From: Candidatus Krumholzibacteriota bacterium
GTDB taxonomy: Bacteria; Krumholzibacteriota; Krumholzibacteriia; JAJRXK01
Length of the DNA: 64,000 bases
Direction of reading: 5' to 3'
Assembly: GCA_029262065.1 (NCBI GenBank)
Contig: JAJDAC010000017.1
Coordinates: forward strand, 124,001 to 188,000
A program made the translations under genes and the position numbers. Each line of letters begins with the position of its first letter. Position 1 is the stretch's first letter. The notes under the pieces are model-generated. The model searched no databases and was not told the DNA's origin. It worked only from the letters and a program-made list of their open reading frames with translations. Below are positions 1 to 64,000 of the stretch, in pieces.

Positions 1-645
1 ATCCTGGTGGCTTGACTCGTTATCATCGCGGGAATTGGCGAGACCAGAACAGTGATCGTCTATGCTTTCCTTCATGTCGCGACCGACGCGCGCGACGATA
101 TTGGACACATGGATACTGTCGGGCACATGATGAATGAAGAAAATCAAGACGGACACGCTGAAGACGGCGAGGAGCAGCGCCACCAGGATCGCGAGGTGGG
201 GAACGAACGTGGCCGCAGCTTCTTGACCCTGCATTTCCGAGACCGGGGCCACGCCTTCCTGTACCGTCCTCAGTACCAGCAGGCAGTAGAGAAAGGTCGA
301 AATGAAGACCCCCAACGTTACCTGGTTGCCGAGGTCCCGCATGAAGTTGCTCAACAGGCGGGGACCCACCTGCGAAGTCGTGTAGGAAATCGATAGAATC
401 GTCATGGAAAAGGTGACGCTTGCCACCGTGATCATCGATCCGGCAACGGTCGATAGCACGGCCCGCGCGCCCGCCGGACGATTTACGTGCAACCAATCGA
501 CTCCTTCGATCCAACCGGCACCAATGAACCGGTCTACAGTCGTGGTAACGACGGACAACAATACGGCCGCAACGGCCATGAGAGCCGGAACGAACCAGTA
601 GCTCCCGCGAACGTTGGCCCAGGTGGTGACAATGAGTGCATTCAT
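1..645 (-). CDS. DUF2254 family predicted membrane protein (3' end beyond window)
   Basis: Reading the minus strand from the ATG at 645 gives an open frame of 215 codons that runs off the left edge, so only the N-terminal part is present. It begins MNALIVTTWANVRGSYWF, followed by a hydrophobic segment (about residues 16-35), an extracytoplasmic loop, then the stretch RLLSNFMRDLGNQVTLG and a further hydrophobic segment containing FLYCLLVLRTV. That central block with the LxNFMRDxGNQ pattern is characteristic of the DUF2254 integral membrane family, whose molecular function is unknown. A last hydrophobic segment ends with HHVPDSIHVSNIV. It is transcribed away from the kinase-like gene at 782, leaving a 136-base divergent spacer. 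Family assignment is from motif memory; no function is inferred. Confidence 0.8.
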   Translation of the reverse strand, partial: MNALIVTTWANVRGSYWFVPALMAVAAVLLSVVTTTVDRFIGAGWIEGVDWLHVNRPAGARAVLSTVAGSMITVASVTFSMTILSISYTTSQVGPRLLSNFMRDLGNQVTLGVFISTFLYCLLVLRTVQEGVAPVSEMQGQEAAATFVPHLAILVALLLAVFSVSVLIFFIHHVPDSIHVSNIVARVGRDMKESIDDHCSGLANSRDDNESSHQD

Positions 646-781
646 CTGTTTTCTCGCGGTCTACAATTCTCTGCAGGGCTGGTAGTGTTCCAGTATTCGT
701 CGCGACGCGTCAAGCGGTCAGGCAACGCCACCATCAGGTATCACTCGCCACAGGACTTGTTCGTCGACAGAAGGCAATAAG

Positions 782-1699
782 ATGCACGGTAGTCAAAAGC
801 TCTCCTTCCAACGTGCCCTCGTGGTCGCCAATCCCGTATCTGGGCAGAACGACCCAGATGAGACGGTCGCCAGCCTGGAAGAGGCTTTGGATCAAGCTGG
901 CTTGTCGCACGAGGTCCGCTTGACGGGCGGGCCCGGCGACGCGGGACGGTGGGCCGCCGGCGCGGCCGCCGAGGGGTTCGACCTGCTGGTCGTGTCCGGT
1001 GGCGACGGCACGGTCACGGAGTGCGCTGGCGGCATTGTTCGCAACAACAGCGACGTGACCATACTTGTCGTCCCCAACGGCACCGCAAACGTCATCGCGA
1101 ATGTCGCCGGAATACCAACATCCATCAGCGACGCCCTCGCATTGCTGGAAACGGGGCAGGTGCGTCAGTTCGACGTGGGATACGTCCCAGCCAAGGATCG
1201 GTACTTCCTTCTGACCATCGCGATTGGCTACCCAGCCAAGGTGGTGGTAGAAGCTCCGCGCACCATGAAAGACAAGTTCGGACTCGGAGCGTACTTCTGG
1301 GCGGCCGTAACGAACCTATGGAACCCCACCGTGGCCGACTTCGACATAAGCTTCGATGGAAACCACCACGCAGCAACGGGCCACGCCGCCCTGGTCAGCA
1401 ACATGGGAATTCTCGCCATGATGGGCGTCGAGCTGGCGTCCCAGGTCATCGCCGACGACGGTAAACTCGACATCTACGTAGCAGAGGGCGAGTCCCCAGG
1501 AGAGTTTCTACAAGCAGTATCGGAATTCGTGGCCGGTCAACGAAACGCAGACCACCTGTCCCACTTCACCACGCGCAGCACGACCATCACAACCGACCCA
1601 CCACTACTGGTCCAGGCCGACGGTGAACCCCTGGGTGAAACGCCAATCACCATAGAGATTCGCGAAGCCGCCCTGTCGATGATCGTCCCAGAAGCGTAG
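782..1699 (+). CDS. Diacylglycerol/sphingosine kinase family protein
   Basis: A 305-residue soluble protein of usual length for the bacterial DAGK/YegS-like lipid kinase family, which transfers ATP phosphate to diacylglycerol or related lipids at the inner face of the membrane. The N-terminus has the expected VVANPVSG strand-loop (residues 14-21) and the nucleotide-binding GGDGT motif lies at residues 73-77 within VVSGGDGTVTE, followed by a VPNGTANVIAN loop. The C-terminal half is the all-beta substrate lobe and contains the conserved QADGEPLGETP block. The real lipid substrate cannot be told from sequence. It stands alone: DUF2254 is divergent on the left and tmRNA convergent on the right. 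Confidence 0.88.
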   Translation: MHGSQKLSFQRALVVANPVSGQNDPDETVASLEEALDQAGLSHEVRLTGGPGDAGRWAAGAAAEGFDLLVVSGGDGTVTECAGGIVRNNSDVTILVVPNGTANVIANVAGIPTSISDALALLETGQVRQFDVGYVPAKDRYFLLTIAIGYPAKVVVEAPRTMKDKFGLGAYFWAAVTNLWNPTVADFDISFDGNHHAATGHAALVSNMGILAMMGVELASQVIADDGKLDIYVAEGESPGEFLQAVSEFVAGQRNADHLSHFTTRSTTITTDPPLLVQADGEPLGETPITIEIREAALSMIVPEA

Positions 1700-1714
1700 G
1701 ACTTCGCCCTCCTC

Positions 1715-1852
1715 AAAAAAAGGAAAGCGAGCGAAGCGATGCGAAGCAAACCGAGGGAACCAGAATCACCCCGAGCCGCCCCCAAAAAAGGAAGCGAGCG
1801 AAGCGAAGCGACAACAACCGAGGGAAAACCCGGCGGGAATCGACCCCGAGCC
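1715..1852. repeat. Two imperfect direct repeats of about 65 bp
   Basis: Copy A spans 1715-1777 and copy B 1784-1852. Each starts with an A-run followed by GGAAGCGAGCGAAGCGA (copy A has one extra A), then an AACCGAGGGAA core, then a GAATC-rich piece ending CCCCGAGCC. The end of copy B (CGGCGGGAATCGACCCCGAG) resembles the complement of the tmRNA T-arm at about 1929-1949. No coding frame across them looks real. They lie just beyond the tmRNA 3' end, where integrative elements often insert. Confidence 0.6.
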
Positions 1853-1899
1853 CGGAGCGCGAAGCGCGACGAGTTCGCGACCGATGCCCGGCTCCTCCT

Positions 1900-1922
1900 C
1901 CAACCCGGCAAAGCCGGGTTGG
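1900..1922 (-). other. Perfect 10-bp inverted repeat overlapping the tmRNA 3' end
   Basis: CCAACCCGGC (1900-1909), an AAA loop and GCCGGGTTGG (1913-1922) form a perfect hairpin. On the minus strand it starts in the encoded CCA of the tmRNA and continues into the trailer. No U-tract follows (the trailer continues AGGAGGAGC), so it is more likely a processing or stability hairpin, or a non-canonical terminator, than a classical rho-independent terminator. Confidence 0.55.
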
Positions 1923-2275
1923 TGGAGGCGGCGGGAATCGAACCCGCGTCCGAAAACGGTGAACACCCGACGTCTACGTGCGTAGCCCCCGGGTTATTTC
2001 GCGCTGCGCCCCCCCGAGGACATAGTTGATGCAGCGCTAGCCCCATTGTTTCTCGACGCTTTCCCTGTGGCTACGGGTCCACGTCCAGCCGCCAGTTTAT
2101 GACGCCCATCTATCGGCCCTGATGGCCCAACCGATAGTAGACGACTGCTATTGTTTAAGCAGCGAGAGCCATAGGCTCGTCAATTGTTTGTTCCCACCAT
2201 TTTTGACGAGGATAGGTGAGGTCCTCGGCACGCGATCGAATGCCTATCCGCTCCCGTCGAATCCAGTTCGCCCCC
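1920..2275 (-). ncRNA. ssrA: Transfer-messenger RNA (tmRNA)
   Basis: The minus strand shows all hallmarks of a one-piece tmRNA of 356 nt. The 5' end is GGGGGCGAACTGGATTCGAC, the near-universal tmRNA start. The 3' end is a T-arm (GGGTTCGATTCCC) followed by CGCCTCC, A and an encoded CCA. The 5' GGGGGCG pairs with the 3' CGCCTCC over seven positions including one G-U. About 80 nt from the 5' end lies the tag frame, ending ...EQTIDEPMALAA then TAA (2193 down to 2155), with the expected C-terminal ALAA degron. The resume codon is uncertain: GAA at 2193-2191 or one of the two TGG codons before it; the usual Ala or Gly codon is not evident. It rescues stalled ribosomes with SmpB. Confidence 0.95.
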
Positions 2276-2451
2276 AAAATTGCCCGTAAGGCCTGAGGCC
2301 AGCCGGAAACCCATGGGAATGGGTACAGCATTCTGCAAATACACGGTATGGCCAGGCCCCACTCTGCGCAACAACTGCTCTCCGGCCTTCCAAGCACGCT
2401 AGCCCCAATTCCCAGGATGGGCGTGTGCGCCGCTTTTGATATCATGACGCT

Positions 2452-3168
2452 ATGAACCCTCATTGCCCCAGATTTCTGCCGCGCCTCATGCTGGCGGTAG
2501 CCGCGTTGGCCAGCGTGGTCGCGCTGGCGTGCGAAGACGCCGGCACCCTGTTTGAACCGCCGGTAGGGTACGCCGAGAGCCTCGACCAAGCCGTGCTCGG
2601 CATCCGCGACGCCTACGGGCGACTCGACGTGGACGCGCTTGACCGCATGTTGGCCGAGGATTTCACCTTCGAAATGAACGCCATCGACGCCGACTCGGTA
2701 GGCATCGACGCCACCTGGGACAAGGCCACGCACCTTCAGTGGTGCCAGAACCTGTTTACCGGCAAGCCGGGCATGCGGGTGGACGGTCGCGTGCAGTCGC
2801 CCATCAGTGCCGCCATCCCGTTCTCACTGGCCATCTGGTTTCCCGTGGAAATCGACGGTGTGGACGACGAGTGGACCGCGGCGGACCAGGGCGGATTCAC
2901 GCGCCGCTTCGTGGGCACATGGGCCATCAACTACGAAGAGTTCGACTTCGATTTCCTGGACGGAGTGCAGACCTTCATCGTCGAGCGGCGCCAGATCTTC
3001 GCGAGCGGCCGGCCCTTCGATGTGTACCAGGTCACGCATTGGTATTCGGCGCGGCCCGACGCACCGCTGCCTACCGAGTCGCAATGGGCCCCGCCCAAGC
3101 ACGAGACCATCAGCTTCGGTCGCCTCGCGGCCAAGTTCAGGTTCCAGGAGCTGCCGGGTCGGCGCTGA
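2452..3168 (+). CDS. Lipoprotein of unknown function, SFGRL-type C-terminus
   Basis: A 238-residue exported protein. An N-terminal hydrophobic stretch ends in a lipobox-like ASVVALAC (Cys27), so it is probably a lipoprotein. Residues 45-75 (LDQAVLGIRDAYGRLDVDALDRMLAEDFTFEM) have the helix-turn pattern of NTF2-like/SnoaL-type domains, which often begin with an xxYxxxDxxxLxxLxxDDF arrangement; this is suggestive only. The C-terminus contains SFGRLAAKFRF, closely similar to the last residues of the unrelated secreted protein at 28470-29177 (SFGRLKAKF). It sits between tmRNA and the convergent MutS-like gene, 5 bases from the latter's stop. Function unknown. Confidence 0.75.
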   Translation: MNPHCPRFLPRLMLAVAALASVVALACEDAGTLFEPPVGYAESLDQAVLGIRDAYGRLDVDALDRMLAEDFTFEMNAIDADSVGIDATWDKATHLQWCQNLFTGKPGMRVDGRVQSPISAAIPFSLAIWFPVEIDGVDDEWTAADQGGFTRRFVGTWAINYEEFDFDFLDGVQTFIVERRQIFASGRPFDVYQVTHWYSARPDAPLPTESQWAPPKHETISFGRLAAKFRFQELPGRR

Positions 3169-3173
3169 CCCTT

Positions 3174-4958
3174 CTATTCGATCAGTCCCTCGGCCCGCAT
3201 CAGGGCCAGGGCATTGGAGCGCTGCACCACTCCATCGCGTACGCGATAGTCGAACGTCATGACACCATCTTGCATCTGATCGGCGAAATGTACATTGCGT
3301 CCCTTCGCGGCCAGCTCTTCGGGCAGTTCGGTCAGCGCCAGGTCGTGTGTCGTCACCAGACCGATCGCGCCGCGTTTGAGCAAACGTTTCAACAGGGCCT
3401 GAGCCCCAATACGACGATCGTGCGAGTGCGTGCCGTGGAAGATTTCATCCAGAAGAAACAAGACGGGGAGTTCACGATCGGTCAGCTCGAACACGGCGCG
3501 TAGGCGGGTTAGTTCGGCCCGGAAACGGGATGCCCCCTCGGCCAACGAGTCATGGGCCTGAATCGAAGCGGCCACCTGCAACGGGGACAACACGAAGCGT
3601 TCCGCGCGCACGGGGGCTCCGGCCAGCGCCAGCACCGTGTTGCAACCCAGGCTCCGCAACATGGTGCTCTTGCCCGACATGTTGGAACCGCTGACTATCC
3701 AAAGAAGACTTTCATCGCCCCCGAGCTTCAAATCGTTGCGAACCTCTGAGGCCTCGGGCAAGAGCGGGTGGGCAATACCCTTCGCGTCCACGAAGGTACG
3801 TCCCTCCTCAACCTGAGCGAACACGTCGTCGGGATGCTCGAAGTGGTGTGAAGCCAGACTGTGCAAGGCTTCGAATTCTCCGAGGGCCAGAAGCCAACCG
3901 GCCACATGCTCACCGTGAGCTCGACGCCACGCTTCCAGAGCCAACGCGACCTGTGAACGCCACAGCAATAGCGCGGCGAACGGGGCAAACACATCGTTGC
4001 GCGCCCAGTCGAGCATTTCGACGCGCCGCCCCAGGGCCGAGACCGACTTCGATGCCGAGCGATCGCCCGTCACGCGCGCATTCAACTCGATCAGGAGTTT
4101 CGACTCGAACTTTCCGTCTTCGAGCACCGGCATGAGCTTAGCCAGCGTGGCCAGCTCGCGCGCCGGGCTCTCGATCTTGGCCAGCGCGGGAGCGGTGAAC
4201 CTCGATATCCACTGCGTCCACAGGTAGCTGGCGCCCATGAAGCCCGCGAATGGCCACGGCGTCCAACCACTGAACCACCAACCCCAGAAGGTGAGTACCA
4301 TGGCCGCGGCCAAGACCGCCGTTACGGCGCGAAGCAAGGGCAACCCGGACGGGTGCGGCACGGCGGCCCATTGATCCAGGCGTTCGCCATGCAGGCGAAT
4401 GGAGCCCTTTCGCCCCGCCAGTGCCAGCCGTTCGCGCTGCTCCAGAGCACCGCCCAATTCACGCACGGCCGTCTGACGCTCTTGCAACTGAACGGGCGCC
4501 GCGGACGACGACAACCATGCCGCCAATGTGCGTTCGCCATCTCCCGTGCGAGCACGGTTCAACAGCTGGAACAGAGAAGCGGGTCCCGCCAGATCGAGGT
4601 CGTAGGCGTAGGGATGGTCGAAAGGGAAGTAGTCCAGGCCCTCAGGGCCCGTTCCCATCCACCCATGATCCAAACGGGCCAGGCCAGATTCGTAGTGCGC
4701 TTGCAGGCGGCTTACACGACGCTCGCGCGCGCCGACCCGCTCGTGGATGACCACCAGACCCAGGAAGACAACTGACAGGATCACGGCCCAAATGTAGCTG
4801 GTCAGCGGCCCCCACACCACCAGGCCCGCCAGCACCGACATGCCAATGAACGCGCCGCCGCGCGCGGCCGAGATCCGGCCGGAAGTGCGTTGCAACGCGC
4901 GCGCCTGGTCGGCCAAAGAGGAAAGGCGTCGCCCGTACTCCTGACGCGGGTCACTCAT
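3174..4958 (-). CDS. Membrane-anchored MutS-like ATPase
   Basis: A 594-residue protein whose C-terminal third is a MutS domain V ATPase: Walker A GSNMSGKST (424-432), Walker B with LLDEIFHGT (Asp about 504), and the conserved TTHDLALTELP segment. The mismatch-recognition domains of true MutS are missing. Instead there is a long N-terminal pair of hydrophobic segments (about residues 34-68, GMSVLAGLVVWGPL onward) and a second hydrophobic region near 205-240 (AVLAAAMVLTFWGWW). This layout matches membrane MutS-related proteins of unknown role, not a mismatch-repair enzyme. Its ATG overlaps the stop of the upstream permease-protease gene by 8 bases, so it is the last gene of the exporter operon and probably translationally coupled to it. 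Confidence 0.88.
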   Translation of the reverse strand: MSDPRQEYGRRLSSLADQARALQRTSGRISAARGGAFIGMSVLAGLVVWGPLTSYIWAVILSVVFLGLVVIHERVGARERRVSRLQAHYESGLARLDHGWMGTGPEGLDYFPFDHPYAYDLDLAGPASLFQLLNRARTGDGERTLAAWLSSSAAPVQLQERQTAVRELGGALEQRERLALAGRKGSIRLHGERLDQWAAVPHPSGLPLLRAVTAVLAAAMVLTFWGWWFSGWTPWPFAGFMGASYLWTQWISRFTAPALAKIESPARELATLAKLMPVLEDGKFESKLLIELNARVTGDRSASKSVSALGRRVEMLDWARNDVFAPFAALLLWRSQVALALEAWRRAHGEHVAGWLLALGEFEALHSLASHHFEHPDDVFAQVEEGRTFVDAKGIAHPLLPEASEVRNDLKLGGDESLLWIVSGSNMSGKSTMLRSLGCNTVLALAGAPVRAERFVLSPLQVAASIQAHDSLAEGASRFRAELTRLRAVFELTDRELPVLFLLDEIFHGTHSHDRRIGAQALLKRLLKRGAIGLVTTHDLALTELPEELAAKGRNVHFADQMQDGVMTFDYRVRDGVVQRSNALALMRAEGLIE

Positions 4959-6915
4959 GCTGGGCCATGGGGTTCAGCCCCCGCACCAACAACGCGCCCA
5001 CGGCCAGCAACGCCACACTCACGGTCCAGGCCACCGCACCATCGAGCGGCATGGTCACTCCCAAGCCGTCGACGATACGACTGCCCACCACCAGGCTTCC
5101 GTTGTACACGAAATGCAGGAGCACGGCCGGCAGCAGTGAACGCGAACGCCACACCAGCGTGGCCATGACCACGCCCAACAAGAACGTGGGGACAAACCGA
5201 AACACACTGAGATGGATGAGCGCGAAGAAGGCAGACGAAATGAGGATCGCGTTGCGCACCGAAACCAGTTTGCGCAGCATGCCCAGGAAAATGCCGCGGA
5301 ACACGAACTCTTCCCAGATCGCCGGCGACAGCGCCACCAGGAACAACAGCTTCCAGGTAGCCAGGTCCTGCAGGACATCAAGGCCCGCCATTGCATCCTC
5401 GGGCATGGGCAGAACGCGAGACTGGAGTCGGGCCACGCCGTTCATCATGGGCAGCAGCAGTCCGACGCCGAAGCACAGCGCGGCCAACCAGGCCGTTGCC
5501 GGCGGCAATCGCAGCGAGAGTGTTTCCAGGAAAGCACCACGATGATGCGCCACCCGATACACGGCGATGCCCAGTACCGGAAGCAGTGCCCACAGGCTCA
5601 GAAGCAATCCCTTCTGCAGGTCCCATGTCTGTAGCAGATTACCCGCGTAGAAATAGGCCACCGTGGTCGCTACCATGCCCACCTGCAACGCACGCATGCG
5701 TCCGGAGGGGGTGCGAGCCAGGAAGGGCTCGGGATCAAAACCCAGGACCATTTCTTCGCGCGAGAGCAGATTCCCCACGTAGCGCACCAGCAAACCAGCC
5801 CAAACCAGCGTGGCCAGCACTACCGTGATCTGGGCGGTGACATCCACGCGCCCGGCCAACAGATCACGCATGGCGAACGCGACGTTGGCCACGGGAATCA
5901 GGGCAATGATGCCCTTCAATTCAATGCCCTGGCTCAGGCTCATGATGGCCGGCACGAAGACCACGAGCATGGCCGGCAACAAGTACGACTGTGCTTCCTT
6001 GAGCGTGCGAGCCACCGTGGAAATCGCCAGCAGGATGCTACCCACCAGAACCGCCAGGGGAATCACCAGCAACGTGATGAAGACCAGCGAGAGGGCGTCG
6101 AAACTGAACGCTTCGCCAGTTTGACTGGCCCAGCCCTGCTGGTACGTGAACACCAGGCTGGCCAGGCTGAGCAAGGCCGTCAGCACCGTGCCGAAACTCA
6201 CGAAGATGACCTTGGCCCGGGCGATGTCGTGTCGGGGCGCGGGTATGAGGAACAGGGTTTCGAGTGTGCCCCGTTCTTTCTCGCCCGCCACCTGCTCGCC
6301 CGAGAAATTCGCGCCGCTCATGAACAACATCATGAGCAACACGTACACCAGCATTCGTCCGGCTTCGGCCCCGGTGGCCTCGCTTTCGGTAGCGATGTCG
6401 GCGTCGCCCGAAACCACGAGCGCATCGAGACGCCCGTCGCCCCCCGCGGCTTCGTACCGCAGCTCGCGCTGTTCATCCCGGACGTCGCGAAGAATAGCCT
6501 CCAAGCGCCGGCGCGCGTCTCTCGAGACCGACTCGGTCTGGTCGTAGTACAAGGAGACCGTAGCCACCTCGCCATCGGCAGCTCGTCCCAATCCGTCGGG
6601 CGCATCGAGCCAGGCGTCGAGTTCGCCGGCTTCCACCATCGAGCGCAACGAGTCCGGCGGCACGGTCACGACGCCCAACGCCAACGTCGAGTCGGCTTCG
6701 ACCCGGGGAAGCAGCAGGTCCACGTTGCCCGTCAGCACCACGTCAGCCACTTCGGCCTGCGTCTTCGCCGTCTCCTTCTTCTCCATGGAGTTGGTGACGC
6801 CCATCATGAGCGGATAGATGGCCACCGGAACCACGATGGACATCAACAACACCTTGCGATCGCGCAGGGCCTCGCTCAGTTCCTTGCGTACCAGGGTCCA
6901 GACCGTGCGATTCAT
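4951..6915 (-). CDS. ABC-2 permease fused to CPBP intramembrane protease
   Basis: A 654-residue fusion. Residues 1-400 are a NatB/ABC-2-type permease: a first transmembrane segment after RKELSEALRDRKVLL, a large extracytoplasmic loop, then SGEQVAGEKERGTLETLFLIPA and five or six hydrophobic segments. Residues about 430-650 are a CPBP (Abi/CAAX-like) intramembrane protease with its three signatures: EEFVFR (EE at 535-536), FALIH (His568) and HFVYN (His601, Asn605). Such permease-CPBP fusions are a known architecture. It overlaps the upstream ATPase gene by 4 bases (ATGA) and the downstream MutS-like gene by 8 bases. It is likely one half of a heterodimeric exporter with the permease encoded at 7664-8947; substrate unknown. 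Confidence 0.9.
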   Translation of the reverse strand: MNRTVWTLVRKELSEALRDRKVLLMSIVVPVAIYPLMMGVTNSMEKKETAKTQAEVADVVLTGNVDLLLPRVEADSTLALGVVTVPPDSLRSMVEAGELDAWLDAPDGLGRAADGEVATVSLYYDQTESVSRDARRRLEAILRDVRDEQRELRYEAAGGDGRLDALVVSGDADIATESEATGAEAGRMLVYVLLMMLFMSGANFSGEQVAGEKERGTLETLFLIPAPRHDIARAKVIFVSFGTVLTALLSLASLVFTYQQGWASQTGEAFSFDALSLVFITLLVIPLAVLVGSILLAISTVARTLKEAQSYLLPAMLVVFVPAIMSLSQGIELKGIIALIPVANVAFAMRDLLAGRVDVTAQITVVLATLVWAGLLVRYVGNLLSREEMVLGFDPEPFLARTPSGRMRALQVGMVATTVAYFYAGNLLQTWDLQKGLLLSLWALLPVLGIAVYRVAHHRGAFLETLSLRLPPATAWLAALCFGVGLLLPMMNGVARLQSRVLPMPEDAMAGLDVLQDLATWKLLFLVALSPAIWEEFVFRGIFLGMLRKLVSVRNAILISSAFFALIHLSVFRFVPTFLLGVVMATLVWRSRSLLPAVLLHFVYNGSLVVGSRIVDGLGVTMPLDGAVAWTVSVALLAVGALLVRGLNPMAQHE

Positions 6916-7667
6916 GCAACCGGCTCCGTGACCACCTGGCGAAAAATGTCTTCGAGGTAATGAAGGCCCGTGGACGAGCGAAGGTCTTCAAGGGTTCCCG
7001 TCGCACGGATCGAGCCCTCGTGGATGATGGCGATGCGATCGCACAGGCGCTCGGCTTCACTCATGATGTGCGTGCTGAACAGCACGCACTTGCCCTGGTC
7101 GCGATAGCCTTTCACGAAGTCCAGGGTGGTCGTAGCCGCCAACACGTCCAAGCCACTGGTAGGCTCGTCCAGAATCAGCACCGGCGGGTCATGGACCACG
7201 GTCCGGGCGATATTCACCTTCTGCTTCATGCCCGTGGACAGCTTCTCGCAACGCGTATTGCTGTACTTGTCTATGCCGAACAGATCGATGATGGAATCCA
7301 CCCGAGACTTCAGGTGGTCGGCTTCCATGCCGTGGAGTTCGCCGAAGTACGAGATCATCTCGCGCGCGGTAAGGCGATGATAGAGCCCCGTGGTACCCGA
7401 CAGGAATCCTATGGAAGCGCGCACGTCACGCGGCGCCGAGCGCACATCGTGGCCATTGACCATGGCGGTCCCGCTCGACGGCGTAAGCGCCGTTGAAAGC
7501 ATGCGCAGCGTGGTCGTCTTGCCCGCACCGTTCAGTCCCAGCAGGCCAAAGACCTCGCCGGCGGCACACTCGAAACTTACATCGTGGGCCGCCCGAATCT
7601 CGCCCCCGTCATTGTGGTCGGGATAGGTCTTGGTCAGACCCTCGGTACGAATGAGTACTTCGCTCAC
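6912..7667 (-). CDS. ABC transporter ATP-binding protein, NatA-like
   Basis: A 251-residue cytoplasmic ATPase subunit of normal length. It has Walker [15 protein letters not shown], a Q-loop region ([20 protein letters not shown]), the variant signature [20 protein letters not shown], Walker [13 protein letters not shown] and an H-loop [14 protein letters not shown]. The TSGLD and STHIMSEAE features are those of the Na+/drug exporter-type NatA subfamily. It overlaps both neighbours by 4 bases, placing it as the motor for the two permeases encoded at 7664-8947 and 4951-6915. Substrate is unknown. Confidence 0.92.
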
Positions 7668-8947
7668 GACTTACCTCCACCCATTCGCATGAGTCGTTTC
7701 AAGCTGATCTCGGGATCGAAGAAGGCGCCTTCCTGACTGGCCAGGCTGGAGGCGTATCGCATGGACACCACCGCGAGAACCGCCAGCACCGCGAACGTGA
7801 CCAGCATGGGCACAATGGGCGGTTCTCCGGCCAGCAACGCCTTCAACAGGCCGACCACGTTGATGATGGGAATCAGAGCCTGTTGTACGGTGAAATCGCC
7901 CTGCTTCATGAGCACGACGACGCCACTGAACGAAGCCACCATGTAGACGGGCATGAGTGCCGCCTGCCCCTCGCGGTAGCTGCGCGCGGGCACGCAAACC
8001 AACATCATCACTGCGGCCAGACTCGCGCTGATGAGCACCGCGGTCACGACCATCAGAGCCACATTCAGCGGCGCGACGGTGAACTGGAGATTGTCGCCTA
8101 CGTCCATCAGGCGCAGGACGAATGTCAGGAACACCGTGAGCGAAATCAGATTCAGGAGAAACGCCACCAGACTCGATATCACCACGTACAGAAACTTGCC
8201 CTGCAGGAGTCGACTACGCTCGATCGGCGAACTCAGGACGGTCTCGAGTGTGCCGCGCTCGCGCTCACCGACCACGGTGTCCAGACTGGAGTAGTAGCAG
8301 CCCTGGGCCAACATGATCATCAGGAAGAACGGCAACATGAGCGAAAGGATGTACCGACCCAGTTCGCGTGATGACGCCGTGTTCTGGAGGTCCAGATCGT
8401 AGAGCTCCACGTCGCCCCGATCCAAGCCCACCGCCCGGGCGGTCTCCAACACGATACTGTCGCGATAGGCCACGACGGAGTCTTCGAGCCACTCGCGCGA
8501 TTGCTCCGATTGGTCCCGGGAGCTATCGAAGGCAATGGTGGCCACGTCGGATCCAGCGGAGTCGCGATGCCACGAGAGCATGACCGCGGGGGGCTCCCCG
8601 TCGGATTCCGACCACGCGTCGCGTGCGGCTCGGAATTCGGCCGCATCGGGAGCCCGATCCGGATGGTCCAGTTCATCGGGCACGGGCTCGACCACCACGT
8701 TGGATCGCTCGAGCAATGGCGCGCTGATGACTTCGGGGGCGTCGGTGTCCACCCAGACCGTGGTGACCTTGCCCTCGGCCGCACCCTGGCTGATGAGGAA
8801 CACCTGGTAGGCACCGAACCCCATCAACGGGTACAGAAACGCCGGCACCAGAATGAGCTGGAGCACGAGATTCCGGTCGCGCAGGGCTTCACGGATCTCT
8901 TTCCGCAGGACCGTCCAGGCTCCGGCGGCAGATCGGCTACGGGACAT
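7664..8947 (-). CDS. ABC-2 type permease, NatB-like
   Basis: A 427-residue permease starting the four-gene exporter operon. The N-terminus (TVLRKEIREALRDRNLVLQLILVPAFLYPLMGFG) is the first transmembrane segment typical of NatB and mirrors the N-terminus of the fusion permease. Then comes a periplasmic domain of about 170 residues and a cluster of at least five transmembrane helices after LPFFLMIMLAQGCYYSSLDTVVGERERGTLETVLSSPI. It lacks the CPBP domain carried by its partner, so the two permeases are paralogous but asymmetric. The ATG at 8947 is followed by tight overlapping genes; the promoter must lie in the 8948-9337 interval. Confidence 0.9.
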   Translation of the reverse strand: MSRSRSAAGAWTVLRKEIREALRDRNLVLQLILVPAFLYPLMGFGAYQVFLISQGAAEGKVTTVWVDTDAPEVISAPLLERSNVVVEPVPDELDHPDRAPDAAEFRAARDAWSESDGEPPAVMLSWHRDSAGSDVATIAFDSSRDQSEQSREWLEDSVVAYRDSIVLETARAVGLDRGDVELYDLDLQNTASSRELGRYILSLMLPFFLMIMLAQGCYYSSLDTVVGERERGTLETVLSSPIERSRLLQGKFLYVVISSLVAFLLNLISLTVFLTFVLRLMDVGDNLQFTVAPLNVALMVVTAVLISASLAAVMMLVCVPARSYREGQAALMPVYMVASFSGVVVLMKQGDFTVQQALIPIINVVGLLKALLAGEPPIVPMLVTFAVLAVLAVVSMRYASSLASQEGAFFDPEISLKRLMRMGGGKS

Positions 8948-9337
8948 GGCGGGAAAGTCTCCGTAAAGGAAGGTTGGGGCCCGCGCTCGCGTGACCCTCG
9001 AATCTCAGGCAAACAACGGCGAACGGCCCACATTAGTTGCAACCGGGGGTGCGATCAATGACCAGACCCCGAACCGACGACCCTGGGCCAACGTCTTACC
9101 CCGTTTGGGGGCCCGCGGGGCGCTTTTTTCGCGATTCCACGGAACCCGGCGACCCGGCCCTGCGTCTCTTTTCCCGAGTCGATTGCAACCTTTGGGCAGC
9201 TACCTGTGTCCAAGCCCTTGAACTCGCCCAATCGTTGAGATCATCGCCAGAATCTGGATTCGCGATCTCGCAACTTCCGACCCAGCGATGAGAATGGGGC
9301 CGAAATGGTCAGAACCTCAATGCCCAGGACTCGAAGC
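8948..9337. other. Intergenic region upstream of the exporter operon
   Basis: This 390-base stretch must hold the promoter of the minus-strand exporter operon. I see no convincing gene in it. The only structure is a weak plus-strand hairpin near 9104-9126 (CCCCG ... CGGGG) followed by CGCTTTTTT at about 9125-9133, which could be the terminator of a small transcript. The stem is short (5 bp) and no transcript end is known, so this is only a hint. Confidence 0.35.
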
Positions 9338-9436
9338 ATGACTACCGGAAAAGTGTTTGCTCTCGCATGCGGCGCGATTCTCCTGGTGGTACTGGTGAGC
9401 GCCCTGCTCACCCGTCTGGCGCTCGCGTACGTCTAG
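9338..9436 (+). CDS. Possible 32-residue single-pass membrane peptide
   Basis: A short frame starting at ATG 9338 and ending at TAG 9436. The product (MTTGKVFALACGAILLVVLV...RLALAYV) is one long hydrophobic segment with a basic residue near the start, compatible with a small inner-membrane peptide. A weak AGGA lies about 9 bases upstream of the ATG. It is separated by 76 bases from the phosphofructokinase start, so it might be co-transcribed with it. No family is recognised and chance occurrence cannot be excluded. Confidence 0.35.
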   Translation: MTTGKVFALACGAILLVVLVSALLTRLALAYV

Positions 9437-9512
9437 ACCAACCGGCATTCGCGATTCGCCCCCGGCCGAAGTATCCTTGGGTACTTCTCTCCCGGCACAA
9501 GGTGGATCACGG

Positions 9513-10832
9513 ATGGAACTGCCCTCGGACGACGAGCTACGAGTCGCTTCTCTGGGGGAGCCCAGCGTTCCCTCGCCGCTGACACCCCAGGCTCATTTCA
9601 TCGACGAAGAAGCGCGAGTCCAGGTGTGTTCGGACCTGGCTGAAATGCGTCCATTTCTTGTCCGTGGGGAAGACCCTCCCGCGTTTGAGCCAGCGGGACC
9701 GCGCGCGCAACTGAGATTCGATCCCCAAAGTACGGTCGCGGGCATTGTCACCTGCGGCGGACTCTGTCCGGGCCTGAACAACGTCATCCGATCGATCGTA
9801 CTCACGTTGCAGCACGCCTACGGCTGCCGCCGGGTTCTGGGGTTCAAGTACGGGTTCGCCGGACTGGCCCAACGCTCCGCGGATCCGCCGATCGAGCTCG
9901 ATCTGGATTTCGTCGACAACATCCACGAGCACGGCGGCACGGTGCTGGGTTCGTCCCGTGGCGGTCAGGACACCGGCGAGATGGTCGATACGCTCATGCG
10001 TCACGGCGTGAACGTATTCTTCGTCATTGGCGGCGACGGATCGCTGCGAGGGGCACACGCGCTGTACAAGGAAATCACGCGGCGGGGCGAGAACATCGCC
10101 ATTGTCGGCGTGCCCAAGACCATCGACAACGACCTGGCGTGGATCGAACAAAGCTTTGGTTTCTCGACCGCGGTCGAGGAATCGCAACGGGCGCTCGATG
10201 CGGCCCACGCCGAGGCCAAGGGCGCGTGGAACGGTATTGGGCTGGTGAAGCTCATGGGGCGGCAGTCGGGATTCATCGCGGCCCACGCCAGCCTGGCCAA
10301 CAGCGACGTGAATTTCTGTCTGGTGCCGGAGGTACCATTCTCCATGGGCGGCGAGCGGGGTTTCCTGAGGGCGTTGGAGGTCCGGCTGGCGCGAAAGCAC
10401 CACGCCGTGATCGCCGTCGCCGAGGGGGCCGGACAGGAATTGGTGCGTGGATCATCGAGTGCCGGAAACCCCGGCCGTGACGCTTCGGGCAATGTCCGGT
10501 TTGCCGATGTGGGGACGTACCTGAAGGATCGCATCAAAGAGCACTTTGCCCGCTCCAACATTCCCGTCACCATAAAGACCATCGATCCCAGCTACATTCT
10601 GCGCAGCCTGCCGGCCAACGCCAGTGACGCCGAGTTCGCCCTGGTGCTGGGTCAGCATGCCGTACACGCGGGACTGGCCGGCCGCACCAACCTGGTCATC
10701 GGAAGTTGGAATCAACGCTTCACGCACGTGCCGATCCCACTGGCGGTTTCCCACCGCAAGTGCGTGGATCCGTCGGGCCGACTCTGGCACCGCGTACTCG
10801 AGGCTCTTCAGCAACCGGCCAACATGCAGTAG
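9513..10832 (+). CDS. ATP-type 6-phosphofructokinase, plant-like long form
   Basis: Phosphorylates fructose 6-phosphate to fructose 1,6-bisphosphate in glycolysis. I chose ATG 9513 (439 residues) over an upstream TTG at 9477 because GGTGGA lies just ahead of it. Recognisable motifs are GGLCPGLNNVIR, GGDGSLRGA, the substrate loop PKTIDNDL, MGRQSGFIAA and VAEGAGQE. A Gly in GGDGS (where PPi-dependent enzymes have Asp) together with Lys in PKTIDND matches plant-type ATP-PFKs and related bacterial long forms, so ATP is the likely donor; phosphoryl-donor prediction from these two residues is not perfect. It stands alone and is convergent with the NYN gene, 12 bases apart. Confidence 0.9.
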   Translation: MELPSDDELRVASLGEPSVPSPLTPQAHFIDEEARVQVCSDLAEMRPFLVRGEDPPAFEPAGPRAQLRFDPQSTVAGIVTCGGLCPGLNNVIRSIVLTLQHAYGCRRVLGFKYGFAGLAQRSADPPIELDLDFVDNIHEHGGTVLGSSRGGQDTGEMVDTLMRHGVNVFFVIGGDGSLRGAHALYKEITRRGENIAIVGVPKTIDNDLAWIEQSFGFSTAVEESQRALDAAHAEAKGAWNGIGLVKLMGRQSGFIAAHASLANSDVNFCLVPEVPFSMGGERGFLRALEVRLARKHHAVIAVAEGAGQELVRGSSSAGNPGRDASGNVRFADVGTYLKDRIKEHFARSNIPVTIKTIDPSYILRSLPANASDAEFALVLGQHAVHAGLAGRTNLVIGSWNQRFTHVPIPLAVSHRKCVDPSGRLWHRVLEALQQPANMQ

Positions 10833-10844
10833 CCGACGGACGCG

Positions 10845-11609
10845 TTAGCGTCGACGCCGGGAGCGCCGAACGCTCTTGATCACGTACGTGCCGCTACGCG
10901 GGTCCTCCTCGAGTACGATCAGCTTGGCCAGTTCGGCATCTTCCAGTAGCTCGCTGAAGCTTCGATAACCGTAGGCCGACTCGTCGAACGAGGGCCGCTT
11001 GCGCTTGATGGTGTCCTTGACCAACGACGAATGCAACACGTCATAGCCCTCTCGCTGCAGGGCACGTACCGACTCGATCAGCGGTTGGAATACAGTCTTC
11101 TTCTCCTGCGTCACACCCGAAGACAAGTCGGCCTTGGCCTTGTCGAGATCCTCGTAGAAGATGAATTCGTCGCAGTTGTTCGACAGGAGCTGCGACGTGG
11201 ACTCGCGCATGCCCAGGCCAATGACGTACTTGCCATTCTCCTTGAGCTTGGACACCAACGGCGAAAAATCACTGTCGCCCGACACGATCACGAACGTGTC
11301 GATGTGTTCCTTGCTGTAGCTCAGATCCATGGCGTCGACACACAGGCGAATATCCGCCGAGTTCTTGCCGGTCACGGCTCGCTTGGGAATTTCTATGAGT
11401 TCGATCGCGGCTTCGTGCATGGGCTGGGCGTACTTGCGAAAGCGGCTCCAGTCGGCGTAGGCGACCTTGGTTATGACCTTGCCTTTGTCGAGCAACCGAT
11501 CCAGCACCTTGGCCACGTCGAACGCCAGTCCACGACTCTTCCCAAAGCCCAGGGCCAGGTTTTCGAAATCGATGAAAACAGCCAGATTGCGTTGGGGGGT
11601 GTTGGCCAT
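10845..11609 (-). CDS. NYN-domain (LabA/DUF88-type) predicted ribonuclease
   Basis: A 254-residue protein starting at MANTPQ (11609); a longer frame upstream adds only low-complexity residues. Residues 8-150 form a PIN-like NYN domain: FIDFEN (Asp14, Asn17), an acidic pair in SADIRLCVDAMD (Asp86, Asp92) and VSGDSDFSPL (Asp112, Asp114). These Asp residues bind the metal in this nuclease fold. The C-terminus (about 175-250: LIESVRALQREGYDVLHSSLVK ... SFSELLEDAELAKLI) has the pattern of an OST-HTH/LOTUS domain, which in several families binds RNA; the tail RRSRRRR is strongly basic. NYN plus OST-HTH is a common bacterial pairing with RNA-processing roles; the target is unknown. Confidence 0.87.
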   Translation of the reverse strand: MANTPQRNLAVFIDFENLALGFGKSRGLAFDVAKVLDRLLDKGKVITKVAYADWSRFRKYAQPMHEAAIELIEIPKRAVTGKNSADIRLCVDAMDLSYSKEHIDTFVIVSGDSDFSPLVSKLKENGKYVIGLGMRESTSQLLSNNCDEFIFYEDLDKAKADLSSGVTQEKKTVFQPLIESVRALQREGYDVLHSSLVKDTIKRKRPSFDESAYGYRSFSELLEDAELAKLIVLEEDPRSGTYVIKSVRRSRRRR

Positions 11610-11766
11610 GGCTACGCCTCTGCGTATCGAGGAACAATTGGACGGACCTGAGCATGATCGAGTCGATCCCGCCACGGGTCAAGAAAGCGCTCGCTTGATT
11701 GTCGCGCGCCAATTGCCCACACTGACTCTCGTTGCCCCTGCCGCCCTACCCTTCAGGAGAATCTCC

Positions 11767-12600
11767 ATGAAACCCGCCGTCCGACGCATCGCACTGGGCG
11801 TCGCCGTCCTGCTCTGCTCAAGCTGCGGTAGCTCATCGAATATGAGCAGTCAGTGGAACGCCAACCACGTGAAGCTGGACGGACAAACCGACGATTGGGG
11901 CAGCATCTATCAACTGGTCCCCAATACCGACCTCGACTTCGCGGTTCGCAACGACGCGGATTTTCTCTACGTCTCGGTTCTCACCAACAATCGTGAGGTT
12001 CAGCGACAGCTACTTTGGCAGGGGCTCATTCTCTGGATCGACGCGTCCGGTGGACACGACCGGAGCACGGGCATCCGATTCCCGGTGGGCCTGTCCGAAC
12101 ACGCTCCCGAAACCGATTCACCGCCGGCGCTGGGCGACGACATCGGGCGGGCGGCCACGCCCGACGAGCTTTCCGACCGGGCACTCCAGGAAGTGCAGAT
12201 CATCCGAAACGGACAGCGGGAGCGAAGCTGGGCGGTGGTCGATCTGGATGCGATCCGGGTCCATGCCTCGCTGCGGGAATCGTGGTTCGCCTACGAGATG
12301 CGAATTCCCCTCAGAACGGCCGGAGCGACGGGAATCGCCATCGGCGCGGGACCCGGTGACATCATCTCGCTGGGGCTGCAGACGCCCGACAGCGACCGCC
12401 AGATGTCGCCCGAGATGATGGGCGATGTAGCCGGCGACCGGAATGGGCCCGGCGGGCCCGGTGGCACCCGGGGCACGCGAGGGGCGGGCGACTTCGGCCA
12501 AGGCGGTGCATCACCTGCGTTTAGCAACACGGGTCCGATCCTACCCAAGGAAATCGACAGCTGGAGCAGCGTGAAGCTGGCCGGCCCCGGGACCAAATAG
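11767..12600 (+). CDS. Exported CBM9-like domain lipoprotein
   Basis: A 277-residue exported protein. The ATG at 11767 is preceded by CTTCAGGAGAATCTCC, a good ribosome binding site. A signal peptide with cysteines at 17 and 20 suggests lipidation. After it, HVKLDGQTDDWGSIYQL is the signature opening of CBM9-like (DOMON-related) beta-sandwich domains: LDGxxDDW followed by a strand FAVRNDADFLYVSVL. Near the C-terminus there is a Gly-rich low-complexity linker (about residues 224-250, NGPGGPGGTRGTRGAGDFG) before a short conserved-looking tail. Ligand unknown. It follows the NYN gene divergently. Confidence 0.75.
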   Translation: MKPAVRRIALGVAVLLCSSCGSSSNMSSQWNANHVKLDGQTDDWGSIYQLVPNTDLDFAVRNDADFLYVSVLTNNREVQRQLLWQGLILWIDASGGHDRSTGIRFPVGLSEHAPETDSPPALGDDIGRAATPDELSDRALQEVQIIRNGQRERSWAVVDLDAIRVHASLRESWFAYEMRIPLRTAGATGIAIGAGPGDIISLGLQTPDSDRQMSPEMMGDVAGDRNGPGGPGGTRGTRGAGDFGQGGASPAFSNTGPILPKEIDSWSSVKLAGPGTK

Positions 12601-12694
12601 CTCCTGGGACGGCTGCCGGTTGCCGCACTCGGGTCCAAAGCCTTAAGTTGAAGGGGCGTACCCTATCGGCCCAGCACCCCCCCTCCAGGACGCA

Positions 12695-15600
12695 ATGAAC
12701 GCCTTACCTCGATCAACCCACCGGCTCGGCATGGGGTTGCTGCTCGGCGCGGCCCTGGGCCTCGTGGCCCAAGCGGCCCAGGCCCAGTACTTCGGACGCA
12801 ACAAAGTGCGGTACGAAACCTTCCAGTTCGAGATCCTGAACACCCATCACTTCGACATCCACTACTACCCCGAGGAAGAGATCGCGGCTCAGGATGTGGC
12901 CCGCATGGCCGACCGGTGGTACACGCGGCTCAGCGATGTTCTGGCCCACCAGTACGGCGGCACCAAACCCATCGTACTCTACGCCGATGACACCGACTTC
13001 CAACAGACGAACGTAATCCGGGGCTACCTTGGCGAGGGCACGGGCGGTGTCACCGAGAGTTTCAAGAACCGCGTGGTGATGCCCATCACGGGCTCGTACG
13101 CCGAAACCAATCACGTGCTGGGTCACGAACTGGTTCACGTATTCCAGTACGACATCGCCCAGCGCATGGAGGGTCGCACGCAGGGACTGGGTTCATTGCC
13201 GTTGTGGTTCATCGAAGGCATGGCCGAGTACTTGAGCGTGGGACCCATCAGCGCCCAGACCGCCATGTGGCTTCGTGACTCGATCCTGAACGACGACCTG
13301 CCATCAGCGAGGGACCTTTCGGTCAACCCCCGCTACTTCCCCTATCGCTTCGGCCATGGGTTGTGGAGTTACATCGCCGGCCGTTGGGGCGACGGCGTGG
13401 TGGGCAAGATCTACATCTCGGCCGTGCGCGCGGGCATTGGCACTTCCATCAAGTCGCACCTACGGATGTCTTTGAAGGAACTCGTAGAAGCCTGGCATGT
13501 AGAGCTGAAAGCCACCTACGAGCCGCTCATGGCGGCGCGTAAGGCCACGGGAAAAACCGGACGGGTGGTTATCGAGTCAGGCAAGGACGAGAAGAGCACC
13601 AACGTTGCTCCGTCGCCCAGCCCCGACGGCAGGTATGTTGCGTTCCTCTCGGCCCGCGATCTGTTCGGCATCGATCTGTATCTGGCCGACGCCAACAGCG
13701 GCAAGATCATCAAGCGAATCAGCAGCGCCAGTTCCGACCCCCACATTCGATCGCTGAAGTTCATCGAGTCGTCGGGCACCTGGTCGCCCGACGGATCGCA
13801 GTTTGCGTTCGTGGTGTACTCCGAAGGCACGAACAACCTGGCCATCGTCGACGTCGAAAAGCGCGATATCATTCGCCAGATCCGCGTGAGCGGAGTGGAC
13901 GCGTTGTCCAACCCAGCGTGGTCGCCCAAGGGAGACAAGATCGCGGTCAGCGGAATCACCAGCGCGGCCAGCGACCTTTTCCTGATCGATGTCGCCAGCG
14001 GCGACGTGGAACAGCTGACCAACGATCGTTTCGCCGACCTGCAACCATCGTGGTCGCCCGACGCCACGACGCTGCTGTTCGTGACCGACCGGGGCGGGCG
14101 CACCAACTTCGACACGCTGGAATTCGCCGAGATGGGCATCGGGATGGTATCGCTGAGGGATCGTCGCATAAACGTGTTGCGTCCGTTCCCCTTCGCGACC
14201 CACAGCGACCCCGAGTTCAGCCCCGACCGCGGATCCATCTTCTTCCGTAGCGATCAGAACGGGTTCTTCGACCTGTACCGGTTCGAGCTCGAATCCACAC
14301 GCGTTTTCCGCCTGACCTCGCTGCCCACCGGGGTCAGCGGTATCGCACGCCTATCGCCCTCGATGGGCGTGGCGCAGCAAACCGGCGAGATTTTCTTCAA
14401 CGTGTTCCACAAGGGCGGCTACGCCATCCACGCCCTCACCACCGAACAGACGCAGGGCCAACCGGCCAACGAAGAACAGGCCATCGCCGCGCTGTTGCCG
14501 CCGTTCGAGCGCGACCAGGACGATCGCGTGGTCAGCTACCTGGGCGACGCACAAACTGGGTTACCGTTTTCCGAGACGTTTCCCAGTACCGAGTACGATT
14601 CGAGCCTGAGCTTGGACTACGTAGGCAACACCGGCGTGGGCGTCTCTTTCGACAATCGCTACGGAGCCGCGGTGGGCGGTGGCGTGTCGGCGTGGTTCAG
14701 CGACATGCTGGGGCACCGCAACCTGGGCATGGCCCTGTACAGCAACGGTGGGTTCAAGGACCTGGGCGCCCAGGTTCTATTCCAGAATCTGGAGAAGCGC
14801 TGGTCCTGGAGCGTGGGAGCCAGCCACATCCCCTACCTTTCCTTCCGCACATCGGTAAGGCCCACGGTTGCCGTGATCAACGGAACCACCGTGGCGGCCG
14901 ATGAATTCCTCCAGGAAGTGCGCCGGGTATTCGAGGAGCGCGTGAGCGGAACGGTGAGCTACCCGATTTCCGAGACACGCCGGCTCGAATTCCTGCTCGG
15001 CGGCGCCTACTACAGCTTCGATACCGAGCTCGAGCGTTTCCTGGTGGCGGGCGGCCAGGTGTTCGACGGCGGCACCGAAGACCTGCCGTCCCAACCCGGC
15101 CTGGGGTTGATCGAACCGGGGATCGCCATCGTCGGCGACAGTTCGTTCGGGGGCTTCACATCCCCCATCAAGGGATCCCGGTTCCGGCTCGAGTACTCGC
15201 CGGTGTTCGGCACTCTCCAGTATCACACCGTGTTGGCGGACGCCCGTCAGTATTTCCTGAAACGCCCCGCCAGTCTGGGCTTCCGCGCCCTTCACTACGG
15301 ACGCTACGGCAAGGGTGCCGACGATGATCGCCTGAGCACCCTGTTCATTGGCTACCCCACGCTGATTCGCGGCTACGATGTCGATACGATCGACTTCACC
15401 GAGTGCGGCGACGGCAACGACGATTGCCCTGTTTTCGACCGATTGGTGGGTAGCAAGATCGCCGTGGCCAACGCCGAGGCGCGCGTGCAGATACTGGGTG
15501 TGGATCAGTTCGGCCTGGTTTCCTTTCCCTACGTTCCCACCGAACTGGTGTTCTTCTTCGACGCCGGTCTGGCCTGGACCGAAGACGAGGAGCCGTTCCT

Positions 15601-15769
15601 GGCCTGGCGAACCGACAACAACGCGGGCCGTATCCCGGTGTTCAGCGCTGGAGTAAGCCTGCGGGTGGCGCCCTTTGGGGTGCTCCCTCTGGAATTCTTC
15701 TGGGCGAAGCCGTTCCAGCGACCCGACCAGAACGTCGTTTTCGGCTTCCAGATCGCGCCAGGGTGGTAG
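12695..15769 (+). CDS. Metallopeptidase-like / TolB-type propeller / outer-membrane barrel protein
   Basis: A 1024-residue exported multidomain protein. After a signal peptide (1-30), residues 35-280 form a gluzincin-type metallopeptidase domain with HELVH at 144-148 and the downstream WFIEGMAEY (Glu174/Glu178) expected for the third zinc ligand. Residues about 290-570 carry repeated PD40/TolB-like propeller units (SPDGRYVAFLSARD, SPDGSQFAFVVYS, SPKGDKIAV, SPDATTLLFVTDRG, SPDRGSIFFRSDQNG). From about 630 to the end there is an Omp85/surface-antigen-like barrel (VGVSFDNRYGAAVGGGVSAWFSD) ending in aromatic GFQIAPGW. This suggests an outer-membrane protein with a periplasmic zinc peptidase domain. 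Substrate unknown; the same architecture recurs in FCB-type genomes. Confidence 0.82.
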   Translation: MNALPRSTHRLGMGLLLGAALGLVAQAAQAQYFGRNKVRYETFQFEILNTHHFDIHYYPEEEIAAQDVARMADRWYTRLSDVLAHQYGGTKPIVLYADDTDFQQTNVIRGYLGEGTGGVTESFKNRVVMPITGSYAETNHVLGHELVHVFQYDIAQRMEGRTQGLGSLPLWFIEGMAEYLSVGPISAQTAMWLRDSILNDDLPSARDLSVNPRYFPYRFGHGLWSYIAGRWGDGVVGKIYISAVRAGIGTSIKSHLRMSLKELVEAWHVELKATYEPLMAARKATGKTGRVVIESGKDEKSTNVAPSPSPDGRYVAFLSARDLFGIDLYLADANSGKIIKRISSASSDPHIRSLKFIESSGTWSPDGSQFAFVVYSEGTNNLAIVDVEKRDIIRQIRVSGVDALSNPAWSPKGDKIAVSGITSAASDLFLIDVASGDVEQLTNDRFADLQPSWSPDATTLLFVTDRGGRTNFDTLEFAEMGIGMVSLRDRRINVLRPFPFATHSDPEFSPDRGSIFFRSDQNGFFDLYRFELESTRVFRLTSLPTGVSGIARLSPSMGVAQQTGEIFFNVFHKGGYAIHALTTEQTQGQPANEEQAIAALLPPFERDQDDRVVSYLGDAQTGLPFSETFPSTEYDSSLSLDYVGNTGVGVSFDNRYGAAVGGGVSAWFSDMLGHRNLGMALYSNGGFKDLGAQVLFQNLEKRWSWSVGASHIPYLSFRTSVRPTVAVINGTTVAADEFLQEVRRVFEERVSGTVSYPISETRRLEFLLGGAYYSFDTELERFLVAGGQVFDGGTEDLPSQPGLGLIEPGIAIVGDSSFGGFTSPIKGSRFRLEYSPVFGTLQYHTVLADARQYFLKRPASLGFRALHYGRYGKGADDDRLSTLFIGYPTLIRGYDVDTIDFTECGDGNDDCPVFDRLVGSKIAVANAEARVQILGVDQFGLVSFPYVPTELVFFFDAGLAWTEDEEPFLAWRTDNNAGRIPVFSAGVSLRVAPFGVLPLEFFWAKPFQRPDQNVVFGFQIAPGW

Positions 15770-15839
15770 AGACAGACCCGATCCCGTGGTAGGCTTGTAG
15801 CTCGCATTTTCGAAGCCATACAAGCCCTACGGGAGCCGT

Positions 15840-17585
15840 GTGAAAAACGGGAAAGTCTACGCGCTCGGATTGAATTTCCGTCGCCTCGCCGAACATGAGA
15901 TTGGCCATAGCCCGGCCGCCGCCCTGCTTGAGGATGGCGTGCCCGTGGCCATGGTGGAAGAAGAGCGCTTTGCCCGGGTCAAGGACGCGCCAGGGTACTT
16001 TCCCACCAAGTCGACCCAGTACTGCCTGGACTACGCGGGCATCGAGTTCGATGACGTGGACATCATTGGGTGGAACTGGGATCCACACGCCCACGCCCAC
16101 CGCAGCCTGAAACGACGCACCGGCCAGGTTCGCGCCGCGGTCAAGGCAGCCAAGCAGCTCTTCAGCCGACCACCACTCAATTCGTTTTCCGACCATCTGC
16201 CATCGGCACTGTTTCCCGAGAGAGTGCTCGAAGAGCATGAGGCCATCATCCGGGCCTCGATGCGCACCGAGAAGACACCGCCCCTGCTACCGGTTGACCA
16301 TCACTACGCGCACGCGGCTTCGGCGTTCTACCCCAGTGGCTTCGACGAGGCCACCATCGTGACCTGGGACGCGTACGGCGACGAGCTGTCGGCCATGGTA
16401 TGTCACGGGCGCGCCGGTCAGATCGAAGTACTCGAAGAATACCCGTTCGATCAGTTCTCGATCGGCATGCTGCATCACGTGATGTACAAATTCCTGCGGC
16501 TCGCCGAGAAGGGCAATCTCATGGGCCTCGCCGGATACGGCGAGCTGAAGGGCACGATGGACCCGGTGGCCGACCTGGACAAACTGACCATGAAGATGCC
16601 GTGGATCCTGCGTGATGGTCCATTCGCACCGGAGCTGCTGGCCATGGTGGGTCAACCCCGCGCGTGGGAAGACGAACTGACCGACCACCACAAGACGCTG
16701 GCCGCCGATCTACAGGATCTGATCGAACGCTTTGGCCGGCGTATTCTCAACGACGCGGTCAAACGCACCGGATGCCGGGTGGCCTGCTTCGCCGGCGGTG
16801 TGGCCCTGAACGCCACCATGAACGGGAAATTCTACCTCGAGAAAGACGTCGATGACATGTACGTGCAACCAGGTGCCATCGACTGCGGTGGAGCCCTGGG
16901 CGCGGCGTACATCGCGCACCGATCGTTGGGACACGACATTCCGCCGCACGAGATGGATCACGCGTACTGGGGGCCTTCCTACCAGAACGACGAAATCCGT
17001 GCGCTGCTCGAGAATATCAAGGTGGATTACGAAGAGATCCCCGAGGATCAGGTGGCCGATAGGGTCAGCCAACTTCTCTTCGATCAGAAGATCGTGGGAT
17101 GGTTCCGCGGTCGCGCCGAGTTCGGTCCGCGCGCGCTGGGTGCCCGCTCCATCCTGGGCGATCCTCGCAACCTCGAGATGCGCGACAAGATCAACCTGGC
17201 CGTGAAGTATCGCGACAAGTGGCGTCCCTTCGCCGCCAGCATGTTGGCCGAAAAGGCCGACGAGTACCTGACCGGTCATTGCAAAGCTCCGTTCATGATC
17301 ACGACGTTTCCCGTGCGCGAGGAAGCCAAGGAAGCGTTGGCCGCGGTGGTCCACGTCGACGGAACCACTCGCCCCCAGCTGGTCGAGCGTCATGTGAACC
17401 CCGCGTACTACGACCTGATCAAGTCGTTCGGAGACAAATCGGGCGTTTATGCCGTACTGAACACCTCGTTCAACCTGAAGGGTGAGCCACTGGTCAACGC
17501 CCCCATCGATGGCCTGCGTACCTTCTTCAGCTCGGGCATCGACACCCTCGTGCTGGAAAACTTCCTGGTGCACAAACCTCGGTAG
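15840..17585 (+). CDS. Carbamoyltransferase, NodU/TobZ family
   Basis: A 581-residue protein that would use carbamoyl phosphate and ATP to O-carbamoylate a sugar or other hydroxyl via a carbamoyl-adenylate. It starts with GTG at 15840. The N-terminal Kae1-like lobe carries HHYAHAASAFYPSGF, VTWDAYGDE, GNLMGLAGYGE and CFAGGVALNATMNGK. The C-terminal YrdC-like lobe begins with VGWFRGRAEFGPRALGARSIL and RDKWRPFAASML, strongly conserved in this family. No sugar-biosynthesis genes are adjacent, so the acceptor (cell-surface glycan or small molecule) is unknown. A strong terminator follows at 17645. Confidence 0.93.
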   Translation: MKNGKVYALGLNFRRLAEHEIGHSPAAALLEDGVPVAMVEEERFARVKDAPGYFPTKSTQYCLDYAGIEFDDVDIIGWNWDPHAHAHRSLKRRTGQVRAAVKAAKQLFSRPPLNSFSDHLPSALFPERVLEEHEAIIRASMRTEKTPPLLPVDHHYAHAASAFYPSGFDEATIVTWDAYGDELSAMVCHGRAGQIEVLEEYPFDQFSIGMLHHVMYKFLRLAEKGNLMGLAGYGELKGTMDPVADLDKLTMKMPWILRDGPFAPELLAMVGQPRAWEDELTDHHKTLAADLQDLIERFGRRILNDAVKRTGCRVACFAGGVALNATMNGKFYLEKDVDDMYVQPGAIDCGGALGAAYIAHRSLGHDIPPHEMDHAYWGPSYQNDEIRALLENIKVDYEEIPEDQVADRVSQLLFDQKIVGWFRGRAEFGPRALGARSILGDPRNLEMRDKINLAVKYRDKWRPFAASMLAEKADEYLTGHCKAPFMITTFPVREEAKEALAAVVHVDGTTRPQLVERHVNPAYYDLIKSFGDKSGVYAVLNTSFNLKGEPLVNAPIDGLRTFFSSGIDTLVLENFLVHKPR

Positions 17586-17644
17586 GTCGTGTCTGGAACG
17601 CGCCCGCCCCTACTGGGAAGCATTCGCAACCGTCGGAAACCATC

Positions 17645-17676
17645 GAGCCGCCCCTCCCCGGGGCGGCTCTTTTTTT
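17645..17676 (+). terminator. Rho-independent terminator after the carbamoyltransferase gene
   Basis: GAGCCGCCCC (17645-17654) and GGGGCGGCTC (17660-17669) form a perfect 10-bp GC-rich stem with a 5-base loop, followed by seven T residues. It lies about 60 bases after the carbamoyltransferase stop and insulates it from the OmpA-family gene. Confidence 0.92.
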
Positions 17677-17781
17677 CCCCTCTGAACCCCCACGCGACCC
17701 CCGAGTCCGATTCGGCGCCCGGCAAACCCAGAAACGGCCCAGGCCCTGCATTGTCGTCCGCGAACGTTCAGGAGAGGAACT

Positions 17782-18636
17782 ATGCGTATCGTCGCCATTG
17801 TCCTGGCGGGGTTGGTGGCCCTGGCCGGCCTTTCATGGGCCTGCGTGGCCCGCGAAGCCCCGAAGATCGAATCAGAGCTGCATAGCAGCGTTGCCACCGC
17901 CTTGCGTGCGCTCGACGCGTCTTGGGCCAGCGTGGCTATTGATGGCCGCGACCTTACGTTGACCGGCGAAGCTCCCAACGAGTCGGCCCGGCAACAGGCG
18001 CTGGCCATGGCGAACTATCTGCAGGGCGTTCGCATCGTGCATGACCAGGTCGTCCTGATCTCCGCCAGCACCGATCTTGCGGGCACCAAGGATACGGGCA
18101 CGATCGAGCCGGCAGAAGTTTCCCCTTCGCCGAAACCAATCAAGACGAAGCCAATCAAGACGAAGCCAACTGAGGCGCGGCCCGAGGTACCCCCGGTGGC
18201 CAAACCAACCCCGGCCGCGCCCACCGAAGCCGCCGAGACCAGCCCTGGGAACGTCGATTCCGCGGCGTCTTGCCAGCGCGAGATCGATACCCTGCTCGCG
18301 AATGAGCGGATCCATTTCATGGCGGCCAGCGCCGCAATCGAATCGGCTTCGTACCCGCTCCTCGATGCCTTGGCCGAAGCCCTGCGCGACTGCCCCAAAG
18401 CAACGGTCCACATCGGCGGCCATACCGACTCCGAGGGCACATCGCATTTCAACGAAATGCTCAGTGCCACGCGGGCCGAGGCCGTGCGCAATTATCTCAT
18501 TCGCAAAAGAATCAGCCCAAACCGCCTGGTTGCTCAGGGGTTTGGTTCGCAGCAACCGATCGCCGACAACACGACCGACGAGGGACGGTCTCAGAATCGT
18601 AGGATCGAATTCATGATCCATAGGGAAACACCATGA
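17782..18636 (+). CDS. BON-OmpA family envelope protein
   Basis: A 284-residue exported protein. An N-terminal hydrophobic segment (residues 3-22) serves as signal or anchor. Residues 33-90 (ELHSSVATALRALDASWASV...LTGEAPNESARQQALAMA) look like a BON domain. A Pro/Lys/Glu-rich linker with a short tandem duplication (KPIKTKPIKTKP) follows. Residues 165-284 are an OmpA C-terminal peptidoglycan-binding domain: IHFMAASAAI, GGHTDSEG, LSATRAEAVRNYLI and SQNRRIEF. It probably links the inner membrane or periplasm to the cell wall. Its stop overlaps the start of the helix-hairpin-helix protein gene by 4 bases (ATGA), so the two are co-translated. Confidence 0.88.
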   Translation: MRIVAIVLAGLVALAGLSWACVAREAPKIESELHSSVATALRALDASWASVAIDGRDLTLTGEAPNESARQQALAMANYLQGVRIVHDQVVLISASTDLAGTKDTGTIEPAEVSPSPKPIKTKPIKTKPTEARPEVPPVAKPTPAAPTEAAETSPGNVDSAASCQREIDTLLANERIHFMAASAAIESASYPLLDALAEALRDCPKATVHIGGHTDSEGTSHFNEMLSATRAEAVRNYLIRKRISPNRLVAQGFGSQQPIADNTTDEGRSQNRRIEFMIHRETP

Positions 18637-20087
18637 CGTATTTGATTACCGAGATTGCCCTTTACCTGCTGGTGGCCGCCACAATCGGCTTTGCCGCGGG
18701 CTGGTTCGTATACCGCGCGTTGAATGCCTCCCGCCAGCAACAGTTGGAAGACCAGCTCGTTGCCGTGCAGGAAGTAAACGAAGACCTGCAGGCAAGTCTC
18801 TCGCGCCACGACGGACCACCCAGCCGGACCTTCCGAGCCGTGCAATCCATCAGCGACGACGAACCGTTGGAGTCGAACAGCTGGTCCGAGCCCGACACCC
18901 AAGCGGAGCCAAGATCACGCGTTGATTCACCGTCGGCCAGCGAAACCGTGGCCGATGAATACCACGCCGAACAATCGCACCACCACTACGCCGATTCCGC
19001 CGACGAAAAGGACTCCTACGCCGACGAAGCATCGATCGCAGAGGCCATCGCGCACGATGTCGCTGCACGCGACGCAACTGAGGAGTACGAAGACGAAGTC
19101 CGAGAAGACCTCGAACCCGTGGCCGTGCTGGTAGGCGAACTGGAAGCGCCTGAGGACGTCATGCCGATCCGCGTAGCCGGAGGATTCGACGGCACCATGC
19201 CCCCAACCGTGGTAGACAGCGACGACAGCGGATCCTTCTTCGACGACCTTCAAGTGCTCAGCGCGAAGCATGTATCCGCACCGGCGAAAGACCCGTTGCC
19301 CGTCGACGAAAGCGCCGCGGACGACGAGGACCTGTCGATCGAGGAAGTGTCCCACTCCGACGAGTCCGCCGCGAGCGCGGAGGCCACGGTGAACGAGGAA
19401 CTGGCAACCGAGGAATTGGCAACCGAAGAGGAACCGGCGACGGAAGAGGATATCGACGATCTGGAAATGGACATCGAGATCGAGCATACCGATTTCGAAT
19501 TGATGCGTGATGCGTCGAGGAAAGCAGAGGCCGCCGACCCACCGGTATCCGACCCACCCGTCGCCGACGCACCGGCCACCTACCCACCGACCTCCGAAGC
19601 ACCGGCCGAACCCGAACCGACGGTCGAGCCAAATAAGGGAACGCCACCCAATCGACGCGCCGGCGACCGCGAAATGGCGGAAGCACTGGAAGGTTGTCCC
19701 CGCCACGCGATAGATACCATCGATGGCGTCGACGACAAGGTCATCTACCGACTGCACGCGCTGGGTCTGGAGAACACGACCGACCTGCTGCGCAAGTGCG
19801 CCTCGGCCAGCGGCCTGAAAGCCCTGACCGCCAGCACCGGCCTTGACGCCAAGAGCGTTACCCGCTGGACGCGGATTTCAGATCTGATGCGTCTGGAAGG
19901 GGTGTCGGCGCAGAGCGCGGGCGTCCTGGTCAACGCCGGGGTAAACTCGGTTGAGGCTCTCGCCGTGGAGAAGGCAAAGGAGCTGGATTCACGTGTACGC
20001 CTGAAGACGGCGAACCCGCCCGGTTCGGAAGAACTGGGAAAGTGGATCGATGAGGCTCGTCGACTGCGCCCCCTGCTGCGTCACTGA
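18633..20087 (+). CDS. Membrane-anchored acidic protein with C-terminal helix-hairpin-helix (DUF4332-like) domain
   Basis: A 484-residue protein in three parts. Residues 1-30 form one transmembrane helix (ITEIALYLLVAATIGFAAGWFVYRA). Residues about 35-345 are a long acidic, Ser/Glu/Asp/Pro-rich, probably disordered region with short internal repeats (ELATEELATEEEPATEE; a run of PPxxDxP units). Residues 355-484 carry tandem helix-hairpin-helix motifs: IDGVDDKVIYRLHALGLENT and LMRLEGVSAQSAGVLVNAGV, as in DUF4332 or predicted flap-endonuclease-like proteins. HhH units normally bind DNA, but here no nuclease residues are visible. It is translationally coupled to the BON-OmpA gene, hinting at an envelope-associated role. 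It converges with, and overlaps by 7 bases, the partner gene of DUF692. Confidence 0.8.
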   Translation: MTYLITEIALYLLVAATIGFAAGWFVYRALNASRQQQLEDQLVAVQEVNEDLQASLSRHDGPPSRTFRAVQSISDDEPLESNSWSEPDTQAEPRSRVDSPSASETVADEYHAEQSHHHYADSADEKDSYADEASIAEAIAHDVAARDATEEYEDEVREDLEPVAVLVGELEAPEDVMPIRVAGGFDGTMPPTVVDSDDSGSFFDDLQVLSAKHVSAPAKDPLPVDESAADDEDLSIEEVSHSDESAASAEATVNEELATEELATEEEPATEEDIDDLEMDIEIEHTDFELMRDASRKAEAADPPVSDPPVADAPATYPPTSEAPAEPEPTVEPNKGTPPNRRAGDREMAEALEGCPRHAIDTIDGVDDKVIYRLHALGLENTTDLLRKCASASGLKALTASTGLDAKSVTRWTRISDLMRLEGVSAQSAGVLVNAGVNSVEALAVEKAKELDSRVRLKTANPPGSEELGKWIDEARRLRPLLRH

Positions 20088-20899
20088 CCCGAAGTCGGGA
20101 TCAACTCACCCGCCTCGGCCAGGCTCTTGACGATGTCCTGGGCCTCCTCGGGCCGCGCCCCGTCGCTTTGGACCTGAGCTACCAACTCGTCCCAGGTAGC
20201 ACCCGATTGCGCAAGCGCCATGAGGTTGCCAAAGCCATCGCCCAACGACTCCAGGCCTTCGCCATCGCGCGCTAGAATCCACTCGCGCCCACCCTCCTGA
20301 GCCGGCAATTCCAGCGAACACCCGTCGTCCAACACGGCGGCCACGAGCAAATCACCCTGGGCGGCCGCGTGCGCGCGCAATGCCTGCAACCAATGCGAGT
20401 AGATGGACAGCACGCCCCGCGGTACCTCCACCAATCGTAGATTCGCGGCCAAGGTCCAACTTTCGGTTGGTGCCGCGTGCGGCAAACGCCTTCGCGACAT
20501 TGCCAGGGCATGTTCGATGGCCAACAATCCCTGCACGGTCGCCGCAGCCGGCAAGGACATCAGGTAGGCACCGAAGCCCACGGACAACGACTCGCCGCGC
20601 ATGATTCCGCGGTGGAATGACTCGCTGGAGAAGAATCCGTCCAGGCGTTCGCCGCCACCCGGCTGCCGCAACCACCAGGCCGCGGAGGTGGGATACTCCT
20701 CAATGAGTCCCTGCAGCGACCGAGCCCGTCGGTAGGCATCCACACCGAATGCCCTGACATCCAGGGTGTGGATCCATTTGACTTCGGTTGGCGTCAGTCC
20801 GTCGTCAATCAGACGCGCCCGTTTGGCAACGACGTCTGACACCAGGATGGGGTCGTACATCATGCGCACCAGTACACGCTGCAGCGCTTGACCGCTCAC
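20081..20899 (-). CDS. Putative partner protein of the DUF692 oxidase (MbnC/BufC-like position)
   Basis: A 272-residue protein read from a GTG at 20899 that overlaps the stop of the DUF692 gene by 4 bases (GTGA). An alternative GTG at 20923 would lengthen the overlap. The N-terminal third (VLVRMMYDPILVSDVVAKRARLIDDGLTPTEVKWI) is helical. The rest has no catalytic motif I recognise, although LPAAATVQGLLAIEHALAMSRRRLP resembles the lead-in of DUF692-associated partner proteins, which help bind the peptide substrate. Assignment rests mainly on coupling to a DUF692 gene and on size. Function in the absence of a known substrate is unproven. Confidence 0.6.
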   Translation of the reverse strand: MSGQALQRVLVRMMYDPILVSDVVAKRARLIDDGLTPTEVKWIHTLDVRAFGVDAYRRARSLQGLIEEYPTSAAWWLRQPGGGERLDGFFSSESFHRGIMRGESLSVGFGAYLMSLPAAATVQGLLAIEHALAMSRRRLPHAAPTESWTLAANLRLVEVPRGVLSIYSHWLQALRAHAAAQGDLLVAAVLDDGCSLELPAQEGGREWILARDGEGLESLGDGFGNLMALAQSGATWDELVAQVQSDGARPEEAQDIVKSLAEAGELIPTSGQ

Positions 20900-21774
20900 G
20901 CGCGCCAACCCGCCGTCTCGCACAATCGTGCGATCTCAGCAAAGCCCGCCCGGCAGGCCGCCAACGGGTTGCGCTCGCACTCGAACACCACCGCCTTCAG
21001 GTTGCGGGTGCCGCGCAACGCGGTCTCGAGAATCGTCCAGGTGTCTGGCAACACATCGGGCGTATGTGAGTCTTCCACGTACTCGAATCCCTCGTGACTG
21101 TGCACGGCGCCGCCCGCCACGTGCATTTCGACCACACGATCCAACGGGAAGCCGTCGAGTCCATCGGTCATCGCGTGACCCTGGGTACGTTGGTAGATCG
21201 CCAGATGCGCGCAGTCGAGCAACATGCCCGTGTCGGCGCGCTCGCACACCCTCGCGAAGAAGTCGAGCAGGTGCAGATCTCCCAGGTACACCACACCGGG
21301 CGGATTCTCGGGGAAGACTTCGTGCCCGGTTTCCCGGCGCAGTTTCACGATGCCCTCGGCCATGGCCGAAGCCGTGTCGTCGCTCAGCACCGGCGGCAAT
21401 AGAAGCATGTGCCCGCGGTCGCGGCGACCGAAGTGCCAGAGGCCCGCGTCGCCGCACAGCCAGGCCGGATTCACGGCGGCCACCAGGTCACGGACTTCGT
21501 CGAGCCATTGCGGATCGAAGTCTTCGGGATCGTCCAGGTTCACGTCCAGGAAATGGTAGGTGCTCGGGAGATCGGCCTGGACCCACGCCTGGGCCTGGTC
21601 GTCGAGCCCCTTCGCGGTTTCGATTCCGATTTCCAGGAACGACGCAAATTGAGGCGCCTCGCGCCGCAGCGCCATCACATCGAGCACGCCGTCCTGCGAA
21701 CCCGCTCCGTACTCGGTGGAAACGCCAATACCCAGCCGGGGCAGGCGTTCAACCCGCTGGTCAAATGCGGTCAC
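20896..21774 (-). CDS. DUF692 family multinuclear iron-dependent oxidase
   Basis: A 292-residue TIM-barrel protein of the DUF692 family, the family of MbnB, TglH, ChrH and BufB that use two or three Fe ions to modify cysteine residues of ribosomal peptides. I place the start at GTG 21774 (VTAFDQRVERLPRLGIGVSTEYG); the frame continues upstream but without family-like sequence. Family features are GIGVSTEYG, AAVNPAWLCGDAGLWHF (usually WLSDHLCW), FPENPPGV, LLDCAHLAIY, EMHVAGGAVHSHEG and DSHTPDVLPDTWTILE. Several His/Asp/Glu in these blocks are expected metal ligands. The translation-coupled downstream gene is its likely partner. No obvious Cys-containing precursor gene lies next to it, so the substrate is unknown. 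Confidence 0.85.
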   Translation of the reverse strand: MTAFDQRVERLPRLGIGVSTEYGAGSQDGVLDVMALRREAPQFASFLEIGIETAKGLDDQAQAWVQADLPSTYHFLDVNLDDPEDFDPQWLDEVRDLVAAVNPAWLCGDAGLWHFGRRDRGHMLLLPPVLSDDTASAMAEGIVKLRRETGHEVFPENPPGVVYLGDLHLLDFFARVCERADTGMLLDCAHLAIYQRTQGHAMTDGLDGFPLDRVVEMHVAGGAVHSHEGFEYVEDSHTPDVLPDTWTILETALRGTRNLKAVVFECERNPLAACRAGFAEIARLCETAGWRA

Positions 21775-21877
21775 TGGGCGCTCCAGAAGAATGGGCGGCG
21801 TGGATGGTGCCCACGAAGTGTACCGGGGCGCGCAGATGGATGTCGACAGACGGGACAAGTTGGCATTTCCTTCCTTC

Positions 21878-23302
21878 ATGTCCCAGCTCGATGCCGTCGT
21901 CGTAGGTGCGGGCCCCAACGGGCTCGCCGCCGCCATCACCCTGGCCCGGGCCCAGCGTTCGGTGCTGGTGCTGGAAGCCGCCTCCGAGCCAGGTGGCAGC
22001 GCTCGCACCGAAGAACTCACCAGGCCAGGCTACCTCCACGATGTTTGCTCGGCCATCCACCCCATGGGAATCGCATCGCCATTCATGCGCGAGCTGCCGC
22101 TGGCCGCGCACGGGCTCGAGTGGATCCACCCCACCGCCGCCCTGGCGCATCCATTCGACGACGGGCACGCGGCCGTACTGACCCGATCGGTGGACGCCAC
22201 CGCCGACACCCTGGGAGAGGACGTAGCCGCCTACCGGAACTTCATGGGCCCCCTGGTCCGCGATTGGCCCAAGGTGGACCGCGCATTGTTGTCGCCATTC
22301 CCCCCCTCGGTCCGCCACCCGTTGGCCATGGCGCGGTATGGCCTGCATGCGCTCCGCTCGGCCCGCGGCCTGGTCACGCGGCAATTCGGCGGCGAACGGG
22401 CGCCCGGTATGTTTGCTGGCCTCGCGGCGCATTCCATCCTGCCCCTGGAAAGGGTCAGCAGCGCGGCCATTGGAGTGGTCCTGGGCGCCGTGGGGCATGC
22501 GGTGGGCTGGCCGCTGGCACGGGGCGGTTCCCAGAACATCATCCGCGCCATGACCTCGTATCTCGAGTCTCTGGGCGGCCAGGTGCAAACCGGTGTGCAT
22601 GTGCGCGATCTGGAGGAACTCCCTTCATCGCGCGTGGTGCTGTGCGACGTCTCGCCGCGTGGCCTGGTGTCGATCGCGAAAGACCGCCTTCCTGCATCCT
22701 ACCGACGTGCCCTGACGAACTTCAGGCATGGGCCAGGCGTATACAAACTGGACCTGGCCCTGGATGGGCCGGTCCCCTGGACGGCGCCGGAGTGCGCCAG
22801 CGCGGGTACGGTGCATCTGGGTGGTAGTTTCGACGAAATCGCCCAGAGCGAACATGAGTGCTGGGCGGGGAAACACGCTGAGCGTCCGTACGTGCTCGTG
22901 GCCCAGCAAAGCATGTTCGACGACACGCGGGCGCCCGAGGGACGGCATACGCTGTGGGCCTACTGTCATGTACCGCACGGCAGTGATCGGGACCACAGCG
23001 AAGCCATCGAGAAGCAGATCGAGCGATTCGCGCCAGGATTCCGCGATCGGATACTGGCGCGTCACGGTCGGACGGCGCGAGCGTATGAAGAGTACAATCC
23101 CAACTTGGTAGGCGGAGACATCGCCGGCGGAGTGACGGACCTGGGGCAATTGTTTACCCGGCCCGTTCCACGCTGGGACCCCTACTCGACCCCCGTTGAC
23201 GGGCTCTATATCTGCTCGGCCTCAACACCGCCGGGAGCGGGCGTACACGGAATGTGCGGCCACCACGCGGCACGGTCGGCGCTGGCCCATGAATTGTCCT
23301 GA
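21878..23302 (+). CDS. Phytoene-desaturase-like FAD-dependent oxidoreductase
   Basis: A 474-residue flavoprotein of the phytoene desaturase/PYROXD2-like family (COG1233 type). It starts with the dinucleotide-binding motif VVVGAGPNGLAAAITLARA followed by VLEAASEPGGSARTEE, and ends with YICSASTPPGAGVHGMCGHHAARSAL, the second FAD-contact block. The middle includes the IHPMGIASPFMRELPL segment typical of the PYROXD2-like branch rather than carotenoid enzymes; no carotenoid genes are present. The ATG at 21878 was chosen because the protein begins directly with the Rossmann strand. It is divergent from the DUF692 gene with a 103-base spacer. Substrate unknown. Confidence 0.88.
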   Translation: MSQLDAVVVGAGPNGLAAAITLARAQRSVLVLEAASEPGGSARTEELTRPGYLHDVCSAIHPMGIASPFMRELPLAAHGLEWIHPTAALAHPFDDGHAAVLTRSVDATADTLGEDVAAYRNFMGPLVRDWPKVDRALLSPFPPSVRHPLAMARYGLHALRSARGLVTRQFGGERAPGMFAGLAAHSILPLERVSSAAIGVVLGAVGHAVGWPLARGGSQNIIRAMTSYLESLGGQVQTGVHVRDLEELPSSRVVLCDVSPRGLVSIAKDRLPASYRRALTNFRHGPGVYKLDLALDGPVPWTAPECASAGTVHLGGSFDEIAQSEHECWAGKHAERPYVLVAQQSMFDDTRAPEGRHTLWAYCHVPHGSDRDHSEAIEKQIERFAPGFRDRILARHGRTARAYEEYNPNLVGGDIAGGVTDLGQLFTRPVPRWDPYSTPVDGLYICSASTPPGAGVHGMCGHHAARSALAHELS

Positions 23303-23347
23303 AACGGAAGACCCGTTCACCAAGACCGGTCTACACGGAGGCTTGGC

Positions 23348-24511
23348 ATGGCTTTACGAAACTCACTTCTGGCCCTGGCCGTACTGGGCGGGGCACTCGC
23401 CGCGTTCATGAGCCAGGACGCCACGTCCGAAACCGGCTCTGGCTCAACCACCGGGTCCGACTACCTTGTGGCATCCAGCTCTACTGATTCTGATTGGAGG
23501 CGTAACATGTCCAACTACAGCAAGCCCGCCCAGAGTGAGCTGAAGGATAAGCTCACGCCGAAGCAGTACCAGGTCACGCAACACGACGCGACCGAACCGC
23601 CGTTTCGCAACGAATATTGGGACAACAAGCACCACGGTATCTACGTCGACATCGTTTCGGGTGAACCCCTGTTCAGCTCGTTGCACAAGTTCGAGTCGGG
23701 CTCGGGTTGGCCCAGCTTCTGGCAACCGCTTCAGCCTGAGAACGTGGAAGAGAAGGTCGACGACAGCATGGGCATGGTGCGCACCGAGGTAAGGTCCGCA
23801 AACGCCGATTCGCATCTGGGCCACTTGTTCAATGACGGCCCTCAGCCTACCGGCGCGCGCTACTGCATCAACTCGGCTGCGTTGCGCTTCGTGCCGGCCG
23901 AGGAGCTGGAATCGCAGGGATTCGGCGAGTACCGCGATCAATTCGTGGCGGCGGGCGTATTGCCCGCTGGCAGCAAGACATCATCGAACACCGGTGATGA
24001 TCTGCGCTCGACCGTAGCCATGCACGCCACCCTGGCCGGCGGCTGCTTCTGGGGCGTGGAGCAACTGTTCCGCGATCTCGACGGCGTGCTGGCCACCGAC
24101 GTGGGCTACATTGGCGGTCACGTGGACAATCCCACATACAAGCAGGTGTGCAGCGCCAACACCGGACACGCCGAGGCCGTGCAGATCACCTACGACCCCA
24201 CGCGCGTGGCCTACGAAGATATCCTGCGGTACTTCTTCAAACTGCACGATCCCACGACGAAGAATCGTCAACACAACGACGTGGGGCCTCAGTACCGTTC
24301 GGCCATCTTCTTCCACAACGACGACCAGAAGCAGGCGGCAGAGAATGTCATCGCCGAAGTCAACGCGTCGGGGTTCTGGGACAAGCCACTGGTAACCACG
24401 GTGGAGAAGGCCGATACATTCTGGGTAGCCGAACAAGACCACCAGGATTACCTGGTGAAGAACCCCAACGGTTACAACTGCCACTTCGTGCGCGAAGACG
24501 GCGCGCACTGA
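23348..24511 (+). CDS. Exported bifunctional methionine sulfoxide reductase (MsrB-MsrA fusion)
   Basis: A 387-residue fusion that reduces both R- and S-methionine sulfoxide in proteins. ATG 23348 has GGAGG upstream. A signal peptide or anchor ([14 protein letters not shown]) precedes a Ser/Thr-rich linker. Residues about 55-200 are Msr[54 protein letters not shown] and the catalytic Cys in [11 protein letters not shown]. Residues about 222-380 are MsrA, with the catalytic Cys in [11 protein letters not shown], then GYIGG and [14 protein letters not shown]. The usual Cys of the MsrB CGWPSF segment is Ser here, and the zinc CxxC pairs are absent. The signal points to an envelope repair enzyme. 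Confidence 0.93.
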
Positions 24512-24537
24512 TTCGACTGAATCGACTATCTAGATAG

Positions 24538-27030
24538 TTACCAGGTCCGGGGATCGGCGCCGCAACCCAGCGGCGCCATCCCAATGGGCTGCCCCGGTGG
24601 CGCATCAGCCGGTTGCCAGCCCGTGGGGCCGTCCCACTCCTGGTGATCCAGGTACCGACGCAGATCACGGATCAGCGCAATCGAGTGCGCCGTGCCCAGC
24701 CGGCTCAGGCGTGGCACGAGGTCGCGCAAGGCGTAGTCGACCCGGGCCCGAACCACGGTGGGCGTCGACTCTTCCGCCGCCAGCCGTACCAGCCGGTCGA
24801 CCACCGCGCGCTGCGACACTTCCTGAACCAACGCCAACCTACCCGTCGCTGACCGCTCGAAGGAAACATCGAGCAACGCACTCAGCATTTCGTCGAAGCC
24901 CAACGCATCGGATCGACGTCGACTCAGCTCCACCAATCGCGCGCAGCGGGAAGGGTCGAGCAATACATCGAGCACCATGTCACTGGCCGTGGCGGCGGCG
25001 CCCAGGGCATCGAACAAGGGACTCGTGTGCGAGGCAAAGAGTTCGCGATTGAAGTCGGCGTAGCCCGGTGGCTGCGGGGCCAGGATGTCATTGATGGAAT
25101 CAGCGATGTCCAACTGATCGGGCGACAGGCACCGAAGCACCGACCGCAAGGCCTGGCGCTGGCGGTCGGGGTCGACGGCTTGCTGAAGGGCACGGCCATC
25201 GCCACGGAGCGAGTAGGTGAACTCCACCCCGCCGATCAATTTGGCCGCGGCCAGTATCTGGAATCGATGATGCAGATACACCGTGGCGAACACTTCCTGC
25301 AACTTGGCCAGCGGCTCGCCAGCCCGGATACTGCGCTCGGCGAATCCATCCAGGGCAATGCGCCGCACGTTCATGGCGTGGTCAAGGGCCGACACGGGGT
25401 CGGACCCGTTGTCCCACAGGCTGCCTAGCGGGTGCATGGCCGCCCGCGGACGCGCGTGATGGTCAGCCACGAAATGAAGTCCGCGATCATGGGCCGAACG
25501 AACCAGATCGTGCAACGCAGCGCTCTCATCCTGGCTCGATCCAAACTCACGGTACGCGAACTCCACCGCGTGCAGATCCCACTTACCCACGCCAACACCG
25601 TAGGCGCGGGAAAAGTCGAGTACTCCGTCCCGGATGTCGATCAGCGGCGCGGGGTAATCCATGACCGATGCCCGCCCGCCGTACGTGCTTCCCGCGAAAT
25701 TGTGCGTAAGACCAAGCGCGTGGCCCACCTCGTGCGCCGATAGTTGTCGGATGCGCGCCAGCGCCAACTCGACCGGGTCGTCGGCCGCGCCGGTGCCCGT
25801 CTGCTCGGTGCCGGCGAGACCCTCGAACAACAGCCGGTCCTGTCGCACGCGCAACGAACCCAGGGAAACGTGCCCCTTCAGCATTTCACCGGTACGGGGA
25901 TCGATGATGCCGCCACCGTAACTCCAACCCCTCGTGGAACGGTGTACCCACTGGATCACGTTGTAGCGCACGTCCAACGGGTGAACGTTGTCGGGCAACA
26001 CCTCCACGCGAAACGCATTCTCGAAACCCGCCCGCTCGAAGGCATCGGCCCACCACGACGCTCCGTCGATCAGCGCTTGGCGCACAGCGGGCGGCGCCCC
26101 GCCGTCGACGTAGTACACGATGGGCTCTACCACCGGAGAAGTCGGTGCCCCCGGGTTTTTCTTCCGCAATCGGTGTCGTACCAGAAGGCGTCGATCCAGC
26201 GGCTCATCCAACTCCACGCCGTAGTCGGCGTAGCCCACAGAGTAGGACCCGGCGCGGGGGTCGAATGTGCGGGGCTGGTACCCATCGTCGGGTAAGCGAA
26301 TGAAGGAGTGGTGCTGGACCAGGGTGATCGACTCAGGGGTAGGCGTGGTTTCGCGTACGAACGTGCCCGGCTTGGATCCTCCGTAGGTCAGCAGGGCCTC
26401 GAACTCGACATTGTCGACAAACGCCAGGCAGTTCGTCAGGTCAACCGCGCTGCGGGAAGCGTCGAGTTTGAACGAGCCCTGGTTGGTGTTCTGCAAACGC
26501 TCCGCCACTCCATGGGCGTCACTGACCAGGAACGAGGAGATGTCGATCAGAACGGTGCCATCGGACCCTTCCGCCATGGCTTCACCCGCCCAGAGTACCG
26601 AAGTGGCGAACGACTCCTTTACGGCGCGCCGCTCGCTCTCACGCGGACTCGTGGCCCGATACGCCAGGTTGTCCTGCTCCAGGAGAATCTTCCGTCCAAA
26701 CCGCCGGAACCGTACGATCCGCGTCTCGCCCAGTTGACCGCGGTCCAGCCCCACCGGATTCGAACCCAGACCGGTCCGGAGACCCTCAACGTACAGGAAC
26801 TCTCCCAGGGAACCATCGGCCACCGGCGCCAGTTCCAGCAACACGCGCCCTTTCGCGCCATCGGTATGGAACGCCAGCAATCCTTCGTGCCGATCCATGC
26901 CGTCGGTCGCGGACGCAATGCTCGGCAAGCCTTGGCTGGAAACGGCGACGGGCTTGTTGGCCGTGGCAGCGCATCCGAAGGACAGTGACAGAATCGATCC
27001 GAGCAGAACCAAAGACAATCGTGATATCAC
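24538..27030 (-). CDS. Zinc-dependent metalloprotease lipoprotein (DUF5117/DUF4953-like)
   Basis: About 830 residues from a GTG at 27030 that has AAGGGG 9 bases upstream and gives a clean lipoprotein signal (VISRLSLVLLGSILSLSFGC, Cys20). ATG codons at 27066 and 27075 are possible but would put odd residues before the signal. The catalytic motif is HEVGHALGLTHNF, a metzincin-style zinc site, with the nearby SVMDYPAPL. The N-terminal region (about 40-170) matches the DUF5117-type domain and the C-terminal half matches the DUF4953-type domain found in large secreted proteases of Bacteroidota and relatives. Substrate unknown. It is divergent from the BaiN-like flavoprotein gene. Confidence 0.86.
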   Translation of the reverse strand: MISRLSLVLLGSILSLSFGCAATANKPVAVSSQGLPSIASATDGMDRHEGLLAFHTDGAKGRVLLELAPVADGSLGEFLYVEGLRTGLGSNPVGLDRGQLGETRIVRFRRFGRKILLEQDNLAYRATSPRESERRAVKESFATSVLWAGEAMAEGSDGTVLIDISSFLVSDAHGVAERLQNTNQGSFKLDASRSAVDLTNCLAFVDNVEFEALLTYGGSKPGTFVRETTPTPESITLVQHHSFIRLPDDGYQPRTFDPRAGSYSVGYADYGVELDEPLDRRLLVRHRLRKKNPGAPTSPVVEPIVYYVDGGAPPAVRQALIDGASWWADAFERAGFENAFRVEVLPDNVHPLDVRYNVIQWVHRSTRGWSYGGGIIDPRTGEMLKGHVSLGSLRVRQDRLLFEGLAGTEQTGTGAADDPVELALARIRQLSAHEVGHALGLTHNFAGSTYGGRASVMDYPAPLIDIRDGVLDFSRAYGVGVGKWDLHAVEFAYREFGSSQDESAALHDLVRSAHDRGLHFVADHHARPRAAMHPLGSLWDNGSDPVSALDHAMNVRRIALDGFAERSIRAGEPLAKLQEVFATVYLHHRFQILAAAKLIGGVEFTYSLRGDGRALQQAVDPDRQRQALRSVLRCLSPDQLDIADSINDILAPQPPGYADFNRELFASHTSPLFDALGAAATASDMVLDVLLDPSRCARLVELSRRRSDALGFDEMLSALLDVSFERSATGRLALVQEVSQRAVVDRLVRLAAEESTPTVVRARVDYALRDLVPRLSRLGTAHSIALIRDLRRYLDHQEWDGPTGWQPADAPPGQPIGMAPLGCGADPRTW

Positions 27031-27138
27031 GGACGGGCACCCCTTTTGGCCGAAGGAAGTGCCCATGATGGACATGGATCGGAAACTCGTCCAGTCCTGC
27101 GCGTTGTTTGGAAACGGCGTTGGAACTACCATGGCCCC

Positions 27139-28419
27139 ATGCCCAACTCCGCGAGTTCCACAATTGCCATCATCGGTGGCGGCGCCGCTGGCTACTTCGC
27201 CGCCATTCGCTGCAAAGAACTGTCGCCGGACCTCGACGTCCACATCCTGGAGCGCAGCCACAAGGTGTTGGCCAAGGTGGCGATCAGCGGCGGCGGGCGC
27301 TGCAACGTCACGCACGATCTGCGACAACCACGGGCCTTCTCGGCGTTCTACCCCCGTGGGCGACGCGAATTGCTGGGGCCCCTCTCGCGCTTCGGACCCG
27401 ATCAGACCGTGGAGTGGTTCGAGAGCCGCGGGGTGGAACTGAAGACCGAGCCCGACGGTCGAATGTTTCCCACCACCGATTCATCGCAGACGATCATCGA
27501 TTGTCTTGAAAGCACCGCGCGAAGTCTGGGCGTGCAGGTGACCACGAGTTGCGGCGTGCACGAGATCCTGCGGTCCGACGAAAATGCGCGCCCGACCGCC
27601 CGATTCCAGCTACTTACCGCGCACGACACCCGCCCCATGCTGGCCCACGCGGTGCTCGTGGCCATGGGTGGCCACGCGCGAAGTGCTCCCTATGATTTCC
27701 TATCGGCGCTGGGCCATACGATCCAGCCCCCGGTTCCTTCTCTCTTCACGCTGCGTACGCGCGACCGAAGACTCGCCGATCTTTCAGGGGTAGCGGTGCC
27801 CGACGCCACCGTCCGCGTGGACGGCACGAAACTGCTGCAGCGAGGAGCGGTTCTCATTACGCACTGGGGACTCAGTGGACCGGCGGTTCTACAGCTGTCC
27901 GCGTGGGCGGCGCGGGAGTTCCACGCGCGCGACAACCGAACCACCATAGAGATCAACTGGACGGGCAGGGAGTCGTTCGAGCACGTGGACGAGGAGCTGC
28001 AGCACCAACGAATCAGACTGGGCCGCCGTCGTTTGATCAATGATCCCTGGCCCGGCGTGCCCAAACGACTGTGGTCGGCCCTGAATGTGGCCGCGGGAAT
28101 TCATCCCGAAACCACGTACGGCACCCTCAGCCGTGCGTCGCGGCAGTCGTTGGCCCAGCAACTGGTGGCGAGCCGCTTCGATATCTCGGGCACGGCGCCC
28201 AACAAGGAAGAGTTCGTCACGTGCGGCGGCGTCAACCTCAAGGAAGTGGATCTTCGAACCATGGAAAGCCGGTTGGTCGACGGTCTGTACTTTGCCGGAG
28301 AGGTCCTCGACATCGATGGCATGACCGGCGGTTTCAACTTCCAGGCCGCCTGGAGCACCGGGTACCTGGCCGGAGAAGCCATGGCGCTCGCTGACCGCGG
28401 GACACAAAAAACGGGGTGA
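27139..28419 (+). CDS. NAD(P)/FAD-dependent oxidoreductase, HI0933/BaiN family
   Basis: A 426-residue flavoprotein. The ATG at 27139 directly precedes the FAD-binding strand (TIAIIGGGAAGYFAAIRCKE). Diagnostic features are KVLAKVAISGGGRCNVTHD, characteristic of the HI0933/BaiN family, HWGLSGPAVLQLSAWAA, and the C-terminal TCGGVNLKEVDLRTMESRLVDGLYFAGEVLDIDGMTGGFNFQAA region. The physiological substrate of most members is unknown. It is divergent from the metalloprotease; the hairpin at its stop codon serves the convergent gene. Confidence 0.93.
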   Translation: MPNSASSTIAIIGGGAAGYFAAIRCKELSPDLDVHILERSHKVLAKVAISGGGRCNVTHDLRQPRAFSAFYPRGRRELLGPLSRFGPDQTVEWFESRGVELKTEPDGRMFPTTDSSQTIIDCLESTARSLGVQVTTSCGVHEILRSDENARPTARFQLLTAHDTRPMLAHAVLVAMGGHARSAPYDFLSALGHTIQPPVPSLFTLRTRDRRLADLSGVAVPDATVRVDGTKLLQRGAVLITHWGLSGPAVLQLSAWAAREFHARDNRTTIEINWTGRESFEHVDEELQHQRIRLGRRRLINDPWPGVPKRLWSALNVAAGIHPETTYGTLSRASRQSLAQQLVASRFDISGTAPNKEEFVTCGGVNLKEVDLRTMESRLVDGLYFAGEVLDIDGMTGGFNFQAAWSTGYLAGEAMALADRGTQKTG

Positions 28420-28441
28420 CCCTATCCGTAGGGCCACCCCG
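28405..28441 (-). terminator. Terminator for the secreted protein gene (28470-29177)
   Basis: CGGGGTG (28412-28418) and CACCCCG (28435-28441) form the outer stem, with an inner CCCTA/TAGGG extension and a TCCG loop. In minus-strand transcription it is followed by six U residues (A-run at 28406-28411). It overlaps the stop codon region of the convergent flavoprotein gene. Confidence 0.85.
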
Positions 28442-28469
28442 AAAAACCAACAACCTGTGTCGGTTGGTC

Positions 28470-29177
28470 CTAGAACTTCGCCTTCAGACGACCGAAGCTC
28501 GTGCTCTCGGTGGCCACCGCGGCGGGCAACCATTCGAGCTCGGCCAACGAACCGCTGCTGCTGAAGTCCAGCTCGACGTCGGTCACGGCGCCGTAGCTCG
28601 ACAGGTCAAGGTCCTGCACCGAGTTGTCACCCAGATCGCTCGCGGCCAGCGTGCCCTTGAGCATGCCGTTCTCGAGCAGGGTGAAGTCGAGGGTTTCGTT
28701 GTCGATGTCGATGATCACCATGCTGAAGATGACAACCGGCTCGTCGAACGTGAGCGTAACGATACCACCGTCGGCCTCGTCATCGGGGTCGTCCACCAGA
28801 CCGTCGTTCGGTGAGGTGTCCACGATGTCTTCGGCGATGACGAGGATGTTTCCCACGCCCACGCAGTTCTCACCGGGCATGCCGACTTCGCCGCCCGTAC
28901 CCACGCCGGGGCCGCCGCACGTGTTGTTGGGGCTACCAAGATCCAGGTCGCCACCGGTCGGGTTGGCCGAATCAAAGATCAGAAGCGAGTTCGGACCGTT
29001 GTTGTTGCTGACCGACAGAGTGAAGCCAGGGAACACGGTACCCGGAGAGGTGCCACCGCCGGGCAGATCGCCAGCAACCACGGTGCCGGCGGGCTGTCCG
29101 CTGAAGTCCTCGGAAGCGGCAAACGCCGATGTGGCGAGTGTCAGGGATAGAATCAAGAAACAATAACGCATCTTCAC
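28470..29177 (-). CDS. Secreted Asp/Gly-rich protein with SFGRLKAKF C-terminus
   Basis: A 235-residue protein with a clear signal peptide (MRYCFLILSLTLATSAFA, cleavage before ASEDFS). The mature part is rich in Asp, Gly, Asn and Val and begins with a DFSGQPAGT motif like those of many secreted beta-sandwich proteins. It includes a cysteine pair (NNTCGGPG and GENCVGVG) and an acidic stretch (DGLVDDPDDEADGG) that could bind calcium. The last residues, TESTSFGRLKAKF, resemble the tail of the lipoprotein at 2452. No catalytic motif is visible. It has its own terminator and is single-gene, with a 205-base spacer to the divergent sigma factor gene. Function unknown. Confidence 0.75.
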   Translation of the reverse strand: MKMRYCFLILSLTLATSAFAASEDFSGQPAGTVVAGDLPGGGTSPGTVFPGFTLSVSNNNGPNSLLIFDSANPTGGDLDLGSPNNTCGGPGVGTGGEVGMPGENCVGVGNILVIAEDIVDTSPNDGLVDDPDDEADGGIVTLTFDEPVVIFSMVIIDIDNETLDFTLLENGMLKGTLAASDLGDNSVQDLDLSSYGAVTDVELDFSSSGSLAELEWLPAAVATESTSFGRLKAKF

Positions 29178-29382
29178 GAGGGGGTTTCCTCCATGTCAAG
29201 TGGGCGTCCGCGAGAGAACCGGACCGCTTTTGGATGTAATGGAAAGCCGCTGGAAGCAACGGGCCTTTCCCTGCTATAGATCATATCCGAGTGGTCACGA
29301 GGTCTCAACCCCAATAGTGGGCAAGAAAACGTGTAAGTTCACTATTTGCGTCTCCTTATCACCCTTTGTCGGGACATTCCCG

Positions 29383-29937
29383 TTGCCTGGTTCCCCTATT
29401 TCCGACGCTGATCTCCTGCGGGGGTGCCAAGACGGCCGCGAATGGTCCTGGCGAGAGTTGGTCTCGCGGTACAAGAATCTGGTGTACGCGGTTTGCCTTC
29501 AGCATGGGCTCACGTCAGACGACGCCGACGACGCATTCATGGAAACCTTCTCGAAGCTGCTAATGCGCATCGATGACATCCAGGACGCCACGCGGGTCCG
29601 GGCATGGTTGGTCACCACCGCGCGTCGGGCCAGCATTGACACCCTGCGGCGCGACGAACGGAAAACCCGGAATCTGGAGGCCATGCCTTCGCCTGACCTA
29701 CCGCCCGATCCGGCCGAAGAACTGGAGGAACTGGAGAATCGTCATCTGGTCCACCGCGCGCTCGCCGATCTGGACGAGCGCTGTGAGCGCTTGCTTCGGC
29801 GCCTCTATCTGACCATTCCCCGACCCAGTTATGATGCGGTAGCCGCGGACCTGAACATTCCGGTAGGGTCGATCGGACCTACACGGGCCCGATGCCTGAA
29901 AAAACTACGCTTGGCCTTGGTTGGCTCGGAGGTGTAA
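29383..29937 (+). CDS. ECF-like RNA polymerase sigma factor (first of two)
   Basis: A sigma-70-family factor with regions 2 and 4 only. Region 2: LVSRYKNLVYAVCLQHGLTSDDADDAFMETFSKLL then RVRAWLVTTARRASIDTLRR. Region 4: LLRRLYLTIPRPSYDAVAADLNIPVGSIGPTRARCLKKLRLAL. No ATG fits; the start is a guess at TTG 29383, eight residues before the conserved SDADLL block, with GTG 29314 as an alternative. It shares VRxWLVTTARRxxIDTxR and GSIGPxRARCL with the second factor at 34888, so the two are close paralogues. The next gene begins 5 bases after its stop with a shared GGAGGT ribosome site, suggesting a sigma/regulator pair. Confidence 0.85.
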   Translation: MPGSPISDADLLRGCQDGREWSWRELVSRYKNLVYAVCLQHGLTSDDADDAFMETFSKLLMRIDDIQDATRVRAWLVTTARRASIDTLRRDERKTRNLEAMPSPDLPPDPAEELEELENRHLVHRALADLDERCERLLRRLYLTIPRPSYDAVAADLNIPVGSIGPTRARCLKKLRLALVGSEV

Positions 29938-29942
29938 TCAGC

Positions 29943-30506
29943 GTGGCCGATCCGGATCTTGAACGCATCCTCGACTATCTTGACGACAGGCTACCCGCCC
30001 TCCAGGCCGAGGCCTTCGAGCGTGAAATGTCACAGGACCACGCACTGCGAAACGCGTGTGATGTAGCCCGCCAAACGCTCGGGGCCCTCAACGATCCGTT
30101 GCCTTCGCCGCCACCCGCGCTGGAAGAATGGGCAAACAATCTGCTCGCCGACGCCCGACAGGTGCGCGAGGTTCTGGCTTCACTCGTGGAATCGCCGGCG
30201 GCGCTGGTCGCGCGTAGCGGCGGCACGCGGCGGATTCGTTTCTCCTGCGAGCTCGCCGAGTTGGACCTGGCCCGGGAAGCGAGTTCGTCCTCGACGTCAG
30301 CGCTCACTGGACAGTTTACCGATAGCGCCGGCAACGGAATCGCCGAGGTTGAATTCGATCTGGAGTCCGAGGGGCCGCACCGGCAATGCATGACCACCGA
30401 TGCCTTCGGGCAGTTTCGGGCAACCTCGTCGAAGCCGCTCCGGATTCGATTGTTTCTCCCCGAAGTCACTGTGGTGTTCGACGTCAGCGCCGGCCTTGGC
30501 CCCTAG
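29943..30506 (+). CDS. Sigma-linked regulator with C-terminal beta domain (anti-sigma-like)
   Basis: A 187-residue soluble protein starting at GTG 29943, for which GGAGGT inside the sigma gene end is the ribosome site; an upstream ATG at 29892 is less likely. The N-terminal 60 residues (DLERILDYLDDRLPALQAEAFEREM) are helical and similar in length and position to anti-sigma ZAS domains but lack the Cys pair. The C-terminal half is beta-rich (ALTGQFTDSAGNGIAEVEFD, TTDAFGQFRATSSKPLRI) and is related to the corresponding part of the protein at 35538. There is no transmembrane helix. It ends 7 bases from the convergent S8 peptidase stop. An anti-sigma or sigma-adaptor role is inferred from position. 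Confidence 0.7.
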   Translation: MADPDLERILDYLDDRLPALQAEAFEREMSQDHALRNACDVARQTLGALNDPLPSPPPALEEWANNLLADARQVREVLASLVESPAALVARSGGTRRIRFSCELAELDLAREASSSSTSALTGQFTDSAGNGIAEVEFDLESEGPHRQCMTTDAFGQFRATSSKPLRIRLFLPEVTVVFDVSAGLGP

Positions 30507-30513
30507 TCGCGCG

Positions 30514-31785
30514 TTACTCCACTGTGAAAAGGTAGGAGCCAAACTCGACGCGACCGGGCATGAGTCCAGCCTGATAGTCGGCATCAGCCAACAACGGTGC
30601 ACCCGAGGTTGTCAGGGCCGAGCGCAACTGGTCCACCGTCCAGCTCGTGGTCGAGAGCTGGAGCTTGCACGCAATGGCGGCGGTAATCATGGGCGCCGAC
30701 ATGGAGGTTCCGCTTCCCACCATGATCTTCCCATCAGGGCCGGCGCCGATGATCCCAACGCCGGGCGCCGACACATCGATGCGAGGGCCGTAACTGCTGA
30801 ACAACGCGCGTCGATCGTACGCGTTGGTGGCAGCCACCGAGCACACATGGGGGCTGCTGGACGGGTAGTGCTGCTCGTCGATGCGAGCCTGATTTCCGGC
30901 CGAAGCCACAACGACGATTCCCGCCGCGACCGTGGCCGCCAACGCGTCTTCTACATAGGACGCCGCGACGCTTCCTCCGAAACTGAGGTTTACTACCTGC
31001 GCGCCCGCATCACGCGCGTGCTCGAGCGCCCGCACGACGTCAAGTGCCAGCACCATGCCGTCGCCATTCATTACCCGCAACGGCAGCACGTTCACGTTGG
31101 GCGCCACCTGACGGGTGATATCGGTTACCAACGTGCCGTGACCGTAGGCAGAGCCTGGTTCTTCCCAGGGATCGTCGTCGTTGTCCACGAAGTCGTAGCC
31201 CCCCACGATTCCCGCGGCCGCGGCCACGTCGCGATCGACTCCACCGTCGAGCAAGGCCACCGTCACGCCCATGCCCGTGGCAAAACTCTGCATGAAGGGC
31301 ATCGAGGCCCGGGAAGTCCACCCGGTGTCGAGCACTACTCCCGACTGACCGCGAGGGTCGGTTTCGAAGAAACCCAGAACGATATCGTTGCCCAGAAAAT
31401 AGACCGCCGAGGGTTCGGCGCTGCGCACGAGGGAGTCGTCCTCAATGAGGTTGGCCAGTGATTTCAGCTCGCCATCGTTGGTCGACGAAGTCGACACCAC
31501 GGCGTAGTTACCGAACACCTGCTCGATCATCACGCCATACTGCACCAGGATCTGCGGGTTGGTTCCCGCCACGAGCCTGATGACCAGCCGCTGGTCTTCG
31601 TGCGGTTCGTCGAAGGGATCGCGGGGAGAAAACTGGTTGAGCGGGACCGAGTCGGTGGGCAGCGACACTCCCGCCCGTTTGGCGGCGACGGTTTCCGGCG
31701 TGGCCAGCGGGTTGGTCTCGCAAGCGACCAGGCCCAGGCAAAATACGAGGGTCGAAAAACGGGCGAGGGTCCGGGCAAAAGTCAT
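30514..31785 (-). CDS. Subtilisin-like S8 serine peptidase lipoprotein
   Basis: A 423-residue exported peptidase. The signal ends in a lipobox-like LGLVAC (Cys22). Residues about 60-130 form an inhibitor-I9-like prodomain (QRLVIRLVAGTNPQILVQYG). The catalytic triad is visible: Asp180 in VALLDGGVD, His216 in YGHGTLV and Ser361 in GTSMSAP, with the oxyanion Asn297 in SAGNQA. It shares the strand with the TPR-CHAT gene, 100 bases downstream of it and beyond a probable terminator. Location between two sigma/regulator pairs suggests a role in proteolytic signalling or effector action, but a lipobox would place it in the envelope, away from cytoplasmic CHAT. Substrate unknown. Confidence 0.92.
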   Translation of the reverse strand: MTFARTLARFSTLVFCLGLVACETNPLATPETVAAKRAGVSLPTDSVPLNQFSPRDPFDEPHEDQRLVIRLVAGTNPQILVQYGVMIEQVFGNYAVVSTSSTNDGELKSLANLIEDDSLVRSAEPSAVYFLGNDIVLGFFETDPRGQSGVVLDTGWTSRASMPFMQSFATGMGVTVALLDGGVDRDVAAAAGIVGGYDFVDNDDDPWEEPGSAYGHGTLVTDITRQVAPNVNVLPLRVMNGDGMVLALDVVRALEHARDAGAQVVNLSFGGSVAASYVEDALAATVAAGIVVVASAGNQARIDEQHYPSSSPHVCSVAATNAYDRRALFSSYGPRIDVSAPGVGIIGAGPDGKIMVGSGTSMSAPMITAAIACKLQLSTTSWTVDQLRSALTTSGAPLLADADYQAGLMPGRVEFGSYLFTVE

Positions 31786-31876
31786 GACACGTCCTTAAGG
31801 GGTTCGCTGGCCGAATGACCTTCCTCTTCAATGATAACCGACGCGCCAACCACCCCGAAAAATACCTGCGGGTTAG

Positions 31877-31903
31877 AAAAAAAAATCAGCTGGGATCGCC
31901 CAG
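31877..31903 (-). terminator. Terminator overlapping the end of the TPR-CHAT gene
   Basis: On the minus strand CTGGG and CCCAG (31890-31903) form a short 5-bp stem with a CGAT loop. They are followed, after CTGA containing the stop codon, by nine U residues (A-run 31877-31885). It separates the CHAT gene from the S8 peptidase gene. The short stem makes it moderately strong at best. Confidence 0.55.
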
Positions 31904-34708
31904 GTACAGAAAAGGTGCCCAGTGGAAGGGGTCGGGCCGGGTGTCTCGCACGGCGATCATGGCCGCCCGCAGTGCTTCGGCGGGCGGCACCGAATCCACG
32001 AGATTCGCGTAGAACCTGTCCATCAGGCGCGCCGTAACCTGGTCATCCACCGACCATAGGCTGGCCAGCAACGCACGTGCGCCCGCGTAGAAGAAACCCC
32101 GAGCCAAGCCCACGAGCTCGTCGCCTTGCGTGGTTGCGAGACGCCCCGTTTGGCAGGCGCTCAGCACCACCAGGGGTTGCCGCAATCGCAAACGACAGAT
32201 CGAGTGCAGATCGAACCAGCCGTCGGCTAGAAGGATTCCCGAAAACATGGGGTCCTCGGGTCGATACACGCCGTGCGTGGCTACGTGGATGACGTCGGCC
32301 GATCGCGACTGGTCCGCGAACTTCGCCGCGGTAGCCTGATCGCCACGGAGCACGCGCGCCGGAAACCGCTGGGCGATGGATTGTACTTCGCGCTCCACAT
32401 TCTCGAGATCGGCCGACGCAACTCCCACCACCAACACATCGTCGGCCACGAGGCGACCGGCCGCCAACGACGGCCGCAAGCTCGCGCTGGGCAGTTGCAC
32501 CAGGAGATGCCGGTCAAGTACGCGTTCGGTCTCGTTGACCATGAGCGCGTAGAAGGGAACTGCGTGCAGCGTGCCATGGGGAACCACGATGACCTCACGG
32601 CTCTCGATCTCCAACGGGAGCCAGATGTCATCGGACAGTGCACGCAACCGTTGGTCGAGCGCGGCTTGCAGCGCATCCGCACGACCGCTCACGAACGACT
32701 CGCCAAACAGGCGCTTCTCGATCTGGAACCGCAGGAACTCCACGTGTCGCGCCAGGGCGTCGGCCCCGATCGACAACTGCACTACCCGCGCCTGGGTTCG
32801 CGTCACCACGAACGCGCAAACGCGGGTGGTGTCGGTGAAATATTCAACCAACGTCTGTTCCGGATTCAACGACGCCTGCACGTCGGCCAAGCCCACTGTT
32901 TCACCGGTGGCCATCGATCCCAGGCGACTATCATGTCGGCCCAGGCGCTGGTACAGGTCAGCCAGCTCCTCTTCATGTCCGCGCAGCGTCGCCGGCGACA
33001 GTGGACGCACAGCGTCTTCGCTCGCGGGACTCCCCGCGTGTCGCCCATGGCCGTTCATGTGGGCGCGAACTTCCTGAATTCGGTCGACGAGCTCCTTCGC
33101 GCGCGGCGAGACGGTCAGTTCATCGGGGCGCAGGCGCGTGGTCAGGGCATCGAGCAGGGCCCGCGCTCGGGACCTTTCCACCAACGCGAATGCTTCGGCG
33201 GTATCCGGCCGCTCCTGGTCCAGAAGGATTTCGACGGTCCGGGCGTACAGAGGCGCTTTGTCGTGGGAGAAGCTCACGCGGAACTCGTCCAGCCCCACCC
33301 GCGCGCGAAGCGTTTCAACCAAGGCCAAGGAACGTCGGTAGTGCCGCAGGGCCGCCCCATTGTTGCCCCGTGCACGAGCGATATCGCCGGCCAATTGGGC
33401 CGACTGGGCCCTCAACCAGCGCGACGCCACCGAGCGTAGTCGTCGTCGGGCGCGGACCAAGGCAGCTTGGGCCGCCTCGATGCGATCATCGGCCAACTCC
33501 ACCCACCCCAATCGCAACCAGGCCGTTGTTTCCAACAGCCGCGAACGGTCACGGGCAAACGCACCGGCGGCCCAACGCAATCGGCGGGCGGCGCGTCGCC
33601 GTTTTCCCTGCTCGACCTCGCACTCGGCCAGGTACAACGAACAGAGTGCACGCGAGCCACGGAACTGTGACCCATGCAGAGCCAGCGCCCGCCGCAACAA
33701 TTCCGCGCCGCGATCCACGTCTTTCAGACCCAACATCGCCACGCCCTGCAGGAAGACGCCGTGGGCTTCCTCGCGTGGCAGGCCGGCCGCACGCGCCTGA
33801 TCCACCGCTCGCGTGGCCATGGCGCGGGCGCGCTCGAAGGCATTCACCTCCAACAACAATGCCGCCAGTTCCAGCAGGGTCTGGAGCAGAAAGTACGAAT
33901 CTTCCAGGTCCTCGAACCTGGTTCGGGCGTCTTCCAGGTGGTCGAAGGCCTGGGCGTACTCGCCGCGCTGCACCGCGATGTACGCCAGGTGGGTGTCGAT
34001 GGACGCGGCCACGCGGACCTCGCCGGCTTCGATCGATTGAGGACGAATGAGCTGGTAGATCGCACGGGCTTCTTCCAGGTCTCCCAATCGAGCCAGCAGC
34101 CCCGCCCGGTTGTGCTGCACCACGCGCTCCATCGCCGTATCGCCAATGTTCCGACTCATGCTCAGAGCCCGGTCGTACACGGCAAGCGCCTCGGCCCGAT
34201 GCTCGAGCCGGTGGTACAGAGTGGCCAGATTGCAATCCAAACGAATCGCCGCCACCGCGTCGCCCGCTTCCACCAGGATCGCCCGCGACTGTTCTCCCAA
34301 CTGCAGCGCCCGCTTGGTTTCTCCCAGATGAGTCAGCACGTTGATCTGACCCACGGTGACCTTGGCCGCCTGGTGCGCCTGACCATTCTGGCGGTAGATG
34401 CCGGTAGCCCGTTCGTAGGATGCCAAAGCCTCGTTGTAGTGCAACGTCTCGCCCAGCGCGTGACCGCGAATCCACAGCGCTCGGGCCAGGCAAACGGGGT
34501 CACCGGTAGCCTTGGCCACCTGTTCCAACTGCTCGCTTTCGCGCAGCGCCGCGCGGGCGTCTTGCCACAACCGACCCAATATGTGCTGGGAAATGAGTTC
34601 GACCCACTCGCGCAGGTCGTCGGGGCTGGCCTGCCCGATCAGCTCCTGGGTACGAGCCAGATCGGAACGCAGCAACTGCCGCCAGGGAGTGTCTTGCGTT
34701 GTGTCCAT
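31886..34708 (-). CDS. TPR-CHAT caspase-like protein
   Basis: A 940-residue protein with no signal peptide. Residues about 10-480 are arrays of TPR-like helical pairs (ALWIRGHALGETLHYNEALASYERATGIYRQNGQ; RLEHRAEALAVYDRALSMSRNIGD). The C-terminal CHAT (caspase HetF-associated with TPRs) domain spans about 610-940. It has the expected dyad: His812 in VIHVATHGVY and Cys852 in VVLSACQTG, followed by GLARGFFYAGARALLASLWSVDD. These are the conserved catalytic positions of CHAT peptidases, so the protein should be a cysteine peptidase. TPR-CHAT proteins act as caspase-like effectors in several bacterial systems. It is divergent from the second sigma gene (179-base spacer) and upstream of the S8 gene. 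Confidence 0.93.
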   Translation of the reverse strand: MDTTQDTPWRQLLRSDLARTQELIGQASPDDLREWVELISQHILGRLWQDARAALRESEQLEQVAKATGDPVCLARALWIRGHALGETLHYNEALASYERATGIYRQNGQAHQAAKVTVGQINVLTHLGETKRALQLGEQSRAILVEAGDAVAAIRLDCNLATLYHRLEHRAEALAVYDRALSMSRNIGDTAMERVVQHNRAGLLARLGDLEEARAIYQLIRPQSIEAGEVRVAASIDTHLAYIAVQRGEYAQAFDHLEDARTRFEDLEDSYFLLQTLLELAALLLEVNAFERARAMATRAVDQARAAGLPREEAHGVFLQGVAMLGLKDVDRGAELLRRALALHGSQFRGSRALCSLYLAECEVEQGKRRRAARRLRWAAGAFARDRSRLLETTAWLRLGWVELADDRIEAAQAALVRARRRLRSVASRWLRAQSAQLAGDIARARGNNGAALRHYRRSLALVETLRARVGLDEFRVSFSHDKAPLYARTVEILLDQERPDTAEAFALVERSRARALLDALTTRLRPDELTVSPRAKELVDRIQEVRAHMNGHGRHAGSPASEDAVRPLSPATLRGHEEELADLYQRLGRHDSRLGSMATGETVGLADVQASLNPEQTLVEYFTDTTRVCAFVVTRTQARVVQLSIGADALARHVEFLRFQIEKRLFGESFVSGRADALQAALDQRLRALSDDIWLPLEIESREVIVVPHGTLHAVPFYALMVNETERVLDRHLLVQLPSASLRPSLAAGRLVADDVLVVGVASADLENVEREVQSIAQRFPARVLRGDQATAAKFADQSRSADVIHVATHGVYRPEDPMFSGILLADGWFDLHSICRLRLRQPLVVLSACQTGRLATTQGDELVGLARGFFYAGARALLASLWSVDDQVTARLMDRFYANLVDSVPPAEALRAAMIAVRDTRPDPFHWAPFLYLGDPS

Positions 34709-34887
34709 GCTCGTCCCGCAATTCTTCCTGACCCGCGGTTTCTCTAACTCTCTGCAATTGTAGCAGATTCGAGGTCGTTCCCTGGCTTTCCGAAAGTCGG
34801 TCCCACCGCGTTTGTATCAGAGCGTCCATGGCAACGTCTGTGGGTTGACGACGATGTACGCCAACATCAAAACGATTGCAGGACCCG

Positions 34888-35562
34888 ATGGAACCAGCTC
34901 ACCAACCCAGACCGACAACTTCGGCCGGACGAGTCCGCCATGTCAAACGCCGACCCCCCGTTTCGCCCCGAGCGAAGTCAGGGCAGGACGTCGATGACGC
35001 GGACATCGTGCTGCGATGCCGAGCGGGAGACGAAGTGGCGTGGGCAACGCTTGTTCGCCGGTACGAAAACCTTGTGTACGCCATTGCCCGCAACGCCCGA
35101 CTCGACGACGACGAGGTGGACGACGTGTTCCTCGAGTGCTTTGCCCGATTGGTGGAGTGGGTGGAACGGGTCGAGGATCCCACGCGGGTTCGGGGGTGGT
35201 TGGTAACCACGGCGCGACGACTCTGCATCGACACCATCCGCAACCGGAAACGTTGGGGGGGCAGCGAGGTGACCGACGCCACTCTCGTGGTCGAAGACGA
35301 TCCCCTGGCCCGAATGACCGCGCTGGAAGAGCGCGACCGCGTTCACCGGGCGTTGGGCTCGCTGGGTGATCTATGTCAGCAGCTGCTGCGCATGCTGTAC
35401 GAGTTTGGCGGAGGCAGTACGTCCAGCTACCGCGTCGTGGCCGAGAGAACGGGCATGCCCATCGGCTCAATCGGCCCGCGGCGCGCACGGTGTCTGGACG
35501 CCCTGAACAAGGAATACCGAAAACTGGAGCGGACGACATGCATCCCGAATCGCCCTGCCTGA
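34888..35562 (+). CDS. ECF-like RNA polymerase sigma factor (second of two)
   Basis: A 224-residue factor from ATG 34888, with AGGA 6 bases upstream; a TTG at 34876 is also possible. Region 2: LVRRYENLVYAIARNARLDDDEVDDVFLECFARLV then RVRGWLVTTARRLCIDTIRN. Region 4: LLRMLYEFGGGSTSSYRVVAERTGMPIGSIGPRRARCLDALN. A basic 35-residue N-terminal extension (VRHVKRRPPVSPRAKSG) is not in its paralogue at 29383. It is divergent from the TPR-CHAT gene and overlaps the following regulator gene by 25 bases, so sigma and regulator should be co-translated. Confidence 0.9.
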   Translation: MEPAHQPRPTTSAGRVRHVKRRPPVSPRAKSGQDVDDADIVLRCRAGDEVAWATLVRRYENLVYAIARNARLDDDEVDDVFLECFARLVEWVERVEDPTRVRGWLVTTARRLCIDTIRNRKRWGGSEVTDATLVVEDDPLARMTALEERDRVHRALGSLGDLCQQLLRMLYEFGGGSTSSYRVVAERTGMPIGSIGPRRARCLDALNKEYRKLERTTCIPNRPA

Positions 35563-36149
35563 TCGACTTCGTGGAAGAACGCTTGAGTCGCACCGCCCGC
35601 GAAGCGGTGCATCAACACCTCGATGGCAACTGTATCCGGTGCGAGCGCCGCATCCAGACCTACCGTCATCTTGTAGCGTGTCTGGGGCAGGGTTCTCTGC
35701 CGGGGGCTCCCGAACGGCTGGTGAGCGCAGCCATTTCACTATTCCCGCAGCGACGGCGTCGCCCACCAACGCGGCCCATGCTTCCCCCGTTGCGTACGCT
35801 TCCGCTGGTGTTCGATTCGTATACCACGGAAGAACCACGCGCGGCCGTCCGATCGGCCGACCCTGCACGCTATCTCCGGTTCGCCGGCCGAGGTGTCGAA
35901 GTGGACGTGAAGATCGAGCGTCAGACCACGGGCGTCCGACTCACGGCCCAAGCCATCGATCCCGCATCGACCCCGCTGGCCCATTGCGAATACCAGATCG
36001 TTGAAGCAAGACATGAACTGATCGCGGGAACCTGCGACGCTCTGGGTGGCTTCGCCGCCACCGTGCCCTGGGTCAATCAGCTGGAAATCCTGCTGGCCAC
36101 TCCGTCGGGACCCGTGCGGATGATTCTGCCGGCGACCACCCTGAGTTGA
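35538..36149 (+). CDS. Anti-sigma-like zinc-motif protein with C-terminal beta domain
   Basis: A 203-residue soluble protein starting at ATG 35538, overlapping the sigma gene end. The N-terminus is anti-sigma-like: CLIDFVEERLSRTAREAVHQHLDGNCIRCERRI contains an HxxxxCxxC variant of the ZAS zinc motif (usual HxxxCxxC). A basic, Pro/Arg-rich linker (FPQRRRRPPTRP) precedes a beta-rich C-terminal domain (RYLRFAGRGVEVDVKI; TAQAIDPASTPLAHCEY; TCDALGGFAATVPW). That domain aligns by eye with the C-terminal part of the protein at 29943 (TTDAFGQFRAT versus TCDALGGFAAT). The linker would be a plausible site for proteolytic release. It ends 5 bases from the convergent Uup gene. Confidence 0.75.
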   Translation: MHPESPCLIDFVEERLSRTAREAVHQHLDGNCIRCERRIQTYRHLVACLGQGSLPGAPERLVSAAISLFPQRRRRPPTRPMLPPLRTLPLVFDSYTTEEPRAAVRSADPARYLRFAGRGVEVDVKIERQTTGVRLTAQAIDPASTPLAHCEYQIVEARHELIAGTCDALGGFAATVPWVNQLEILLATPSGPVRMILPATTLS

Positions 36150-36154
36150 CGCGG

Positions 36155-37942
36155 TCAGCCGTCGAGCTCTTCCCAACGTGCGTAGGCCTGGGCAAGGTCC
36201 TCTTGCAACTGCGCCAGTCGATCGTTCGTGGCCGTGACCTTCGCCGGCGGCTGCTGGTAGAACTCGGGCTGGGAGAGCTGGTCATGGATCTTGGCGATCT
36301 CCTGCTCAAGTTTCTCGATGCGCCCGGGCAGGCTCTTCAGTTCGCGTTGCTGCATGTATCCCAACCGACGCGGGGCTTCCTTGGTCCGCGGTTTCTCTTC
36401 CCGCGGCGCCGTGGTTGGTTTGGCGGCCTGGGCCCGTGCCCGCACCCAGTCGTCGTAGCCACCGACGTATTCCTTGGGCACCGGCTGTTCTGGTCCGTCG
36501 TCGGTCGGCCGCTCGAAGGCGATGGTGCTCGAGACCACGTTGTTCAGAAACTCCCGATCGTGACTCACAATGAGCACGGCGCCCGGGAACGGCACGAGTC
36601 GCTCTTCCAACAGCTCGAGCGTCTCGGTATCCAGATCATTGGTTGGCTCGTCCAGCACGATCACGTTCGCGGGCTTGGCGAACAACCGCGCCAGCAACAC
36701 GCGGTTGCGCTCGCCGCCCGACAGCACTCGCACTTTCGAGCGAGCCCGATCGGGAGAGAAGAGAAAGTCCTGTAGGTAGCCCATGATATGACGCTGGCGA
36801 CCGTCGACTTCGATGGTGTCATAGCCCTGACCAACGTTTTCCTGCACGGTGGCCTCGGGGTCCAGTTGGTCGCGAAGCTGATCGAAGTACGCGATCTGCA
36901 GGTTTGACCCCAACCGCACGCCGCCGGCCGTGGGCTCCAGCTGCCCCAACATAAGCCTCAACAAAGTGGTCTTGCCCGCCCCGTTGTGGCCCAGGATGCC
37001 CACCTTGTCGCCGCGCATGATCATGGTCGAGAAGTCGCGAACGATGGCATGGTCGCCGTACGCGAACGAAACCTTGTCGAGAGCCGCGACCAAACGTCCA
37101 CTACGCTGACCTTCGGCGATTGTCAGGCTACCCTGCCCGGCGCTTGCACGCCGTTCACTACGCTCTTTGCGCATGGCTACCAATGCCCTTACGCGCCCTT
37201 CGTTACGCGTGCGTCGGGCCTTGATTCCCTGCCGTACCCAGACTTCTTCCCTCGCCAGCTTCTTGTCGAACTCCGCGTTCTGGCGATCTTCATCGGCCAA
37301 CGCCTTCTCTTTGCGACGCAAGAACGTGTCGTAGTCGCACGACCAATCGAACAATCTACTGCGATCGATCTCCAGGATCCGCGTGGCGATCCTGCGCAGG
37401 AATGCCCGATCGTGCGTGACGAAAACAAGGGATCCTTCGAAGCGCACGAGAAACCGCTCGAGCCAGTCGATGGCTTCGATATCGAGATGATTGGTAGGCT
37501 CGTCCAGCAGCAACACACTGGGCCTCGCGGCCAGCGCGCGCGCCAGCAACACGCGGCGCTTCATGCCGGCCGAGAGCGTCTCGAAACGTGCTTCACCATC
37601 GAGCGACATGCGCGAAAGAACCTGCTCGCCCGCATGCTCGGTCGCCCATGCGTCTTCGTCGGTATCGGCGGATGCGGCGACCACGACCGAACGTACGGAA
37701 CCGGTCAGGCCCTGCGGAACGTCCTGGGACAGACTGGCAACGCGACAGCCGGCCTGGCGGCGGACAACCCCCGAATCGGGCGGCAGCTCGCCCCCGATAA
37801 TGCGAAGTAGGGTGGTCTTTCCGGCACCATTGCGCCCGAGCAGGCCGATGCGCTCGCGCGGCTGGATCTCGGTGCCGACGTCGTCGAGCAACGCATCGGG
37901 TCCAAAGCGCAGTGAGATGTTTCGCAGTGAAATGAGGGCCAT
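36155..37942 (-). CDS. uup: ABC-F family ATPase, Uup-like
   Basis: A 595-residue soluble protein with two ABC cassettes and no transmembrane segments, acting at the ribosome or in DNA transactions as known for Uup. First cassette: GRNGAGKTTLLRII, signature LSAGMKRRVLLARAL, Walker B LLLDEPTNHLD. Second cassette: GHNGAGKTTLLRLM, LSGGERNRVLLARL, VLDEPTNDLD. The inter-cassette linker is charged (RRKEKALADEDRQNAEFDKK). The C-terminal coiled coil (PGRIEKLEQEIAKIHDQLSQ ... LQEDLAQAYARWEEL) is the Uup-type C-terminal domain, and favours uup over ettA. It stands alone, 68 bases downstream of nothing on its strand but the membrane-protein gene at 38010. Confidence 0.9.
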   Translation of the reverse strand: MALISLRNISLRFGPDALLDDVGTEIQPRERIGLLGRNGAGKTTLLRIIGGELPPDSGVVRRQAGCRVASLSQDVPQGLTGSVRSVVVAASADTDEDAWATEHAGEQVLSRMSLDGEARFETLSAGMKRRVLLARALAARPSVLLLDEPTNHLDIEAIDWLERFLVRFEGSLVFVTHDRAFLRRIATRILEIDRSRLFDWSCDYDTFLRRKEKALADEDRQNAEFDKKLAREEVWVRQGIKARRTRNEGRVRALVAMRKERSERRASAGQGSLTIAEGQRSGRLVAALDKVSFAYGDHAIVRDFSTMIMRGDKVGILGHNGAGKTTLLRLMLGQLEPTAGGVRLGSNLQIAYFDQLRDQLDPEATVQENVGQGYDTIEVDGRQRHIMGYLQDFLFSPDRARSKVRVLSGGERNRVLLARLFAKPANVIVLDEPTNDLDTETLELLEERLVPFPGAVLIVSHDREFLNNVVSSTIAFERPTDDGPEQPVPKEYVGGYDDWVRARAQAAKPTTAPREEKPRTKEAPRRLGYMQQRELKSLPGRIEKLEQEIAKIHDQLSQPEFYQQPPAKVTATNDRLAQLQEDLAQAYARWEELDG

Positions 37943-38009
37943 GGTCGGCGCAACCTAGCCCGACCGCTGGCCCCTTGCAAGTACCCTCCGTCGAAATGCG
38001 TAAACCGTT

Positions 38010-39218
38010 CTAACGCTTGGCGATGAGGTGGTAGTTCTGGTTGCTCAGCGAGTAGGCGACCCCCTCCCCAACCAGTGAGCTCGAGGCATCGCCTTCGGAG
38101 GTCTGCCACGCCAGGTCCACTTCAACCGTCTCGCCCCGTTCCGCGAAGGCACCCATGGCCTCGATCATGGGAGCAAAGCCCGCGGCAACGCTGAGGGCGA
38201 CACCGTTGCCGTCACTCATTCGTAGGACGAAACGACCGTCCTCGGTCCTCGGCTCGAGCTTGCCTTCCAGGGAAACCCGCTTTCCCAGCAAGGTTTCCGC
38301 GCCTCCCTCGGGTGGCCAATCCACCTTGAGGAACATGCCCGGTTTGTCCGATCGCCCGCGATAAGGCGTTTCCTGGGTTGGTTTCAAGCTAGCAACCTGA
38401 ACCAGCCTCGTACCCTGCGCAAACAACCGGTCGCCTACCACGATCTGGTCCACCTGAAGCTGCCCATCCACCACGCTCATCTCGATCAACGGCGCCGAGT
38501 AGACCTCCTGGGCGTAGCGCAGCACCGGCATGACGTCGTCCATGCCCTCGACCGCGATGTAGCTGCCATCCTTGGTCATGAACCGGTTGTCCTCGACCGC
38601 ACAAACGGCTTGAAGCTTCGCCCGCAACAGATGCGAATAATCGGGGTTGAAGAACCCCTGGAGCGAGCTTTGCGACACCGCCGGCTTCTGGGCCCGCGCG
38701 AATGCGGCCTGCACCGTCACGTCCTGCCGATGGTCACCAAAATGCCGGCTGGCGATCAACGCCACCAGAGCCAGCACCACGACCGGGGCGGCCCGAAACA
38801 GGAATGCCCCGAGGACGGCCTTGGGACCCTTGTCAAACGCCGACTGATGCTCCCGCTCGATGTATTCGATATACGACTCGTCCGAGTGGTGCTCCTTCAA
38901 CTCCTCGGGTAGTTCGGGAACCAGCTCTTCGCCATCGACCACTCGCACATGGAAATGTTCCGTGGCCTGGGCAAGACGCTGCATCTTGCGGCTACTCACC
39001 AAAGCGTGCAGGTCCGGATGCCGGTCGAGCGCGTGCCACATGTAGTACTGGTCTTCGCTCAGGTCTCCATCCGACCCGTCTCCGTCGGGAGAGGGGGGAT
39101 CCACCTCTTCCAGACCCAGCCATCTGCCGATTCTATGTCCCTCGAACGGGCCCATATAGTTATGGAATTTCACATGGAAGAGATTGCCTTCTGGCTTGAT
39201 GGTGACTTGGCGATCCAC
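38010..39218 (-). CDS. Single-pass membrane protein of unknown function
   Basis: About 402 residues from GTG 39218 (preceded by GGGAG); an ATG at 39305 would add 29 residues with no clear sense. The N-terminal 130 residues are cytoplasmic, including the acidic loop PPSPDGDGSDGDLSEDQYYMW. One transmembrane helix lies at about residues 140-165 (APVVVLALVALIASRHFG). The remaining roughly 240 residues are extracytoplasmic and beta-rich with no family I recognise. RFVLRMSDGNGVALSVAAG resembles a ligand-binding-like beta module only loosely. It precedes uup on the same strand and diverges from the cytochrome cluster. Function unknown. Confidence 0.75.
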   Translation of the reverse strand: MDRQVTIKPEGNLFHVKFHNYMGPFEGHRIGRWLGLEEVDPPSPDGDGSDGDLSEDQYYMWHALDRHPDLHALVSSRKMQRLAQATEHFHVRVVDGEELVPELPEELKEHHSDESYIEYIEREHQSAFDKGPKAVLGAFLFRAAPVVVLALVALIASRHFGDHRQDVTVQAAFARAQKPAVSQSSLQGFFNPDYSHLLRAKLQAVCAVEDNRFMTKDGSYIAVEGMDDVMPVLRYAQEVYSAPLIEMSVVDGQLQVDQIVVGDRLFAQGTRLVQVASLKPTQETPYRGRSDKPGMFLKVDWPPEGGAETLLGKRVSLEGKLEPRTEDGRFVLRMSDGNGVALSVAAGFAPMIEAMGAFAERGETVEVDLAWQTSEGDASSSLVGEGVAYSLSNQNYHLIAKR

Positions 39219-39417
39219 AGCGCCATCTCCCGGTTTGAGTGCGAATCCACGGGGTCTGTGAATGCACGTTAACAACGCCCAGGCAGAAATCGCGGCCCAG
39301 ATCACAGAATCACATCGCGCATCACATATACGATACGGGCATTACAACGTACCCTACCTAGTCTTGCATACGGGCCTAGGTGGCTCGTGAACACTCGCAT
39401 TCCGGGAAGGGTTTGCC

Positions 39418-40848
39418 ATGAAGCATCGAACGACCAGATACCTCGTCGCCTCGGCAATCTTGGCGCTGCTATTCATGGCGGGCTGTACCGACGAAAAAAC
39501 GATATTCGTCGAAGTACCGCTGTATGCCGACCCTCCCAGCGCAGCCCTGGGCTTCCTGGGCTACGACGAAGCCAACAAGAAGCTCACCGTATGCGGCAAC
39601 TGTCACGTCGGGCAACAATCGGGGTGGGAGAAAACCGCACATGCCGACGCCTGGAAGACGCTGGCCGACAGCGGTCACTCGCAGGGTTTCTGCGAGGGTT
39701 GCCACACCGTTTCCGAGTTCGGTAACGACGTTTCCGGCACCGATGTGGGTTGGACGGCCACCGCCGACAACCGTTACCTGGATGTGCAGTGCGAGAGCTG
39801 CCACGGTGCCGGACTCGACCACGTCACCAACCCCGACGCCAGCCAACCCCTGGCCTCGATCGCGGTGGCTACCGACGGCACCAACAGCTGTAGCGACTGC
39901 CACGTGGGCAACCACCATCCGTTCGTGGAAGAATGGGCTCAATCGGCCCACTCGGCACCGCTCGACTACATCCTCACGCGTGCGGAGGGCGATCTGGAGG
40001 GTACGCGGTCGTGCCTGGGTTGTCACACGGGCCAGGGCGCACTCGCGAGCTGGGGCATCCGCGCAGAGTACGTGGAGAAGGAAGACCCGGTGGGCGACCA
40101 TCTGGGTATCACGTGCGCGGTCTGCCACGACCCTCACGAGAACAACTACGCGGGCCAGCTTCGCTTCCCGATCGATACCATCGATCTGTCCCAGAACCTC
40201 TGCACGAAGTGCCACAACCGTCGGGGCGAGCCCGATCCGGGTAGCCGGCGTGGCCCGCACGCCCCCGAGGGCCCGTTGATGTTCGACGAGGCCGGCTGGC
40301 GGCCACCGGGCTTCCCCGAGATCGGTACTCTGCTCACCGCGCACGCGGGAAGCGGCAATACGAACCTCTGTGCCGGCTGCCACGTGAACAAGTTCACGGT
40401 GAACGACAACGAGACCGGAGAATTCGCCTTCCAGGCCACCGGTCACGTGTTCACGGCCATTCCCTGTGTGGACGAGAACGGGATACCGTTCGTGCCAGCA
40501 CCGGGCGAAGAATGCGATACGCGTAGCTACCTGGCGTGCTCGACCGGTTGCCACGGCAACGACGAGAACACTGCCCCGGCTATCTGGACGCAGACCGTGA
40601 ACAACATCGCCGACGACATCGCCGACCTCCAGGCTATGCTTGACCAGGTGGACCCGGCCGAGTTTGATGCTTCGGACGGCGTGTTGTCGGTGGCCGAGGG
40701 CGCGACCTTCAACATCGGCCTGGCCGAGAAGCCGGGATCGGCCGCGCACAACGGCATCCTGGTGCAGGAGCTGCTGGACGCAAGCATGGACGCCGTCGCC
40801 GATGAGTACGGCATCACCAAGCGTCAGCGACGAACGCGCAGCCGCTGA
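39418..40848 (+). CDS. Multihaem cytochrome c lipoprotein, 8 CXXCH plus one CX3CH
   Basis: A 476-residue protein with a lipoprotein signal (lipobox FMAGC, Cys23). I count eight CXXCH haem sites (CGNCH, CEGCH, CESCH, CSDCH, CLGCH, CAVCH, CTKCH, CAGCH) and one CSTGCH, a CX3CH site that may or may not bind haem. Haem-free C-terminal residues 385-476 are helical. It would be lipid-anchored in the periplasm or on the outer surface. It opens a run of cytochrome genes, 29 bases before the next start, so it is likely co-transcribed with the electron conduit. Exact redox partner is unknown. Confidence 0.9.
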   Translation: MKHRTTRYLVASAILALLFMAGCTDEKTIFVEVPLYADPPSAALGFLGYDEANKKLTVCGNCHVGQQSGWEKTAHADAWKTLADSGHSQGFCEGCHTVSEFGNDVSGTDVGWTATADNRYLDVQCESCHGAGLDHVTNPDASQPLASIAVATDGTNSCSDCHVGNHHPFVEEWAQSAHSAPLDYILTRAEGDLEGTRSCLGCHTGQGALASWGIRAEYVEKEDPVGDHLGITCAVCHDPHENNYAGQLRFPIDTIDLSQNLCTKCHNRRGEPDPGSRRGPHAPEGPLMFDEAGWRPPGFPEIGTLLTAHAGSGNTNLCAGCHVNKFTVNDNETGEFAFQATGHVFTAIPCVDENGIPFVPAPGEECDTRSYLACSTGCHGNDENTAPAIWTQTVNNIADDIADLQAMLDQVDPAEFDASDGVLSVAEGATFNIGLAEKPGSAAHNGILVQELLDASMDAVADEYGITKRQRRTRSR

Positions 40849-40877
40849 TCTATCTGAGGGCCGGGGAGGCCTAGCGA

Positions 40878-42443
40878 ATGTTTCGCCGAGTATGGCAACG
40901 CTTCGTCGGGCTCCCCCGGCCAGCCCTCGTAATCCTCGCCGCCACAACCGTGGCGGCGGTTACGCTTCTGGCCGTAAAGGCCTACGAATACTACGACTAC
41001 GTCGAACACGACAACGACTTCTGCATGGGGTGCCACCTCATGGAAGACCCCTACCGTCGTTTCGTGGAGAGCGGCCACCGCGATCTGAGCTGCAAGGCCT
41101 GCCACAAGCCCTCGATGATCGAGCGAAGCCAGATGGCCCTGACGGCCGTCATCGAAAATCCTGACGACATCAAATCGCACGCCAAGGTGCCCAATTCGAA
41201 GTGTGCCGCGTGCCACATCGACGGTGACCCCGAGGAATGGAAGGTCATCGCCAATACGCCCGGCCACCGTGTGCACTTCGAATCGGACGACCCCGTCCTG
41301 GAGGGGTTGCAGTGCGTGAAATGCCATTCGGCTGCGATCCACGATTTCATTCCCCTGGATCGGACCTGCGGCCAGGCGGGCTGCCACGTAGGCCTGAAGG
41401 TAACCCTGGGCAAGATGGCGGCCGCCAACGAGCTGCACTGCGTGGGCTGCCACAATTTCCTGGCGCAAGACCGCGAAACCACCGTGGCCGCCGACCTCAC
41501 GCCGCGACAACAGGACTGCATGGGATGCCACGACATGCAGGCGGTACTGGCCTCGATCGACATGACGGACGAACCGCACGACGCGAACTGCGCCACGTGC
41601 CACAACCCGCACGAGCAAACCACACCCCATGACGCCGAACAGACGTGCGCCGCCGCGGGCTGCCACAGCGACCTGAAGTCGGTTTCGTTTCACCAGGGAA
41701 TCGACGACTCCACGCTACTGCAATGCGTGCGTTGCCATGAACCCCACTCGTGGCAACCCCCTTCAACCGCATGCCAGGACTGCCACAAACTCACGTCGAA
41801 TGGTTTCGTTCACGCCGGACGCACCACGCCCTCTCCACCCACCTGGGACTTCTCCCACACTCGGCACGCCAAGGTGGAATGCCGCGAGTGCCACGACTCA
41901 TCGGAAAGCCACGGCCAGCTCGTGGTCGGCAAGCTGGAATGCAACAAGTGCCACCACGATGCCCAGTCGCCGAGCGTGATCGCCGCCGGAGGGGAATGTA
42001 CTACCTGCCATGACCTTCCCATCGGCGGCCCCCTCAACGTGGAGCTCACACTGAACCTCACGGTGTGGGACGCGCCTCGCACGCGCGAACTACCGTTTGG
42101 GCACGCCCCCCACGCCGAGGTGCCGTGTCGCGATTGCCATTCGAACAGCGCGGACATGCTCGACGTTCCGCACTGCGGCACCTGCCACGGTGAGCACCAC
42201 TCACGCGACAACGCGTGTTGGCTTTGCCATAGTACCGATGTGCAGGCAGCCCACACGGTAGCGGCCCACGACGGCTGCCAAGCGGCCGGGTGCCATGCGA
42301 ATCACGTGGTATGGCCGGTGCTCGAACAGAACTCCACGTGCCTGGTGTGCCACGCCGACCAGCGCGATCACGAGCCTGGCGGTGATTGCGCCGAATGCCA
42401 CGGCATCCCCCACGGAGTGGGTTGGTCTAAGGTGAAGGGATGA
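40878..42443 (+). CDS. Membrane-anchored multihaem cytochrome c, about 20 haem sites
   Basis: A 521-residue protein with one N-terminal transmembrane anchor (LVILAATTVAAVTLLAVKAY, about residues 17-36) like NapC/NirT/CymA-type quinol dehydrogenases. I count 17 CXXCH and three CX4CH sites (CGQAGCH, CAAAGCH, CQAAGCH), 20 in all. The first two-haem block, FCMGCHLMEDPYRRFVESGHRDLSCKACH, is the NapC-like quinol-oxidising head. The rest is a string of haem motifs with little between them, a wire-like arrangement. Its stop overlaps the porin gene by 4 bases. The product is expected to carry electrons from the quinone pool across the periplasm. Confidence 0.9.
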   Translation: MFRRVWQRFVGLPRPALVILAATTVAAVTLLAVKAYEYYDYVEHDNDFCMGCHLMEDPYRRFVESGHRDLSCKACHKPSMIERSQMALTAVIENPDDIKSHAKVPNSKCAACHIDGDPEEWKVIANTPGHRVHFESDDPVLEGLQCVKCHSAAIHDFIPLDRTCGQAGCHVGLKVTLGKMAAANELHCVGCHNFLAQDRETTVAADLTPRQQDCMGCHDMQAVLASIDMTDEPHDANCATCHNPHEQTTPHDAEQTCAAAGCHSDLKSVSFHQGIDDSTLLQCVRCHEPHSWQPPSTACQDCHKLTSNGFVHAGRTTPSPPTWDFSHTRHAKVECRECHDSSESHGQLVVGKLECNKCHHDAQSPSVIAAGGECTTCHDLPIGGPLNVELTLNLTVWDAPRTRELPFGHAPHAEVPCRDCHSNSADMLDVPHCGTCHGEHHSRDNACWLCHSTDVQAAHTVAAHDGCQAAGCHANHVVWPVLEQNSTCLVCHADQRDHEPGGDCAECHGIPHGVGWSKVKG

Positions 42444-43918
42444 TCTCCCGACGCTCGATTGACTCGATCGTCCGCTCGTTGGCGCTGTCCGCGGTTTTGG
42501 CGGTGTTCGCAGCGCCAGCCCAATCGCAGGGAGTTCGCGTGTTCGGCGAAACCCTGGTGCGCTACATCGATGTCCGAGGCTTGCGACAGGTCGTGGTAGA
42601 TGCAGCCGACCTGCCGGGTGAGGGCACGATTCGCCAACTCCCCGACGGTCGATGGGTGCAGTGTGTCGTTACCGATTCCACCTGCACCTATTTCGAGACC
42701 GGCGACCTGCAGTCTACCGCCCCCATCACCCAGGACCTTCGCGCCAGCACCTGGGCCCGGGGAGGAATCCAGGCCTACGGCCACGTACGGCTCCGGTCCG
42801 GCCTGGGATCACTGGACGAATTGTGGCCCCAATCCGACGACACGGTCGACGTCATATCGCTCTACGCGCAGTGGAGGTACCGCTGGCTTCGGACCCGAGG
42901 CGGACGACAATTCCACCGTTCCACGCTGGGATACTTCAACTTCGACGGTGGCTTGGTCGACGCTGCCCCCTGGCCCTGGTTGCGGATCACGGCGATGGGC
43001 GGCTGGAGTCTGGCGCGCGGGCTGAACGAACCTCGTACATCCGACGCACTCTCGAGTGTGGAACGCTTTGCACCCGATCAGCGCGCCGCGGTGTTCGGTG
43101 GCCAATTGACCGTTCAGGATCGCAACCGTGGCTCCTTTCGGATCGAGTACCTGCGCGAAATCCGCACGGATCGCCTGGCGTTGTACTCCGATCGCGTCGG
43201 TGCGGCCGGCAATCTACGCTGGCGTCGGTTCAGCCTGAACGGGCGAGCCCAACGCGACATCGCCACCGACGTTTGGAACGAGCTCCGCGGGCGACTCGTC
43301 ACCCACCTGGGAAGCGACTGGAGCGCGGAGGTTTCGGCTCGTACCTCACAGCCCTTCTTCGAACTCTGGACCATCTGGAATGCCTTTTCGCCGGTGGGTT
43401 TCGACGAGTATGGCGGCAGCATCCACTACTCGCCCGCGCTGCAACCGGTACGGATCTCGATCGACGCCACGCGTCGCAGCTACGACGAGACAAACGTGGG
43501 ACTGACGTTCGCGCCAATCCGAAACGACGGATGGCACGTCGGCAGCAATGCGTGGTGGCGCCTGAGCGAGCGGTGGACAGTGCAGGCTGGTTACGCCGCC
43601 GACATCGGCTTCGGCGAGGCACGTAGCGAGGGCAACGGGCGGGTGGCCTGGTCGCCAAACGAGAAGATTGACGCCGGCCTGACCGTGCAGGCCTTCGACT
43701 ACGTCCGGGAGTTCCGAATCGCGGGAAGCACGGTCTGGGGCATCGGCGGTGATGCGTCCTGGCGAGTGGGAACGGACACTCGGCTGACGCTGGGATACAT
43801 CTCCTACCGGCACGAAGAGGATCCCCGCCTGGGAGCCATCGACTGGAACCAGAGCCGGGCGTTCGCGCGAATGCAGTGGGCCCTGGGCAAAGACCCCGGC
43901 GTGGGACGTGCGCCATGA
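42440..43918 (+). CDS. Outer-membrane beta-barrel (porin-type) of the cytochrome cluster
   Basis: A 492-residue protein with a signal peptide (SLALSAVLAVFAAPAQSQ) and many alternating hydrophobic/aromatic strands (GSIHYSPALQPVRISIDATRRS; WHVGSNAWWRLSERWTVQAGYAADIG; TRLTLGYISYRHE) expected for a large beta-barrel. It lacks haem motifs. Its position between two multihaem cytochrome genes with 4-base overlaps on both sides is like porin-cytochrome conduits (MtrB or OmbB role), where the barrel sheathes a cytochrome through the outer membrane. Sequence resemblance to those families is not evident to me; the role is inferred from position and topology. Confidence 0.75.
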   Translation: MISRRSIDSIVRSLALSAVLAVFAAPAQSQGVRVFGETLVRYIDVRGLRQVVVDAADLPGEGTIRQLPDGRWVQCVVTDSTCTYFETGDLQSTAPITQDLRASTWARGGIQAYGHVRLRSGLGSLDELWPQSDDTVDVISLYAQWRYRWLRTRGGRQFHRSTLGYFNFDGGLVDAAPWPWLRITAMGGWSLARGLNEPRTSDALSSVERFAPDQRAAVFGGQLTVQDRNRGSFRIEYLREIRTDRLALYSDRVGAAGNLRWRRFSLNGRAQRDIATDVWNELRGRLVTHLGSDWSAEVSARTSQPFFELWTIWNAFSPVGFDEYGGSIHYSPALQPVRISIDATRRSYDETNVGLTFAPIRNDGWHVGSNAWWRLSERWTVQAGYAADIGFGEARSEGNGRVAWSPNEKIDAGLTVQAFDYVREFRIAGSTVWGIGGDASWRVGTDTRLTLGYISYRHEEDPRLGAIDWNQSRAFARMQWALGKDPGVGRAP

Positions 43919-45327
43919 GAAGCACGGCGCGAAACTGGTTGATGGGATTGGCCGTGGTGACGTTCACGGCGATGGCCGTGTGGTCAGGTGCGCAGCAGCC
44001 GGCCACGGCCCGGCAATCCACCGCCGCGTTTCCTCACGTGGAACACGAGCACGTGTTTCCGGTCTGCACGGGCTGCCACGCCGGACTGACCGAGACCGGC
44101 GCCCCGACGTTCCCCGAACCAGAAATGTGCGCTCAATGTCATGACGGCGACAAGCGCGACCGCGTCGAATGGGCCTTGCCCCGCCCGCGACGATCCAACG
44201 TGAGATTCAACCATGTCGAGCACGCGGCCGAGGCCGAGTGCCGACAGTGCCACGTCAGCGGAGAAGGGCGCATGGGCGTGGCCATGGCCAACTCCGCCGC
44301 CTGTTTCGAGTGCCACGAGATCGCCCCTGACGACCACCTGGCCACCGGCACGCCGTGCGCCCTGTGTCACGACGCTCTGGCTTCCTCCCCCTCGTTGTCC
44401 TCCATGGACATCGCGGGCTTTCCCCAGCCACCCTCCCACTCCGAGCCAGAGTTCGCACTGGATCACGCCGGGCTGGCCGAAGCGTCCATGACGACCTGTG
44501 CTGTTTGCCACACCCGGGACTCCTGCACGGTCTGCCACCGCAACTCCGAGGGCCTCCGGCTGGTGGCCGGACTCCCCTCCGACCCGCGCGTGGCCGAGCT
44601 GACCGCCGGCAAGGTAGGGCACTATCCCGAACCACCCAGCCACGACGACCAGTGGATCCAGAAACACGGTCGTGCCGCGCTGCTGGACATCGACTCCTGC
44701 GCCAACTGTCATGTGCAATCGAGCTGTCGCACGTGTCACGCCGACGGCGAGGCGCGCGTGTTCGCCGAGCAACTTCCATCGCTGCGCGCCGGCGAGCGGG
44801 CCCTGATCGCGCGTCAGCCCGATGACCTGTTCCACCGCGCGAACTTCCGGATGGATCATGCCATCGAAGCGAGCCTCGAAGGCGATACGTGCGCGAGCTG
44901 CCATTCACCACAAACGTGCACGTCGTGCCACGACGGGATGGACTCGGCCAGCTTCCACGGCGCGAACTTCCTGGAGCGCCACGGCGCCGACGTATACGGG
45001 GCACGCTCGGAGTGCTCGACTTGCCATAGTGTTGAGGGCTTCTGCCGAGGCTGCCACCAGGACCTGAAGCTGGCCCAGACCTTCGGCACCGCAACGTTCC
45101 ACGACCGACAACCGCAATGGCTGCTCGCGCACGGGCAGGCCGCGCGGCAAGACCTGGTAAGTTGTGCTTCGTGTCACGCTCAGACCGACTGCACACGTTG
45201 CCATGCCGCCCGTGGCGGATGGTCGATCTCGCCGCATGGGCCTGGCTTCGACCCGCAGGCCATGGCGGACGCCAACCGCATCACTTGTCTCGTTTGCCAC
45301 CCCAGCGATCCCCTGGGCGGGTTCTGA
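43915..45327 (+). CDS. Exported 16-haem cytochrome c
   Basis: A 470-residue protein with a signal peptide (WLMGLAVVTFTAMAVWSGAQQ). The ATG at 43915 overlaps the porin stop as ATGA. I count 16 CXXCH motifs (for example CTGCH, CAQCH, CRQCH, CFECH, CALCH, CAVCH, CTVCH, CANCH, CRTCH, CASCH, CTSCH, CSTCH, CRGCH, CASCH, CTRCH, CLVCH). Many free His lie before them (FPHVEHEHVF, FNHVEHAAEAECRQCH) as potential distal ligands. Density is about one haem per 29 residues. It is the best candidate for the cytochrome passing through or sitting outside the barrel. Confidence 0.9.
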   Translation: MRSTARNWLMGLAVVTFTAMAVWSGAQQPATARQSTAAFPHVEHEHVFPVCTGCHAGLTETGAPTFPEPEMCAQCHDGDKRDRVEWALPRPRRSNVRFNHVEHAAEAECRQCHVSGEGRMGVAMANSAACFECHEIAPDDHLATGTPCALCHDALASSPSLSSMDIAGFPQPPSHSEPEFALDHAGLAEASMTTCAVCHTRDSCTVCHRNSEGLRLVAGLPSDPRVAELTAGKVGHYPEPPSHDDQWIQKHGRAALLDIDSCANCHVQSSCRTCHADGEARVFAEQLPSLRAGERALIARQPDDLFHRANFRMDHAIEASLEGDTCASCHSPQTCTSCHDGMDSASFHGANFLERHGADVYGARSECSTCHSVEGFCRGCHQDLKLAQTFGTATFHDRQPQWLLAHGQAARQDLVSCASCHAQTDCTRCHAARGGWSISPHGPGFDPQAMADANRITCLVCHPSDPLGGF

Positions 45328-45334
45328 GAAACCT

Positions 45335-45841
45335 TCAGTTCTGCGAGCCGGCCTTCAGTTTCCCGGCACGGGGATCGGATCGACTCGGCTCGACCATCGG
45401 ATCGGCAATGGAAGACCGTAGCGCGTCTCCAATGGGATCCGGCGTGCGATCGAATACCATCATGGCCTCGATTCCCCGTGGCGTCCGAAACCCGAATATC
45501 GAGACCATCTTTCCACTGAGTTGTTGCGGCGAAGGCAAGGCGTCGCGGGTTTCCATACCAGCAAACACCGTGTCGCGACCGAAGAACACCGGCGTGCGGC
45601 CAACGCGTAGTCCCTGCCGGGAACTGAAGCGTAGTGGGCCAGAAACCCGAACCGTAGGCTGGCCGGCCGTAGTGGGTCGACCGGGCGTACTCGGCTTCGC
45701 AATCACACCGCGTTCGGGGTCGGAGGCGCGTTGCAGGCGCACCGAACCGGCCGCCTCGGCGACGTCACCGGAAGTGACCAACCCCACCACCGCGACCGAT
45801 CCAATCGCCAAACGAACCAAGATCTTGCGGAACTCCATCAT
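45335..45841 (-). CDS. Small exported protein of unknown function
   Basis: A 168-residue protein with an N-terminal signal segment (RLAIGSVAVVGLVTSGDVAEA). The rest is Pro/Gly/Arg-rich without a family I know; it contains GRTPVFFGRDTVFAGME and a repeated RxPR style. It starts at ATG 45841 (or the next ATG, 45838), overlapping the stop of the PilY1-like gene by 4 bases, so the two are probably co-translated, which suggests a PilY1-associated role. It is convergent with the 16-haem gene, 7 bases apart. Confidence 0.7.
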   Translation of the reverse strand: MMEFRKILVRLAIGSVAVVGLVTSGDVAEAAGSVRLQRASDPERGVIAKPSTPGRPTTAGQPTVRVSGPLRFSSRQGLRVGRTPVFFGRDTVFAGMETRDALPSPQQLSGKMVSIFGFRTPRGIEAMMVFDRTPDPIGDALRSSIADPMVEPSRSDPRAGKLKAGSQN

Positions 45842-48543
45842 TGACCTCCCAGGCCCTCGATCTCAGGGAATTCTTCGCGCCAGTTGTTCACGATGACCCG
45901 GCGAGGTGAAGCGTTCATATCGAAGAACGAAATGCGTGCGTCGCTGGTCTGCACCGTCAACTCACCCTCTTCGAGATCGACCACCGGAGTCGAGGCAATG
46001 CCTTCTCCAACGCTGGTAACCCGATCACTGGTACCACCATCCATGGCCAGGCCGTCGTGGAACCGCATGTGATAGAGCCAGGAGTTTCCCCCGATTTCGC
46101 AAAGCAGACTCTCGGGTGAGAACGAGGTGAAATAGGCCACGCCCTCGATCACGCGGGCTGGCTCGACGACACGTTCACCCGGACTCTGTACCAGATCGAT
46201 GTACCAGCCGGGCTCGCTCTGGAGTTCGGAGGGTGAGCTGGTCTGGTCGACCAAAGACGACCGCGAAACGTACGACTGCGTCAGGTCGTCGATCACACAG
46301 TAGAAGCTCTGCATATCGGTGTTGGCCAGATCCGAGTTTTGCAGATAGCGCCCGGTACCGAAATACACCAGGGCATCGCCGATCGCGTTGATCGACACGG
46401 AGGGGCGCGCCTGGATCGGCTGACTGCCGGAAAACAATACGGTACCCGACCAATTGGCGGGATCCTGATCGCGGATGTCCCATCGCCAGAGATTTCCCGC
46501 CAGATCCCCCTGATAAAGGTAGTCGGCGTCGCCGTCCCAATCGTTGTCGTAGACCACTGCTTCCGAGGCCGCGTTTACATCACTGTGCAAGCTACCCACG
46601 GACGCGGTGAATTCCACAGCTCCGGTCACGGCATTCAACAACGCTACCGTGGCTTCGCCGCCTACATCGGGGCCACTGCCCACCCAGAGATAAGTGGCGT
46701 TCGTCTTGCGAACCATGGCGGGACGAGTGAACGAAGATCCAATCTCGGGTACGGACGTTTCCCAGAGCACGCCCGGCGAGTTCGGGTCGGTGACATCCAG
46801 GGCAAAGTAGGCGTCGCCACCGGTGCGGGTGCCGCCGACAAGCACCGTTCGCCACGTACCACCCACCTTGAACTCGAAGGCGGCCGGTGTCAGATCGACG
46901 AAAGCCTTGTGGCAGAACGCCGGGTCGGTCAGGTCGACCAACTTTCCCAACAACGATTCGGGAACGTAGCCCCAGCGTTCTTGGCCCGTAGACGCATCGA
47001 AGGCGTGCAGCATTCCATCGTTGCCGCCCACGTAGACTGTCTCCGGTCGCGAAGCGTGGAAGTACAGGTAGCTTTGGTAGCTCTCGTCGACGATGAACGC
47101 TCGCGGCGGGCCAACCACCAGGGGCGAGGAGTGGATCACGTCGCCCAGTTTCCAGCCGCCTCGGTCCCGCATGCCCGAGATTGCCTTGCCGCGCACGAAT
47201 TCAATGATGTCCAACGCGGCCTGTTCAGGGTCACCCTCGCCACTGGTGCCAAGACTTGTGACAAGAGCCGATGCCTGCGCATCGTTGAAGTCGACCAACA
47301 CCCCGCCCTGCGACGTAAATATGTTGCGACTGCTCTCCGACCGCGAAGCCAGCAAGGCACCTGCCTCCCAGACCGGCGAAGCACCCTGGGTGTACGGAAG
47401 GTTGTAGGCCTCGAGGTAGCCAGCCCACTGGCCAGGAATGTACTTGGCGCGGTACAAACGATCTTGCGACGCACCCTCATTGGAAACCACGGCGGCCGCA
47501 CCACCGGTGGTCACGCCGGCCAGGATCGCGGTCAGGGCCGAGCCGAGACTCTGCTGCAAAGTTGCAAGATTCCACGCCACCTCGTACGTTCCGCCACCGT
47601 TGGCGGCGGCCTCGGCCAGCAGCGGAATGTCGATTCCCATGCCGATGGTGAACGTGTTCACGAACTGATCGCCGTCCAGATCCGAACGCACATCGGTGTG
47701 CGCCAGGTAGTAGGCCACATCGTCCAGGTAGTCCGAGCAGTTGGCGCTGTTGGGCTCGAGAGCGCCGATGCTCGAACAATCCCCGGGCTCGTTTCCGTCG
47801 CCATCCTGATCACCGATGTAGCTGGGAACATCCAGATCCTGCGTGGGGAAACCGTCGGTGACCACGATGATGTAGCTGGGCTGGCAGGCCGCCTGTATGG
47901 GCGCGGAGCTGCCTGTCGTCTGGAAGTACGTGAGAGCGTCGACCATCGCCTCTGCGGTTGGCGTGAGTCCGCCGCCCGTCAGCGTATTCAGATCTGCAAT
48001 GAGTGTGGCGGGATCGGTGCCGATGTCGCTCACAACAATGCCACCCGTATCTCCGTTCAGGCGCATGAGTCCGAATCGCAACCCGGTGGAACTATTGATG
48101 ACCGATTCGATGGCTACCTTGCCCACTTCCATGCGCGTGACCTGGGGCAGGGCATCACGCTGCTCCTGCGTCGCGTGGTAGAAGATCCAGTTGAGGTAGT
48201 TGCCGAAGTAGCGGGCATTGTTGCCCGAATCGCTCTGAATGAGCGGCGCGAGCGGAGTCGACGGTAGATCGTCGTCGAAAGAGTTTGGCGAGTAGTCGCC
48301 ATCACTGCTCACCGTGAAGGTTTGCATGGAACCGAACGGGCCCGAGTAGGTGGCGTAGTTGTCGAAGTCCTCGTGGGTAATGGCCGAGCGCATCGACCCG
48401 GACGTGTCCAGGAGGAACAGCACATTCGCGGCCGAAACACCCTGTTGGATGGTGAGCGGGATCTCACACTGGGCATGGGCCGAATGGGCCGTGCAGGCGA
48501 CAACAACGAAAACGACGAACGAGAGAGAGCAACGGCGAATCAT
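45838..48543 (-). CDS. PilY1-like protein with vWA and propeller domains
   Basis: About 901 residues from ATG 48543 (GGAGGCGCT just upstream). A signal peptide ends at SAHAQ. A von Willebrand A domain starts at NVLFLLDTSGSM (MIDAS DxSxS) and runs to about 350; it includes DQDGDGNEPGDC. From about 480 to 840 is a PilY1-type C-terminal propeller: VYVGGNDGMLHAFDASTGQERWGYVPE and DNDWDGDADYLYQGDLAGNLWRWDI, the last with PilY1's Ca-loop and blade pattern. PilY1 proteins sit at type IV pilus tips and mediate adhesion. No type IV pilus assembly genes are in the window, so partners must lie elsewhere or it acts in adhesion with the fimbrial cluster. Confidence 0.87.
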   Translation of the reverse strand: MIRRCSLSFVVFVVVACTAHSAHAQCEIPLTIQQGVSAANVLFLLDTSGSMRSAITHEDFDNYATYSGPFGSMQTFTVSSDGDYSPNSFDDDLPSTPLAPLIQSDSGNNARYFGNYLNWIFYHATQEQRDALPQVTRMEVGKVAIESVINSSTGLRFGLMRLNGDTGGIVVSDIGTDPATLIADLNTLTGGGLTPTAEAMVDALTYFQTTGSSAPIQAACQPSYIIVVTDGFPTQDLDVPSYIGDQDGDGNEPGDCSSIGALEPNSANCSDYLDDVAYYLAHTDVRSDLDGDQFVNTFTIGMGIDIPLLAEAAANGGGTYEVAWNLATLQQSLGSALTAILAGVTTGGAAAVVSNEGASQDRLYRAKYIPGQWAGYLEAYNLPYTQGASPVWEAGALLASRSESSRNIFTSQGGVLVDFNDAQASALVTSLGTSGEGDPEQAALDIIEFVRGKAISGMRDRGGWKLGDVIHSSPLVVGPPRAFIVDESYQSYLYFHASRPETVYVGGNDGMLHAFDASTGQERWGYVPESLLGKLVDLTDPAFCHKAFVDLTPAAFEFKVGGTWRTVLVGGTRTGGDAYFALDVTDPNSPGVLWETSVPEIGSSFTRPAMVRKTNATYLWVGSGPDVGGEATVALLNAVTGAVEFTASVGSLHSDVNAASEAVVYDNDWDGDADYLYQGDLAGNLWRWDIRDQDPANWSGTVLFSGSQPIQARPSVSINAIGDALVYFGTGRYLQNSDLANTDMQSFYCVIDDLTQSYVSRSSLVDQTSSPSELQSEPGWYIDLVQSPGERVVEPARVIEGVAYFTSFSPESLLCEIGGNSWLYHMRFHDGLAMDGGTSDRVTSVGEGIASTPVVDLEEGELTVQTSDARISFFDMNASPRRVIVNNWREEFPEIEGLGGQ

Positions 48544-48727
48544 AGCGCCTCCGAAAACCGTCGATCGACGGGTAACCCGGAGCCTGCGAGCCCCGAGAAG
48601 ATAGGACCGGGATCCAATACCCGGGCAAGAACTGCACCACGAAGCCAGGTATGGCGCCAATTGGGCATAGGGGAATCAACGAGGAAACAACGGGACATCA
48701 CGAGAAACAACGATCAATCACTCGCCG

Positions 48728-51268
48728 CTATTCGCCCCGCAGCAAACGAACTACCAAGCGACCAGGTGCGTCCTTCAGTCCTATATCCACCGGTCCACTG
48801 TCCTCAATCGCAAGTCCGTGACGCACGAGGTATTGAGGATCCAGCTCGACGTCGTAGGAACCCGGCGGCACCGAGAGAAGGTAGAACTCGCCGTCGTGGA
48901 ACGTTCGCACCGAGAATGAGCGATCGCTGTCGCGGTCAACCAGACGAAGCGAAACGCCACCGAGCGCCGCACCATTTGTAAGTTCGACTCGCCCCTCCAC
49001 TTCCCGCCCTTCCAGCACCGGCAGATCAAGATCACCGTATCCGTTGGGCGGGACTTCGATGGCCGCCACTTCGAAGTCGGGCACCAGCATGGGATTCTCG
49101 AGCGAAGATGGGTCGATCTCCACGCGCGTTTCGATGAATGGCGTGAGGTTCCAGACCGAGAATTGACCCAACTCATCTGTACTGGCCACCTGACCGCCTA
49201 CGAACAGTCGTGCGCGAGGCACCGGAAGCTCATCTCGATCGCGTCGACCATTGGCATTGGCATCGACGTACAGCGTGCCACGCACACCGCCACGCCCCAG
49301 GGAACGAAACGGATGGGCTTCGATCTGGCCGGCAAGGCCATTCCACCGCAGTGAGCCTTCGCCGGTGGTGTACGAGTCGTAGGTTCCGTTGGTCGCGCGC
49401 GTAACGCTCGCGGTGGAATGCACGCTGGCGGCGGTATTGGAAACGGCGACCGTGAACGAGGGACGCTCGTCGGTCCGATACCACAAGGCTCCCACTTCGA
49501 TTCGAGCCGTGCGCGCGAAGGTGCGTCCCACGCTCATACCGGCCAAGTCGCGTGAGCCCACGCCGGTATCGATCTGACCGAACGACCGAACGAACAACTG
49601 CCTCAACGGGCCGAAGCCCTTGCCCAGCACGAGGTTGGCATTGAACTCCAAGGACGACGAGCGAGATTCAAACGCGCCCGCGCGAAACCACTGCTCGCGA
49701 AGGGTCAGCGTACTGCGAACTCCACCGATCCGGGAGGTGACACTTAGCGTTGAAGTGGTCGTGTCGCCAAGGCGGCTACCCAGATTCGAGCCGCTGGCTT
49801 GCACAAATAGTGACCGACGGCTCGGCCAGGGGCGCCAGAACACTGAACCCCGCAACAGGCTGGATTCGCCGGTGCGAGTCAAAATTGGCTGGGTTGCCGA
49901 ACGGTCATACCACTGACCGTCCCACGAAGTGCGGAGGTTGGAGCTGGGCTCGAACCCCAGGCGCAAACCCTGCAATGCATTCAGGATCGACTCGTAGCGA
50001 ACCGTCCAGGACGAACCCAAACTCCCGGCGACCGTTGCATACGGATGCACCAGGTCTCCCTCGGCGCCGCGAAAGAACGCGTCGGTCCCGCCGCGCACCG
50101 TCCAGTTGGAGTTCAGTCCGTATCGCAGATCCAGATTCATCGTCCCCTGACAGTCATCGTCGGGGCAGTCGCCCGCGCTGGCGCCGTATTCCAGCGCCTC
50201 AGCCGGAATGCGATCGAACCCGACTCTCATGGCGTCTTCGAAAATGCGCACTTCCCCGTGCGGTCCATAGGCGCGTACCTCTACCGCGTTGGATCCGTAG
50301 TCCAGCGGCACTTCAAATTCGTAGTAACCCCGCGCGTCGGTGCGCCCGTACGCGACGATCTGTCCGTACGCATGCACCTCGACCTCCCAATCGGGAGCCA
50401 GCGTGCCTCGTATTCGTCGCTGGCCGAAATCCAACGGCCGAACGTAGGGAGAATTGGTCATGGCCACGCCGCGCGTCGACCGGGGGCGCGGCGAAGTGGT
50501 AGTGGCACGCCCCAGCTGAACCTGCTTCAACCATGGGTCCTCGGGCCACACACCCAACCAGGTACCGTCGAGACTCGATGAAGACCCACCGAACTGATGA
50601 CGCGCGTGAAGGTCGAGTCCGCCGCCCAGAACGTTGCCACCCAGGCTCAACGAGCCCGACGTGGCGCCTTCTTGACTCAGGTTGGGAACCGATAGGGACC
50701 AATCGACGGTGGCGCCGCGCCACCACGATCGGCGCACATCGAACGTGAGGTCGGCGGGTGCCGCAGCGCCGGACACGAGCGACCGGCGTTGGAACTGGCG
50801 CGCCAGGCGCCTTCCCACTGGTAGTTCGTCCACCGGGTCGAAAACCGCGGTCAGGTCCGCGAAGCTGACGTGGATCGGCACTCCGATCAACTCGGCCAAC
50901 AACTCGGCTTCCACGAACAACTGCCCGGCGTCGACGAGCTGCCACGGCGCGTCCAACACGCGCGGTAGTTCGTTTATCCACGCCGTCCGGGCCGTGGCGT
51001 CGAGCCGAAGCGAGAATTCCCGTGCATCATCGGTCGCCAGCAGAACGCCCGTGGTATCAACCTGGGATTGGATTTCGAGTAGATCAAAGGTAGGCGCGAC
51101 CGGAAGCAGCATGTGCATGCCGTCGTGGTACCCCATCACGGTGGTTCGCGCCAACTGTCCGGCGCGGACCTCCACCAACAGCTCCTCGAACATCGGAGGC
51201 TCGGCTGCGGTCACCGTCGCCAGCCCGGTCGCACTGATGACCAACCCCAGAACGAGAAGCCGTATCAC
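48728..51268 (-). CDS. Outer-membrane usher-like protein (fimbrial assembly)
   Basis: An 846-residue protein with a signal peptide. The N-terminal 200 residues lack the FimD NTD signature but include a beta-rich region. A central barrel (about 200-640: VDWSLSVPNLSQEGATSGSLSLGG) is followed by a C-terminal Ig-like part with GLAGQIEAHPFRSLGRGGVRGTLYVDANANGRRD and VPRARLFVGGQVASTDELGQFSVWNL. PYVRPLDFGQRRIRG plus the plug-like GYYEFEVPLDYGSNAVEVRAYGP are typical of usher families of the CS1/archaic type, which pass subunits through the outer membrane. It precedes the chaperone and two DUF4402 subunit genes on the same strand in reverse order of transcription. Confidence 0.8.
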   Translation of the reverse strand: MIRLLVLGLVISATGLATVTAAEPPMFEELLVEVRAGQLARTTVMGYHDGMHMLLPVAPTFDLLEIQSQVDTTGVLLATDDAREFSLRLDATARTAWINELPRVLDAPWQLVDAGQLFVEAELLAELIGVPIHVSFADLTAVFDPVDELPVGRRLARQFQRRSLVSGAAAPADLTFDVRRSWWRGATVDWSLSVPNLSQEGATSGSLSLGGNVLGGGLDLHARHQFGGSSSSLDGTWLGVWPEDPWLKQVQLGRATTTSPRPRSTRGVAMTNSPYVRPLDFGQRRIRGTLAPDWEVEVHAYGQIVAYGRTDARGYYEFEVPLDYGSNAVEVRAYGPHGEVRIFEDAMRVGFDRIPAEALEYGASAGDCPDDDCQGTMNLDLRYGLNSNWTVRGGTDAFFRGAEGDLVHPYATVAGSLGSSWTVRYESILNALQGLRLGFEPSSNLRTSWDGQWYDRSATQPILTRTGESSLLRGSVFWRPWPSRRSLFVQASGSNLGSRLGDTTTSTLSVTSRIGGVRSTLTLREQWFRAGAFESRSSSLEFNANLVLGKGFGPLRQLFVRSFGQIDTGVGSRDLAGMSVGRTFARTARIEVGALWYRTDERPSFTVAVSNTAASVHSTASVTRATNGTYDSYTTGEGSLRWNGLAGQIEAHPFRSLGRGGVRGTLYVDANANGRRDRDELPVPRARLFVGGQVASTDELGQFSVWNLTPFIETRVEIDPSSLENPMLVPDFEVAAIEVPPNGYGDLDLPVLEGREVEGRVELTNGAALGGVSLRLVDRDSDRSFSVRTFHDGEFYLLSVPPGSYDVELDPQYLVRHGLAIEDSGPVDIGLKDAPGRLVVRLLRGE

Positions 51269-51277
51269 GATGCCCGC

Positions 51278-52141
51278 CTACCGCGCGCCGGTTGCCGGTA
51301 CGACAAACTCGGCCGTACGAACAACCGGCTCATAGCGAAGCACCATGTCGGCGGGAAGGTCGCTGCGATCGGTTACCAGACGTGCAGTCAGATAGTATTT
51401 CCCCGGCACCATGCGGCCGTCCGCTTTCCAATCCAGCGATACGACTCGTTGGTGCTCGTAGTACACAGCCAGGTAGCGATCCCAGGACTGCACGAGTTCG
51501 CCGGCTTCATCGGTAAGCTCCAGATCCATCCGGCCGAGATAGGCCGCCGTTCCCATTCGACTGAGTCCCATTCTACAGAACAATCCGCCTCGATGGTCGA
51601 CACCGGCCTCCAGGCTGTTCATTCGCACGCCCGTGGCTACGGTTCCCTTGCGGTAGTACAGCGCCGTGATCGTTCGCGTGGCCACGGTCAATGCGGTCTG
51701 CACGCCACCACTGGCGCCGACCGGCGTGGCCGGAGCCACTTCCTGCGACTGCACTACAATGCGGCTCCAGTACTCGCCGTCTTCCAATCCGGGCGGCGGT
51801 TGGGCCAACAAGCGAATGGCTTGACGCCCGCCGGGTTCGATCTCGACCCTGCGCGGAAGCGCTTTGATCCACTGGGCGGCCGACCGCGCCTGGGGGCCTG
51901 GATTCTCGATCAGGGCAACACGCATCTCTCCCGCGGCGTTGGCCGTGGGATACCCGAAGATCAGGTCCACGCTGGCTTCGACCGCGGTCTCGGAGGGGTT
52001 GTGGATATAGAACACGGCCGAGCGTGTGCGGTGGTTCAGAAACACTGCGTGCGGCGCGATCATGATCGCGCGCGCGACCGTGGAACCGCCCAAGCTGGTC
52101 AGCGAAGCAAGCAACAAGACAACGGCGATGCGGCGTAACAT
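51278..52141 (-). CDS. Periplasmic fimbrial chaperone-like protein
   Basis: A 287-residue exported protein. After a signal peptide (AVVLLLASLTSLGGSTVARA), the sequence IMIAPHAVFLNHRTRSAVFYIHNPSETAVEASVDL is the opening strand pair of pilus chaperone Ig domains (…P…V.L…R…..V.N…). IEPGGRQAIRLLAQPPPGLEDGEYWSRIVVQS resembles the G1-F1 hairpin region of chaperones, which donates a strand to subunits. A second Ig-like domain follows. It lies between the usher and the subunit genes on the same strand, consistent with chaperone-usher assembly. Confidence 0.8.
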   Translation of the reverse strand: MLRRIAVVLLLASLTSLGGSTVARAIMIAPHAVFLNHRTRSAVFYIHNPSETAVEASVDLIFGYPTANAAGEMRVALIENPGPQARSAAQWIKALPRRVEIEPGGRQAIRLLAQPPPGLEDGEYWSRIVVQSQEVAPATPVGASGGVQTALTVATRTITALYYRKGTVATGVRMNSLEAGVDHRGGLFCRMGLSRMGTAAYLGRMDLELTDEAGELVQSWDRYLAVYYEHQRVVSLDWKADGRMVPGKYYLTARLVTDRSDLPADMVLRYEPVVRTAEFVVPATGAR

Positions 52142-52172
52142 GTCCCCCCCGGGTGTGTCGTCGCGAGTGAAG

Positions 52173-52685
52173 TCAGTTTCCGGTGTACGATACGTCGAGT
52201 ACGATCTGGTTCTTGTAGCCGCCAGGATTCTGGCCCACCGTGGGTTTCACCTCGGCTCCCAACCACACGAACATGAACCCCCAGAAGGGATGCAGACGTG
52301 CCGTGGTACCAGCTTGCGGGTCGAAGGCGGAAGCGGCATTCACGAAATTGAACGTGTAGTATCCTGCCTGCGTTGGGTAACACACAGGCAGCGCGGACGA
52401 CGCTCCGTCGTCTAGATCTCCCGGGAGCGAAATGAAACTCAGGTCCACCTCGGCCCCGGGCATGCCGATGAGAAACCACCGACCTGCGTTGGCGTCGCGG
52501 TAGTCCACCGAGTTCGGAACGCCGGGAAGCACGTCGCCAAACCGCAGCTGTCGCGTCCCGAAAACCCGCAACGGCGGCACACGTTTCCCGGGGACGCCAG
52601 CAACCAACGTATCGCCGGCCACAGCGTTCCCCGGAAAAAGCACGCAGGCCACGAGGGCCCACCCAATGAAGACCCGGCGGAGCAA
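52173..52685 (-). CDS. Fimbrial subunit-like protein, DUF4402 family
   Basis: A 170-residue exported protein with a signal ending at NAVAG. It has the DUF4402 core: TRQLRFGDVLPGVPNSVDYRDANAGRWFLIGM, a middle block, then PFWGFMFVWLGAEVKPTVGQNPGGYKNQIVLDVSYTGN. DUF4402 proteins are beta-sandwich surface subunits. It parallels the neighbour at 52686 (LRQLDFGDILPG ... GTAIMDVVYTGL) but the two are diverged, so one may be major and the other minor. It follows that gene with no gap. Confidence 0.8.
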   Translation of the reverse strand: MLRRVFIGWALVACVLFPGNAVAGDTLVAGVPGKRVPPLRVFGTRQLRFGDVLPGVPNSVDYRDANAGRWFLIGMPGAEVDLSFISLPGDLDDGASSALPVCYPTQAGYYTFNFVNAASAFDPQAGTTARLHPFWGFMFVWLGAEVKPTVGQNPGGYKNQIVLDVSYTGN

Positions 52686-53192
52686 CTACAGCCCCGTGTA
52701 GACCACGTCCATGATGGCCGTACCCGTGTAGACACCGGCCGGCTGCGTGGGCGAAGGAGCCACGGTTCCGCCCAACCATATGAACAGCTCGCCGGTTGCA
52801 CCGTGGAGGTTCTGGGTCAGGCCTGCGCTGGGATCGAAGGGCGTGGCCACGCCAACGACGTCGGACTGATTGTGCCCAGCATCGGTGGCGTTGAACGAGA
52901 TCGGAACCGAGTCCAGACCCAGCACCAAACCCGCCGGCAGCGTGAAGGTAATGGCGACTTCCCGGCTGGCGGCACCATCGACGCGCCACTTGCCCGAGTT
53001 GGCGTCGTTGAAGGGAACGCTCTTGTTGATGCCCGGAAGTATGTCACCAAAGTCCAGCTGACGCAGGTCGTTGGTCACGCTGATGGGAGTGAGAACGTTG
53101 GCCGTGGCCGTAACGTTTCCACTGATGGCGAATACGGCCGAAGCCGTTCCCATGATGGCCACCAGGGCCAGCAATGCGAAGATCTTGCGCAT
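52686..53192 (-). CDS. Fimbrial subunit-like protein, DUF4402 family
   Basis: A 168-residue exported protein starting at MRKIF (ATG 53192, GGAGTTTGAC upstream). The signal peptide ends at ASAVFA. The mature protein begins ISGNVTATANVLTPISVTNDLRQLDFGDILPG and ends with VYTGTAIMDVVYTGL, the conserved DUF4402 pattern. It is the first gene of the fimbrial cluster and the likeliest main shaft subunit, by order and by its canonical sequence. Confidence 0.85.
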   Translation of the reverse strand: MRKIFALLALVAIMGTASAVFAISGNVTATANVLTPISVTNDLRQLDFGDILPGINKSVPFNDANSGKWRVDGAASREVAITFTLPAGLVLGLDSVPISFNATDAGHNQSDVVGVATPFDPSAGLTQNLHGATGELFIWLGGTVAPSPTQPAGVYTGTAIMDVVYTGL

Positions 53193-53577
53193 GTCAAACT
53201 CCTTCGGAAACGAGAGCCATCGAGCGCGGCGGTAACAGTGTTTCACCGGGTTCGCGGGAGATGCTCGCGTTCACGAGATGACCGAGACGGTCCTTGATCG
53301 TTCCGATCCAGATCGCTCGGGTGTGCTATCCTTGATTGTGAACATTTCGGCCAGGGGAGCCCCGAGGGGATTTGGCTGGCCTACGAGGCGGGGGCACACA
53401 AGACACCGAAATGTCTCAAGGTCCCGCCACTTCGCGTCGATGACGCATGCACCGGGCGTGCCGTCGTCCGCCAACTGTTCTGCGTGCGGAAATCACGGTT
53501 CCTGGCTGGAGATCGCCCTCCTCGCCCCGAATCCACGGTCCAACGCCGAATGCCATGACCTTTACTGGGGGCAAGAA
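53193..53577. other. Intergenic region between fimbrial subunit and small exported protein
   Basis: A 385-base spacer upstream of two divergent genes. An open frame from 53278 covers it in frame with the downstream gene, but its residues look random and the downstream GTG at 53578 has its own ribosome site. It should hold the promoter of the fimbrial cluster. I see no convincing terminator, repeat or RNA fold. A long leader or small RNA cannot be excluded. Confidence 0.4.
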
Positions 53578-53877
53578 GTGCCACATCACCGAATCCATTC
53601 TTCCGGTCGCTTGTTCGTGCTGACGGTCGTATTGTTCGCAATGCTGCCGAACAGCTCGACGCAAAGCCGAGGTGCGGAAGGCCGAGTCCAGATCCAGGCC
53701 CGTGTCCTCTCCACCGAGGTGCAGCGTAAGACCGGCCAGGTGGTTCGGGACGAGTTCATCGAGAAGCACTCGACGAAGGTACACACCGTGGCCAATGGGC
53801 TGGTGCAGGTTCGCGCGGAGCGCTTCTCGTCTGACTCGGACAGCAAAATCGTCGTGGTGGAGTGGATCGCCAACTGA
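53578..53877 (+). CDS. Small exported protein of unknown function
   Basis: A 99-residue product from GTG 53578, preceded by GGGGGCAAGAA. A signal or anchor segment (LFVLTVVLFAMLPNSS) is followed by a small polar domain with alternating beta-like strands (VQIQARVLSTEV; VQVRAERFSS; KIVVVEWIAN). No family is recognised. The next gene on the same strand starts 18 bases later, so the two are probably in one transcript. The start is a judgement call; longer forms from ATG 53278 are unlikely. Confidence 0.6.
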   Translation: MPHHRIHSSGRLFVLTVVLFAMLPNSSTQSRGAEGRVQIQARVLSTEVQRKTGQVVRDEFIEKHSTKVHTVANGLVQVRAERFSSDSDSKIVVVEWIAN

Positions 53878-53895
53878 TGCGGGAGTCTCCCGACT

Positions 53896-54948
53896 TTGCG
53901 AAAGCTCGATCGCGGCCTGCTACGGGACCTCGAGGCCTCTGATAACATCGACATCCTGGTGGTCTCGGCGGCCGCCACGATCCTGATCGTGCGCTTCGGC
54001 CTGCATTTGCTGAAGTACCCTACCATCGGTGGCGCCGCGCTTCACATCGCCCATGTACTCTGGGGTGGCGCCTTCATGCTGGCGGCGCTCGTCCTGTTGT
54101 TCTCGTACGTCGACCGGCGCGTCATGCGAGTGGCCGCGTGGGTCGGAGGAATCGGCTTCGGCCTGTTCATCGACGAACTGGGAAAGTTCCTCACGCACGA
54201 AAACGATTACTTCTTCCAGCCCACGGTAGCGCTCATCTACCTGACGCTGGTTGGCGTGTACCTGGCGGGGCGCACCCTTCAGACGCGCATGCCCACGCGG
54301 CGAGAAGAATACCTGACCAACGCACTCTGGCTGTTGCAGGAAGTAGTACGTGACGACCTGGACGCCGAAGAACGCGATCGCGCCCTCGAGTACATCGCGC
54401 ACTGCGATCCCACCGACCCGGTAGCCCAGTCCATTGCAAAGGTGCTCGATTCGGCCACGGTAGTGCCGGCGCGTGCGCCCGGCCCGTGGATGTTGTGGCG
54501 AAAGCGCCTGCGGGGCGTTTACTGGTATCTGAGTGGGCAGCCATGGTTCGGTCGAGCCCTCATGGTGTTCTTCGTAGGTCAATTGCTGGTGCGCCTCACC
54601 AACGTTGTAGTGGTGGCGTTCTTTCATCGTCCCGGCGTGCCATTCGTTCTTTCGACGAACCTGCACGGCCGGTCCCTGGACGAACTCACATGGTGGGATT
54701 GGCTTCCCATGACGACCACGGCGGTTTCAGCCATCTTCGTGCTATGGGGTGTTGTTCGCCTGAGCCACTCCCGACTGGCTGCCTTCCGCATGTTCGAACG
54801 CTCCGTACTTGTGACCATCCTGGCCACGCAACCGTTCCTGTTCTACCAGGAGGAATGGTCAGCTCTGACTGGCTTGCTCGCACAGGTCGTCGTGTTCGTT
54901 GCGTTGAGATTTGCGATACAGCGGGAGCGGCCGGGGCAGCTGACGTAG
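53896..54948 (+). CDS. Polytopic membrane protein of unknown function
   Basis: A 350-residue protein from a TTG at 53896, the only start that includes the first helix with a sensible lead. Several transmembrane segments: IDILVVSAAATILIV, IAHVLWGGAFMLAALVLLFSY, VGGIGFGLFIDELGKF, TVALIYLTLVGVYLAG, then a soluble helical loop (about 150-215), and after that AMSAIFVLWG-type and FLFYQEEWSALTGLLAQVVVFV segments. The GFGLFIDELGKFLT motif is distinctive; I recall similar hypothetical membrane proteins but no function. It likely shares a transcript with the small protein at 53578. Confidence 0.75.
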   Translation: MRKLDRGLLRDLEASDNIDILVVSAAATILIVRFGLHLLKYPTIGGAALHIAHVLWGGAFMLAALVLLFSYVDRRVMRVAAWVGGIGFGLFIDELGKFLTHENDYFFQPTVALIYLTLVGVYLAGRTLQTRMPTRREEYLTNALWLLQEVVRDDLDAEERDRALEYIAHCDPTDPVAQSIAKVLDSATVVPARAPGPWMLWRKRLRGVYWYLSGQPWFGRALMVFFVGQLLVRLTNVVVVAFFHRPGVPFVLSTNLHGRSLDELTWWDWLPMTTTAVSAIFVLWGVVRLSHSRLAAFRMFERSVLVTILATQPFLFYQEEWSALTGLLAQVVVFVALRFAIQRERPGQLT

Positions 54949-55035
54949 TTCTCCTGCACGAGCGCACTGGTCCCAGCTTCGCAACCCGACCTCTTTCCCG
55001 TACCCACATGGGGTCGCCTTTGGCACAATGGGGCC

Positions 55036-57771
55036 ATGACTTCCTGCGCCCAATGCTCCCGACCGGTTCCCCCCACCGCGACCACCTGTTCCGGGTGCGG
55101 GGCCGTCATCTTCAGAGACCGCACGCTGGGCGACGCAGACAGCGCACAGACCATCGTCACTCCGACATCTGCAGGCAGAGCCCCCTCGAATGCCAGTGGA
55201 CCCGGTGCCACGGCCGGCGAACGATTCCTTCCCGGAACGATGCTGGCCGATCGCTATCGGATCGTGGGTCTGTTGGGGCTCGGCGGAATGGGAGAGGTCT
55301 ATCGCGCCGACGACCTCAAACTGGGCCAGACCGTGGCGTTGAAATTCCTGCCCGCAGGACTTGAAGCCGACGCAGGGCGACTGCAACGGCTCCTGGGCGA
55401 AGTTCGCATAGCTCGTCAGGTAACGCACCCCAACGTGTGTCGCATGTACGACGTCTCCGAACTCGACGGACAGCACTTCCTGTCCATGGAGTACGTTGAC
55501 GGCGAGGACCTCGCCTCGTTGCTGCGTCGTGTGGGTCGTCTACCGCAGGAGCGCGCGGTGGGTGTGGCCCGTCAGATCTGCAGTGGTCTGGCCGCGGCGC
55601 ATGAGCAAGGCATCCTTCACCGCGACCTCAAGCCGGCGAACATCATGATCGATGGCCGCGGTCAGGTGCGCATTACCGACTTCGGTCTGGCCGGTCTGGC
55701 CAACGAGCTCCAAGCCTCCGAAGGAACCGTGGGCACACCCGCCTACATGGCCCCCGAGCAGCTTCTGGGCGAAACGGCGACTATCCAGAGCGACCTGTTT
55801 TCGTTGGGATTGGTTCTTTACGAGGTCTACACCGGACAACCGCCGTTCGAAGGCACCGCCAATCGACTTGGCCGGCGATCCACGACTTCGGTTACGGCGC
55901 CCAGCAGTCACGTGGATAACCTCGACCCCGCCGCCGAGCGGGCCATCCTGCATTGCCTCGAAGAGGATCCCATCGATCGCCCCCGATCGTCACTGGCCGT
56001 CGCCGCGGCTCTGCCGGGCGGGGATCCACTGGCCGCCGCTTTGGCCGCGGGCGAAACCCCGTCACCCGAACTGGTCGCCGAATTGGGCCGCTCCGAGGCC
56101 ACGCGTCACTGGCTGGCGATAACTCTGGCCGTGGCGGGCGTGGCGGTGTTTGTAGCCAGCGCGGTTTTCATGGGCTCAAGAAGCATCTACAACTACGCGC
56201 CATTCGATACAGAACCCGCGGTATTCGTGGCCGACGCAGAAGAGCTGATCGAGGAGGCTGGCTTCACCGAACCAGCCTACTCCGACCCGGTTGATCTCGC
56301 CTGGGGATACACGTTCATGGGCAATATCATTGAATCGGCCCGCAATGATTCCCTGGCCGACCGCTGGACTCCCTTGCGCGACCGACCCGATGCCCTTCGG
56401 TTCTGGTATCGACAGTCCCCTGGCGAGTTCCGTCCCCCGACGAACACTCCCAACAGTTTCACATCCGGACTCGTGCGCTTCGCATGGCCGACGCCATGGC
56501 GGCCCGGTGAGTTGATGATCGCCTACGACCAGGCGCGGCGCCTCGTGCACTTCCAGGTGCTTTCGAAACGCTTCGCATCGCCTGAGCCCGACTCTACCCA
56601 GGTAGCCTGGGCTCCTTTCTTCGAGCGGGCCGGGCTGGACATGTCCGACTTCACGTCGTCATCGCCCAGGTACCAGCGGTACGCGCGGCACGATCAGGCC
56701 ATGGCCTGGACCGGCGTCCGCGACAAGGCACCCGACGATACGCTGCGGGTAGAGGCCGCCTCCTTCGAGGGCCGCCCCGTGGCCTTCATTGTGAGCCCGC
56801 AATCGCAACTCGAGGCCTTGGCTACTGAACCCCAGCCGGTGCGACCATCCTTGTTCGGCTATCGCTACCGACGCGACGCGTTCATCCTGACCCTATTGGC
56901 CGTGGCCGGAGTGTTCGCGCGACGCAACCTCACGCGAGGCCGAGCCGATAGGCGTGGCGCGTCCCGGCTGGCAATGGGTTACATGGGTGCCGCGCTCGCG
57001 TTCGAGATCCTGCGCTCCCATACCCTCTACACTTCAGGCGCACTCTTCGAAGTCTGGTCGCTGGCCGTGACGACCATGTTCTACGGATCCGTCGTTGCCC
57101 TGATCTACCTTGCCGCCGAGCCATACGGGCGACGCGTCTGGCCCACCATGTTCGTCAGCTCGAGCCGACTGCTCAGCCGGCCCCGCATCCAATGGCGAGA
57201 TCCACTGATCGGCCGCAGCGTGCTCGTGGGCCTGGTCTGTGGTGCGGTGTTCTTCTTCTACATTCACAACACGCTGAGGCTGGTGCTACCCTCCGCGTCT
57301 ACGTGGTGGCCGGCCAGGCCCGATGTGGATGTCCTGATCTCACAACGCCATGCCATCGCGTGGGTCATCCACAGCGTGATCTTCCAGACCATCGGCGCCA
57401 TTCTCTTCGCGCTCTTGCTCGTGATCATGCGAAAACTGGCTCGTCACCCGGTCGCGGCGGGCGGGCTTACCGCGATCATCTGGACCGTCGCCACTGGCGG
57501 CGGCTCGCCACAATTCATGCTGTTCTCATTGGTTCTCTACGTCGGGTTCACGTTCGTCGCGATGCGAGCCGGTTTGGTGGCCCTGGTTGTGGCCTACGGC
57601 GTGAGCGGCCTGGGGGAGTACGCCATGACGACCGACTACTCGGCCTGGTACTCCCGATCAGCCGTGACGTGCCTGGTCTTCGTAGTGGCACTCGCTGTGT
57701 ATGGGGCGTGGGCAGCGACGGCTTCGCGCAGCGGTTCGAAGCACGGTGTCGTGGACTTGCGACTCTCCTGA
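55036..57771 (+). CDS. Membrane Ser/Thr protein kinase (STPK) with zinc-ribbon N-terminus
   Basis: A 911-residue protein. Residues 1-22 are a zinc ribbon (CAQCSRPVPPTATTCSGCG, two CxxC). The kinase domain covers about 70-340: P-loop GLGGMGEVY (81-89), catalytic-pair Lys103 in ALKFL, HRDLKPANIM, DFGLAGL and the APE-like MAPEQLLGE. After it is one transmembrane helix at about 355-380, a large extracytoplasmic domain (about 385-620) and a C-terminal bundle of six or more transmembrane helices (about 625-900). Such polytopic kinases sense unknown signals. It is alone on the strand. Confidence 0.92.
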   Translation: MTSCAQCSRPVPPTATTCSGCGAVIFRDRTLGDADSAQTIVTPTSAGRAPSNASGPGATAGERFLPGTMLADRYRIVGLLGLGGMGEVYRADDLKLGQTVALKFLPAGLEADAGRLQRLLGEVRIARQVTHPNVCRMYDVSELDGQHFLSMEYVDGEDLASLLRRVGRLPQERAVGVARQICSGLAAAHEQGILHRDLKPANIMIDGRGQVRITDFGLAGLANELQASEGTVGTPAYMAPEQLLGETATIQSDLFSLGLVLYEVYTGQPPFEGTANRLGRRSTTSVTAPSSHVDNLDPAAERAILHCLEEDPIDRPRSSLAVAAALPGGDPLAAALAAGETPSPELVAELGRSEATRHWLAITLAVAGVAVFVASAVFMGSRSIYNYAPFDTEPAVFVADAEELIEEAGFTEPAYSDPVDLAWGYTFMGNIIESARNDSLADRWTPLRDRPDALRFWYRQSPGEFRPPTNTPNSFTSGLVRFAWPTPWRPGELMIAYDQARRLVHFQVLSKRFASPEPDSTQVAWAPFFERAGLDMSDFTSSSPRYQRYARHDQAMAWTGVRDKAPDDTLRVEAASFEGRPVAFIVSPQSQLEALATEPQPVRPSLFGYRYRRDAFILTLLAVAGVFARRNLTRGRADRRGASRLAMGYMGAALAFEILRSHTLYTSGALFEVWSLAVTTMFYGSVVALIYLAAEPYGRRVWPTMFVSSSRLLSRPRIQWRDPLIGRSVLVGLVCGAVFFFYIHNTLRLVLPSASTWWPARPDVDVLISQRHAIAWVIHSVIFQTIGAILFALLLVIMRKLARHPVAAGGLTAIIWTVATGGGSPQFMLFSLVLYVGFTFVAMRAGLVALVVAYGVSGLGEYAMTTDYSAWYSRSAVTCLVFVVALAVYGAWAATASRSGSKHGVVDLRLS

Positions 57772-57816
57772 AATCTGTGCAATGTCCGGATTATCGGCTG
57801 CGTCCAGAGAGGTAAG

Positions 57817-57846
57817 CAGGGGAATGAACCCCTGGTATCACTTTTT
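57817..57846 (+). terminator. Possible terminator after the Ser/Thr kinase gene
   Basis: CAGGGG (57817-57822), an AATGAA loop and CCCCTG (57829-57834) form a 6-bp stem. A T-run (57842-57846) follows after 7 bases, a little far for a strong rho-independent terminator. It lies in the 157-base convergent gap between the kinase and the GWxTD gene. Confidence 0.4.
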
Positions 57847-57928
57847 CTGGGAGCACGACTGGGACTACGCATCCGGCTCAACGCCGAAAGGCCATTCTCC
57901 TGAAATGACACACGGCGCGGCTGGGGGG

Positions 57929-60079
57929 CTATTCCACCTGGAAGTCCTTCAGCTGTGTCTTCTGGCGTTCTCTCAGCCGGTCGACCACGGTAACGGCCAG
58001 CACGTAGTCACCCGCGGGAAGATCGCCTATGTCCAAAGCGCTCCCCTTGACCACGACGCCGTACGGAGAAACTCCGGCTCGCCCACCCACGAACTGGGCT
58101 GATACCGGCTCGGCTCGCAAACGCCGATCGTCGCCATGCACGCGCTGGGGCTCGGAAGTTTCAAGCTTGTGGAATATCTCGTACTTCGTATCGAAACGGG
58201 CAAGCCCGCTGTCATCCAAGCCGAGGTTGTACACCTCGTAGTAGACATGCAGGTCATTTCCGACCGCCTGGTAGCGCCCCGACGGGTTGGGAACAATGGC
58301 GTGCGCATGCTTCACGAACTCGACCGGGAAATCTTCGACCCTCTCGAGCCGCTGAAACGAGCGCGTGAATTCCAGATCGCTGACCACCAAACCCTGTTTG
58401 GGAAGACCGTTCAGCGTGACATTCAGATCGACGCTGCGATGTTGATCATCGGTCGGCAATGTTACCTCGACCACGACGCGGTACTCGCCGGGAGCCAGAT
58501 ATGCGCCAACCTGATGCAAGAGGGCGTCGTCATGTTCCCGGCCATTGCAGGCATCGCTTGAGAGTCGAGACAACATGGCACTGAGCAATCGTCCGCCCTG
58601 GAGCTCGGTGCGTACGTAGTCGATTCGCTGACCGCGTGCGTCGAATATCGCGTACTCCAACACCGCGAGGGGTGTTTCGGCCAGCCCCAGCTGCTCCTTG
58701 GACCATCCCTCCGTTGGCGGATGGACAGCCACGTAGGTCTCCAACCGAGGCTTGCCCTGCGGGCCGAAGAACCCCGCCGCGTCCACCTCCAGTACGAACT
58801 CCGGTACCACGCTACGTACCGGAAAATACAAGGAGGCTTCTTGTTCGCGGTCGGCGCGCTCGTACTCGCTCTGGTCCGAACCTTTCCAGTCCTTGTTGTG
58901 GGTCCGGTCGCGGAACGCCAAATAGAAACTGTCTTCGCCGTAGTCGAATGACCACGCCCACCACTGGGAATCATTAATTAGTTCCCGCGGACGAGGTTTC
59001 AACGGATCGGATCCACCCTCGAGACTGCGACCCACGATGGACTCGGGCGAATCGTCCCCGTAATTGTCCACGTTGGTCGAAATGAGATCGGGAGCGATGA
59101 ACCGGGTGGAGACGGGCCGCCCGAAGCGCACCCAGGCGTCACCCAGATCGGTGTTCCAGCCCACCTGGTCCGAAGAACCGAACAACAGCTCGGACTCTAC
59201 GAGGCGCCGCCAGTAGTCTAGACGGCGCTCGTTTCCCTCACGGGCCGGGTGTGGATCGATCTTGCGCCAGTACTCCTCGAGCGTCATTTCCTTGCTTTGC
59301 ACTTCCAACGGCTCGAAGCCGCGCGAACGCAAGAACACCGTTTGGAAGCGGGCGGGAAGTTGAACTATGGCCGAGTTGAAAAGCAATTCCGAAGCACCCA
59401 ACGCTCCAAGACCGCTCTGCGCCGCCGCGGCTAGCAAGGGCGCCAGTACGGGGCGGCTCTCGAAATCTTCTTCGCTCGCCGTGGCCAGCCCATTGCTTGC
59501 GAACATGGCGGTTCCGTAGTCACCGAGGGCGATGGCGGTCACTCCCAGGTAGGCCCATCCCCGCGCGCGATCGGGCGCCGCCGCCACGAAACTGCGCAAC
59601 GCCACCAGCGCCTTGCTTAGATGATCCCGATCCAGGATCTCCTTGCCCCGCATGTAGTGCAATCGACCGCGAAGCCATTTGGCGGCCGGAATTTCGTTCA
59701 CGGAGTCCGGAGCCCGATCCAATCGGGCCAACGCGGGTAGCGCGTACTGGTACGCCGCTTCGATCTCGCAGGCCAGAAGCCATGCCTCGCCCGACGTTTC
59801 GTTCAGACCAATTGCCTGCTCGGCGTGGTCGAGAGCGGTGTCCATGTGCTTCCGCAAGCCGGTCGCAAGATACAATCGAGCCAGCTGGACGTGCGCTTCG
59901 TGGCGTTCGCCTCGGGGAGATTCTCGAATCCGCTGTTCCCAGGTATCAATCTGGGAAAAAACGTCGTCGGGCGTGGGTACGTGGGGCTGCACGGGCGGAA
60001 GAAGACCCAGGCCGGACGAAGCCCCGGCTAAACCTGGCCACAGGAGCAGTGGAATCAGGGAGAAAAAGCGGTGGCGCAT
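57929..60079 (-). CDS. GWxTD-domain secreted protein
   Basis: A 716-residue exported protein with a signal peptide (FFSLIPLLLWPGLAGASS). Residues about 40-220 look like TPR-type helical repeats (HEAHVQLARLYLATGLRKHMDTALDHAEQAIGL). The central part includes SDQVGWNTDLGDAWVRFGRPVSTRF, the GWxTD motif that names a family seen in FCB-type bacteria (Gemmatimonadota, Eisenbacteria and others). The C-terminal half is beta-rich. Function of GWxTD proteins is unknown. It is followed upstream by the metallohydrolase gene on the same strand, 88 bases away. Confidence 0.85.
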   Translation of the reverse strand: MRHRFFSLIPLLLWPGLAGASSGLGLLPPVQPHVPTPDDVFSQIDTWEQRIRESPRGERHEAHVQLARLYLATGLRKHMDTALDHAEQAIGLNETSGEAWLLACEIEAAYQYALPALARLDRAPDSVNEIPAAKWLRGRLHYMRGKEILDRDHLSKALVALRSFVAAAPDRARGWAYLGVTAIALGDYGTAMFASNGLATASEEDFESRPVLAPLLAAAAQSGLGALGASELLFNSAIVQLPARFQTVFLRSRGFEPLEVQSKEMTLEEYWRKIDPHPAREGNERRLDYWRRLVESELLFGSSDQVGWNTDLGDAWVRFGRPVSTRFIAPDLISTNVDNYGDDSPESIVGRSLEGGSDPLKPRPRELINDSQWWAWSFDYGEDSFYLAFRDRTHNKDWKGSDQSEYERADREQEASLYFPVRSVVPEFVLEVDAAGFFGPQGKPRLETYVAVHPPTEGWSKEQLGLAETPLAVLEYAIFDARGQRIDYVRTELQGGRLLSAMLSRLSSDACNGREHDDALLHQVGAYLAPGEYRVVVEVTLPTDDQHRSVDLNVTLNGLPKQGLVVSDLEFTRSFQRLERVEDFPVEFVKHAHAIVPNPSGRYQAVGNDLHVYYEVYNLGLDDSGLARFDTKYEIFHKLETSEPQRVHGDDRRLRAEPVSAQFVGGRAGVSPYGVVVKGSALDIGDLPAGDYVLAVTVVDRLRERQKTQLKDFQVE

Positions 60080-60167
60080 GAATCACGTCCCGGGCTGAAT
60101 CGGCCTGCCTTCGTATTGAAAGAACGTACGACAGCGCCTCGTCCTGAACAAGAACCGGCCGTTACTC

Positions 60168-62327
60168 TCAGCGAGACGGCAGGGTCACCCGAACCGCTTG
60201 CGTATGGGCCGCGACCTGGACGGATACCATGTATGTTCCCGCGGCGGCGCGATGCCCAGCAGAATCCCGACCGTCCCAGTGCAACTCGTAGTTGCCCGTT
60301 TGTCGCACGGTAGCCGGCGCGCGATGCACCAGACGGCCGCGCAGGTCGTAGACGCTCCACGCTGTGAGTCCCGAGACACCCAGATTCATGCGTATCCGTA
60401 CTCGGCCGTCGAAGGGCATGGAAATCAGCTGCAAGGGCACTACCCGGGAGTCGAGAACCGCGACGGGGTTGAGGCTCATCTGGAATGACCAGGGAGCATC
60501 GGTGGCCAACAACGGTGGCTCGCCGGGTTCGCTTGCAAACACCCGCCAGTAGTACGTCTGACCCGGCGACAACGGCGGTGTGGTGTGAGAGAGACTGGTC
60601 GTGGAGGCCGAACTCGCCCCAATGAAATCGACGGTTTCGCCCCACTCCACCTGGTACGATACCGGTTCGGCGTCATGACTCACCGAGGCGTACCAACGCA
60701 GCGCAACCTGTTCGATGACCTGCTCGCTACCGTCGTCCGGCAACATGAGCTCGAACGGCACGGGAGGATCGTCGAACGCGTCCTCGAAGACCTGAGCCGC
60801 GCCCAGAATATGGCCGTGCGCTATCGAACTGTCGGCCGGCGAATCGAAGCCTCTATCGGCCAAGGCACGATCGAAGTAGAACGCCAGATCGTCGGCGGCG
60901 CGCCGCGCCAGTCCAAGCGACATGGATGACGGCGTCCCCACATCAATCCATATCGGCGACGAAACCGCTCGTGGCGCAATCTGACGAAACGGAAGCACCT
61001 GTCCGTTCGAATTCAGCTCCACCACGACAAAGTCGTCGTGGGCCAAGGGAATACTGGTGGTGAACTCGAAGTCCGTTTGCCCGGCCGGCCAGGGCAACTG
61101 CAAGTGCACGCCGTCCTGGCCGTGAAGCGCAACCGATGACAACGCACCTTCGAACTGGGCCCTTACGTGAACCTGCGCCGAACTGGCCCCCGGTGCATTC
61201 ACCGTGGATCCCACGGTCGATCCGTTGACGTCGAACTCATGCAGAATGGGACCAGTGGTCGCGAACGTTCTCCCCTGACGAACCGCATCCAGCCACGCCG
61301 CGATGAAGCCAGGATCATCCGGCATCAGCCCCGCCACCTGTGCGTACGTACGGGGAGTGCCCGGCGCCGCTGTGTCGTAACGATCCAGACTTCGATCGCC
61401 TTCTCCCACCGCGGCCCAGGTTGCGCCCGCCCGGATGGAATCCAGATACTCATCGCGTGCCCACGCGTCAGGGAAATTGCTCCCACTGGCCACCGCCAAA
61501 CCATCTATGTGATCACCAAGTGTGAGAGCGAATTTCTCGCGGGCGAACCCTGACCCCGGCCAGAACGACGTGGAGAACGGATCGTCGGTAGTGTACGGAT
61601 GGGCCAGAATCGCCAAAGGAACGTTGGACGCATCCAAAGTGGATTGAAGCGTAGGCCACGCCGGAAGCGTCACGCCACAACAACCAGCACCGGTGCCCCC
61701 AGTTCCGGGCGTGGTGATGAGCGTAGGCAGATCGAGCAGGACAACGTGTCCCCAGAAGCTGTTGCGATACTCCTCGCCCCATTGCACCCGCGGCGCCGCC
61801 GATGGAAACCCCACTCCGCCGGAGGGATTCAACGCGTCGTTCTCCAACGCGAACAGAATGTCCAACCCTTCGGCCGCTGCAACAATGGGTGCCCACTGCA
61901 GCGGATCGGGCGTGTAGTCTCCACCTCCGTGGTTCACGTGGGCATGGACGTCACCACCGAACCAGCCGCCCTGGCTGGGATCAACCCACGACTCGAGCCA
62001 CATCACATGGGACTCGTCGGCGGCCAGGGAAACGCTGAGTATCTCGGGCTTTCCCGTCATTCCCCGTATGGCCACAAGCGTCCAATCGCCCGCAGCCAGA
62101 TCCAGGGTCAAACTGGACGGTGCATGGATGTAGCTCCCCAGCCGCAGCGAGGAATGCGTGAGTAGGGCTGGGTCCAACTGATCAAATGGAGATGGAGCGT
62201 TCAGCAGGCGCAGCCGGCAGGCAGTTGGGTTACCCGTTGCGACATCACGAAACTCCAGTTGTAGCAACACCGCTTCGGCGGGGGTTGCGAACAGAGCGCA
62301 GATACAGAATAGGGATCGCCACCACAT
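60168..62327 (-). CDS. CehA/McbA-type metallohydrolase with C-terminal FlgD-like domain
   Basis: A 719-residue exported protein from ATG 62327 (AGGGAACC upstream), with signal peptide MWWRSLFCICALFATPAEA. Residues about 120-400 resemble PHP/CehA-McbA hydrolases: WFGGDVHAHVNHGGGDY (the HxH metal pair) and ILFALENDAL. A fibronectin-like domain around 570-625 (PVSYQVEWGETVDFIG ... LSPGQTYYWRVFAS) leads to a C-terminal FlgD-like Ig domain (GLTAWSVYDLRGRLVHRAPA ... HRAAAGTYMVSVQV), common in secreted FCB proteins where it may be a sorting signal. The phosphatase/esterase substrate is unknown. Confidence 0.85.
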   Translation of the reverse strand: MWWRSLFCICALFATPAEAVLLQLEFRDVATGNPTACRLRLLNAPSPFDQLDPALLTHSSLRLGSYIHAPSSLTLDLAAGDWTLVAIRGMTGKPEILSVSLAADESHVMWLESWVDPSQGGWFGGDVHAHVNHGGGDYTPDPLQWAPIVAAAEGLDILFALENDALNPSGGVGFPSAAPRVQWGEEYRNSFWGHVVLLDLPTLITTPGTGGTGAGCCGVTLPAWPTLQSTLDASNVPLAILAHPYTTDDPFSTSFWPGSGFAREKFALTLGDHIDGLAVASGSNFPDAWARDEYLDSIRAGATWAAVGEGDRSLDRYDTAAPGTPRTYAQVAGLMPDDPGFIAAWLDAVRQGRTFATTGPILHEFDVNGSTVGSTVNAPGASSAQVHVRAQFEGALSSVALHGQDGVHLQLPWPAGQTDFEFTTSIPLAHDDFVVVELNSNGQVLPFRQIAPRAVSSPIWIDVGTPSSMSLGLARRAADDLAFYFDRALADRGFDSPADSSIAHGHILGAAQVFEDAFDDPPVPFELMLPDDGSEQVIEQVALRWYASVSHDAEPVSYQVEWGETVDFIGASSASTTSLSHTTPPLSPGQTYYWRVFASEPGEPPLLATDAPWSFQMSLNPVAVLDSRVVPLQLISMPFDGRVRIRMNLGVSGLTAWSVYDLRGRLVHRAPATVRQTGNYELHWDGRDSAGHRAAAGTYMVSVQVAAHTQAVRVTLPSR

Positions 62328-62574
62328 CTTCGGTTCCCTGACTTGCAACGGAAAAAGTAGCAGGCGCCACGGTAACACATCTGTCATTTATGGGCCCGAC
62401 CATCGCGCCGGCAAATTGCTCCAATCAATGTGCACGGAATTGTGACCTGCCTACACTTTTTCCGGAGAGCATAACCGCATCCTCCCCGCGGCAGCTCTTT
62501 GCAGACCAGGGCCCATCTCCCTCGGCCACCCTGCGCCTGCGGTTTTCGCCAACTCACTGAAAAGGAACATACTG

Positions 62575-63294
62575 ATGCGGATTTCCACCCAGATTCTCGC
62601 ACTGATGGCTCTGCCGTTTGTAACCAGTTGCGGCAGCGAAACACTCACTCCGAACGTCGAGACTGAACTCACCGGAATTGACTACTTCCAGGGAGCCATG
62701 TTTGGACGGGGTCCAGCTGCCCACGGGACTCCGGCGGCGGAGAGCTTTCAGGAACTACACCAATCAATGAATGCCCAGGACCGTCAGCGCCTTCTCGCGG
62801 CGCAAGACGAAATGCTCGTACGGATCGACGAAATCGACGGACGATTCTTCGACCGTCTCGAAACAGCTGCGAAGACCGAAGACCGGGTTCAGCTCCTGCG
62901 TCTGCTGGACGAATCCAGCCTGGTCATGTCGCTGGCCGTTTCCGCCGACGAGCCCAGCGTCGACGCCATGCAGGCACGGATGATCAAGGATATCTCCCAA
63001 AGCGGTGGCCTGGCCAGTTATGGCCGAGCTGAGGTCAACGCGATGGCACGAACCGCGGCCACCGAACTGCAGAAAGCGATCGAGGTACGCGAGAATCCCG
63101 ATGACCCCATCGACATCGTTGTCGCGCAAGCTCGAACGTACATTGTGCCGCCGACCTGCGACATCATCGTCTACTTGGCCTGTCCGATCGTTCTTCACCA
63201 AACCTGGGATCTTCCCATCGTCGCCAACGGATCGGTGGAAACCGATCTTCAGCGCGAACAGCTCGTGGATCATCTGGTTCGAATCGCCAGATAG
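62575..63294 (+). CDS. SdpC-like toxin-family lipoprotein (first of two)
   Basis: A 239-residue exported lipoprotein (lipobox VTSC, Cys19), with AAAAGGAAC before the ATG. It resembles Bacillus subtilis SdpC, the precursor of sporulation-delaying protein, along its length. ELTGIDYFQGAMFGRGPAA parallels GEDYFRGLLFGQG of SdpC. A helical middle follows. Near the C-terminus PPTCDIIVYLACPIVLHQTW carries a close Cys pair as in the SDP toxin region (SCGLYAVCVAA). The tail DLQREQLVDHLVRIAR parallels the last residues of SdpC. In B. subtilis the Cys-containing segment is released as a disulfide-bonded peptide. Similarity is by eye from memory of SdpC; no SdpAB-type processing genes or SdpI-type immunity gene are visible. 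Confidence 0.7.
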   Translation: MRISTQILALMALPFVTSCGSETLTPNVETELTGIDYFQGAMFGRGPAAHGTPAAESFQELHQSMNAQDRQRLLAAQDEMLVRIDEIDGRFFDRLETAAKTEDRVQLLRLLDESSLVMSLAVSADEPSVDAMQARMIKDISQSGGLASYGRAEVNAMARTAATELQKAIEVRENPDDPIDIVVAQARTYIVPPTCDIIVYLACPIVLHQTWDLPIVANGSVETDLQREQLVDHLVRIAR

Positions 63295-63374
63295 GTCCCT
63301 GACCTCTCCCTCAAGACCCGTGTCGGTCTCGTACCGACTTGATTGATTCAACTAAACAGAAAGAACTGTATTCC

Positions 63375-64000
63375 ATGAATATGCAATCACTTAGGAAACT
63401 GTACCGAAGCATCCCTTTCATGCTTGCTCTGGTCGCCATGTTCACGCTCTTCGCGTGCGCAGACCGGACACCTACCGGGCCAGAGGATCTCAGCAAGAAG
63501 GGCCCATCCAACAACAGCAAGGCCCGCGAGATCGTTCAAGGCTTCTTCTTTGGTTCGGGTACTGCCGCACAGGCGATTCCCGAAATCCGGGACAGCTACG
63601 CAATCGACAATCTCGGATTGGACGCGAAGGAAATCAATGAGGCGTTGGCCATGCACGAGCAATGGCTCGACGAAATGGAAGCGAATGACCCCGGATTCTT
63701 TGACAGCCTTGAGCCCGACCTGCGTAGCGGTGACCAGGTACGAGTGCAGGACGCGCTCGAACGTGCCGCCACGGCCGTCGCCTCGGCGGCGTCCCGATCG
63801 CGATCGGGTCAGGCTACCTTGGACTACGCCGACGATCCGCAGAATTTCCAGGACCTACGTGAGGCAATCAACGCTCACCCCGGCCTGGAAGAGGTTACGG
63901 ATGAAGATCTCCAGAACGCATTGGCTACGGCCCGCGATCTGGGCGATGCGGGCGACACCAGCGACGACTCGGTTCAGGCCTGTTCGCTGTTTCTCGTTTG
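63375..64000 (+). CDS. SdpC-like toxin-family lipoprotein (second, cut by window end)
   Basis: Open from ATG 63375 to the window edge (208 codons), so the C-terminus is missing. The signal has a lipobox (LFAC). The conserved N-terminal motif KAREIVQGFFFGSGTAAQ matches the FQGAMFGRGPAA block of the previous gene and of SdpC. The visible end, DDSVQACSLFLV, seems to be the start of the Cys-pair toxin segment. It follows the first gene after 80 bases on the same strand, and the two proteins share only the family pattern, so they are diverged paralogues. Confidence 0.68.
   Translation, partial: MNMQSLRKLYRSIPFMLALVAMFTLFACADRTPTGPEDLSKKGPSNNSKAREIVQGFFFGSGTAAQAIPEIRDSYAIDNLGLDAKEINEALAMHEQWLDEMEANDPGFFDSLEPDLRSGDQVRVQDALERAATAVASAASRSRSGQATLDYADDPQNFQDLREAINAHPGLEEVTDEDLQNALATARDLGDAGDTSDDSVQACSLFLV

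Follow-up and report, generated by a model that had tools for sequence, protein, structure and literature searches.

Porin-cytochrome conduits of the MtrCAB, MtoAB and PioAB type combine a barrel encoded beside a periplasmic multihaem cytochrome with a surface lipoprotein cytochrome and a NapC-type quinol-side protein. Haem-richer designs are also on record: in PCC3, a porin is accompanied by very haem-rich, repeat-rich extracellular and periplasmic cytochromes (medians of 34 and 21 haem sites, respectively) and by a separate five-helix inner-membrane protein that likely carries b-haems (He et al. 2017, PMC5566968). Among quinol-side proteins, the quinol dehydrogenase NrfH has an anchor helix and a CXXCHxM first haem, carries four haems and pairs with NrfA. 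ImcH of Geobacter extends a NapC/NrfH-like anchor into a longer run of 6-10 haems; it has three helices and opens with an atypical CX3CH site, and it has not been found beside mtrAB-type genes (PMC6295460). At the cell surface of Gram-positive thermophiles, OmhA and OcwA have been described as terminal Fe(III) reductases (PMC12203936, PMC7829351, PMC6703420); OcwA belongs to the wider NrfA/octahaem superfamily, reduces nitrite slowly and also acts on hydroxylamine (PMC6703420).

Each component of the MtrCAB-type systems is paralleled in a cassette of four consecutive forward-strand genes at 39418-45327 of the window (the whole 64,000-nucleotide stretch that was analysed), where the barrel gene adjoins a periplasmic multihaem cytochrome gene, the general mark of porin-cytochrome systems. 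The encoded proteins carry 9, 20, 0 (barrel) and 16 haem motifs, exactly 45 in all; the earlier note had placed the genes and counted the sites of each correctly, giving about 45 overall, and the ATGA overlaps by which it linked the last three genes are present at both junctions. A gap of 29 bases separates the first gene from the second, the genes flanking the cassette lie on the opposite strand, and, signal peptides aside, the four genes together encode a single membrane helix, in P0002. The features of the cassette are:

39418..40848, + strand: P0001, 9-haem lipoprotein cytochrome (h9L), probably surface-side; 476 aa, 9 motifs, OmhA/OcwA-related
40878..42443, + strand: P0002, 20-haem membrane-anchored cytochrome of two joined modules; 521 aa, 20 motifs, modules also found as separate proteins
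40878..41792, + strand: N11 module of P0002 (first 305 residues), NrfH-like head with CXXCHxM (Met55), 11 haem sites; NrfH match, stand-alone homologues
40920..40979, + strand: predicted membrane anchor helix of P0002, about residues 15-34; hydropathy 2.29, aligns with the NrfH anchor
41841..42440, + strand: C9 module of P0002 (residues 322-521), periplasmic, 9 haem sites; stand-alone homologues by the barrel
42440..42443, + strand: ATGA overlap of P0002 and P0003, junction GGG-ATGA-TCT
42440..43918, + strand: P0003, outer-membrane beta-barrel, predicted 22 strands and no plug; 492 aa, 21 homologues at 29-40% identity
43352..43378, + strand: invariant barrel motif PFFELWTIW, identical in 22/22 sequences
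43915..43918, + strand: ATGA overlap of P0003 and P0004, junction GCC-ATGA-GAA
43915..45327, + strand: P0004, periplasmic 16-haem cytochrome (h16), candidate barrel insert; 470 aa, 16 CX2CH

Upstream and divergent from the cassette, 38010-39305 (- strand) encodes a protein without a Pfam match, which has a homologue in a genome of the same family (L035:17876-19159, 34% identity, E 1.6e-78), about 8 kb from a 12-haem conduit. Directly behind the cassette, 45838-48660 (- strand) encodes a PilY1-like protein with a von Willebrand domain, resembling type IV pilus tips; next, at 48728-51268, comes the gene for a large protein that has a carboxypeptidase-regulatory-like domain.

Haem sites, modules and predicted barrel

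Seventeen CX2CH and three CX4CH sites make up the 20 of P0002, the first being CMGCH, and all 20 motifs, 19 further histidines and Met55 are invariant in 11 sequences of the family. By profile, the head matches NrfH (2j7a, E 2e-9), including the Met-ligand motif, and P0002 has the layout of the NapC/NirT/NrfH group, an N-terminal anchor with an NrfH-like haem domain behind it. P0002 shares the anchor helix and the CXXCHxM first haem with NrfH and differs from that four-haem protein in its 11 + 9 haems; it scored 32.7 bits against the NrfH equivalog TIGR03153, below the cut-off of 134.2, and only 28.3 bits against the DmsE (MtrA) family, whose cut-off is 192.2. The NapC/CymA-like anchored head and the wire-like run of haems read from the DNA in the earlier note are both upheld.

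The N11 module aligns with 11-haem proteins that stand alone at two loci, L053 and L069, where their genes follow those for Rieske protein and cytochrome b (37-41% identity, E about 1e-64), and the C9 module with stand-alone 9- or 10-haem proteins encoded directly upstream of a barrel (30-42% identity, E 1e-23 to 1e-33). Between the two modules, the linking segment varies in length within the family. Judged from these alignments, P0002 is a fusion of two cytochromes that also exist apart, one with 11 haems and an NrfH-like head and one with 9 haems. Since N11 occurs on its own next to Rieske/cytochrome b genes and C9 on its own next to the barrel, both modules can be tied to one pathway. The earlier view of a single protein serving as anchor and periplasmic wire, against the textbook split, holds insofar as two cytochromes are joined here, although ImcH, with three transmembrane segments and seven haems, is a smaller-scale precedent (PMC6295460). 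A 25-haem protein at L072:12493-14634 combines a NapC-like head with an 8-haem stretch resembling N11 and two stretches resembling C9, and may extend the joined wire further still.

In P0004, 16 CX2CH motifs and 16 non-motif histidines are invariant across 19 sequences of the family, providing one candidate distal ligand per haem. Its relatives among solved structures, found by profile search, are high-molecular-weight cytochrome c and c7-type multihaem chains; MtrA (6r2q_A) was absent from the matches. The structure model of P0004 is poor (pLDDT 55.5) and was not used, so that its shape and fit in the barrel remain at the level of a candidate.

P0003 contains no haem motif. Its AlphaFold2 model (mean pLDDT 80.4, pTM 0.74) is a plug-free barrel of 22 strands. 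Nutrient porins have 16-18 strands and MtrB has 26; the P0003 barrel is predicted to be wider than the former. A profile search against PDB sequences yielded no match, MtrB included, and Foldseek of the model against the PDB returned only generic barrels (query-normalised TM up to 0.46), with MtrB absent from the top 50, so kinship with MtrB is neither supported nor refuted by the fold search.

P0001 carries eight CX2CH sites and one CX3CH site behind a MAG-C23 lipobox (Cys23 codon at 39484-39486), and Cys23, the nine motifs and nine non-motif histidines are invariant among 13 aligned sequences. Its nearest relatives among solved structures, by profile, are OmhA (6QVM, E 1.9e-19) and OcwA (6I5B, E 8.5e-13), the latter likewise with nine haems. 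P0001 differs from both in being a lipoprotein encoded in a Gram-negative cassette and in offering a candidate sixth ligand to each of its haems: in OcwA, two haems (2 and 5) are high-spin, whereas the nine invariant non-motif histidines of P0001 are candidate ligands for all nine. As far as sequence can tell, P0001 is probably a surface-side cytochrome, its exposure being presumed.

The number of invariant candidate sixth ligands equals the number of haems in each cytochrome (16 of 16 in P0004, 19 histidines plus Met55 for the 20 of P0002 and 9 of 9 in P0001), as expected for electron wires. All 16 motifs of the P0004 family (19 sequences) and all 20 of the P0002 family (11 sequences) are kept at 34-42% identity to the window, and this conservation, together with the recurrence of the gene order, indicates that the features of the cassette are not due to chance.

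Distribution in Gemmatimonadota and in the window's own phylum

Searching GTDB genome contigs with P0003 recovered 22 loci, all from Gemmatimonadota, with 29-40% identity along almost the entire protein. Using profiles of all four families, we examined the genes around 76 barrels other than that of the window. A member of the 16-haem family is encoded next after the barrel at all 76 loci, a gene for the joined, 20-haem N11-C9 protein directly precedes the barrel at 41/76, and the 9-haem lipoprotein lies upstream of it at 56/76; the gene order, whose recurrence the earlier note had proposed to check, is thus repeated across Gemmatimonadota. Part of the 76 loci were found with the barrel query itself, so the figure to use for prevalence is the 88 of 297 sampled Gemmatimonadota genomes (~30%) with a barrel match, nearly all of them strong. 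The presence of the same cassette in many Gemmatimonadota suggests that it is probably a real and largely undescribed electron route.

C9 alone precedes the barrel at 14/76 loci, or 12 once contig ends are dropped (L063 and L103 were rejected as split loci on this ground). The 12 remaining C9 genes have an in-frame stop upstream and mostly encode an export signal or lipobox. About 21 of the 76 barrels have other content in the preceding slot, part of them at contig ends; at five Gemmatimonadota loci (L118, L119, L120, L121 and L137), several small cytochromes with 2-7 sites each, relatives of a 9-haem family (h9B), replace the joined wire. Exactly 20 motifs are present in 40 of the 42 joined ORFs, the window included; the other two, with 13 and 17, lie on contigs that begin inside the gene. 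Early and late branches of the barrel tree alike include the joined form, and at least six changes between the joined and split states (42 joined, 12 split) are needed. At L053:1422-11431 and L069:3626-13262, the split system lies near genes for a Rieske protein, a cytochrome b, a further 9-haem protein and the stand-alone 11-haem NrfH-headed cytochrome, possibly a bc-type quinol-oxidising complex dedicated to the conduit. Co-occurrence of Rieske/cytochrome b with such conduit clusters has been noted in cave metagenomes.

Within the window's own phylum (80 genomes in the set, compared with more than 297 of Gemmatimonadota), the only strong barrel match is in the window's genome. Searching the phylum with P0003 gave no close homologue outside that genome, the barrel profile gave only weak matches, several of them the barrels of the phylum's own triad, and P0003 and P0004 had no match among plasmid records. 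This triad, common in the phylum and found in the window's family and class, consists of a barrel, a 12-haem (8-14) cytochrome and a multihaem lipoprotein with up to 26 sites. It is seemingly absent from the window's genome, which has the Gemmatimonadota type instead. Triad loci are:

L034:6626-9729
L035:8529-10016
L036:7311-9670
L043:4000-7372

Distant homology links the triad 12-haem protein to P0004 (hhalign E 1e-35, a comparison inflated by the shared haem motifs) and the triad barrel to P0003 (probability 96.5%, E 7e-10, a comparison free of such inflation). On this evidence, the cassette and the triad probably form one broad conduit lineage. In the barrel tree, the window is nested among Gemmatimonadota on a long branch, and an AU test did not reject Gemmatimonadota as a single clade with the window outside (p 0.336); given this result and the long branch, we do not claim transfer from Gemmatimonadota.

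Proposed electron route and alternatives

The cassette is very probably a trans-envelope conduit, whichever way the electrons flow. With good though lesser confidence, we read it as a complete outward conduit of an Mtr-unlike lineage, in which quinol-side anchor and periplasmic wire are one polypeptide and in which complex formation, surface exposure, outward direction and acceptor are presumed. Electrons would enter from menaquinol at the NrfH-like head of P0002 (in some relatives, the N11 head would probably receive them from the Rieske/cytochrome b complex encoded alongside), pass from the 11-haem N11 to the 9-haem C9 module across the periplasm, continue to the 16-haem P0004, putatively threaded inside the P0003 barrel, and leave through the 9-haem lipoprotein P0001 to an acceptor outside.

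More tentatively, and with the balance tipping slightly the other way, the 20-haem protein may physically connect the quinol pool with the outer-membrane conduit across the periplasm, making a diffusing carrier unnecessary. Two cytochromes and a barrel would then suffice to span the envelope, and this tethered arrangement may be standard in much of Gemmatimonadota, whose members are not usually associated with extracellular electron transfer. The strongest argument for the joined P0002 as a bridge between two membranes is the separate occurrence of its modules, one with the quinol-side complex and the other with the barrel. Whether the periplasm is crossed in extracellular respiration by diffusing carriers or by a fixed wire is an open question, which becomes directly testable with joined and split versions of one system in nature. 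Gemmatimonadota are abundant in soil and sediment and, if the proposal is true, would gain a defined candidate route for mineral respiration.

The same conduit might instead run inward, as in MtoAB/PioAB, with Fe(II), Mn(II) or some other external donor supplying electrons to the quinone pool through the 16- and 20-haem proteins. Conduits are reversible in principle, and anchors of the CymA type are known from Fe(II) oxidisers as well as from Fe(III) reducers (PMC6295460); however, the likeness of the surface candidate P0001 to terminal Fe(III) reductases and of the head to the quinol-oxidising NrfH family speaks for outward flow without settling the direction, and we regard inward flow as unlikely. 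Less likely still is a conduit feeding a surface enzyme that reduces not a mineral but a soluble compound (nitrite, hydroxylamine or DMSO, for example). In its favour, OcwA, from the same OcwA/c554 group as P0001, acts on both nitrogen compounds (PMC6703420), yet candidate distal histidines for all nine haems leave no obvious open catalytic haem, a motif scan of the cassette proteins found no CXXCK, the mark of an NrfA-type catalytic haem, and no molybdoenzyme gene lies within the cassette. Clustering of the cytochromes with nitrite or sulfite reductases, which the earlier note had named as an argument against a conduit, did not materialise, their best matches lying elsewhere, and we rejected a nitrite-reductase reading; the point needs care, since P0001 is kin to OcwA, itself of the NrfA/octahaem superfamily. 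A nutrient porin merely adjoining the cytochromes of another pathway, the other objection foreseen, is highly improbable and was likewise rejected: a weak Porin_4 score, below cut-off, and best Foldseek matches to substrate porins at low TM stand against the 76/76 linkage to the 16-haem family, the ATGA overlaps and a predicted plug-free barrel of 22 strands rather than 16-18.

Comparison with described conduits

The preferred reading, an outward conduit, retains the conduit anatomy, NapC/NrfH-like head, haem wire and gene order seen in the earlier note, which had overstated how far the design departs from known ones. The premise there that known conduits pair a barrel with a decahaem-scale cytochrome goes too far, larger cytochromes being known in PCC3 (PMC5566968). 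The cassette shares the haem-rich porin-cytochrome design with PCC3 but lacks the five-helix protein, its anchor lying within the periplasmic cytochrome, and is set apart by the published description of PCC3. Compared with MtrAB/MtoAB, there is no sequence match to MtrB or MtrA, the cytochrome has 16 haems and not 10, and the barrel has 22 predicted strands and not the 26 of MtrB; unlike in MtrCAB, MtoAB and PioAB, the NapC-like head is fused to a periplasmic wire. P0002 likewise falls outside ImcH, having one helix, a CX2CH first site, 20 haems and a place beside a barrel. Our search of the open-access literature turned up no account of the four-gene form or the 20-haem joined protein, nor of their spread in Gemmatimonadota. 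Porin-cytochrome conduits, haem-rich ones such as PCC3 and anchors with longer haem runs such as ImcH were thus already known, and it is the fused four-gene form that appears to be new.
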